From contig CAJWGB010000021.1 of the NCBI GenBank assembly GCA_913031625.1, positions 1 to 38,180 of the forward strand: DNA of 38,180 nucleotides, read 5' to 3'. The notes under the pieces were generated by a model. That model did not search any database, was not told the DNA's origin, and saw only the letters and a list, made by a program, of their open reading frames with translations. Positions 1-38,180 of this stretch are shown one piece after another (the first letter of the stretch is position 1; each line of letters opens with the position of its first letter). The translations under genes and the position numbers were made by a program. This DNA is from an uncultured Planctomycetaceae bacterium (GTDB lineage Bacteria; Planctomycetota; Planctomycetia; Planctomycetales; Planctomycetaceae).

Positions 1-382
1 CACTTTCCGACACACGGGCATCTCGAATGTCGAGGACCCATAGCTCTGAGTGCCCGATATTTGACACAGAATCACCACCGGAGAGGGGCACACCTTCCAG
101 ATACAGGCAGTTCAGATTGGGCAGCGCCGCCGCAATACTCAGCCCGCCACACTGTGGAGAACCTGTGATGCCCAACGAGTCCAGCAGTGGCAATGTTGAA
201 AGTTGTTTTAGGCCTGACAAAGAAATGTTGGCATCACTGAGGCTAAGCCACTCAAGGCCTTCGAGGGTACTGACTCCCTGGAGCGCATTGTCATTAAATT
301 CTGCCCCGCCAGCACTGAGCGATTTGAGGGCGTTGAGGGCGTTGAGGGAAGAGGGTCTCTGCCAGCCTGTTAACTCGGTGTC
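1..382 (-). pseudogene. Leucine-rich-repeat protein fragment, no start codon visible, runs off the left edge
   Basis: On the minus strand one frame is open from just after a TGA at 383-385 to the left edge. It reads as leucine-rich repeats: pieces such as STLEGLEWLSLSDANISL and GLKQLSTLPLLDSLGITG show the spaced Leu/Ile pattern (LxxLxxLxLxxxxI) of bacterial LRR proteins, which are abundant in planctomycetes. The LRR pattern starts almost directly after the stop, with NALNALKSLSAG. There is no ATG, GTG or TTG in frame before the repeats, and no signal peptide. The fragment is therefore either the 3' part of a gene whose 5' end is frameshifted or deleted, or a decayed copy. It lies 61 bp downstream of the fumarase stop on the same strand. 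The remainder lies outside the window, so a broken gene cannot be proved. No function is assigned. Confidence 0.5.
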
Positions 383-443
383 TCACTCAAAGCCGCTACA
401 GAAATCTCAGATGCGCCCCGGAGTTGCCGCTGACCGGTTGGGA

Positions 444-2075
444 TCAGTGAGAGCAACCTGGGCCGACTGTCTGAAAGAAGTCATTGCCCTTGTCGTCAAC
501 AAGGATGAATGCCGGGAAATCCTCCACATCGATCTTCCAGATCGCTTCCATGCCAAGCTCAGGGAATTCAACAAGGTCAACCTGACGGATGTTTTCCTTC
601 GCGAGGATTGCTGCCGGGCCACCAATGCTGCCCAGATAAAAGCCACCGTGCTTCTGGCACGAATCCGTGACACCTTTCCCTCGGTTACCTTTGGCGATCA
701 TGACCATACTGCCACCCGCTGCCTGAAACAGCTCAACATAGGCATCCATACGACCGGCAGTTGTTGGTCCGAATGATCCACTGGGAAGGCCATCCGGTTT
801 CTTGGCCGGGCCCGCGTAGTAGACGGGGTGCTCTTTGAAGTAGTCCGGTAGTGGTTCGCCTGCTTCGAGGCGTTCTCTCAGTTTTGCATGGGCGATGTCA
901 CGCGCGACAATAATTGGCCCACTGAGCATGAGCCGTGTGGTGATTGGGTACTGGGTGAGTTCTGCCTGTAGTTCTGCCATTGGGCGATTGAGGTCGATTC
1001 GAACGGCAGTGTCGTCTTTGCGCTCTCGCTCGGACTCCGGAATGTACTTCAGCGGTTCAAATTCCAACTGCTCAATGAATACGCCATCTTTAGTGATCTT
1101 TCCTTTGGCCTGTCTGTCTGCGCTGCATGAAACGCCGATTCCCACTGGTAGCGATGCACCATGTCGAGGCAGTCGTACGATCCTCACGTCGAGCGCGAAG
1201 TACTTGCCGCCGAACTGTGCACCGATTCCACAGTTGCGAGCGACTTCCAGCATTTGTTCTTCGAGCTCCACGTCTCGGAATGCCCGACCATGTTCATTGC
1301 CGGTCGTTGGCAGGTTGTCGTAATACTTGGTGGAAGCCAGTTTGACTGTCTTCATTGTCGCTTCGGCGGAGGTACCGCCGATCACAAACGTCAGGTGATA
1401 CGGCGGGCAGGCCGCAGTTCCCAGTGTCACCATTTTTGCCGTGAGGAACTCGACCAGAGCTTCCGGATTCAGGATCGCGCGGGTTTCCTGGTAGAGGAAT
1501 GACTTGTTGGCAGACCCGCCACCTTTGGCGATGAACAGAAACTTGTAGGCGTCGCCATCGACCGCCGAAAGCTCAATCTGCGCAGGCAGGTTGCAACGCG
1601 TATTCTTCTCGTCCCACATGGTGAGTGGGGCATTCTGGGAGTATCGCAGATTATTTTCGGAGTAAGCGTCATACACGCCCTGTGCCAGAGCAGCTTCGTC
1701 GCCGGAAGACCAGACTCCATTTCCTTTCTTGCCGTGGACAATGGCAGTGCCGGTGTCCTGACAGAATGGTAAGACTCCAGCGCTTGCGACGTCCGCATTC
1801 TTCAACAACGTCAACGCCACCATGCGATCATTCTCCGACGCATCTGGATCATCCAGAATTGCTGCCACCTGTCTGAGGTGCGCGGGGCGCAGGAAGAAAT
1901 TGATGTCGTGAAACGCCTGCGAAGCCAGCAGAGTCAATGCTTCCGGCTCAACCTTCAGTACGTCCTGGCCGTCAAACTGCTGAACCGAAACGTATTCCTT
2001 CGTCAGCAGACGGTACTCTGTGTCGTCGGCTCCGAGCTCGAACATCGGCTGGTAATGAAACGGTGCAGTGGCCAT
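444..2075 (-). CDS. fumA: Class I fumarate hydratase (iron-sulfur, oxygen-sensitive type)
   Basis: Predicted 543-residue cytoplasmic fumarase of the FumA/FumB type, interconverting fumarate and (S)-malate in the TCA cycle. Length matches the family (E. coli FumA is about 548). The N-terminal domain carries [10 protein letters not shown] (Cys105) and [10 protein letters not shown] (Cys223), and [12 protein letters not shown] supplies Cys317. These three cysteines fall where the family binds its [4Fe-4S] cluster. The C-terminal 'beta' domain, from about residue 375, has the conserved [15 protein letters not shown] and [20 protein letters not shown] stretches, followed by [13 protein letters not shown]. 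Both halves, which are separate subunits in some bacteria, are fused here. A GGAG Shine-Dalgarno lies seven bases before the ATG and supports this start. The gene appears monocistronic: upstream is a 350-bp gap to a divergent gene, and downstream only an LRR fragment. Confidence 0.95.
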
Positions 2076-2428
2076 TCGGTGACTCCGGTACGATAATTTC
2101 TATCCACGGGGGATTGCATGGAGCGGGATTCTATCGGTTGCCGTTACGATCAGGTAGCTTCTCCACCGGGACTCCTGCATGTGAGAGTCGGACTTCACCT
2201 CCTGCAAAAGCTCCGAGGGACACCACAGAAATCGAGTTTGAGGAGCGAGTTCGGAACAGTCCGGCGACATTTCGACCGTTGCTCCTCGGGTGCAATCCGG
2301 ATCAGGAGACGTTAACGTTCGTGCTCCCAGGACCTGTGACACGGCATCTATCGTGTTGAACGACCTGGATCGGCATATCACTGCCTCTTACCACTTGCCA
2401 TCACCATCCTTCCCAAAGGTCCCTTCCC
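2076..2428. other. Divergent intergenic region between fumarase and the YceI-like gene
   Basis: About 350 bases without a convincing gene. Open frames on both strands have protein-unlike composition and no recognisable motif. The position implies two outward promoters, one for the fumarase and one for the YceI-like lipoprotein, but I could not identify a clear -35/-10 pair or an operator palindrome by eye. Confidence 0.5.
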
Positions 2429-3049
2429 ATGCTGAGAACTCTTCTTTTCGTCACTGGCGCATCATTCATCACGATGGGCTGCACTGTTGAGACAACCACG
2501 GAAATTGACGCCGATGTCGGAAGTCAGTCGGATGCTGACGATCCTTCAACTGATGAGTCTGGTTCCGGATCGGAATTCGCTATGACCAGTGAGAACACCA
2601 AAGTGCTGTTTGTGGGGACGAAGAAGTCTGGCGACAGCAAGTCTGGCGGGTTCAAGACTGTGTCGGGCTCTATCGGAGTGGACGGGGACAGCATCACGTC
2701 GGTTAATGTCGTCATTGATGTCGAATCGATCTTCTCCGAAGCAGAAAAGCTGACCGCGCATCTGAAGAATGAAGACTTCTTCAGCGCCAAGGAGTTTCCT
2801 GAGCTGAAGTTTGAGTCGACAAAGGTGGAAGGATCTGGCGACGTAACAATTACCGGTAACCTGACGATGCATGGCCAGACTGCTGAAATCTCCTTCCCTG
2901 CCACAGCAAGCGTGACAGAGGGGGACGTCAAACTGAACGGCAAATTTAAAGTTGACCGAACCAAATTTGGCATGAATTACACAGGCAAGCCTGATGACCC
3001 CATCAATGCCGAAGTTGACATTGAGATTTCCGTTGGTGGTGATGCGTAA
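2429..3049 (+). CDS. YceI-family putative lipoprotein
   Basis: A 206-residue protein with a hydrophobic N-terminus ending in TMGC at residue 17, a loose lipobox that would anchor it to a membrane. An acidic, Ser/Asp-rich linker (about 24-50) follows, then a YceI-like beta-barrel domain (about 52-203). Supporting motifs are a VSGSIGVDGDSITSVNVVIDVESI stretch, KNEDFFSAKEFPELKFEST (the family's 'L...FDv..yP...F.S' pattern), GNLTMHGQTAEISFPA and VDRTKFGMNY near the end. YceI proteins form lipocalin-like barrels that bind polyisoprenoids or amphiphiles, and the real ligand is usually unknown. The lipobox is weak (Thr at -3), so simple secretion is an alternative. The next gene starts 28 bases downstream, so the two may be co-transcribed. 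Confidence 0.85.
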   Translation: MLRTLLFVTGASFITMGCTVETTTEIDADVGSQSDADDPSTDESGSGSEFAMTSENTKVLFVGTKKSGDSKSGGFKTVSGSIGVDGDSITSVNVVIDVESIFSEAEKLTAHLKNEDFFSAKEFPELKFESTKVEGSGDVTITGNLTMHGQTAEISFPATASVTEGDVKLNGKFKVDRTKFGMNYTGKPDDPINAEVDIEISVGGDA

Positions 3050-3077
3050 GTCAGCCTGAGAGACTGCGAACGAGTCG

Positions 3078-3851
3078 ATGGCGTTTGTCTTTGGCATGCT
3101 GGTGGAAACGGCCGCTATTCCGGTTGTGGTGGCGGTCGTTGTTACATGGTTTACGAATCGATTCAGCCGCCTGTCGGGACATGCCGTGACGACTGGCGTT
3201 GCCGCCGGGTTTGTCGCGGGCTGGTATTCTCAGGAGTTCGCGGTCTGGATCCCTGAACGCTATCTGGACTGGATGCCGCTGGCAGCGTTGTTCTTTCTTT
3301 TGCTGCCACGATTAGTCGTTCTGCCTGCGACTTTCCTGCTGGTGCCTTCATTTGCTTCATTGCAGCCTCCGCGCCCGGTTGCGATTGGAATGGTCGCGAC
3401 CGGTATTTACGTGTTTGGGCTGTTTGTCGAGAAGGCAGCGTCACAGGTCCGGCAACGGTTGCTGACCGCCGTGCTGATGGCGACTGGAACCTCGTGCTCG
3501 ATTGTTCTTGTGCAGTCGTCGTCTTTGAAACTGGCTCAGATCGGCGGGATTCTGACGGCTGCACTTGCTCCTGGTGCATTTTGGTCCGGAGACCCTGACC
3601 GCAACAGCAAGGGGCTGGCAATGCTGTTCTTCGGGTTGTTGAGCAACCTGATGTTTATTGGATATGCCAATACATATTCTGATGTGCCTGTCTGGTGCTT
3701 TGCACTGCCGCTCGCTGCGCCGACCCTGATGATCTGGAATCCCTCAGCGGGATGGCAAAAGAAGGCTCGAATCGTCGCGATTGCCACCATCCTGCTTGTG
3801 GCGGTTGTTCCTGCATTACTCGCTCACCCTCCGTGGGAGGACGAACTGTAG
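3078..3851 (+). CDS. Polytopic membrane protein of unknown function
   Basis: A 257-residue protein that I do not recognise. It is very hydrophobic and probably has seven or eight membrane segments, with stretches near residues 5-25, 38-50, 65-92, 100-118, 127-145, 150-166, 180-222 and 231-249. Short charged loops include RFSRLSG and SGDPDRNSKG. Charged residues are scarce inside the membrane segments and I see no transporter or enzyme signature. It follows the YceI-like gene by 28 bases on the same strand, and a sialidase gene begins 59 bases downstream. It could be a small permease or simply a conserved planctomycete membrane protein. The start is the first ATG of the frame and leads directly into a membrane segment. 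Confidence 0.7.
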   Translation: MAFVFGMLVETAAIPVVVAVVVTWFTNRFSRLSGHAVTTGVAAGFVAGWYSQEFAVWIPERYLDWMPLAALFFLLLPRLVVLPATFLLVPSFASLQPPRPVAIGMVATGIYVFGLFVEKAASQVRQRLLTAVLMATGTSCSIVLVQSSSLKLAQIGGILTAALAPGAFWSGDPDRNSKGLAMLFFGLLSNLMFIGYANTYSDVPVWCFALPLAAPTLMIWNPSAGWQKKARIVAIATILLVAVVPALLAHPPWEDEL

Positions 3852-3910
3852 GTGTTTCTGCTGCGAGATGTCGCCGACCTCAATTTGTCTCACAATGAAG
3901 GTGGTTTTTA

Positions 3911-5677
3911 ATGCGTCGACTCATCCTGCTCACCGGACTGGCGGCCGTGTATTCGATCGACTGCCTTGCAGACGAAGCGTGGTCACTGAATTCAGTCTCT
4001 TCGCCAACGTTTGACCTGCTTGGTAAAGGCAGATCTGCAGCTGGGGTTCGCGGCAATAGTCTGGTGCTCGACGGAACGGGCCTTGTGAAACTCACGGATT
4101 CAGCAAAGCTGGCGAGTCAAGTTGACGGATTCACCCTGATGGTGTGGGTGAACCCATACCGACTTTCCGCAGGGCAGCAGATGATCGCTGCCAAGAATCG
4201 CTATTCACTGGGCGAGCGTCAGTGGAGCGTCATGATTGATGAGGATAATCATTTCCGTCTGTATGTGTTTCAGGGACGCTGGGTCACGGCTTCGGCCAAA
4301 GTACTCCCTAAGCCCGGCCACTGGCATCTGATTGGCGTGGTGGTTCGCAAAGCCTCTGCAGAGCTGTGGGTGAATGGCAGGAAGGCTGGAGATGTCGAAC
4401 TGAAGAAACCGGTGCCTCAGACGGCGGCTCCGGTTACCCTCGGGGGCGTCGATGACAATGGGCGGATTCGGCAGAACTTTGAAGGGGCGATCGATGAGGT
4501 CCGTCTGGTTGAGAGGCCACTGCCTGCAGAACAGCTCGCCACCGCTTATCAGCCTGTGCCTGCAACTCATTCGATTCCCAATCGCCCCGATCCTGTTCGT
4601 CTCTGGACCGGCTCACAGCTGCCGTCCACCGCTGAAGCCACGGTTCTGAAAGACGTTCAGTTTCGAGTGATCAAAAGATACGAACCTGAGGCAGATGGTT
4701 ACGGGTTTCTTCACGGTGTCGCCGTTGTCTGGCACAAGGGGCGACTGTATTCATCATTTGGGCATAACAAAGGAAGCGAGAATACCTTTACGGAAGAAGG
4801 ACGATTCTGCGTCAGTGATGATGGCGGAAAGTCATGGTCCAGCGTCACCACGATTGATCCGGTGGATGACTCGCGGGATCACGCGGTCAGCCACGGCGTC
4901 TTTCTGTCTCACAACGATACGCTGTGGGCGTTTTTGGGCTCGTTCCACCAAACTCGAAAACGCGTTCATACCCGAGCCTACATACTGAATGAAGAAACAG
5001 GACACTGGCAGCCTCAGGGGACCGTCATTGACGGTGGGTTTTGGCCGATGAGTCAGCCCGTGAGGATGGAAGATGGAAACTGGATCATGCCTGGATTCAT
5101 CGTCGGAAACGGTAACCCGGCCGCGGTTGCCATCAGTCAGGGAGACGACCTGAGGAGTTGGAGGGCTGTCACGATTGCCGCCGGTCCGCAGGTACGTTCG
5201 ATGTGGGGAGAGTCTGCGGTCATTGTGAATGGGCCAAAGATCCTGAACATTGCCCGCTATGGCAGCAGGCCAATTGCGTTGATTGCAGAGAGCGTCGACT
5301 ATGGCCGCACGTGGTCACATTCCGTTGAGAGCAACCTGCCCATGGCAGCTTCCAAACCGTGTTCGGGTGTACTCAGCAACGGTCAACGATATCTGATTTG
5401 TTCGACGACTGCGGACGGCAGAAATCGGCGGTCGCCGCTCACGATTGCAGTGAGTGCACCTGGGAAGGATACGTTCTCCCGCCTGTTCGTCATAAGACAC
5501 GCAGTGTTTGAGGATGGGCCTGGCGAGTCTGATCCAGGCGCCGCGCTTTCTTACCCGTATGCGGTTGAGCATCAGGGGCATCTGTACGTTGGCTATTCAA
5601 ACAACGGAAACCGCAGCGGTAACAACAACAGCGCTGAACTGGCCATCATCCCTGTCCGCAGTCTGGCGGTTGACTAG
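3911..5677 (+). CDS. Secreted LamG-domain plus sialidase (BNR/Asp-box) protein
   Basis: A 588-residue exported protein. A signal peptide (about 1-20, cleavage near CLADEAW) is followed by a concanavalin-like LamG/laminin-G-3 domain (about 35-215), with WVNPYRLSAGQ, HLIGVVVRKASAELWVNG and the typical GAIDEVRLVERPLPAEQL ending. A six-bladed sialidase-like propeller follows (about 245-585), with Asp boxes VSDDGGKSW (301-309) and SVDYGRTW (about 461-468). The family hydrolyses terminal sialic acids or related sugars from glycans, with LamG as a binding module. I cannot confirm the catalytic Arg triad and Tyr, so 'sialidase-like' is safer than a firm enzyme call. GAAGGTGG before the ATG is a good Shine-Dalgarno. 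A sulfatase follows directly, suggesting joint degradation of a sulfated glycan. Confidence 0.82.
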   Translation: MRRLILLTGLAAVYSIDCLADEAWSLNSVSSPTFDLLGKGRSAAGVRGNSLVLDGTGLVKLTDSAKLASQVDGFTLMVWVNPYRLSAGQQMIAAKNRYSLGERQWSVMIDEDNHFRLYVFQGRWVTASAKVLPKPGHWHLIGVVVRKASAELWVNGRKAGDVELKKPVPQTAAPVTLGGVDDNGRIRQNFEGAIDEVRLVERPLPAEQLATAYQPVPATHSIPNRPDPVRLWTGSQLPSTAEATVLKDVQFRVIKRYEPEADGYGFLHGVAVVWHKGRLYSSFGHNKGSENTFTEEGRFCVSDDGGKSWSSVTTIDPVDDSRDHAVSHGVFLSHNDTLWAFLGSFHQTRKRVHTRAYILNEETGHWQPQGTVIDGGFWPMSQPVRMEDGNWIMPGFIVGNGNPAAVAISQGDDLRSWRAVTIAAGPQVRSMWGESAVIVNGPKILNIARYGSRPIALIAESVDYGRTWSHSVESNLPMAASKPCSGVLSNGQRYLICSTTADGRNRRSPLTIAVSAPGKDTFSRLFVIRHAVFEDGPGESDPGAALSYPYAVEHQGHLYVGYSNNGNRSGNNNSAELAIIPVRSLAVD

Positions 5678-5725
5678 ATGCAGTTTTCACACGGTCTCGT
5701 CAATCCCAAAGGCCGGGAAGGCGAA

Positions 5726-7321
5726 ATGCAATTCAAAGGAATCCCGGCAATGTCCACCAGGAAAGCTGCACCTCGTTTAACCGTCAGCCGCAGGCGCACG
5801 CATCGAACGGATGAGTCACACGTTAAGACCACAGTACCCTCCAGACCACTGGTCGAGTGTTTCCGGTTACCTACGATCAGTAACCAACGACATGTCGTCC
5901 TTGTGTGCTTTTTGGTTGTGATGGCCCTGTCTTCGTGGCGTGAGATTTCTGCCGAACCGCCTGGACGGCCAAACATTCTGTTTCTTGTCGTTGACGACCT
6001 GAATACGTGGCTGCTGAGTGACCCGACAAGGTACGCAGGAAGAGTGGTTGCTCCCAACATCCAGCGGCTCGCCGGGGAAGGTGTTCTGTTCCATAGCGCA
6101 TACACGGCCAGTCCCGTTTGTTCTCCTTCCCGGACAGCATTTCTTTCCGGCGTGGCTCCGTGGAAATCGGGAGTCTCCCGCAACGGCGTCAATGTGGGTG
6201 ACAGTGAGGTCCTCAAAGATGTCCCGTCACTGTTCACGACATTCCAGCAGCACGGATATTGGACGGCGAAGTTTGGCAAGGTCTCTCACGGATATGACAC
6301 GGGGGTGAAACACGACGCGCAGATGAATCACAAACGGACTCCGCCTCCGCCAGGGGCTCCGCTGAATGGCATTGCTCGCAGTGCCGGTGGGAAAGTTACG
6401 GAACGTGACTGGGGTGCGACACACATCCCTGAAGCAGAGATGAGCGACACAAAGCTCGCTGATGCGACGATTGCAACGCTGCGTCAGCGACACGATAGGC
6501 CATTCTTCATCTCCTGTGGCCTGTTTCATCCGCACTATCCGTGGTACGTGCCACAGAAATATCTGGACCTGTATCCACTGAATCAGATCAAGCTGCCACC
6601 CGTGAAGACTGATGACCTGACGGATGTTCCGCCCTACGGCCAACGGCTCGTGAATCGAAGCTGGGATGAGAAGATTCAGGAACGCGGCCTGACCCGGCAG
6701 GCAATCCAGGGATATCTTGCCAGCGTGAGTTATTCAGATACTCAGATTGGCAGAGTGCTCGATGCACTGGACAGCAGCCCATATAGTGAGAACACAATCG
6801 TGGTCCTCATCAGTGACCATGGGTTCCATCTGGGTGAGAAGCAGCAGTGGACGAAAGCGACACTTTGGGAGGAAGCAACCGATTGTGTGATGATGTTTCG
6901 GGTGCCGGATTTAACGCAGCCGAATCAGATCTGTCGCCGTCCGGTGTCGCTGCTCGATCTCTATCCGACTCTGGTCGAACTGGCCGGTATCGACAAGCCG
7001 ACGCACCTTGACGGCCACTCGCTGTTACCCCTGCTCCAGAATGTACGGGGCCCACGCGTTCAGCCCGCGATTACCGTTTACGACGGGCATATGGCCGTCC
7101 GAACCGAACAGAGTCGATTTATCCGTTACTGGGATGGCACGACTGAACTCTACGACCTGAAGATCGATCCACACGAGTGGGCAAATCAGACGAACAATCC
7201 AGCCTTTCAGGCATTGAAGAATGTGATGTCAGCGCATCTCCCATCTCGAGATGAAATTGTTGAACCGCTGCCAAGTCGCCAGGCCGGTGCTGTGAACTTC
7301 CAGCCTCGTCCACGAAAGTAA
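5726..7321 (+). CDS. Secreted sulfatase, iduronate-2-sulfatase-like
   Basis: A type I sulfatase of about 531 residues. The frame can also start at 5678, immediately after the upstream stop codon, but a GGGAAGG sequence before the ATG at 5726 favours the later start. A hydrophobic export segment (HVVLVCFLVVMALSS) is preceded by an unusually long basic stretch, so the real start may be later still. Core motifs, numbered from 5678: metal-binding FLVVDDLN (103-109), PVCSPSRTAFLSG with Cys148 as the residue matured to formylglycine (C-x-P-S-R), GYWTAKFGKVSHG, CGLFHPHYPW, and LISDHGFHLGEKQQWTKATLWEEA, which supplies the second metal site. The order and GLFHPH resemble iduronate-2-sulfatases and many planctomycete sulfatases. 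The likely role is desulfation of algal or host polysaccharide outside the cytoplasm. It would need a formylglycine-generating enzyme, not seen here. Confidence 0.93.
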   Translation: MQFKGIPAMSTRKAAPRLTVSRRRTHRTDESHVKTTVPSRPLVECFRLPTISNQRHVVLVCFLVVMALSSWREISAEPPGRPNILFLVVDDLNTWLLSDPTRYAGRVVAPNIQRLAGEGVLFHSAYTASPVCSPSRTAFLSGVAPWKSGVSRNGVNVGDSEVLKDVPSLFTTFQQHGYWTAKFGKVSHGYDTGVKHDAQMNHKRTPPPPGAPLNGIARSAGGKVTERDWGATHIPEAEMSDTKLADATIATLRQRHDRPFFISCGLFHPHYPWYVPQKYLDLYPLNQIKLPPVKTDDLTDVPPYGQRLVNRSWDEKIQERGLTRQAIQGYLASVSYSDTQIGRVLDALDSSPYSENTIVVLISDHGFHLGEKQQWTKATLWEEATDCVMMFRVPDLTQPNQICRRPVSLLDLYPTLVELAGIDKPTHLDGHSLLPLLQNVRGPRVQPAITVYDGHMAVRTEQSRFIRYWDGTTELYDLKIDPHEWANQTNNPAFQALKNVMSAHLPSRDEIVEPLPSRQAGAVNFQPRPRK

Positions 7322-7355
7322 CGACGATTACGGCGCGTCGGTTTCAGCCACGCAA

Positions 7356-10022
7356 CTACTCCGCCGGCACTGCACCGGCAATGACATAGGCGATCAGGTC
7401 GAGGACCTGGTCGCGAGTCAGGTGATTGATCGTGCCTTTTGGCATCATCGAAACCCTGGACTTCAATCGCTCGTCAATCTCTGACTTGAGTATCCGGTGT
7501 GGAAGGGCAAACGACTCCTGACCACGCAGCACAAGTAGTTCTTTTGTTTCAGACTGGATACGCCCCTCGAACACTTTTCCGCCCTCGGTCACAACGATCG
7601 TCGCTGCGTATCTGGGTTCGATCTGGTCTGAGGGGGAAATAATCGAGTCCAGGATTTCCGTCGGCTTTCTGCGATCTGCGATGCCTGCAAGGTTGGGCCC
7701 AATACCAGCCAGTTCCTCTTCGATCCGGTGGCAATGACCACAACCGGAGGCCCGAAACAACGCCTTTCCATTCTTCAGTGATCGGCCTGCGTGCAGTTTG
7801 GTCAGACCATCCTTGAGGTCTTCCGATTTCCAGTCGCGGACAAACTTACGCTGCGGAGGCAGAGATTCGATCCAGCTGCGGAACAGTTTCACAGCTCGAT
7901 CATCGACACGTCGTGTGACCAGCGGCGGCATCTGTCCACGGCCTCGTCTGGAAAGACGTGCGAGCATCACGGATTGGTCAGGTTCAGCGGGGGCCACGAT
8001 TCTCGGTTGAGACAATCCAAAGGTGGCGTGCTGAGGGAACTCATCGAAAACTCGCATCGCGTCGGGCTTTGCTGTGAGTTCAAGTTCCATCCGGGCATTG
8101 CCACCGCCCGCACTCACATGGCAGCAGGCGCAGTTGGTGTGCAGGTACGAGCGTGCTCTGTCTTCCAGTGAGGCTGATGATTCATAGGGGTTCACAAGTC
8201 GTGAGCGATTCGGGTCGCGATTTGCCGGGACCCCTTTCAGCAGACCGATGTGGGTCAGCGTTCGCACCTGGTTGTCGACGGTTCCGGAATAGTCGAAATC
8301 TCGATTCATCTGCAGATCACTGAGGCCAAGTACGTATTTTACTGCTCGAGCATGGCAGGACATGCATTCGGCACGCGACGGAACACGCCATTCCTGTCCA
8401 TTTGCCAGTGTCAGATTCTGCCCGGCTGCCGGAACCAGAGTTGCGTCTGTCTGCTGGTCATTCCAGACATATGAATAACCCTGCCATTCGTTCTGTTGTT
8501 TCAGGAGAACGCGCGTTTCGAGCCGACGCCCCTCCATTGATAGTGTCTGCACGAGGGCCGAGCGATCCGGAAATCCCCATCCTCGGTTTGCGGACCAGGA
8601 GACCTGTAGATCGTCAGCGACTGCGATAAAGCGATTCGCTTCCGCACCGTCCGTCCAGCCTGGCGAAACCACGGCGTAGGGAATTACGCCATTCGAAACG
8701 ACGTGGTCTTTCGTGGATGAAAACAGACCGGTTTCGGAGAGCCGTTTTGGAAATTCTGGGAGTTCGTTAACCCGGTCGAGGTCCGGATTGCGTTCCAGTT
8801 TGTGAATGCCTGCGGACGAATCCACGACAAGGAGTTCGCCCTGATGAGAGTTGGAAAATGCCACAATAGCGAGAGGGGTGTCTGCGATTTCGAGATGAGA
8901 TGTCACCTTCTGCCCATCGTGCTTTCCAGCCCATATCTTGCCCGTGGAGTAGTCTCCGTAGACGTAGGCTCCATTCAGCGATGGCAGACTGGGGCCGCGG
9001 TAGGTAACGCCTCCCGTCAATGAACGAGACTCAGTGTGGTGGTGTTCGAACGTAGGAGCCACCAGCTTTCCGGGGCCGAGCTCACGATGAGCGTAAAACG
9101 GGTGGCTGCCCTCGTAGACACTCCAGCCATAGTTTTCTCCTTTTCGAAGCAGGTGAGCAGTCTCCCAGAGATCCTGCCCATTGTTTCCTACCCAGATCCG
9201 GCCGGTGTCCCGATCCACAGACATGCGCCACGGGTTGCGCAGTCCAATGGCCCACCATTCGCCGCGCGCTCCTGGCAGAGTGCGGAACGGATTGTCGGGC
9301 GGAATGGAATACATCTGATCGTCAGACGGATGATCAACGTCGATTCGCAGGACACCTCCCAGCAGGTTGGTGACATCCTGCGCTGACAGCCACTTGTCTG
9401 AGTCAGACGTTCCGTCCCCGGAAGTGATATACAGCATCCCGTCGTTTCCAAAGACGAGGTCACCACCGTCATGTCCCATGGACCGCCATGAAATGATCTC
9501 TGTGGCTGATTCCGGGTCGCACGAAACATCGTCTCCGTTGTGCGCGACTGTGTACCGCGTGACTCGATTTTGTCGTTCGGATTCACCGGTCGGGCCGTTG
9601 CTGAAGAGAAAGACGTGTCCGTTTTCGAGGTAGTTCGGATGGAATTCCATTCCATACACGAGTCGTCCGGGGACAGCGAGGACCTCTGTTTTCATTGAAG
9701 TGTCGTTGCTGTCTGTGATTCGAAAGAGTCGGGATGGTTTGTCTTTCTCTCCGCCCTGTTCAACCACAAACAGATGTTCGCCATCCGGTTCAGGCTTGAC
9801 GTACAGCGGTCGATTCCATTCAACGCCGGAGAAGATCTTTGTGGCAACAAAGGGCGGAGGTGGATCCGGTGATCCCGCGAGCTTTGACGACGCCCATGGC
9901 ACGCGTTTACTCAGACCATATGGGCGCTCGTCCTGTGCTTCCGCTGGCACCATTGCGTGGGGCGCAATCACGAGCAGGCAGAGGATGGTCTTTCCCCAAG
10001 ATGTCAGTATTCGCTCAGACAT
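7356..10022 (-). CDS. Secreted PQQ-type sugar dehydrogenase fused to multi-haem cytochrome c domains
   Basis: An 888-residue exported protein with a signal peptide ending near AEAQ (30). Residues about 55-410 form a glucose/sorbosone-dehydrogenase-like propeller, with YGMEFHPNY, MGHDGGDLVFGNDGMLYITSGDG, WWAIGLRNPWRMSVD, GENYGWSVYEG and GAYVYGDYSTGKIWAG. A middle region (about 420-720) contains two c-type haem sites, CMSCH (553-557) and CACCH (631-635), and resembles the unnamed cytochrome-associated domain that often follows such propellers. The C-terminal 140 residues form the planctomycete haem-binding domain with CGHCH (761-765), GIGPNLAGIADRR and a distal Met in SMMPKG. The likely role is periplasmic sugar or alcohol oxidation with electrons passed through three haems. 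Substrate and PQQ dependence are inferred. It ends 34 bases from the convergent sulfatase stop. Confidence 0.88.
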   Translation of the reverse strand: MSERILTSWGKTILCLLVIAPHAMVPAEAQDERPYGLSKRVPWASSKLAGSPDPPPPFVATKIFSGVEWNRPLYVKPEPDGEHLFVVEQGGEKDKPSRLFRITDSNDTSMKTEVLAVPGRLVYGMEFHPNYLENGHVFLFSNGPTGESERQNRVTRYTVAHNGDDVSCDPESATEIISWRSMGHDGGDLVFGNDGMLYITSGDGTSDSDKWLSAQDVTNLLGGVLRIDVDHPSDDQMYSIPPDNPFRTLPGARGEWWAIGLRNPWRMSVDRDTGRIWVGNNGQDLWETAHLLRKGENYGWSVYEGSHPFYAHRELGPGKLVAPTFEHHHTESRSLTGGVTYRGPSLPSLNGAYVYGDYSTGKIWAGKHDGQKVTSHLEIADTPLAIVAFSNSHQGELLVVDSSAGIHKLERNPDLDRVNELPEFPKRLSETGLFSSTKDHVVSNGVIPYAVVSPGWTDGAEANRFIAVADDLQVSWSANRGWGFPDRSALVQTLSMEGRRLETRVLLKQQNEWQGYSYVWNDQQTDATLVPAAGQNLTLANGQEWRVPSRAECMSCHARAVKYVLGLSDLQMNRDFDYSGTVDNQVRTLTHIGLLKGVPANRDPNRSRLVNPYESSASLEDRARSYLHTNCACCHVSAGGGNARMELELTAKPDAMRVFDEFPQHATFGLSQPRIVAPAEPDQSVMLARLSRRGRGQMPPLVTRRVDDRAVKLFRSWIESLPPQRKFVRDWKSEDLKDGLTKLHAGRSLKNGKALFRASGCGHCHRIEEELAGIGPNLAGIADRRKPTEILDSIISPSDQIEPRYAATIVVTEGGKVFEGRIQSETKELLVLRGQESFALPHRILKSEIDERLKSRVSMMPKGTINHLTRDQVLDLIAYVIAGAVPAE

Positions 10023-10235
10023 GTCGTTTCCACAGGGCAGGCTTAAGGGGTTCGATGGTCATATTCTCCGGCGAATCTCCCGTGCCGCAACCCGACGAGC
10101 AGGAATCAGGTTTCAGCGGACAGGCTGTTGGCTGTGAAACCGCCTCCCAACGCTCAGAGACTTTTATCTCACAGGACGGTGGGCTAGAACTCCGGCACTC
10201 ATTTCACGTTAATCAGTCCAGGCAGTTTGAATCTC
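10023..10235. promoter_or_regulatory. Divergent promoter region, dehydrogenase and UMP-CMP kinase
   Basis: About 210 bases separate the starts of two divergent genes and must hold both promoters. I found no recognisable operator or sigma-70 consensus pair by eye. Only the geometry supports the call. Confidence 0.3.
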
Positions 10236-11282
10236 ATGACCGACGCCTCAGCACTCGCGCCTAACACGTATTTCATTGAGGTCTCTGGTTCCGGTCTGCC
10301 GGAAGTCGACGGACTCTTTGTTCCGTCGACTGCCCCACCGACAACTTCCGAATCCGGGACTGTGTCCAGCCTGGGATACTGGAATGGAAAAATGGCATGG
10401 GATCGGGCCGATGGAAAGTCCGAACGAAGTCCCGCGATCTCGTATTCCAACAGCTACAAGTCGTGGCGAATCTGCCGCCTTGACGGGCATCTCGCGTATG
10501 ACATGGTTTGCGAGGACGAGCTTCCTCCGACAGATCAGGAATGGCACGTTTACAAGAAGGGGGTGGCTCCGGCACCGAAAATCGTGCTACACCACTTTGA
10601 CCCGCGGGAAGCATGCCCCGCTCCCAATGTCGTATTCGTTCTCGGAGGTCCAGGCGCGGGGAAAGGCACAATGTGTGAACTGGCGGAGTCACAACTGGGC
10701 TGGACTCACCTTTCAACGGGAGAACTGCTTCGGGCCGAGATTGAAAACAATGGTCCTTCGGCAGCCACCGTTAAGGAGTTCATCGATGCGGGTCGGCTCG
10801 TGTCGGACGACATTATGGTGACCCTGCTTCAGAATGCGATGGAGAGGGTGACGAGGACGACGGGCAACAGGAACTTTCTGCTCGATGGTTTTCCAAGGTC
10901 GCAGTCTAACCTTGAAGCATGGTTTGAGATCTTCGGGAGAGAAGCGGAACTCCCCACCATGCTGTACTTTGAATGTCCGTACGAAGTGCTCGAACAACGC
11001 GTGCTTGGTCGGGCCAGGTATACAAATCGCAGTGATGACAACGTCGAAAGTCTGAAGGCTCGGTTCGAAACATTCAAAGCGGACACTCTTCCCACGGTTG
11101 AGGAATTCAGACGTCGCAATAAGGTGGTGGAGATTGATACCAGCCAGGATCGGCAGGCCGTCTACCAGCTTGTCGTCGAAAGTCTTGCGGAACACACTGA
11201 CCAGTCCTGTGCTGACAGGCCACTGTCCGAACGTGCAGAAATGTTGCTTGGGCTGAGACCATTTCCCTCCAAACAGGCCTGA
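10236..11282 (+). CDS. Eukaryote-type UMP-CMP kinase with an extra N-terminal domain
   Basis: A 348-residue protein from the ATG at 10236; a TTG nine bases earlier is the other possible start. From about residue 130 it is a nucleoside monophosphate kinase: P-loop VFVLGGPGAGKGTMC, THLSTGELLRAEI for the NMP site, FLLDGFPRSQSNLEAW, and a short lid containing NRSDDNVESLKARF. The short lid and RSDDN are hallmarks of eukaryotic cytosolic UMP-CMP kinases. Bacteria normally use Cmk and PyrH, which look different, and bacterial adenylate kinases usually have a long lid. The first 125 residues hold a separate Trp/Tyr-rich domain, with a GSGLPEVDGLFVPS stretch, SLGYWNGKMAWDR, ISYSNSYKSWRICR, LAYDMVCEDELPP and WHVYKKGVAPAPKI. 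It resembles a domain I remember from algal and protist proteins. No signal peptide is seen, so it is probably cytoplasmic. Transfer from a eukaryote is inferred. Confidence 0.85.
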   Translation: MTDASALAPNTYFIEVSGSGLPEVDGLFVPSTAPPTTSESGTVSSLGYWNGKMAWDRADGKSERSPAISYSNSYKSWRICRLDGHLAYDMVCEDELPPTDQEWHVYKKGVAPAPKIVLHHFDPREACPAPNVVFVLGGPGAGKGTMCELAESQLGWTHLSTGELLRAEIENNGPSAATVKEFIDAGRLVSDDIMVTLLQNAMERVTRTTGNRNFLLDGFPRSQSNLEAWFEIFGREAELPTMLYFECPYEVLEQRVLGRARYTNRSDDNVESLKARFETFKADTLPTVEEFRRRNKVVEIDTSQDRQAVYQLVVESLAEHTDQSCADRPLSERAEMLLGLRPFPSKQA

Positions 11283-11318
11283 TTCTGACAGGTCGTTTCA
11301 CAATCCTCTGAGTTTGCC

Positions 11319-12449
11319 ATGATGAAATCTTCCAATAAGAAAATTGTTGTGATTGTCGCCCTGCTGTTTGCCGTCTCTGCCTCAGTGCAGGGACAACAGC
11401 GAAAGCGGAAGGCTCCTCCAACTCGTAAATTCGACGGACCAGGCGCTCCCGCATTTCAGCGGCTGGACGCGAAGCCCGGACTTAACCCTCCACTGGACGT
11501 GTCCGGCAATTATCTAATTGGGCCCGAGTACAAAGCTGCTCCGGAACGAACGGCAGTAGAGGGTGTTCCGCACGGGAAGGTGCAGCAGTTCACGATCAAT
11601 TCGACGGACACAAAGCTTTTTAACCCGGGTATTGCCCGCAAGGTGTTTGGAACCGTGGATCCAGACAATCCCAAAACACTGATCGTGGACACTCATGAGA
11701 TTGACTACAAGCGGCAGATCACCGTGTACGTGCCGTCGCAATATAAGTCCGGCACTCAGGCTCCGTTCATGGTGATCCATGATGGCCCGAAGGGGAAACC
11801 TAACATGACTGTCCCTCGAATTCTCGACAATCTGATTGCTCAGAAACGCGTTCCCGCCATGATCGCCATCATGGTCGCCAACGGTGGTGGAGACGCACAG
11901 GGGCATGAGCGAGGCAGGGAGTACGACACGATGTCCGGCCTGTACGCTGAATACATCGAAACGGAAGTCCTGCCCCGTGTCGAAAAGAACTGCAATGTGC
12001 AGCTCACTAGTGATCCGGATGGGCGAGCGGCCATGGGCAGTAGTTCCGGCGGATCAGCAGCTCTTGCGATGGCATGGTATCGAACTGACCTCTATCACCG
12101 AGTTCTGACAACATCCGGCACGTTTGTGAATCAGCAGTGGCCCTTTAACCCGGAGACTCCAGGAGGTGCCTGGGACTTTCATGAGTCACTCATTCCAAAA
12201 GCACAGAAGAAACCTCTCAGGATCTTTCTGGCCGTCGGTGATCGAGACAATTTCAATCCCAACGTGATGCGGGACGGCATGCACGACTGGGTGGAAGCCA
12301 ATCATCGTATGGCGAAAGTTCTAAAGGCGAAGGGCTACGACTACCAGTATCTGTTCTGCCAGAACTCAGGTCACGGCGTTCGTAATGCCAAAGAGCAGTT
12401 CCTGCCTCACGCCATCGAGTGGGTCTGGCACGGTTACAAGCGGAAGTAG
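11319..12449 (+). CDS. Secreted esterase, enterochelin-esterase (Fes/esterase D)-like
   Basis: A 376-residue alpha/beta-hydrolase with a signal peptide ending near VQGQQ (26). The substrate domain begins with DTHEIDYKRQITVYVPSQY and APFMVIHDGP (about 125-157). The nucleophile elbow is AAMGSSSGGSAAL, with Ser242 in G-S-S-S-G. A likely acid is in AVGDRDNFN (about 308-310), and the catalytic His is His352 in CQNSGHGVRNA. This fits the Fes/putative-esterase family, which in planctomycetes often occurs beside or fused to SMP-30/gluconolactonase and is probably directed at plant or algal esters, such as feruloyl or acetyl groups on polysaccharide. The substrate is not determinable from sequence. 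The TAG stop lies inside a dispersed repeat (12446-12475), and a gluconolactonase remnant follows directly. Confidence 0.88.
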   Translation: MMKSSNKKIVVIVALLFAVSASVQGQQRKRKAPPTRKFDGPGAPAFQRLDAKPGLNPPLDVSGNYLIGPEYKAAPERTAVEGVPHGKVQQFTINSTDTKLFNPGIARKVFGTVDPDNPKTLIVDTHEIDYKRQITVYVPSQYKSGTQAPFMVIHDGPKGKPNMTVPRILDNLIAQKRVPAMIAIMVANGGGDAQGHERGREYDTMSGLYAEYIETEVLPRVEKNCNVQLTSDPDGRAAMGSSSGGSAALAMAWYRTDLYHRVLTTSGTFVNQQWPFNPETPGGAWDFHESLIPKAQKKPLRIFLAVGDRDNFNPNVMRDGMHDWVEANHRMAKVLKAKGYDYQYLFCQNSGHGVRNAKEQFLPHAIEWVWHGYKRK

Positions 12450-12475
12450 GCCGGAGCGAGCAAAGCGACGTCCGC
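12446..12475 (+). repeat. Dispersed GTAGGCC-type intergenic repeat, copy A
   Basis: GTAGGCCGGAGCGAGCAAAG followed by CGACGTCCGC. It matches copy B on the minus strand at 12955-12984 and copy C at 32968-32997, sharing GTAG-CC then GAGC-AAGC. The TAG of the repeat is the stop codon of the upstream esterase. I recall similar sequences scattered between genes in other planctomycetes, which would make this a REP-like family. Confidence 0.6.
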
Positions 12476-12479
12476 ACGT

Positions 12480-12713
12480 TGCCATCGTGATGGCATGGCC
12501 GTAGAACGCAGCGGACGCTGCTACGTAACAGGTGTCGTCGGAGTTCAGGTTTTCGATCCGACCGGACGGCACTGCGGTGTGCTTCCCAAAGTTGATGGCG
12601 ACAAGCCCCTGACCACCTGCATGTTGGTGGGGGAATGTCTTAACACTTTGTATATCGCGCACGGTAACGGGATCTATCTTCGACTTTTGACTGCGGATCG
12701 GCCAAAACGATAA
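12480..12713 (+). pseudogene. Remnant of an SMP-30/gluconolactonase C-terminus
   Basis: The frame reads CHRDGMAVERSGRCYVTGVV, then GVQVFDPTGRHCGVLPK, then LNTLYIAHGNGIYLRLL, ending at a TAA. This matches the last blades of SMP-30/gluconolactonase/LRE-like propellers, where DGMAVD..GRLYV, GVQVFDP.G...GV.P and NTLYI are typical, with a Lys/Pro-rich link and PLTTC between. A full enzyme has about 300 residues; only about 75 remain, with no signal peptide, no upstream blades and no credible start. It begins right after the esterase stop and repeat copy A. The best reading is that a gluconolactonase gene or fused domain once followed the esterase and lost its 5' part. Expression as a 72-residue peptide from the ATG at 12495 is possible but unlikely. 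Confidence 0.6.
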
Positions 12714-12954
12714 GGTGTTCTCTGAGGTTAAACTCCCTCTGTGCTCTCAGTGGTGCCCGATGTTTGTTCTCCTGTCCGGCCTCTTACAGGACTGCTACAG
12801 ATTTGACGCATTACGGATGCGGCCACTGGCAAGCAGATCGGCCACACATTTTGTCAGTTCGTTCGCAGCACCGAGATGTCGCAGATTCCCCCAGGGAGGC
12901 AAAGACGAATGGTGAAGTCGGCTTCAGCGGGCACAGTCGGCCGGATCAAGGCGG
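12714..12954. other. Gene-free stretch between the gluconolactonase remnant and repeat copy B
   Basis: Open frames here have no protein-like motif and low-quality composition. Together with the remnant and the two flanking repeats this makes a 530-base gap between convergent genes, consistent with decayed DNA. I see no hairpin strong enough to call a terminator. Confidence 0.45.
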
Positions 12955-12984
12955 CCGCAGCACGCTTCGCTCGGTGGGGCCTAC
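12955..12984 (-). repeat. Dispersed GTAGGCC-type intergenic repeat, copy B
   Basis: Read on the minus strand from 12984: GTAGGCCCCACCGAGCGAAG followed by CGTGCTGCGG. It is the inverted counterpart of copy A. Its TAG is the stop codon of the DUF1501 gene (12981-12983), just as copy A supplies the stop of the esterase. The two copies bracket the decayed gluconolactonase segment in inverted orientation. Confidence 0.6.
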
Positions 12985-14417
12985 GCGGCGAATAGTTCCT
13001 TCACCACTCGGCCGTGAACATCCGTGATTCTGAAGTCACGGCCATTATGACGGTAAGTGAGTCGTGTGTGGTCGAGCCCCAGGAGGTGCAGGATCGTTGC
13101 ATGGAAATCGTGATGTGAAACGGGTGACTCCACGGCATGCATCCCGAATTCATCGGTCTTACCGTGGGTATAGCCCTGCTTCGTGCCGCCTCCAGCCATA
13201 AACATTGAAAAGCCATAGTGATGGTGGCCGCGTCCGATTTTCACTTCCCGATTTGCTTCTTCAAACGGTGTTCGCCCAAACTCCGTCGCCCAGACAACGA
13301 GCGTGTCATCAAGCAATCCACGGGACCGGAGATCCTGAATCAATGCAGCCACCGCCCGGTCAGTTCGTGCTGCATTGTTGCGATGGTTGTCAATCAGGCC
13401 CCCACGATTCCCGTGTGCATCCCAGATTCGTCCACGCGACCCATCAAAGATCTCAACAAAACGAACACCACGCTCCACCATTCTGCGCGCAGTCAGGCAC
13501 TGGCGACCAAAGGACGTGTCACCGTAGAGCTCACGCACGCTCTTTGATTCCTGACTCAGGTCCAGAAGTTCGGGGGCGACTCCCTGCATGCGGAATGCTG
13601 TCTCAAAGGACTCGATCCTCGCATTGAGCTCTGGTTGACTTCGATTTTGAACCTCCTCAAGACGATTCAACTTTGCCTGTAGTTCGAGTTGTCTGCGCTG
13701 CTGATCTTTTGAAAGAAACTTCTGACGCCGCAGATGATCCAGCTTAAAGTCGGCCGACTTTGTGTCGATGACTGTGGCCTGGTAGGTGCCCGGAAGGAAT
13801 CCGGAGCGATACATTGTTGGCCCGCCGGATGAGATAGCGTCTCGGAGCACCACAAATCCCGGCATGTTCTGATTCTCGGTCCCAAGGCCATAGTTTACCC
13901 ATGCTCCGAGGCTTGGGTAACCCGGTCGCTGATAGCCTGTATGCATCTGCATCTGGCCGACAGAGTGGATGGACGAGGCTGCGGTCATGGAATTGATCAT
14001 GGTGATCTCATCCACCATCCGGCTGAGGTGCGGGAAGATTTCACTCACCCACATTCCGCTTTGCCCGTGCTGCTTAAACGAAAAGACCGGCCGAAGAATC
14101 TTCGACTTCGAGTAGTCCTTTTCCGGATTCAGACCATTCAGCTCTTCCATGGAAAACAGATCGGTGGCGTTTCGCCCCGCCTGTTTGTGCAGCATTGGTT
14201 TCGGGTCAAACGTTTCGAGGTGGCTTACTCCTCCGACCATAAACAGAAAGATCACATTCTTTGCGCGAGGTTTCAGATGAGGATTTTCCGGCTGGACGGG
14301 AGCAGTTGCTGATTCATCCGCCAGCAGACTGTTAAGCGCAATGCTGCCGAGTCCGAGGCCTCCGAGGCAGGCTCGACGATTGAATTTCCATGCGGCTTCT
14401 TCGTTGATCACGGTCAT
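12981..14417 (-). CDS. DUF1501 family secreted protein
   Basis: A 478-residue protein of the DUF1501 family, related to the alkaline phosphatase/sulfatase fold and present in many copies in planctomycetes. The N-terminus has a Tat-like leader with twin Arg at residues 14-15 (FNRRACLGGLGLGSIAL). Family motifs are NVIFLFMVGGVSHLETFDPKP, FKQHGQSGMWVSEIFPHL, HSVGQMQMHTGYQRPGYPSLGAWVNYGLG, RMVERGVRFVEIFDG, DAHGNRGGLIDNH, DDTLVVWATEFGRTPFEE and GRGHHHYGFSMFMAGGG. These conserved Asp/His/Glu clusters suggest metal binding, but no reaction is established. It lies 12 bases downstream of the DUF1549/1553 gene on the same strand, the usual arrangement, so the two are almost certainly co-transcribed and act together in the periplasm. 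Confidence 0.93.
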   Translation of the reverse strand: MTVINEEAAWKFNRRACLGGLGLGSIALNSLLADESATAPVQPENPHLKPRAKNVIFLFMVGGVSHLETFDPKPMLHKQAGRNATDLFSMEELNGLNPEKDYSKSKILRPVFSFKQHGQSGMWVSEIFPHLSRMVDEITMINSMTAASSIHSVGQMQMHTGYQRPGYPSLGAWVNYGLGTENQNMPGFVVLRDAISSGGPTMYRSGFLPGTYQATVIDTKSADFKLDHLRRQKFLSKDQQRRQLELQAKLNRLEEVQNRSQPELNARIESFETAFRMQGVAPELLDLSQESKSVRELYGDTSFGRQCLTARRMVERGVRFVEIFDGSRGRIWDAHGNRGGLIDNHRNNAARTDRAVAALIQDLRSRGLLDDTLVVWATEFGRTPFEEANREVKIGRGHHHYGFSMFMAGGGTKQGYTHGKTDEFGMHAVESPVSHHDFHATILHLLGLDHTRLTYRHNGRDFRITDVHGRVVKELFAA

Positions 14418-14429
14418 TGAATTATCCGA

Positions 14430-16646
14430 TCATCGAACGTAGATGAATTCATTCAGGCCAAGCAAAACGTGGCAGTAACGAACGAGTGTGCTCCGCTGCT
14501 CACCGCCAGTTGGAGCTGATTCTGAATCCAGAAACAGCACTCCCAGTTCCAGCTCCTGGTTCGTGGGGTTTCTCGCGAACATCAGCTGATAGAGATATCT
14601 CACCTGCTCACCGGGTATTGAGTTTTCGTGCTGCTCGACGCGCTTCGCCATTCGTTCCGCCTGGTCCCAAACGAATGGTGCATTCAGCATATAGAGGGCG
14701 GCTGACGGAGTTGTGCTGACGGTTCGTGCTCCAACACTGTTGACATTCTCAACTGCGTCAAAGACCTTCAGGAACGGATGAGACTCAAAACGCGGCACCA
14801 TGAGGTAGACAGACCTCCGCCACGTCTCCGGCGTCTCCTGAAACTTCTTTCCACGCAGTGATCCGACCGGGATGCTCCTGCCGAACATCTGCGTCTTCAG
14901 ACTGCCGGAAACGCTGAGGATGTTGTCCCGAACGATTTCTCCCTCCATGCGGCGAGGCTGATATTGCCAGAGCCATTGGTTTCCGGCATCCACCTGACTC
15001 CATTGGTCCGATGCTGACTGCTGCCACGTGGCGCTGGAAAGGATCAGGCGGTGGAGCGGTTTGACTCGCCAGCCATTTCGGATGAATTCCCCTGCCAGCC
15101 AGTCAAGAAGTTCCGGGTGTGTCGGAGAGGATCCGAGGAATCCGAAGTCGTTGGGGGTGTCAACGATACCTCGTCCAAAATGATGCTGCCAGACTCGATT
15201 GACGATGACGCGGGCAAGGAGATGTCCGGCGCCACGCTCGGTGTCCGTTAACCACCGGGCGAGCGACATTCGGAGATTTGCTTTTCCGTCCGACGTGGTG
15301 GTGATCCAGTCTTCAGATTCAGCGTCGCCGCTCATCAGGACCTGCACGAATCCCGGAGTCACCTTTCTGACCGGGCGTTTCCAACTGCCCGCCGCAAGAA
15401 GATGAGGCTCTGTAACTTGCAGCTGCCTTGTTCGTTTCCCTGCTTTGGGAGCTTCCCGCACCTGGTCAAAAAAAACGGCTGTGAGGCGGTAGTATTCTTC
15501 CGCAGTCACCGGGTCAATCTTATGGTCGTGGCAGCGAGCACACCCAATTGTCAGGCCAAGAAATGCGGTGCCTGTGGTGGCGACCATGTCGTCCAGTCTG
15601 TGAAACATCTTGTCGTTAGGATCTGCACTGCCTTCGAGGCGAGTACCAAGATGAGGAAACTGTCCCAGGTCTGCGGCGAGAGGTGACTCGGTCGAAAGAC
15701 CACGTCCGGCCACCTGCAAGGCAACGAATTCATTCCAGGGGATGTCCTGATTGAATGCGCGGATTACAGCATCTCGATACCTGTACGCGTCCGGCCGAAT
15801 TGCGTTTGCCGCAAGGTCAGAACCTTCACTCTCTCCGAACCGGGCAACGTCCAGCCAATGTCGCCCCCAGCGTTCGCCGTAGTGCTCGCTGGCAAGTAAT
15901 TCATCGACCAGCTTTGCAGGAACATTCGCGGACGTATCGTCCATGAAGGCCTGCACCTGCTCAGGGGGAGGCGGCAGTCCGATCAGATCAAAATAAATCC
16001 GCCGCACCAGCGTCGCACGATTTGCGGAGTCCGATGGGGTCAGTCCTTCTTGGGCGAGTCGTTGAGCGACGAACCGATCGATCGGATTACGATTCCATCG
16101 TGAATCAGCCGCCACCGGAGGTTTGGATTGCTGGAGTGGTTGGAATGACCAGTGGTTTCTTCCTGCCGAAAGAGAAATCGCTCGCAGGTCCGCCTGTGAA
16201 TTCGTGCGTGGGTCAGGTGCCCCCATGCGGATCCACTTTTCGAAATCAGCGATCACGGCGTCGTTCAACTTCTCGTTGGGGGGCATTTCCAGGGTGTCGT
16301 GCCGCATGGCGTCCAGCAGCAGGCTCTCATCCGGTTTTCCGGGAACGATGGAAGCACCGCTCTCGCCGCCCCTCAGTGTTCCGGCACGTGAGTCGAGCAG
16401 CAGGCTCCCCTTGAGTTTCTTCGAACGTGCGGCGTCTTCTGAATGGCACGAGTAACACCTCTTCACCAGGACGGGACGGATTCGCTTTTCAAAAAATGCC
16501 TTCTCGTTGTCGGTGATTTCCCGTGTCTCCTGGCCCGGCACGCTGTTGCACGCGAGGACAGACATCAGGATCAGCAGATGCGCAGAAAGTCGGCGGCGAC
16601 AGAATGCGACCCGTTCTGATTGTGTTGAGGATCCAGCCATAGACAT
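14430..16646 (-). CDS. DUF1549/DUF1553 protein with planctomycete cytochrome c domain
   Basis: About 738 residues from the ATG at 16646. A GTG at 16718 would add 24 residues before the signal segment (LSAHLLILMSVLACNSVPGQ); I prefer the later start because it places the leader near the N-terminus and leaves 115 bases for divergent promoters. After the leader comes a planctomycete cytochrome C domain with RPVLVKRCYSCHSE (CYSCH at 64-68). A DUF1549 domain follows (about 187-375) with PIDRFVAQRLAQEGL, RRIYFDLIGLPPPPEQV, HYGERWGRHWLDVARFGESEG and a second haem-like motif GCARCHDHKIDP (369-373). The DUF1553 domain at the C-terminus has ARVIVNRVWQHHFGRGIVDTPNDFG and RLILSSATWQQSA. Role unknown, probably periplasmic redox work with its DUF1501 partner. 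Confidence 0.93.
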   Translation of the reverse strand: MSMAGSSTQSERVAFCRRRLSAHLLILMSVLACNSVPGQETREITDNEKAFFEKRIRPVLVKRCYSCHSEDAARSKKLKGSLLLDSRAGTLRGGESGASIVPGKPDESLLLDAMRHDTLEMPPNEKLNDAVIADFEKWIRMGAPDPRTNSQADLRAISLSAGRNHWSFQPLQQSKPPVAADSRWNRNPIDRFVAQRLAQEGLTPSDSANRATLVRRIYFDLIGLPPPPEQVQAFMDDTSANVPAKLVDELLASEHYGERWGRHWLDVARFGESEGSDLAANAIRPDAYRYRDAVIRAFNQDIPWNEFVALQVAGRGLSTESPLAADLGQFPHLGTRLEGSADPNDKMFHRLDDMVATTGTAFLGLTIGCARCHDHKIDPVTAEEYYRLTAVFFDQVREAPKAGKRTRQLQVTEPHLLAAGSWKRPVRKVTPGFVQVLMSGDAESEDWITTTSDGKANLRMSLARWLTDTERGAGHLLARVIVNRVWQHHFGRGIVDTPNDFGFLGSSPTHPELLDWLAGEFIRNGWRVKPLHRLILSSATWQQSASDQWSQVDAGNQWLWQYQPRRMEGEIVRDNILSVSGSLKTQMFGRSIPVGSLRGKKFQETPETWRRSVYLMVPRFESHPFLKVFDAVENVNSVGARTVSTTPSAALYMLNAPFVWDQAERMAKRVEQHENSIPGEQVRYLYQLMFARNPTNQELELGVLFLDSESAPTGGEQRSTLVRYCHVLLGLNEFIYVR

Positions 16647-16761
16647 ATTGTAATTCGCCACACTCCGATTAGTCACCTCTGCATTTGCAAACGAACCCAA
16701 TGATCCCGTTTGTGTCACTGCGAATCAGAAATCACGGGATTGACGCTTGCTCGAGTAACGA

Positions 16762-17850
16762 ATGTCAGTGAACAGCGACAACGAGATCACGATTAAAGGC
16801 TCCTATGGAGAAGGAGGCGGGCAGATCGTGCGCTCATCGATGGCATTGTCAGCAATCACCGGGCGGGACATTCACATCTATCGTGTGCGTGCCGGACGTA
16901 GTAAGCCAGGCCTGAAACGCCAGCACCTCACTGCTGTTCGTGCCGTTGCGGAGATTTGCGATGGTGAGCTTGAAGGTGACCAGCTGCAGTCTGCGGAACT
17001 GCGATTCCGTCCAGGCAGCGTGACGCCTGGTGAGTATCGGTTCTCTGTTGGTTCTGCCGGCAGTGCAATGCTGGTGCTTCAGACAGTACTTCCCCCATTA
17101 CTCACGTCAGGGGGGCCATCCACGATTCACGTCGAGGGAGGGACTCACAACGACTGGGTTCCTTCCTTTGATTTTATTAATCGAGTCTACCTGCCGCTGA
17201 TTCGCCGCATGGGGCCTGATGTGACGGCGACTCTCAACGACTATGGGTTTTACCCGGCTGGTGGTGGGCGAGTCACCGTGCAGATCAATCCTGTTCCCGC
17301 ACTGTCGGGATTTGATTTGACTGAGTCAGGCCGCGTGCAGGGACAGGTGGTTCGAGCGGTTTCGTCCGGGCTGCCAGCCCATGTGGGCGAACGCGAAACT
17401 CAGCGAGTTGTGCGGCGGCTTAACTGGAGAGCCGAAGAGGAGAATCTGTCCGTACCCTCGGCAGGCCCCGGCAACTTCCTGTGTGCCGAAATTCGCTGTC
17501 AGCACATTACAGAGTTATTCTCCGCTGTTGGCCGAAAGGGAGTACGTGCAGAGAAGGTGGCCGACAGCGTCATACGACAGGTGAAGACATGGAAGAAGTC
17601 GGGAGCTCCCGTGGGAGAATACCTGGCTGATCAGCTAATCCTGCCGTTTGCTCTCAGTGCTGCGATGCACGGTTCCGCTGAGGCACGGGGCATCCGGCGC
17701 GGAGGCAGCTTCGTGACGGGGCCCCTCAGTGAGCATGCGAAGACCCAGATCTGGTTGCTGCACCGTTTCCTGAAGCTCCGGATGGAGGTCAACGAGCACG
17801 ACGGTCGGGTGACGCTGACATTCGAGCCCCCGGATCCGTCCATTGATTGA
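16762..17850 (+). CDS. rtcA: RNA 3'-terminal phosphate cyclase
   Basis: A 362-residue cytoplasmic enzyme that converts RNA 3'-phosphate ends to 2',3'-cyclic phosphates using ATP, via an enzyme-AMP intermediate on histidine. Motifs: GSYGEGGGQIVRSSMALSAITG (13-34), RAGRSKPGLKRQHL (43-56), an inserted domain near 185-275, HVEGGTHNDWVPSFDF (123-138), GFYPAGGGRV (162-171), and LSEHAKTQIWLLHRF near the C-terminus, with His325 as the likely AMP-accepting nucleophile. Length is close to bacterial RtcA (about 340). RtcB, RtcR and other RNA-repair genes, often adjacent in proteobacteria, are absent here, so regulation by RtcR is not supported. It is divergent from the DUF1549/1553 gene and probably transcribed alone. 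Confidence 0.95.
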   Translation: MSVNSDNEITIKGSYGEGGGQIVRSSMALSAITGRDIHIYRVRAGRSKPGLKRQHLTAVRAVAEICDGELEGDQLQSAELRFRPGSVTPGEYRFSVGSAGSAMLVLQTVLPPLLTSGGPSTIHVEGGTHNDWVPSFDFINRVYLPLIRRMGPDVTATLNDYGFYPAGGGRVTVQINPVPALSGFDLTESGRVQGQVVRAVSSGLPAHVGERETQRVVRRLNWRAEEENLSVPSAGPGNFLCAEIRCQHITELFSAVGRKGVRAEKVADSVIRQVKTWKKSGAPVGEYLADQLILPFALSAAMHGSAEARGIRRGGSFVTGPLSEHAKTQIWLLHRFLKLRMEVNEHDGRVTLTFEPPDPSID

Positions 17851-17999
17851 GGTAGCTCGCAGGCGGCTGAAGCATCTCGGCTTGTCAAGGACACACATTA
17901 CGGATGGATGTGTTCGCGTCGATAATGCGAATCAGGACGCTGGCCAACGCTCAGGCAGACGGACGGAAATACAGGAAACCTGATTCGTTCACAAATGAA

Positions 18000-18030
18000 A
18001 ACGGGCTGCCGTATTGAGCGGCAGCCCGTT
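18000..18030 (-). terminator. Rho-independent terminator of the DUF11-repeat gene
   Basis: A perfect 12-bp inverted repeat (AACGGGCTGCCG at 18000-18011 and CGGCAGCCCGTT at 18019-18030) with a 7-base loop. On the minus strand the stem is followed by TTCATTTGT, a short T-rich tract, and it lies 24 bases beyond the stop of the DUF11-repeat gene. It may also stop transcription arriving from rtcA on the plus strand, where the following T tract is weaker. Confidence 0.85.
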
Positions 18031-18053
18031 GTTTGACAGATGTAAGTCTGTGC

Positions 18054-19988
18054 TTAACGCTCAATGCCAATAAGACTCTCTTCCCCGATCAGCGGATCGC
18101 TGATTGAGTCACTGCCAACGCGAGCTCTCAACTTGTGAGAACCTGATCGCAGGCACGTCGTCTTGATCGTGAAGACTGCTTTCTGACCGGGATCCAGTTT
18201 GGGCAGTGACTGGAAGACGATGACTCCGTTGTCTGCCAGGTAGCGGGTTGGTCCTGCCACTTCGGCCTGCTGAAGACCGGACGGCAGTTCACAACTGAAC
18301 CCAACGCTCTGAGCGGCACTGCTGCCACGGTTCTCGATCTGGATGATAAAGACTGCTGGCTCACCAGTGCGAACTCGCTGCTGCTGTGTTGCAATCTGAA
18401 GGTTCAGGTCAGCGCTTCCGACGACAGCGGACTTCTGTTCTGCAAGGGTCATTCCACCATGCTCAGAGACAACACCAACCTGGTGAATATTCTCACCCGG
18501 CTTCACAGACTTCAGCACAACAGTGAACTTGCGAGCTCCGTTTGGTTCAAGATTTCCAACAAACCACTCAATGGTTCGATCAGCTGGATTAAACTTGCCT
18601 CCGGCATTGGCTCTTACGAATTCGTATTCCGTTGGAACGCGGTATTTCGTGCGAACGTTGCTGGATTCCACTTTGCCTTCATTCACGATGACCAGTTCCC
18701 ATGGACTGCTCTGGCCAGTCTTACTGTTGGCAGGACCTCGCACACCAATGTTGAGTTTTGGCTCTGCAATCGCGACCTGCTGAGCAGTCTGTTCGGTCAG
18801 ATCTCCATCAGCAAGAACACGGACAGCAAGGTTCTGAGCTCCGCCCTGGATGGCTTCAAGGTTCAGTCGAGCTCGACGCACTTCCCCTGGACTCAGGGTG
18901 CCAACGTCAATGGTGAGCAGGCTTCCCTGACGGTGTTTAAGTCCTTCAGGAATAGCGGCCTGAATGATCACATTGCGAGCTTTGCCGGTGCCTGGATTTG
19001 TAACGGCGACCGTATACGCAATCTGCTGTCCAATTCCGGCATTCTTTGGGCCATTCAACTCAATCGCAACAGCAGGACGAGTGACCGCTCGTTTTGAAGC
19101 GGTTGCACCAGTCAGCTGGACGAATGCTGTCATTTGGGTGTCGCCTTCCTGCTGAGGAACAACGACCAGTTCAATGGTCTTCTTCTCACCAGGCTTCAGC
19201 ATCTCGAACTTCCACGTCGCACTCGCACCGGCTGCAACCGGTGCGGGTTTGGCGTCAACGACCTGCAGGCCCTGGGTCAGGACGGCGCGAGTAATGACGT
19301 TGTGCACGACTGCCCGTCCGGTGTTTTCGACGACCAGGTCACAGCGACATTTCTGTCCGACACTGAATTCATCGTGATGGGCCCATTGCAGTGTGACGGA
19401 TGGGCTCTGAGGACCTTCCGGCAGGTTAACCTGAACTGCAGAAGCTGGTTCGGGCTGAGAATCAGCTTTCGGAGCGACTGGCTCCTCAGGAGTTGGCTCA
19501 TCAGTACTGGTTTCTTCAGCCGGTTCAAAGTCTGCTTCGGTGACTTCTTCCACAGTCTCAACCGGAATGTCGGCCACATCAGCGTTGTTTGCTTCAAATT
19601 CTTCGGCGAACTCTTCGAAGGGATTGCCCTCCGCTTCAACGACTTCTGAGCTCACGAGTGTGACTCTTCCTTTGTCGTCTGATGGTACAAAGTCTGCGGC
19701 TGTGACCTGTGTTGCGGGAGCTGCGTTTTTTCTGCGAAGAGTTTCTCGTCTGGCTGTCGAGGCCACCGCCTTTTCGCGGGCCGGTTCTGATTCACCGGAG
19801 TAGTATTCCATCTGCGTCGCGCGCCCGGCTGCTGGCTCGGCCGGCTCTGTGCCAGCTTCAGCGAGTTTCGTCTCTTTCTGGAGTCGGTCCCACTGGGCAA
19901 ACGGATTCTCGTCCTGGGCAAACAGAACCGGGAGCATCAGGAGTGCTGATGCAAGACACAGAGCAGAGGTGATGCGAAGAGCTGCCAT
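18054..19988 (-). CDS. DUF11-repeat secreted surface protein
   Basis: A 644-residue exported protein. A signal peptide (about 1-24, ending VLFAQDE) leads into a long acidic Glu/Ala/Pro-rich stretch (about 30-195) that looks disordered. Four tandem DUF11-type immunoglobulin-like repeats follow (about 196-310, 311-415, 416-520 and 521-640). They show the pattern 'VGQ...DLVVENTGRAVVHNVITRAVL..GLQVV', repeated as 'IGQQIAYTVAVTNPGTGKARNVIIQAAIPEGL', 'KTGQSSPWELVIVNEGKVESSNVRTKYRVP' and 'RTGEPAVFIIQIENRGSSAAQSVGFSCELPSGL'. Each closes with a 'L.PG....' segment. DUF11 proteins are cell-surface or wall-associated in planctomycetes, with probable structural roles; no enzyme motif is visible. GAGAGGA eight bases before the ATG supports the start. 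A strong terminator follows the stop. Confidence 0.85.
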   Translation of the reverse strand: MAALRITSALCLASALLMLPVLFAQDENPFAQWDRLQKETKLAEAGTEPAEPAAGRATQMEYYSGESEPAREKAVASTARRETLRRKNAAPATQVTAADFVPSDDKGRVTLVSSEVVEAEGNPFEEFAEEFEANNADVADIPVETVEEVTEADFEPAEETSTDEPTPEEPVAPKADSQPEPASAVQVNLPEGPQSPSVTLQWAHHDEFSVGQKCRCDLVVENTGRAVVHNVITRAVLTQGLQVVDAKPAPVAAGASATWKFEMLKPGEKKTIELVVVPQQEGDTQMTAFVQLTGATASKRAVTRPAVAIELNGPKNAGIGQQIAYTVAVTNPGTGKARNVIIQAAIPEGLKHRQGSLLTIDVGTLSPGEVRRARLNLEAIQGGAQNLAVRVLADGDLTEQTAQQVAIAEPKLNIGVRGPANSKTGQSSPWELVIVNEGKVESSNVRTKYRVPTEYEFVRANAGGKFNPADRTIEWFVGNLEPNGARKFTVVLKSVKPGENIHQVGVVSEHGGMTLAEQKSAVVGSADLNLQIATQQQRVRTGEPAVFIIQIENRGSSAAQSVGFSCELPSGLQQAEVAGPTRYLADNGVIVFQSLPKLDPGQKAVFTIKTTCLRSGSHKLRARVGSDSISDPLIGEESLIGIER

Positions 19989-20354
19989 CGCAGAGTCCTC
20001 TCAGTCATTGACAGAATGTGAGGTTGAAAACGCAGAGATAAGTGACACGTGGCACCGTGCGCAACGGAACCATTCGGACGTATCGAGTGCACTAAGGAAT
20101 TCTCTGTAGGTAAAGCTTTCGGTTACGCCGGTCAGAGAAGAGAGGCTGACTTTGCGGGGGTGTAGTTCGGCGGAATCTGCCGCAGCGGGCCTGCTGCTGG
20201 AACCGTGTAGCCATAGGCATGTCGATGCTGCGTTCGGGGCAACGGTTCCTGGTCTCGTGACCGCACTGTTTGCCAGCAGGGCTTCGCCTCAATACAACTT
20301 GCGTGAGTTTCGCACACGGTCGACAGGGCAGGTTACCCGGCAGGGGAGGTTGGA
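19989..20354. other. Divergent intergenic region upstream of the DUF11 and ProC-like genes
   Basis: About 365 bases between divergent starts. Short open frames on both strands (up to 89 codons on the minus strand) show no recognisable motif, and I do not call them genes. No tRNA-like cloverleaf was found. Directly before the ProC-like start is a strong Shine-Dalgarno, GGGGAGG at 20343-20349, five bases from the ATG. Confidence 0.45.
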
Positions 20355-21119
20355 ATGCCAACGGGATTTATTGGAACAGGGGCCATTACTGAACACGTTA
20401 TTGTGGGGCTGCTGGAACATGGTGGGTTCAGCGATACGATCATTATTTCTGAGCGAAGTCAGCCGCGATCAGCTCGCCTTGCCATGCGTTACTCAAACAT
20501 CAGAGTGGAGGCTGATAACCAGGCGATTGTGGAGCAGGCCGAAACAGTCTTCATTGGTACCCTGCCGCAGCAGACGCTGGATGTGCTGAGTGTACTTTCA
20601 TTTCGTGAAGACCAGATCATTGTCAGCATGGCTGCGATGGTGTCTGTGGAACAGGTCACTGAGAAGGTTCAGCCTGCGTCAAGGGTGCACCGAATTATTC
20701 CGATGCCGCCCAATGAACTGGGAGTGGGGCCGATTCCCATCTATCCGCCGTCGAAGGAGATCGAAGCGATTCTGAGCAGTATCGGTACAGTCGTGCCGGT
20801 TGACCATGAGCAACACTTCTCAACGTTCTCTGCCAGCAGTGCAGTCATGGCGACTTTTTTTGAACTGGTTGCAGCGAATGCACGGTGGATTGAGTCAACG
20901 GGTGTGCCCGGTGACCAGGCAGCTCAGTACTCACAGGCGGTCTTTCATTCACTTGCTACTCAGGCGATGAGGCTCGATGCTCAACAGCTGCAGGAGATCA
21001 GCGCGAAATGTCTCACTGCCGGCGGACTCAACGAGCAGTTGCTGCATGCGACTCAGCGAGAGGGGTGGTTTGACGAACTCAGCGAGGAACTCGGCCGGAT
21101 CCTGGATCGGGTGCAATAG
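20355..21119 (+). CDS. Pyrroline-5-carboxylate reductase-like protein (divergent ProC paralogue)
   Basis: A 254-residue protein with the ProC layout: an N-terminal NAD(P)-binding fold starting TGFIGTGAITEHVIVGLL, SERS following the second strand, FIGTLPQQTLDVLSVLSF, and QIIVSMAAMVSVEQV, then HRIIPMPPNELGVGPIPIYPP, which corresponds to the 'R.MPN.P...G.G' signature. The C-terminal helical dimerisation domain ends in CLTAGGLNEQLLHAT, where true ProC enzymes have '(T/S)PGGTT..G(L)'. The second Thr is replaced by Asn and the Pro by Ala. The protein is therefore probably related to ProC but may not make proline; a paralogue with another imino-acid substrate is possible. The ATG is preceded by an excellent GGGGAGG site. 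A protease gene follows after 160 bases. Confidence 0.75.
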   Translation: MPTGFIGTGAITEHVIVGLLEHGGFSDTIIISERSQPRSARLAMRYSNIRVEADNQAIVEQAETVFIGTLPQQTLDVLSVLSFREDQIIVSMAAMVSVEQVTEKVQPASRVHRIIPMPPNELGVGPIPIYPPSKEIEAILSSIGTVVPVDHEQHFSTFSASSAVMATFFELVAANARWIESTGVPGDQAAQYSQAVFHSLATQAMRLDAQQLQEISAKCLTAGGLNEQLLHATQREGWFDELSEELGRILDRVQ

Positions 21120-21207
21120 GCCAAAGCGGGTGTGGGCCCATCAAAAGACTGATTGGGAACCTACTCGGGTCACTGTTTTAATTCGATCGACTTTGCGTTC
21201 GTTCCAC

Positions 21208-21252
21208 GCAACAATAACACACTGACACACTTCAACGTTCATGTGTTGTTGC
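21208..21252 (+). promoter_or_regulatory. Imperfect inverted repeat in the leader of the protease gene
   Basis: GCAACAATAACAC at 21208-21220 and GTGTTGTTGC at 21243-21252 could pair with a small bulge, 30 bases before the HtrA-like start. It might be a hairpin in the mRNA leader or an operator. The intervening 22 bases are AT/AC-rich. No known motif is recognised. Confidence 0.25.
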
Positions 21253-21281
21253 AACGACGACTCAGAGACAAGAGCTAACTA

Positions 21282-22268
21282 ATGACGCGATTTTCAACGA
21301 CCCTTGCCTGCCTCTCCCTGACATTGATGGCTTCCTCGCTGGAAGCGGACATCATTACCCTTAAGAGCGGTCAGAAGATTGAGGGGCAGGTACTTAAGGC
21401 TCAATCTGATGTCCTGTATGTAGATGTTGGCGTGGCGGTCGTCCGCGTTCCGGTTGCAGAAATTCAAAATCGAATTGAGAGCAACCCTCAGGAAAAGCCG
21501 GCCACAAAGGAAACGTCCGAGGGGCTGCTGCGGACAGCCAAACTCGCGAGCCGAACGGTGAAGGAACTTGTGACTACATTCGCGGAAGGTGTCGTGCTGG
21601 TGCAGACGCCAGGCGGCCTCGGCAGTGGATTCATTGTCAGTCCGGAAGGCCACTGTGTTACGAACTACCACGTGGTCGAGGGGGAGACACAGGTTGCGGT
21701 GACAATTTTTCATCGTGGCGAAAAGGGTGAGTTTAAGCGAGTCGCTATTCGCAACGTTAAGATCCTCGCTCTGAATCCCCACTTTGACCTTGCGCTGCTT
21801 CAGATTCCAAAGCAGGAAGACATGGAGTTCCAGCCCGTCTATATCGCCAAAGACGACTCGCACCGAGAAGGAGAGAAGGTTTTTGCGATTGGAAACCCTC
21901 TCGGGCTGGAGCGTTCTGTCTCGGAAGGCATCGTCAGCACACGTAATCGGAACATGGATGGTATTGTCTATATCCAGACCACCACACAGATTAACCCCGG
22001 TAACAGTGGTGGTCCGCTGTTCAATACCAAGGGAGAAGTTGTCGGTGTGATCAATATGAAGCTGACATTTGGTGAAGGGCTTGGTTTTGCCATTCCAGTC
22101 GCTTACTTAAGACACTTTGTCAATAACCGGGACGCCTTCGCATTCGATCGCACGAATCCGAACACGGGCTACCACTATCTGCCACCTCCACGGCGCAGGA
22201 ATCCGCGCCAGCCGTATGAAGTGCTCGAAAAGGGCAGCAGCGACGAGAGTGACAGGAGCGGCAGCTAG
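21282..22268 (+). CDS. Trypsin-like serine protease, HtrA/Deg-type without PDZ
   Basis: A 328-residue exported protein with a signal peptide (about 1-22, ending SLEAD). Residues about 23-70 form a small beta-rich domain (DIITLKSGQKIEGQVLKAQS...VDVGVAVVRVPVAEI), typical of a planctomycete N-terminal 'knob' seen before such proteases. The protease domain (about 95-280) has the complete HtrA-type triad: His130 in VTNYHVVEG, Asp169 in NPHFDLALLQI, and Ser242 in TTQINPGNSGGPLFN. No PDZ domain follows; instead the protein ends in a basic, Pro/Arg-rich tail (about 295-328). The likely role is periplasmic protein quality control or regulated cleavage. It ends 30 bases before the large 1113-residue gene, so the two are probably one transcription unit. 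Confidence 0.9.
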   Translation: MTRFSTTLACLSLTLMASSLEADIITLKSGQKIEGQVLKAQSDVLYVDVGVAVVRVPVAEIQNRIESNPQEKPATKETSEGLLRTAKLASRTVKELVTTFAEGVVLVQTPGGLGSGFIVSPEGHCVTNYHVVEGETQVAVTIFHRGEKGEFKRVAIRNVKILALNPHFDLALLQIPKQEDMEFQPVYIAKDDSHREGEKVFAIGNPLGLERSVSEGIVSTRNRNMDGIVYIQTTTQINPGNSGGPLFNTKGEVVGVINMKLTFGEGLGFAIPVAYLRHFVNNRDAFAFDRTNPNTGYHYLPPPRRRNPRQPYEVLEKGSSDESDRSGS

Positions 22269-22298
22269 TCGCACGCCGTCGGAGGGCAGGAAGATCCG

Positions 22299-25200
22299 AT
22301 GTTGTTGCAGTTTCCGGATGAGCAGACTCTGGCTCTCGCTTTGAATTCGCAAACCGTTCCCGCCGACGTTGCGGAGCTGTGCGCTCGCGCCGGACGTGGC
22401 GATGACGGAAGCATCTGGATTGAATCAAATTCAAAGCTCGCCAGAGCAGCTCAGCAGCAGCTGAAGCACTGGGGGGTCGAGTTTCGACGCACGCGTCGTG
22501 GCCAGCCGGAAATGATGGATGTCCGTTGCTGGCCTCAGATTATTTCAGGTCGGCTGGAGTCCACGCTTGAGCACGTGGGTGAACGCACAGTGGTGCTCTT
22601 TGAACTGCCTGCCCCGGATCAGCTGCCTGGGTTGGTTAATGAGTTGCTGCGGCAGGGAAACGATCGCCTTTCTTTTCAAACACTCACTGATTCCACTGTT
22701 CTGCTGAAAGTCATTGGTCCACCTTATTATACGCTGCTGCGAGCATCTGAAGAGCGAGATAGGCAGCTCCGGGCCTACGTTGAGGTAGCTCCACGCGTTT
22801 GGGCTCCACTTCGGTACAAACACCCTTTTTCAGCGGCGCTGGAGCCTGCGGCAGGCGAGTTGCTGTTTTTGGATCCTGACCCCAGTCAATGGCGGACAGT
22901 GCCGGATGAACCGTTTCGTGACGTGTACGAATTGCTGTCGCTTAAACTTCCGTCGCAGCCTGCGATTCTGTCACATACAGGCTCGTTTCCACATCTTGAA
23001 GTCCCCCTGCTGCTGGCTCGTGGCGGGCAGGATCATGCACCGGAGATCTGGGTCCTCACAGAGAATGCTGTTGACCAGCTCGAGCAGTTTGTCCGGGCTG
23101 CCACGGATCGTGTTGTTGACCGTCTGGCATTCGCAGTGGCGGAGAGTCCTGATGAAGAGCCGGTCATCATCGTACGGGTTCGTCCGGGGAGGTCTGCTCC
23201 TCCGGTCCTTGTGTTCGACGGACTTGGGTGTGTGCCATATCTGCGGATCCCGAATCTGTTTGTGCCGATGGGGCAGCGTATTCATCCGCCGTTGCGACGG
23301 GATGCGGTGAGGGAGATTCTTGCTGAAGATGACAGTCAGCTTGTCTGGCTGCACCCTGCGGGGACGTCTGGTTCATACACCGAGTTTTCTGCCCGGATGA
23401 TTGCTGACTCCGCGTTTCTGCCGTTGTCCAGTTGGGTGGACTATGTGCTCGACCAGGACCGCGAGATCCTGCAGGCGTGGCGACAGTCGCATTCCTTTGA
23501 CTTTGAAGGCTTCGTCTGTCCGTCAGACAATACGAAGGCCAGAAGGAAGGCCGCCCCAAAACAAGCTGAGCCGCAGGACGACGAGATGCCGGTCTCGGAA
23601 AAGCCGCAGGTGGAGGCAAAGGAACAGAAACGCAGGCGTGTTCGTTCACTGAAGAATGATTTGGTCAGAAAGCCGGTGGAGGTTGATGAGGAGCGGGAAC
23701 GGCTTCAGGCCGAGCTGACAAAAGTTGAACAGTCGTTTCTGAAGGATGAAGGTCCCCTTGACGATCCTGCTCGAAGTGAATCATGGTGGACAATGGCGGA
23801 CCTCAATGCCGCGCTGAATCGCTGGTCCGACAGCTCAATTTGCCATCAGCAACTGGTCTGGCAGGAACCGAATCTGTCCGCTGATGCACTGGAGTCATGG
23901 GTTGAGAATGAAGTTGTCGCAGCCCGTGCTTCTCAGCTGAGATGCATCGGAGACACTGAGGGGAATGTGGCAAAGTCTGACGTCATCAGGACTCTGGGCA
24001 AAGATGCAATCTCCCCCTCGGAAGTCAACCAGGTTGTCGCGTGGATCTGTGTCACGGGAACCACAGCCTCGGATGTGATCCGAGAGAATCTGTCAACGAT
24101 CCTCTCGTTTCTCGAAGTAAACGAACGTGTCCTGTCGTCACGTGCCTGCTGGCTGGCGTGGTGGACCGTTTCACGTGCAGCGAATGACGAGCTGACGCTG
24201 GCTCGTGCCCGTGACCGTCTGCTGGAGCGACTGTTTCAGCGAGGAGTTATTCCTGACCGAGATCTGCCAGCCTTCCTGCGAAGCAGTCTCCAGGATGGTG
24301 AGCGATTTCGCACTGTTCGGGATCGTGTGCAACAGTTGCATACGCAGGTGCGCGAGTGGAGTCTCGTCAATCTTGGTGGTGCCGTTCCTTTGACGGCGGA
24401 TTATGTTGACCTGGTCTTTGCCTGGGGACTGGCCCGCCTTGGTGAGTCAACACGTGCCTCAGAACTGCTGCAGTCGGCTCAGCAGATTCTGATCGAAAAA
24501 CCACAATCGAAAGATCCGGTACATCACTGGTTGTGCAGTGCGTATCAATTTCGGATTGAACGCATTCTGGATGGTGAACCCATGACCGGTCAGCTGTCCG
24601 ACGCACTGCTGGCTGAACTGGACGATATGGATTCCACGAATCGGTATCGCATCGATACGCTGCGACGGTTCTCCACGATTATTGAGCCTCATGAACGACT
24701 GGATCAGTATCAGCAGCGGATCGCGGAAGAAGGTAGTCTGGAGCGTCGCCTTGTCGACCTGTTTTCGATCCGAGACGGTGCACAGCTGAAACAACAGATC
24801 GACGTGTTACTCGCGGAGAAACGCGAACTCGAACACGAAGCGGTGATTCTCACGCGGCTGCTGGAACTGGCGCCTCGGCTCGGAGAAGGGTTCGGTATCG
24901 AGTTGGTGACCCGGGCGGGGCATGTGGAATCAAATGTCGGACAACCACTGCTTCGCGCTGGGTTGCTGGAAAAAGGGCTGTTGATCGCAGTGCACTACGG
25001 CCTGTCCGATCAGGTCCAGGCGTTCTACAGTCGGATGGTGACACTGCTGGATGAACTGACTCCATCAGATACGGAGGTCCTCAAAGGACTGAGTGGTATG
25101 CTGAGTGGTTCATTTCGCAGTCTGCGACGCATGGGGATGAAGGAAGAGCTGGCTGTCCTGCTGGAGCGACTTTCCAGACTTGTTCAGGTGACGGGAGCTC

Positions 25201-25640
25201 TCAAGAAAGCCGACCCTGAACTTTTGTCTGTAATGCTGCAGGTCGCCGGCAGCTGGTTTCATTTTGGCATGGACGCGGGATGGAAACAGATTGATTCTGT
25301 CAGGACTGTCATTTTTGCCGGACGCCCCGACGCCCATTCCGAGAAAGCTAAACAGGCGACTCTGGCGATTGCGTATGTGGAAGCTGTGTCTCAGGCACCA
25401 ACTGACGAAGCCATGGATCGGCTGCAGGAGCTCTTTGACAACCTCCGAGGTGTCGAAGAGCATGCCATGGTAAAAACGCACTATTCAGGCAAGATCCTGA
25501 GGATCGTGGAGACGGTCGTGCGGTGTCTTGTCAGTGATGGTTTGTCCGGAGATCAATCGTCTCAGCGCTGGCTGGACGAGACTGAGTACGTACTGAGGCA
25601 GCGAATTCATCGCGACATGCGTGATGCTGTGTCTACGTAG
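22299..25640 (+). CDS. Large cytoplasmic protein of unknown function (possible bpX-type)
   Basis: A 1113-residue protein, not identified with confidence. It has no signal peptide or membrane segment. Residues 1-410 are mixed alpha/beta, starting MLLQFPDEQTLALALNSQ with many short hydrophobic strands (ERTVVLFELPAP, AGELLFLDPDP, EPVIIVRVRPGRS, VLVFDGLGCVPYLRIPNLFVP, SQLVWLHPAGTSGSY). A charged, basic linker (about 410-470) contains RRKAAPKQAEP and EQKRRRVRSLKND. The rest (about 470-1113) is almost entirely helical, with TPR-like spacing but no clear repeat consensus. The first 80 residues remind me of the N-terminal domains called bpX in MoxR-VWA-beta-propeller ternary conflict systems; this is a tentative memory, not a match I can verify. 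AGGAAG before the ATG supports the start. It follows the protease by 30 bases. Confidence 0.8.
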   Translation: MLLQFPDEQTLALALNSQTVPADVAELCARAGRGDDGSIWIESNSKLARAAQQQLKHWGVEFRRTRRGQPEMMDVRCWPQIISGRLESTLEHVGERTVVLFELPAPDQLPGLVNELLRQGNDRLSFQTLTDSTVLLKVIGPPYYTLLRASEERDRQLRAYVEVAPRVWAPLRYKHPFSAALEPAAGELLFLDPDPSQWRTVPDEPFRDVYELLSLKLPSQPAILSHTGSFPHLEVPLLLARGGQDHAPEIWVLTENAVDQLEQFVRAATDRVVDRLAFAVAESPDEEPVIIVRVRPGRSAPPVLVFDGLGCVPYLRIPNLFVPMGQRIHPPLRRDAVREILAEDDSQLVWLHPAGTSGSYTEFSARMIADSAFLPLSSWVDYVLDQDREILQAWRQSHSFDFEGFVCPSDNTKARRKAAPKQAEPQDDEMPVSEKPQVEAKEQKRRRVRSLKNDLVRKPVEVDEERERLQAELTKVEQSFLKDEGPLDDPARSESWWTMADLNAALNRWSDSSICHQQLVWQEPNLSADALESWVENEVVAARASQLRCIGDTEGNVAKSDVIRTLGKDAISPSEVNQVVAWICVTGTTASDVIRENLSTILSFLEVNERVLSSRACWLAWWTVSRAANDELTLARARDRLLERLFQRGVIPDRDLPAFLRSSLQDGERFRTVRDRVQQLHTQVREWSLVNLGGAVPLTADYVDLVFAWGLARLGESTRASELLQSAQQILIEKPQSKDPVHHWLCSAYQFRIERILDGEPMTGQLSDALLAELDDMDSTNRYRIDTLRRFSTIIEPHERLDQYQQRIAEEGSLERRLVDLFSIRDGAQLKQQIDVLLAEKRELEHEAVILTRLLELAPRLGEGFGIELVTRAGHVESNVGQPLLRAGLLEKGLLIAVHYGLSDQVQAFYSRMVTLLDELTPSDTEVLKGLSGMLSGSFRSLRRMGMKEELAVLLERLSRLVQVTGALKKADPELLSVMLQVAGSWFHFGMDAGWKQIDSVRTVIFAGRPDAHSEKAKQATLAIAYVEAVSQAPTDEAMDRLQELFDNLRGVEEHAMVKTHYSGKILRIVETVVRCLVSDGLSGDQSSQRWLDETEYVLRQRIHRDMRDAVST

Positions 25641-25748
25641 TCAGGTCGAATCTCAATTCTCGTTCACGTCGCCCCTTGCTTTGGCCCCGGAGACCTGTAG
25701 CCGGGCGTGTAAGTAGTGATTGGTAGGGCGCGATCTCGGAGAGACTTG

Positions 25749-25943
25749 TCAGGATTTTTTCCTTCGAGTCTTTTTCTTTGCAGATTTCTTCTTTGCTGCT
25801 TTCTTCTTTGCTTTGGAAGGTTTACTGCTGGCCTTTTTGGCGGCCTTCTGCCGGGTGGGCTTCTTGTCGTCGTCTCCAAAGACGTCGGCGAAGTTGTCGG
25901 AATACTCTTTTGAAGCACCCGTATGAACGGTGTAGCCGGTCAT
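25749..25943 (-). CDS. Small lysine-rich protein, GYTVHTG type
   Basis: A 64-residue protein. The first half, MTGYTVHTGASKEYSDNFAD followed by VFGDDD, is folded-looking; the second half is almost pure Lys/Ala/Arg/Ser and ends KKTRRKKS. I recall many planctomycete small proteins starting '(S/A)GYTVHTGS...FS..WD.VF' with a basic tail, so this is probably a genuine conserved gene and not a chance frame. The tail resembles histone H1-like or nucleic-acid-binding proteins, so binding to DNA, RNA or ribosomes is a fair guess, without proof. An AGGA eight bases before the ATG could act as ribosome site. A 7-bp stem (GCGACAG at 25969-25975 and CTGTCGC at 25988-25994) lies in its leader. Confidence 0.7.
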   Translation of the reverse strand: MTGYTVHTGASKEYSDNFADVFGDDDKKPTRQKAAKKASSKPSKAKKKAAKKKSAKKKTRRKKS

Positions 25944-26244
25944 GGTGAGGGTCCTGATTGCTCGCGAAGCGACAGTAGCGACTCGTTCTGTCGCGTAAGC
26001 CGAACAGAATAGACAGGCAAAATCGGCACTTCAATTGCCGGACGCATATTCTCGCGGCAGATTCTGCCGTGTCCCAATCGGCCGGAATTTCCAGTTCGTG
26101 TTCGGTGAACGACCCGGCAGGGATTCCTCTTTTCGACTTTTCTCAAAAGAGGCTACTGTTCCTCATCACTCGTGCCGACAGCGTCGCTTCGGCCGATCCC
26201 TCTCTCCTCATTCCTCACTTTCTGGGCTCCTGCCCTTTTCAAAC
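25944..26244. other. Divergent intergenic region, small Lys-rich gene and rsmH
   Basis: About 300 bases with outward promoters expected on both sides. The rsmH frame stays open back to 26035, but the added residues (70) look unlike the family and lack motifs, so I treat this part as leader. A small hairpin (25969-25994) sits upstream of the Lys-rich gene. I found no consensus promoter by eye. Confidence 0.45.
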
Positions 26245-27129
26245 ATGTCTCAAAAGGCCGTTCATGTACCGGTCATGCTGCGGGAAACGCTGCAGGAATT
26301 GCGGCTGGAACCCGGGTTGACGGTGATGGATGGCACAGTTGGGGCCGCCGGTCACAGCAGCCGAATTCTGACTCAAATTGGTTCAGAGGGGCGACTGCTG
26401 GGGTTTGATCGGGACCCAATGATGCTTGGTCTCGCGAGACAGCTCCTTGATTCTCCCAACGTCTCTCTGTTTCACGCCAGTTACTCAGAAGCAGCAGAGA
26501 TCTTTTCGGAAAACGGAATCACTGGTGTCGATCGCGTCCTGCTTGATCTCGGCCTGTCATCCGACCAGTTGGCCGACCGTGAGCGGGGTTTTGGATTCGA
26601 TGCTGGTGGTCCCCTTGATATGCGTTTTGATGTGTCGTCGGGAAACTCTGTTGCTGAGTTTCTTGCCAGTGCATCAGAAACTGAACTAGAGACAGTCCTG
26701 CGTGAATATGGTGAAGAGCGGTCAGCTGCAGCCATCTCACAGGAAGTCTGTCGCACTCGAACGAAATATCCAATCAGAACAACTCAGGACCTTGAATCGT
26801 GCGTGGCGCGAGCCTCCCGCTCTTCGTCTCGCACCGGCAGTAATCCGGCAACACGTACTTTTCAGGCGTTGCGGATCGCAGTCAATCGGGAACTGGAACA
26901 CGTGGAGCGGATGGTGAGTGAAGTGTTGCCTGAGATTCTTAATCCGGGTGGCATCGCAGTCATTATCACGTTCCACTCCCTTGAGGATCGCATCGTCAAG
27001 AATGCGTTTAAAGGACGTCAGTTATGGACAGCTCTGACAAGAAAACCCATCGCATCGACGCCGGCGGAGATTCGGCTGAATCCTCGAAGTCGGTCAGCAA
27101 AGCTGAGGGTGGCGCAAACAAATCCGTAA
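26245..27129 (+). CDS. rsmH: 16S rRNA (cytosine(1402)-N(4))-methyltransferase
   Basis: A 294-residue SAM-dependent methyltransferase (MraW/RsmH), which N4-methylates C1402 in the 16S rRNA decoding centre. I chose the ATG at 26245 because MSQKAVHVPVMLRETLQEL is the conserved family start ('HiPVLL.E.l..L'). Motifs: MDGTVGAAGHSSRIL (SAM site), LLGFDRDPMML, VDRVLLDLGLSSDQLADRERGFGFDAGGPLDMRFD, YGEERSAAAISQEVCR, NPATRTFQALRIAVNREL, and the near-terminal ITFHSLEDRIVKNAF and LNPRSRSAKLRVAQ. Length is a little short of the usual 300-315. The family typically sits at the head of the division/cell-wall (dcw) cluster. Here the next gene overlaps the last 106 bases in another frame and is a membrane-anchored LysM protein. 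Confidence 0.95.
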   Translation: MSQKAVHVPVMLRETLQELRLEPGLTVMDGTVGAAGHSSRILTQIGSEGRLLGFDRDPMMLGLARQLLDSPNVSLFHASYSEAAEIFSENGITGVDRVLLDLGLSSDQLADRERGFGFDAGGPLDMRFDVSSGNSVAEFLASASETELETVLREYGEERSAAAISQEVCRTRTKYPIRTTQDLESCVARASRSSSRTGSNPATRTFQALRIAVNRELEHVERMVSEVLPEILNPGGIAVIITFHSLEDRIVKNAFKGRQLWTALTRKPIASTPAEIRLNPRSRSAKLRVAQTNP

Positions 27130-28775
27130 AAGAAAAAGACGCCGAATGGGGCTATGAGCCCGGCAAAGCCGGCATGGCACTTGAGGCCAGGCTTGGGATG
27201 GCTGTCATTGCGGTTCTGGTGGCCGTGTTTGGGTTTTTGGTCTATCGAAACTTTGACCTGAAACAACAGCAGATTGCTGCGATCAAAAACAGGGGATCAG
27301 GTGACGAAACGGAGGACGCCGGGAAGAGTCGTCCGCCACTGAAGGAAGCAAGGCCGGGACAGACGCTCCCCAAAGATAACATCTTCACTGTCGGACGTGA
27401 GCTGCCGGATATGTCTGAACCGGAGCCTGCTTTAGACGACACTGAACTAAACGGATTTGAGGAAACGTCACTGACTCTGGGCGATAACGCAGATGGCGGT
27501 GAAGGGGAAACGGACGCAGACTCCATCCTGGACGAACTCCTTGCGGATTCGGCTGGTGATGTTCCCGAATTTGATGACACTGAGATCGCCCCTGAAGTGT
27601 CCGCCGTAGCTGATGATGGTGAGCCGGAGCTGTTTCCTGAATTCCCTGCGACTGACACTCTTGCTCAGGGGCTTAAGGAAGGCGAGGACGCAAATCCGGT
27701 CCTGATCGCAGACAGTGGAGACTCGGAGTTTTCAGAATCGGCTCCATCAGTAACCGAAGTGGCTGAGCAGAATGGCGGGAGTAACAACGACGCGGCCGAT
27801 GATGTCTTCGCAGCATTTCCAGCTACTGAGGAGAAGCTGGAGATGAGAGATGGCCGTGACGAGGGGACGCTTCTCGCTCCGGCAAACACAATTGATCTGA
27901 CTCCGGTGGCGCAAACGAGTGGAAGTGAGTCTCTGCCAGAGTTCACTTTGGAGGCAGATGCGGAAAGAGTCGTCACTGGGCCCGCCGAAGCAAAAATCGA
28001 AGAACCAGCAGTGGATGTCTTTGAGGAGGCGTCCGGTGTCGCTGCTCGCAACCGGGCAGAAATCGAACCTGCGTTTGATGAGTTCGATGAACTACTCGCA
28101 CCAAAGAAAAGTGAGGAACAGCCGCAACAACTGATCGCTATGGCTGAACCTCAAACCGATAATGAACTTCTGGAAACCTTTGGTGAAGATCCCGTGCCCG
28201 TTCGGTCTAAGTCCCCCCGTCCTGCGATCGATCCCGCACTTGAGCAGGTCGTGTACGATGCCGATCCGGTTCGAGTGGAGACGTCCGGCAGCAACACGGT
28301 TGGTAAGCAGTCCAGTGAAGCGGTCTCTGAGCTGTGCGACATCTGCGAAGCTCGACAGGATGACAATTATTGGAAGATCTCAAAACGGATGTATGGGACA
28401 GCACGATATTTTTCTGCTTTGGCGCTGTTCAACAAGGACCGAATCCCGGATCCTCGGAAGATCAGGCCGGGCATGAAGATTCTGGTTCCTGAAGCGAAAC
28501 TGCTTGAGCGAAAGTATCCGGAGCTGTTTCGAGGGTACGTTCGTAAGCCCAGAAACCCCTCAGGCTTCTTTCTGATGGCGGACGGAAGACCAGCCTACCG
28601 AGTGGGTGAGCGGGAGACGTTGTCTGAGATCTCTCAGAAGCATCTGGGACGAGCGTCGCGTTGGATTCAGATCTGGCGGCTGAACCAGAGTGCCCTTAAG
28701 GACCCCAAACGGATTCAGCCCGGAACCGTGATCGCTTTGCCGGATGACGCGACCAACGTTGGTGTCGCCAACTGA
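27024..28775 (+). CDS. Membrane-anchored LysM protein with long acidic linker
   Basis: A 583-residue protein with a basic/polar cytoplasmic N-terminus (1-55), one membrane segment (LGMAVIAVLVAVFGFLVY, about 57-74), and a very acidic, Glu/Asp/Pro-rich low-complexity region (about 90-440). Two LysM-like domains close it: YWKISKRMYGTARYFSALALFNKDRIPDPRKIRPGMKILVP (about 455-495) and YRVGERETLSEISQKHLGRASRWIQIWRLNQSALKDPKRIQPGTVIALP (about 525-573). LysM binds N-acetylglucosamine polymers such as peptidoglycan. The topology (single TM, outside C-terminus) and its place directly after rsmH mimic FtsL in the dcw cluster, suggesting a cell-envelope or division scaffold; this is inference. The ATG at 27024 is preceded by AAAGGA, giving a 106-base overlap with rsmH; the ATG at 27174 (before MALEARLG) would avoid it. 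Confidence 0.82.
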   Translation: MDSSDKKTHRIDAGGDSAESSKSVSKAEGGANKSVKEKDAEWGYEPGKAGMALEARLGMAVIAVLVAVFGFLVYRNFDLKQQQIAAIKNRGSGDETEDAGKSRPPLKEARPGQTLPKDNIFTVGRELPDMSEPEPALDDTELNGFEETSLTLGDNADGGEGETDADSILDELLADSAGDVPEFDDTEIAPEVSAVADDGEPELFPEFPATDTLAQGLKEGEDANPVLIADSGDSEFSESAPSVTEVAEQNGGSNNDAADDVFAAFPATEEKLEMRDGRDEGTLLAPANTIDLTPVAQTSGSESLPEFTLEADAERVVTGPAEAKIEEPAVDVFEEASGVAARNRAEIEPAFDEFDELLAPKKSEEQPQQLIAMAEPQTDNELLETFGEDPVPVRSKSPRPAIDPALEQVVYDADPVRVETSGSNTVGKQSSEAVSELCDICEARQDDNYWKISKRMYGTARYFSALALFNKDRIPDPRKIRPGMKILVPEAKLLERKYPELFRGYVRKPRNPSGFFLMADGRPAYRVGERETLSEISQKHLGRASRWIQIWRLNQSALKDPKRIQPGTVIALPDDATNVGVAN

Positions 28776-29021
28776 GGCGGTGAACATGGCGTGCGGTGCG
28801 CACTAGCATGCTGTGTGAGTGTTCTGGTTTTTTGAAAGACTCTTTCCTAATTGAACCAGGGAGAGTTGCAGCACTGGCAACTCTTGAGAAAATTGCGGCG
28901 GAAGAGGGCAGGTGGGGCGACCGCCTGAGTCGTTCCTGGTGTCACGCGACTGCAGGCGATCCAGTTTGTTCCACTGCCTGCCGCAGTGGTCCGGCAAACA
29001 GTCACAGAGTTTTTACGAACG

Positions 29022-30011
29022 ATGCACGCAGATATTCAACAGGTGAAGGAAAAGGTTGGCGAAAAGTCCGACCTGATTCGTCAGCTTCAGGTTGAACTTG
29101 GGAAGGTCGTCGTCGGCCAGGAACACATGGTTTCCCGACTACTGGTTGGGCTGCTGACTGAAGGGCATGTCCTGCTTGAGGGGGTTCCCGGGCTTGCCAA
29201 GACAACTGTCATCAATGCGCTGGCTCAGGCACTCTCTGTCAGCTTCAATCGCATTCAGTTTACCCCTGACCTGCTGCCCGCTGACCTTCTGGGAACCATG
29301 ATCTACGTTCCGGGTGACGGCACGTTTAAGACACGCAAAGGGCCCGTGTTTGCCAACCTGATTCTCGCGGATGAAATTAACCGAGCTCCGTCAAAGGTTC
29401 AGTCAGCGCTGCTGGAAGCAATGCAGGAACGGCAGGTGACAATAGGTGATGAGTCTTACCCACTCGAGCGGCCATTTCTGGTTCTTGCCACTCAGAACCC
29501 CATCGAGCAGGAAGGAACCTACCCACTGCCGGAGGCGCAGGTTGACCGATTCATGCTGAAGGTGACGATTAGTTATCCGAAGCAGGACGAGGAACGCCGG
29601 GTCCTCGATATGGCACTGGAAGAAACGGCTCGGCCCGTGACGTCTGTGCTGCAGGTGCAGGATATCTTTGACATGCAGCAGGTTGTCAAAATGATCTATG
29701 TTGACGACCAGATTAAGGAGTACATCGTAAGTCTCGTGCGAGCCACACGCGATCCGGCTGAGTACAAGGTTCGCAACGTTGCCGAGCTGATAGATTTCGG
29801 TGCCTCTCCCCGAGCAAGTATCTTTCTCGGTATGGGGGCTCGAGCGATCGCATTTTTGAATGGTCGCGGCTATGTGACTCCTCAGGATGTTAAGGATATC
29901 GCGTTCGACGTACTGCGCCACAGAGTCATCCTGACTTACGAAGCTGAGGCTGAAGAGAAGACAGCGGACGACGTGATCCGTGAAATCCTCAACGCTGTGC
30001 CCGTTCCCTGA
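29022..30011 (+). CDS. MoxR-type AAA+ ATPase
   Basis: A 329-residue MoxR ATPase from the ATG at 29022. A GTG at 28986 in the same frame would add 12 residues; neither has a strong ribosome site. Motifs: KVVVGQEHMVSRLLVGLLTEGHVLLEGVPGLAKT with Walker A GVPGLAKTT (54-62), FTPDLLPADLLGTMIYVPG, ANLILADEINRAPSKVQSALLEAMQERQVT with Walker B (113-120), ATQNPIEQEGTYPLPEAQVDRFML as sensor 1 region, and GASPRASIFL plus DVKDIAFDVLRHR as the lid with sensor 2 Arg. MoxR proteins act as chaperones that help load metal or cofactor, or mature complexes, together with VWA proteins. It opens a tight cluster with DUF58, BatD-like and BatA-like genes, the usual partners. Confidence 0.95.
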   Translation: MHADIQQVKEKVGEKSDLIRQLQVELGKVVVGQEHMVSRLLVGLLTEGHVLLEGVPGLAKTTVINALAQALSVSFNRIQFTPDLLPADLLGTMIYVPGDGTFKTRKGPVFANLILADEINRAPSKVQSALLEAMQERQVTIGDESYPLERPFLVLATQNPIEQEGTYPLPEAQVDRFMLKVTISYPKQDEERRVLDMALEETARPVTSVLQVQDIFDMQQVVKMIYVDDQIKEYIVSLVRATRDPAEYKVRNVAELIDFGASPRASIFLGMGARAIAFLNGRGYVTPQDVKDIAFDVLRHRVILTYEAEAEEKTADDVIREILNAVPVP

Positions 30012-30019
30012 CGTGACTG

Positions 30020-30904
30020 ATGACTCAGACGGTCGCTGACATCCTCCGAAAAGTTCAACGGATTCAGATCGTGGCCAACCGCGCCGTGAACGATCTGATG
30101 GCCGGACAGTATCGGAGTTCATTTCGTGGACGTGGGATGGAATTCGACGAAGTCCGCGAATACCAGCCCGGCGATGAGATTCGTACGATCGACTGGAATG
30201 TAACTGCTCGTGCCGGCAGCCCGTTCATCAAACGTTTTGCGGAAGAGCGGGAACTCACCGTCCTCTTTCTCGTTGACGTATCTGCGTCCGGGGTGTTTGG
30301 TTCGGTGGATCGCTCCAAACTCGACCTGATGGTCGAACTGTCGGCGTTGTTGATGTTCTCTGCATTCAGGAACAATGACAAAGTGGGCATGCTGTTGTTC
30401 GCAGACGAAGTCCAGGCCTGCTTTCCAGCGCGTAAAGGCAAGAGCAATGTGCTGCGGCTGATCAGAGAAATGCTGACTGCTGAAGCTGTTGCCGCCGAGA
30501 CGCAGTTGGACTCCGCATTGCAGTACCTTAACAGGATTCAGAAACGGCGGGCGGTCGTTTTTCTACTGAGCGATTTCCTGACCGAGACATCGCGGCGGGC
30601 ACTTAGTATCTGCAATCGGAGACACGATCTTGTTGCTGTCACCGTAGAAGATCCGCGCGAACACGATCTTCCAGCCGTCGGCATCATTCGCCTGCAGGAC
30701 GCTGAGACAGGTGAGGTGGTGGAAGTTGATACCGCCAATCCACGTGTTCGCAGTCTGTTTGCTGAGCGAGCTGCAACACGTCAGCAGGAGCTGCAGCAGC
30801 GTCTCAGGCAGGCTGGTGTTGACCAGCTTTCCGTCACAACGGGAGAGCCATACGCGAACAGTCTGAGACGCTTTTTTGATCGACGAGAGAGGCGATCACG
30901 ATGA
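30020..30904 (+). CDS. DUF58 domain protein (VWA-like)
   Basis: A 294-residue DUF58 protein with the diagnostic core GQYRSSFRGRGMEFDEVREYQPGDEIRTIDWNVTARAGSPFIKRFAEERELTVLFLVDVSAS (about 28-90), including the 'G..y.s.f.G.G.eF...R.Y..GDd.R.IDW..sAR.g....k.f..E' pattern. The C-terminal half is a VWA-like fold in which DVSASG (85-90) is a MIDAS-type DxSxS remnant, followed by KVGMLLFADEV and AVVFLLSDFL. It has no signal peptide or membrane segment. It starts 8 bases after the MoxR stop and its stop overlaps the next start as ATGA, so translation of the cluster is probably coupled. It is a standard companion of MoxR, and the exact client is unknown. Confidence 0.93.
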   Translation: MTQTVADILRKVQRIQIVANRAVNDLMAGQYRSSFRGRGMEFDEVREYQPGDEIRTIDWNVTARAGSPFIKRFAEERELTVLFLVDVSASGVFGSVDRSKLDLMVELSALLMFSAFRNNDKVGMLLFADEVQACFPARKGKSNVLRLIREMLTAEAVAAETQLDSALQYLNRIQKRRAVVFLLSDFLTETSRRALSICNRRHDLVAVTVEDPREHDLPAVGIIRLQDAETGEVVEVDTANPRVRSLFAERAATRQQELQQRLRQAGVDQLSVTTGEPYANSLRRFFDRRERRSR

Positions 30905-31896
30905 GAGGCTGGATGACGATTGCGTGCTTCTGGCTGCTGATCGCCGGGTGCGACCGTACCGAGAAAACGCCGTCAGAAGAGGCTTCAGTCAAGGCGCAGC
31001 AGGCCGCGACCGTGCTGAGCGAGCGAGGTCCCGTTTCGGTGTCGGTCAGCGTTATCCCGGAGAAACCTCGCCTGTCTGATGAACCGGAGTTGACACTGAC
31101 TGTGCGTGCCGAAGCCGGCGTTGACGTGAGTCTGCCGGAGTTCGGAGAGTCAGTGGGTGACTTCCTGATTCGAGACTTTCATGAACCAATCCCCCGCACT
31201 GAGGAAGGGAGTCAGATTCTGCAACAGGTCTATACGCTTGAACCTGAGACAGCCGGGCGGGTTGTGATTGATCCGTTCGTGGTTTCTTTCACAGACAATC
31301 GAAAAGAGGGGGACGGAAAAGAACATTCTGTTGAAACCGAGCCTCTGCGACTGACGATCAGCACCATGCTGGATGCCAACGCCCCGTCACTCGATGACCT
31401 CGAACCGCCTGCTCCGCCAACTGAACTTGAATCAACTGACGCGTTCAGTATGTGGTGGTTGTTTTGGCTGGCTGGCGGTTCCGCCATTGTTGTGGTCGTC
31501 GTAATGCTGATGAAGAGGCGGACGGCGAAGCCTGAGCCGCCCATTCCACCGGGAATCCTTGCTCGACGTGAACTGGATGAGCTGATTGCCAGCGGTCTGA
31601 GTTCGCAGGATGTCAAACTATTCTATGTTGAGCTGACTGCAATTGTTCGGCGATACATCGAACGCACGACCTCTGTTCGCGCGCCAGAGTTGACGACCGA
31701 GGAGTTTCTGAGGCAGGTCGAACAGCAGGCCTTGTTCCGATCAGAGGACAATGTGCGACTGGTGGCCTTTCTCGAGGCAGCTGACCTCGTAAAGTTCGCC
31801 GGAGTCACTCCGGACGAAGAAGCAATCAGGCAGGCGACTCATAAAGCCAAAGTGTTTATCGAATTGAAGTCTCCGGAATCGGGGGACGCTGCATGA
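30901..31896 (+). CDS. BatD-like membrane lipoprotein with C-terminal helical domain
   Basis: A 331-residue protein. The N-terminus (MRGWMTIACFWLLIAGC) has a good lipobox, LIAGC, with Cys17. An extracytoplasmic beta-rich domain (about 42-155) has VSVSVIPEKPRLSDEPELTLTVRAEAGV and RVVIDPFVVSFTD, as in BatD ('oxygen tolerance') proteins. One membrane segment (about 184-204, WWLFWLAGGSAIVVVVVMLM) leads to a basic stop-transfer and a cytoplasmic domain with PPIPPGILARRELDELIAS, LFYVELTAIVRRYIERTTSVRAPELTTEEFLRQV, similar to DUF4381 or the BatD C-terminus. It thus combines a BatD-type outside domain with a helical inside domain in one chain. It overlaps both neighbours by four bases (ATGA), so it is part of the MoxR-DUF58-Bat operon. 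Confidence 0.8.
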   Translation: MRGWMTIACFWLLIAGCDRTEKTPSEEASVKAQQAATVLSERGPVSVSVSVIPEKPRLSDEPELTLTVRAEAGVDVSLPEFGESVGDFLIRDFHEPIPRTEEGSQILQQVYTLEPETAGRVVIDPFVVSFTDNRKEGDGKEHSVETEPLRLTISTMLDANAPSLDDLEPPAPPTELESTDAFSMWWLFWLAGGSAIVVVVVMLMKRRTAKPEPPIPPGILARRELDELIASGLSSQDVKLFYVELTAIVRRYIERTTSVRAPELTTEEFLRQVEQQALFRSEDNVRLVAFLEAADLVKFAGVTPDEEAIRQATHKAKVFIELKSPESGDAA

Positions 31897-32960
31897 GCGG
31901 GTTTCGGTTTGAGTCACCATGGATTCTGCTCTGGATCCTGCCAGTCTGTCTGCTCTGGGCGTGGCGGTACTTTCGCAGAAAGCCGGCAATCTTGTATTCG
32001 AGTGTTGATTCACTGAAGGGATTGCCCGTCACGTTTCGCCAACTGTGTCGAACGGCTCTTCCGTGGTTCTTCCTGCTGTCGCTGCTCCTGATGGTTGTGG
32101 CGCTCGCCCGACCTCAAACCGGACACGAAGAATCGCGTATTCGGAAAGAGGGAATTGCCATTCAGATGTGCATTGATAAATCCGGTTCGATGCAGGCAAT
32201 GGACTTTTCTCTGAACGGAAAGAATGTCAATCGTCTCGAAGCCGTCAAGGATGTCTTTCGGCGATTTGCTGCAGGAGACGATCGATTTGATGGACGGCCG
32301 GATGACCTGATCGGACTCATTGCCTTCGGCGGTTTTGCCAGTGCTCTTTGTCCTCCGACGCTCGACCATGGCGTGCTGCTGGAGGTGCTCGATAGTGTTG
32401 AAATTCCTCAGCCGATTTACGATGACAAAGGCCGTGAAGTTAATACCGCGCTGTTGCAGGAAGAGCAGGCTACTGCAATTGGTGACGCACTGGCTCTTGC
32501 CGTTGACCGCCTGAAGCACATCAAAGCAAAGAGTAAAGTCATCGTGCTTCTTTCGGACGGTGAAAACAGTGCAGGCGTCGTCAGTCCGGAAGATGCCGCG
32601 GAAGCCGCTGCTCAGTATGACATTCGCGTGTATTGCATCGGTGTTGGGTCAACGGGATTGGCTCCGTTCCCTATGGTCGATCGTCAGGGACGCGTATTTC
32701 TCAGCTCACAGCCGGTTCGTCTGGACACGGAAACGCTGAAGGCAATCGCAAAGACGACTGATGGGAAATACTTCAACGCCAAAGATTCCACAGGGCTGCG
32801 TCAGGTGTATACGGCGATTGATGAGCTGGAGAAGACAGAGATTGAGGGGTTGTTGTTTATGGAGTACGCAGAACAGTTTCACTATCCCCTGATGACTGGT
32901 TTGTTGCTGCTCGTTCTTTGCGCCACTCTGCAGTCAACGTGGCTCAGCAGCGTTCCCTAA
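31893..32960 (+). CDS. BatA-like VWA membrane protein
   Basis: A 355-residue protein with a typical BatA architecture: two N-terminal membrane segments (about 9-25 and 55-73, FRFESPWILLWILPVCLLW and WFFLLSLLLMVVALARPQ), a VWA domain (about 88-310), and one C-terminal membrane segment (about 332-350). The MIDAS motif is complete: IDKSGSM (Asp95, Ser97, Ser99), then TAIGDALALAVDRL for the conserved Thr and VLLSDGENSAG for the second Asp. The 'ARPQ' after helix 2 is a family landmark. BatA proteins assemble in the membrane with BatB, BatC, BatD and MoxR, and contribute to stress tolerance or envelope functions in other bacteria. No BatB or BatC follows; the next gene is convergent. It overlaps the preceding gene by four bases. 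Confidence 0.92.
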   Translation: MSGFRFESPWILLWILPVCLLWAWRYFRRKPAILYSSVDSLKGLPVTFRQLCRTALPWFFLLSLLLMVVALARPQTGHEESRIRKEGIAIQMCIDKSGSMQAMDFSLNGKNVNRLEAVKDVFRRFAAGDDRFDGRPDDLIGLIAFGGFASALCPPTLDHGVLLEVLDSVEIPQPIYDDKGREVNTALLQEEQATAIGDALALAVDRLKHIKAKSKVIVLLSDGENSAGVVSPEDAAEAAAQYDIRVYCIGVGSTGLAPFPMVDRQGRVFLSSQPVRLDTETLKAIAKTTDGKYFNAKDSTGLRQVYTAIDELEKTEIEGLLFMEYAEQFHYPLMTGLLLLVLCATLQSTWLSSVP

Positions 32961-32967
32961 CATGCTT

Positions 32968-32997
32968 GTAGACCGGGGCGAGCAAAGCAATGGCCAG
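32968..32997 (+). repeat. Dispersed GTAGGCC-type intergenic repeat, copy C
   Basis: GTAGACCGGGGCGAGCAAAG followed by CAATGGCCAG. It shares most positions with copy A at 12446, including the exact CGAGCAAAGC. Here it lies 7 bases after the BatA stop rather than supplying it, in the gap between convergent genes. Confidence 0.5.
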
Positions 32998-33057
32998 CAC
33001 CGCTCTGAACCTGGCTGGCAGGATGTTCGTTTCGCAGGTTGCTGGACGAGGCAGCAA

Positions 33058-36000
33058 TCACAGGGCGTCAGCCGTTTCTTTCGGCTGCTGTTTTCGTCGG
33101 CTGATCAGAGCAAGAATGTCTTCGCGAATCAGGTTCAGGCACGGCACAAGGACGAGTGTCAGTCCTGTTGCAAACACAAGGCCGTACGTCAGCGTCACTG
33201 CCATTGGAATCAGAAACTTCGCCTGAAAGCTGGTTTCAAACATCAATGGAACCAAGCCGGACGCCGTCGTGAGAGTGGTCAGCAGGATCGCCCGCAGTCG
33301 TTTCTTTGCACCGTCAATACTGGCCTCAAGCAGACTCAGGCCCGCTTCCACTCGCTTGTTAATGAAATCCATGAGCACGAGTGAGTCATTCACAAGGATG
33401 CCCGCGAGGGCGACGAGTCCAATGGCACTCAGAATTGTGAACGTCTCACCAAAATGCCAATGGCCGATCACGGCGCCAAGGAATCCAAATGGGATCGCAG
33501 ACATCACAACGAGGGGCTGAGTGTAGGATTTAAAGAGCCCGGCAAGCAATCCATAGATGATGAGCAACGCGATTGGGAATGCGTACGCCAGCGATGAAAA
33601 GCTCTTCTGGGTTTCTCTGGCCTGTCCCAGATAATTCAATTCGAGACCGGGGAAATCAGGGCGAACTTCCTTCTCTACCTGTGCTTCAATGGAGTTAATC
33701 ACGCTGGTTGTGCTGGGCACAACAGCGTCGTCCACTGACCCTACGATTCTTGCTGATCGAGTCTGCTGGTAACGTGTAATCGTGGAATAGCCGACTCCCT
33801 GTTCGACTTCTGCCAGCTGTCCAATTGGGATCCAGCTGCGACGTGATACGTCTGCGGGCCGCTGCATTGTGTCTGTGGGGGCGCTCGCGGTGGTTCGGCC
33901 TGGAACCCACATGGATTCAACGTTCCAGATGTTTTCACGATACGATTCGGGGTACCGCACCATGATTCGAACATCTTCGCGGTCGCGATTGATTCGCCTC
34001 GCTTCCTGACCAAACAGTGCACCGCGAACATGCATCCCCAGTTGACCGACGGTGACCCCGGTTGCAGCTGCAGATTCCCGCAGCTTGAGTCTTAGCTCCT
34101 GCTTGCCGATATCCAGGTTGTCATCGAGGTCGTAGACTCCCTGCCTGCTGGCAGCAATGGCTTTAATTGCAGCCACTGCCTTCGGCAGTTGTTCGTTGGA
34201 GACACCCGATACGCTGATGTCGAGGTCGTTTCCGCCGGGACCTCCGCTCATCGCCTCCCATCGAACGGAGTTGATGCCCTCAAGCTGGTTTTCCGAATAG
34301 TGACGGAGGATGGCCACAAGTTCATTGCTGGATCTGTCTCGTTCTTCTGCCGGGCAGATCTCCACAATCAACTGCCCCAGATGACTCTGGTCGTCGAAGC
34401 CCACAGAGCCTGCCCCTGTCACGTCGTACTGACGTCCGGCGATCGTCTGTACGTTCACGATTTCAGGGAATTGTTCTTCGTCGACGATGTAGTTAGTCAG
34501 TTTCTTCAGTTCTTCTTCCAGCCGTTCGGTGCTGGTACCAATCGGCATCTCCAGTGCACAAATCAGGCTTTCACTGTCCATGTCCTGAATGAACTGCCAC
34601 TTAACAACTCCCCCAGCGAGCATGCCGGCGGCGATCACGCAGGCACCAACGACTGACGCCAGTGTGACATATCGCCAGTGCAGGCAGAACTTCAGAATCG
34701 CTGCATACGGAGCCATCAGGCCCTTCCGCAGGAACGTATCTTTGATCGCCGCAATGCCGCTCAATTGTGGGGCGGCTGCCTCTGTCTCTCCATCGGACTC
34801 TCGTCTTTTGACGGGTTTCAGGTGCCTCAGGTGAGCCGGGAGAATGATAAGCGCTTCTACCAGCGAGATTGAGAGCGCTGAAATTACCACGAGCGGCAGC
34901 TGGGCCATGAAGTCGCCGACCTGTCCCTTGATGAAGAACAGGGGAGCAAATGCACCAATCGTGGTGGCCACCGCAACCACGACCGGCCACATCACCTCCT
35001 CAGCCCCCTTGATGGCCGCCTGCATCGGTGGCAGGCCTTCTTCCACGTGCCGGTAGATGTTCTCACCGATCACAATCGCGTCGTCAACGATGATGCCAAG
35101 GACCACAATCAGGCCGAACATGGACAGTAGATTCACGGTTGCGCCGACGGCCCACATGACTGCGAATGTGCCCATGAACGACACGAGCAGGCCTACGGCG
35201 GCCCACCATGCCACGCGCCAGTTGAGAAACAGATTGAGGGAGATTAGTACCAGGACAAGCCCCCATCCGCCGTTGCGGGTCATGAGGTCCAGACGGCCCT
35301 CCACGAACCGGGCGATGTCGGTGTGGAGCTGGAGTGAGTAGCCCTCAGGTATTGGGTCTGCTTTGGCGTTGTCGTAGATGGTCTGAATTGTGGGCACTCG
35401 AATCTGTGTCGCAATTCCCACTTCGGGCATCGGCTTTCCGACTCGTCCGGCAACGTATGTCTTCACCACGGAGGAGATCAAAACTGCGTCCTCGTCGTCT
35501 CCCTTGAACACAACGCAGTTCACTGACGCCTTGCCGTTGAACAACGCTTCCAGATCTGAATCTACAAACCCGTCCGAAAGGTCCGCTACGTCCTTTAGCC
35601 GAATCTGCCGGCCGTCAGACTCGGAGCGAATCACGATATTCTCAAGTTCGTCTGCCTTCTGCTGTTCGCCGATCGTACGAACTGCCACGCTGCTGCGGTT
35701 GCCCTTTAGCTGTCCGCCACTGATGTCGAGGTTCTCGGAACGGATCGCCGCGGCGACTTCCTCAAATGTGATGTCGTACTCCAGAAGCCGGTGCGGCTTC
35801 ACATCGACGTAGATCTCGTCCTGCCGGACTCCGTTGAGTTCCACTCGGCTGACGCCCGGGAGTTTGAGGAGTTCGTCTCTCAGGTCGCGAGCCGTCGACT
35901 TGAGTTCAGCTTCTGAGGCATGACCGAAAACAGCGATGGAAATGACGGGCAGCTGAGGCACCACCTTCCGCAGGCTGATCTTCTCGACGTCATCCGGGAT

Positions 36001-36354
36001 GTCCTGAATAGAGTCCACTTCATTGCGGACTTCCTGCATCATGACATCCACGTCGTCCACGGATTGAGCCATCGTCAGGGTCGTGAAGCTGATTCCTTCT
36101 GCGACCTGAGACTCCACCTCGTCGATTCCTTCAAGACCTCGCAACGCTTCTTCGATCTTGATCGTGACGGACTTCTCAACATCCTCCGGCTGTACGCCGG
36201 GATACACTGCCGACACCAGAAGTTTGTCCGGCCGTGACTCCGGGAACATTTCTCGCTGCAGCGTGATCGCAAACACGACTCCTGCGGCCAGAATGACCAG
36301 CATCAGCATGTTGACAAGGACCGCATTGCGGACGCTGAAAGCGGGCAGGGACAT
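33058..36354 (-). CDS. RND-family efflux transporter, inner-membrane permease
   Basis: A 1098-residue RND (HAE1-like) transporter, which exports small molecules by proton antiport across the cell envelope. The usual layout is visible: membrane helix 1 (about 8-30), porter domain with [37 protein letters not shown], helices 2-6 starting at [15 protein letters not shown] (about 362), and the proton relay pair Asp424-Asp425 in [17 protein letters not shown] second porter half and helices 7-12 follow, with [16 protein letters not shown] and [25 protein letters not shown] near the end. Length agrees with the family (about 1050). The membrane-fusion protein and outer-membrane channel genes usually beside it are not in the window; upstream is serA. 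The substrate is unknown. Confidence 0.93.
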
Positions 36355-36654
36355 ATAAAACTGCGTCCTCGTTGCCTTAGCCTTCGGCTAAGGCCGGGCT
36401 CCGTTTGGGAAAAATAGAACTGCGCCCCTGTTGCCATTTGTTGCACTTCAGCATGGTTGCCTTACCTGACGTCAGGGGCGGCTTCCGTGGGCCATTGGCA
36501 AAGGCTGGGCTCCGTTTAACTTAGGCTCCGTTTAACTTATTTACCTGGATCTGGATATTGGTAGAGACCAGACCCCATGAGTCAAGTTGAGATGCCAGGG
36601 ACGAACAGGTCTCCTTGAATCTTTGAACTGATTATAGAGGTGCTTTTATGCGTC
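36355..36654. repeat. Repeat-rich intergenic region between serA and the RND gene
   Basis: Three hundred bases packed with short repeats. A perfect 9-bp hairpin GCCTTAGCC/GGCTAAGGC with a 3-base loop lies at 36374-36394. AAGGCCGGGCTCCGTTT (36390-36406) recurs with one change at 36501-36517. A 16-bp unit GGCTCCGTTTAACTTA is duplicated in perfect tandem at 36508-36523 and 36524-36539. AACTGCG..CC..GTTGCC occurs at 36359 and 36418, 59 bases apart. This pattern looks like degraded copies of a REP-type element. The right part must contain the end of serA transcription and the left part the leader of the RND gene. No gene is visible. Confidence 0.7.
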
Positions 36655-38180
36655 TCATGACCCGAGTAGCGATAAGCCTGCGCCAGCAGGAGGGAGCTCT
36701 ACCAGTTCCACGCCGTGAACTTCGGCATGGTTCTGAACTTCTGCAACTGCTTCCGCCGACGGAGCACTGTCGAGGTTAAGCACAGCGACTGAATCTCCGC
36801 CAGGTCCGTTCTGCTTTCGGCCAAGAGCCATGCTGGCGATATTGACGTCGTGTTTGCCCAATACACTGCCAATGTAGCCGATCAGGCCTGGCACATCGCG
36901 ATGGCGATAGATAAGCAGAAGCCCGTCAAGGAACGCTTCGAAGCAGTACCCGTCGAGTCGCACCAGACGCAGGAACTGCCGCCCGAAAATTGTGCCCGCG
37001 GCTTCAAAATCCCCCTGATCAGTAGTCAGCTTGACGGAGATGACGGAAGAGAAATTCTCGGAGTTCCCGCTGACTGTTTCGACCACCTCGAGTCCACGGG
37101 CCTTGGCAGTGGACAACGCGTTGATTATGTTCACCTTGGTGTCGAGTGCGGCTTCCAGCAGGCCGGCAGCAAAAGCAGACGTCATCAAACGCGTCTTCTT
37201 GTCAGCGGCTTCTCCACGGTAGTCGATGGTGGCTTCTCGAAGTGACTGTCCCTTGATCATCTGAGCAGCCAGCAGTCCGAGCCGATGACTGAGATCAAGA
37301 TACTGCTTCAGGTCCTGCATTTCGGCACCGGATACCGGTGCCATGTTGATCGCATAGCGGATCTCATTGTTGATCAGGAAGTCCGTGATAATGTCGGCTG
37401 CCTCGACTGCCACGAGTTCCTGAGCTTCGTCGGTGGATGCTCCCAGGTGAGGCGTTGTCAGAACCTGAGGCATGTCGACCAGGCGGCGATCTTCCGGAGG
37501 CTCAGAAGTGAACACATCCAGTGCCGCACCTGCGATATGACCTGAGTCTATTGCGTCGGCCAGATCGGTTTCGTCCACAATACCGCCGCGGGCACAGTTG
37601 ATGATCCGCGCACCTGGTTTCATCTTTGCGAGGCGTTCGGCGTTGATGATCCCGCGCGTCGATTCGATCAAAGGAGTATGTACCGTGAGGTAATCACATT
37701 TGGGGATGAGATCATCGACATTCTCAACATAGTCGAGTCCCATTTCCCGCGCTTTGTCCGCGGAGAAGAATGGGTCATAACCAATGACCCTCATTTCAAA
37801 TGCCAGAGCACGCTGGGCGACCGTTATCCCAATACGCCCCAGCCCGATGACCGCAAGTGTTTTGCCGGACAGCTGGCTGCCCTGAAAGAGTTTTTTGTCC
37901 CAGCGGCCTTCCTTCATGCTGGCAGAAGCCGGTCCGATATTGCGTGACAGTGCCATCAGCATCGCGAAGGCATGCTCTGCTGTACTGGTCGTGTTGCCGG
38001 TGGGAGTATTCATCACAAGAATACCGGCCTCAGTCGCGGCATCCTTGTCGATGTTGTCCGTGCCGACGCCGGCGCGACCGATGACCTTGAGGCGCGTCGT
38101 CTTTTCCAGGGCGGTGGCGGTGACCTTCGTGCCGCTGCGCACCACGAGGCCGTCATAGTCGTCGATGATGGCCGAAAGCT
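36655..38180 (-). CDS. serA: D-3-phosphoglycerate dehydrogenase, N-terminus outside the window
   Basis: First enzyme of serine biosynthesis, oxidising 3-phosphoglycerate to 3-phosphohydroxypyruvate with NAD+. The frame continues to the right edge, reading LSAIIDDYDGLVVRSGTKVTATALE, so roughly the first 40 residues are missing. Visible motifs: RLKVIGRAGVGTDNID, the NAD site VIGLGRIGITVAQRA, CARGGIVDETDLADAI with the catalytic Arg, LDVFTSEPPEDR with the catalytic Glu, and TPHLGASTDEAQ with the catalytic His. After the dehydrogenase come an intervening (ASB-like) domain (about 300-420 of the visible part) and a C-terminal ACT domain (DVPGLIGYIGSVLGKHDVNIASMALGR), the long form of SerA that can be feedback-inhibited by serine. 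No other serine gene is in the window. Confidence 0.96.
   Translation of the reverse strand, partial: LSAIIDDYDGLVVRSGTKVTATALEKTTRLKVIGRAGVGTDNIDKDAATEAGILVMNTPTGNTTSTAEHAFAMLMALSRNIGPASASMKEGRWDKKLFQGSQLSGKTLAVIGLGRIGITVAQRALAFEMRVIGYDPFFSADKAREMGLDYVENVDDLIPKCDYLTVHTPLIESTRGIINAERLAKMKPGARIINCARGGIVDETDLADAIDSGHIAGAALDVFTSEPPEDRRLVDMPQVLTTPHLGASTDEAQELVAVEAADIITDFLINNEIRYAINMAPVSGAEMQDLKQYLDLSHRLGLLAAQMIKGQSLREATIDYRGEAADKKTRLMTSAFAAGLLEAALDTKVNIINALSTAKARGLEVVETVSGNSENFSSVISVKLTTDQGDFEAAGTIFGRQFLRLVRLDGYCFEAFLDGLLLIYRHRDVPGLIGYIGSVLGKHDVNIASMALGRKQNGPGGDSVAVLNLDSAPSAEAVAEVQNHAEVHGVELVELPPAGAGLSLLGS

Follow-up and report, generated by a model that had tools for sequence, protein, structure and literature searches.

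The gene described here encodes a fused protein of 348 amino acids, in which an N-terminal domain of about 128 residues (N-domain) precedes a short-lid kinase and a conserved C-terminal tail. It lies on the forward strand of a 38,180-nucleotide stretch of DNA from an uncultured Planctomycetaceae bacterium, referred to as the window, where its reading frame extends from an ATG at 10236 to a TGA at 11280-11282 (Table 1). A TTG at 10227 represents an alternative, less likely start, since the ATG coincides with the start of most aligned relatives. With moderate confidence, we regard the product as a mobile accessory UMP/CMP kinase of eukaryote-type ancestry that has spread among bacteria and would be tuned or placed by an N-domain binding a ligand or a partner. 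We call the kinase accessory because the host genome also encodes Cmk, PyrH and a second gene of the ADK family. All motifs which the original prediction had quoted for the kinase and the N-terminal part were found in the translated frame. In titles and the opening parts of abstracts, no paper on the fused kinase family or its N-domain was found.

Table 1. Location of the fused gene, its parts and the standalone N-domain genes. Positions refer to the window unless a contig is named.
Feature	Location	Strand	Basis or remark
Whole gene (N-domain, UMP-CMP-type kinase, conserved C-terminal tail)	10236..11282	+	348 aa
N-terminal beta-domain, residues 10-120, with FIEVSGSGLPEVDG, WNGKMAWDRADGK, SWRICRLDGHLAY, PP..W, GVAPAP	10263..10595	+	Conservation, AlphaFold2 model, viral-contig profile match
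Linker, residues 121-130, conserved DPR..CP	10596..10625	+	18-sequence alignment
Kinase domain, residues 132-317	10629..11186	+	TIGR01359 span, PF00406, structure model
P-loop GGPGAGKGTMC, residues 137-147	10644..10676	+	M146 in 80/80 aligned rows
Asn225, aligned with Dictyostelium Asn97 and human Asn100	10908..10910	+	80/80 aligned rows
Short lid RSDDN, residues 265-269	11028..11042	+	80-row alignment
C-terminal tail PLSERAEMLLGLRPFP, residues 329-344, past the matched eukaryotic kinase domain	11220..11267	+	Tail conservation
Standalone N-domain gene	L133:1483-1869	-	Strong purifying selection
Standalone N-domain gene	L137:1420-1857	+	Strong purifying selection

The kinase part belongs to the Pfam family PF00406 (ADK), matched by residues 135-294 with E 1.5e-37 and 129.5 bits against a gathering cut-off of 26.8. 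Among the NCBIfam models, TIGR01359 (UMP_CMP_kin_fam) scores best (residues 132-317, E 3.4e-53), yet its 180.3 bits stay below the curated cut-off of 207.6, and for this reason we name the protein UMP-CMP-kinase-like. The model of bacterial Cmk, TIGR00017, gives 16.4 bits against a cut-off of 135.55. Residues were compared in an alignment of 80 rows, that is, 79 loci and the window; one locus (L018) is absent from the alignment and present in the trees. The hallmarks of TIGR01359, a lid of the form R-x-D-D-N and the aligned Asn, occur in 80 of 80 rows, as do R265, D267, D268 and N269 of the lid individually; S266 is found in 50 of 80.

By sequence, the closest relatives in the PDB are the UMP-CMP kinases of Dictyostelium (1qf9), human (1tev) and yeast (Ura6, 1uky), with 41, 39 and 38% identity over the kinase. 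A Foldseek search with the full structure model, whose kinase span shows pLDDT values of 60-93 by 10-residue block, ranks yeast Ura6 and Dictyostelium UMP/CMP kinase first. The RSDDN lid and the FVLGGPG P-loop are common to the fused protein and the eukaryotic enzymes, and the Asn at the base-reading position is shared with Dictyostelium and human; yeast Ura6 has Gln there. In the Dictyostelium enzyme, this Asn presumably reads the pyrimidine. The residues aligned with Dictyostelium K19, R42, R93, N97, R127, R131, R137, D139, D140 and R148, which we take to have catalytic roles, are identical in all 80 rows. Judged from sequence, the protein is thus probably specific for UMP and CMP. It differs from the eukaryotic enzymes in the additional N-domain and C-terminal tail, in the long stem of its family, and in its occurrence in bacteria beside Cmk and PyrH. 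Moreover, the P-loop Gln of aligned eukaryotic and unfused bacterial kinases is replaced by Met146 throughout (80 of 80 rows), and activity may therefore be altered. Within the tail, L338 and G339 are conserved in 80, L340 in 79 and R341 in 77 of 80 rows.

The N-domain is the more conserved of the two parts. Its mean pairwise identity is 82%, compared to 75% for the kinase (3160 pairs among 80 proteins); the 82%, calculated over residues 9-118, confirms that the extra N-terminal part of the original prediction is real. An alignment of 16 sequences has 54 invariant columns, and D122, P123, R124, C127 and P128 of the adjacent linker are invariant in 18 of 18 aligned sequences. The domain has no match among catalogued families: residues 1-128 matched none in a Pfam scan of the whole protein, the 16 members of the alignment gave a single chance hit in Pfam (E 0.17), and the same 16 matched no PHROG. 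An AlphaFold2 model built from 60 sequences consists mainly of strands (pLDDT 81). Foldseek found no match for it in PDB and BFVD at E 0.001, and VIA gave no fold with a Z of at least 5, a result that is no proof of a new fold.

In two genomes of the Marinobacter genus (G541 and G837), an ORF with the N-domain and without the kinase occurs besides the fused gene. Both standalone genes share a neighbourhood of acyltransferase-like and cold-shock-like genes, as judged by eye, and visual inspection revealed no remains of a kinase downstream of them. Their pairwise dN/dS is 0.023 at a dS of 1.17. All 41 columns that do not vary among the 60 sequences, including D56, R57, D59, R64, R78, R81, D83 and H85, are retained in the standalone copies, whereas both copies depart from the fused ones at positions 39, 40, 72, 74 and 91, which are well conserved. 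Since these genes are constrained, the N-domain may have a job of its own or act in trans on the fused paralogue.

Relatives of the N-domain were found on viral contigs. Viral scans with the bacterial N-domain alignments gave no match, and the relatives were found by a motif scan alone. A DNA pattern for a remembered motif, VSGAGxxxVNG, picked 102 viral stretches, which yielded 68 motif hits with 90 residues behind the motif; 49 remained without near-copies, and 34 of these were self-consistent. Many of the IMG/VR stretches picked in this way encode a roughly 90-residue domain in which WxI, a P..W block and GxxPAP can be recognised, elements that played no part in the selection; in the final 34 sequences, a WxI-like element and a PxP element are each present in 29. 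Using the residues behind the motif, hhalign aligned the 49 non-redundant hits to the N-domain with 18% probability (E 0.0013, score 21.6; highest of 100 shuffles 13.1), and the 34 self-consistent sequences with 84% (P 7.4e-6, score 31.2). The controls for the latter score reached 14.7 (top of 200 shuffles), 9.6 (kinase part) and 13.4 (reversed N-domain). Removal of three odd viral rows gave 53%, and when the C-terminal PAP block was removed as well, the score of 17.5 was not above the shuffles, 2 of 200 being higher. Inclusion of the motif raised the probability to 97%, a value biased by the selection.

A profile of the 34 sequences with the motif left out ranked all 81 fused ORFs (79 distinct) above the 696 others in a set of 777 ORFs of the loci; the best E-value was 1.3e-6 and that of the best other ORF 0.31, and the cleaned set gave 2.8e-6 versus 0.63. 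Conversely, the N-domain profile matched one viral ORF (L273, E 1.8e-6; best single domain 0.046). In the viral domains of L299, L305, L315, L321 and L341, the VSGxGxxxVxG start, WxI, P..W and GxxPAP follow in the same order as in the N-domain. The viral domains seen differ in having no kinase fusion and in lacking AWDRADG and SWRICRLDGH, whose residues hardly vary in the bacterial N-domain. From these comparisons, we consider it quite probable that the N-domain and the viral-contig domain are homologous.

The viral domain (VSGAG...VNG...WxI...GxxPAPT) occurs in the environmental contigs L255-L352, for example at L299:1751-2443, L315:2979-3560, L321:3-572 and L341:1008-4376. Ten viral proteins were scanned; those of L305 and L341 match baseplate wedge families, a third one weakly matches a virion structural family (E 2e-4), and the domain itself was named by neither Pfam nor PHROGs in these ten. 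Partners of the domain are single cases, namely baseplate wedge (two), TIG and, weakly, a laminin-G-like domain. On contig L315, the domain gene is surrounded by genes for major head, scaffold, endolysin and tail collar fibre proteins; most neighbours of the domain genes in L259, L264 and L268 have no PHROG match. Among isolate phages, the whole fused protein matches 15 records with its kinase part only. Two of the viral-contig domains gave no match to isolate phages, and one of them none to plasmids.

The fused gene is distributed over many bacterial groups. When genome contigs were scanned with the protein, 145 related loci were detected, and the best 80 of these 145 all encode the whole fused protein, with 69-78% identity spanning both parts and under 11 phylum labels. 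Such a scan needs short conserved peptide words and therefore favours close relatives. Taxa given in the locus titles are Planctomycetota, Verrucomicrobiota, Halomonas, Marinobacter, Granulosicoccaceae, Desulfuromonadales, Halobacteriovorax, Gemmatimonadota, Latescibacterota, Hydrogenedentota, Vicinamibacterales and Lentisphaeria; many of these loci are MAGs, whose taxon labels can be wrong. Two MAGs labelled Latescibacterota (L046) and Gemmatimonadota (L048) carry nearly identical fused proteins, which indicates either recent transfer or a wrong label. Within single groups, the N-domain profile found 8 of 392 Planctomycetota genomes, all with at least 224 bits and with no weaker match at E 0.001, 1 of 337 Verrucomicrobiota genomes (the search centre itself), and strong matches in 2 of 398 Pseudomonadota genomes, one being the search centre. 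Seven other Pseudomonadota genomes showed weak matches only (E 5.5e-4 to 0.03); the one inspected (L128) lies in an ORF that resembles LptC by eye. In the genus that includes Marinobacter zhanjiangensis, 4 of 100 genomes were positive. As so few genomes per phylum match the profile, the fused gene is rare and patchy.

The 81 family members form a star-like tree in which the phyla are intermingled; the Planctomycetota require 9 label changes, only 2 of which are forced by starred branches. Identity of the fused protein was compared to that of PyrH in 9 genomes (9 of 12 chosen genes were extracted; the window's own, L247 and L253 are left out). In 32 of 32 cross-phylum pairs, the fused protein is the more similar one, on average 73% versus 53%. 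Within phyla, two planctomycetes show equal divergence (79% for both proteins), a Halomonas-Marinobacter pair has 92% versus 79%, and a Granulosicoccaceae bin shares 72% of the fused protein with each of Halomonas and Marinobacter at a PyrH identity of 58-59%. A copy with 72.7% identity resides on a Comamonas plasmid, which was typed as non-mobilizable. We read the identities and the patchy distribution as signs of horizontal spread; strong constraint may explain part of the high identity.

No general neighbour or operon partner is conserved in 88 stretches, which comprise the 80 loci of the genome scan, 7 Planctomycetota profile loci (some on the same contigs) and the window; the ORF picker missed the fused frame in 7 of the 88. 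Apart from the gene itself, the most frequent neighbour cluster looks sulfatase-like by eye and occurs in 16 of 88 stretches. On the Comamonas plasmid, the fused gene is flanked by genes for a diguanylate cyclase and a NUDIX protein, and the run also contains SulP, Usp, TraR/DksA, cfa and RF3. The NUDIX neighbour is kept in four Marinobacter genomes (L045, L049, L125 and L136), and L045 also has SulP, Usp and cfa. The stress and metabolic run of the plasmid of Comamonas sp. C11 (L141, 5785-18387) adjoins an integrase gene and is partly common with Marinobacter. Elsewhere in the window, 22299-25640 and 28986-30011 match the profiles fvmX7 (FtsH ternary system domain X7) and bpMoxR (MoxR-vWA-beta-propeller ternary system), a trypsin-like protease gene lies just upstream of 22299-25640, and 16762-17850 encodes an RNA 3'-terminal phosphate cyclase with an insert domain.

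The descent of the kinase part was addressed in trees with six eukaryotic sequences only. In each of three trees, the fused kinases group with the three UMP-CMP kinases from eukaryotes (98/93, 100/99 and 99/96), in line with the eukaryote-type kinase of the original prediction. In the best trees, the fused kinases are nested among the eukaryotic UMP-CMP kinases, with human and Dictyostelium nearer than yeast. The 99/96 grouping separates fused and eukaryotic UMP-CMP kinases from 23 unfused bacterial ones. Five bacterial kinases with long branches were left out of two trees including this one, which also lacks the Pseudomonadota loci L227, L228 and L237 (no usable ORF) and includes 5 of 80 viral kinase loci. 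Bacterial short-lid adenylate kinases (Thermus 3cm0; planctomycete L097-L108) have the PF00406 fold and the short lid in common with the fused family, but differ in a GPPG-type P-loop, in Gln at the base position (in those inspected) and in having no N-domain, and are placed across a branch supported at 97/90 to 100/100. An independent offshoot of these enzymes, convergent on UMP-CMP-like residues and without eukaryotic ancestry, would agree with the long stem of the fused family (1.3-1.6 changes per column in the three trees) and with the AU test, which did not reject six eukaryotic rows as one clade (p 0.14-0.23); holding the three eukaryotic UMP-CMP kinases together was not rejected either (0.31). 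Such an origin is nevertheless unlikely in view of the three groupings and of the TIGR01359 scores. Complete fused kinases reach 182-193 bits (132 for one copy cut by a contig end), the best unfused bacterial kinases 149 bits in 99 Planctomycetota and 145 in 249 Pseudomonadota genomes, and no unfused kinase of intermediate score was found among these genomes. The original prediction had gone further and proposed that this genome acquired the kinase together with the N-domain from a marine alga, the product being a sensor-linked nucleotide kinase. The nesting among eukaryotic enzymes is compatible with this proposal, as are GxAPAP domains that presumably occur in algae. It is very unlikely all the same, because the best 80 of the 145 loci are all fused and belong to many phyla, the tree is star-like and a plasmid copy exists; the wide bacterial presence is the very outcome that had been named as contradicting it, and relatives of the N-domain on viral contigs were found as well. 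A recent private acquisition from an alga is thus rejected as the main reading. More is explained if the gene was transferred once in an ancestor and then spread among bacteria; a single origin with subsequent spread is what the patchy presence, the plasmid copy and the star-like tree point to.

A role in genome conflict or phage defence, in which the N-domain would recognise a signal or component of a phage and the kinase would alter the nucleotide pool, could account for the patchy distribution, the plasmid copy and the kinship of the N-domain with a domain on viral contigs that also encode tail and lysis functions. We hold it to be highly improbable, as for the fused protein PADLOC gave only a weak match, of the kinase part to VakA (E 0.0073), no neighbour is conserved in the 88 stretches, and the plasmid and Marinobacter contexts consist of metabolic and stress genes. 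Also very doubtful is a more far-reaching scheme, in which an uncatalogued ligand-binding beta-domain common to phage structural proteins and a eukaryote-derived bacterial kinase would gate pyrimidine nucleotide supply. The protein would then be a mobile one-gene sensor-effector, its UMP/CMP kinase being switched by the N-domain in response to a glycan, to a nucleotide signal or to some component of a phage.

For the mobile accessory kinase that we favour, the following course of events is the likeliest. The ancestor of the bacterial family probably gained the kinase part once, from a eukaryote-type UMP-CMP kinase, and the fused gene would then have spread among bacteria of many phyla. The enzyme is predicted to use ATP to phosphorylate UMP and CMP, perhaps also dCMP, through the same P-loop and short-lid chemistry as its eukaryotic counterparts. 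As an extra kinase, it may escape the regulation of the host's Cmk, PyrH and other ADK-family gene. The N-domain contributes a further set of charged and aromatic residues that do not vary, and its most likely role is to bind a ligand or a partner by which the kinase is tuned or positioned.

For pyrimidine monophosphates, bacteria generally rely on Cmk and PyrH. A UMP-CMP kinase of eukaryote type that is mobile and occurs under many phylum labels would be an unexpected addition to this pair. Its N-domain is the most conserved part of the protein, stands alone in some genomes and is probably linked to an uncatalogued domain of phage proteins. Through the fusion to a kinase and the link to phages, the function of this domain becomes testable with a soluble enzyme, the activity of which could report ligand binding.
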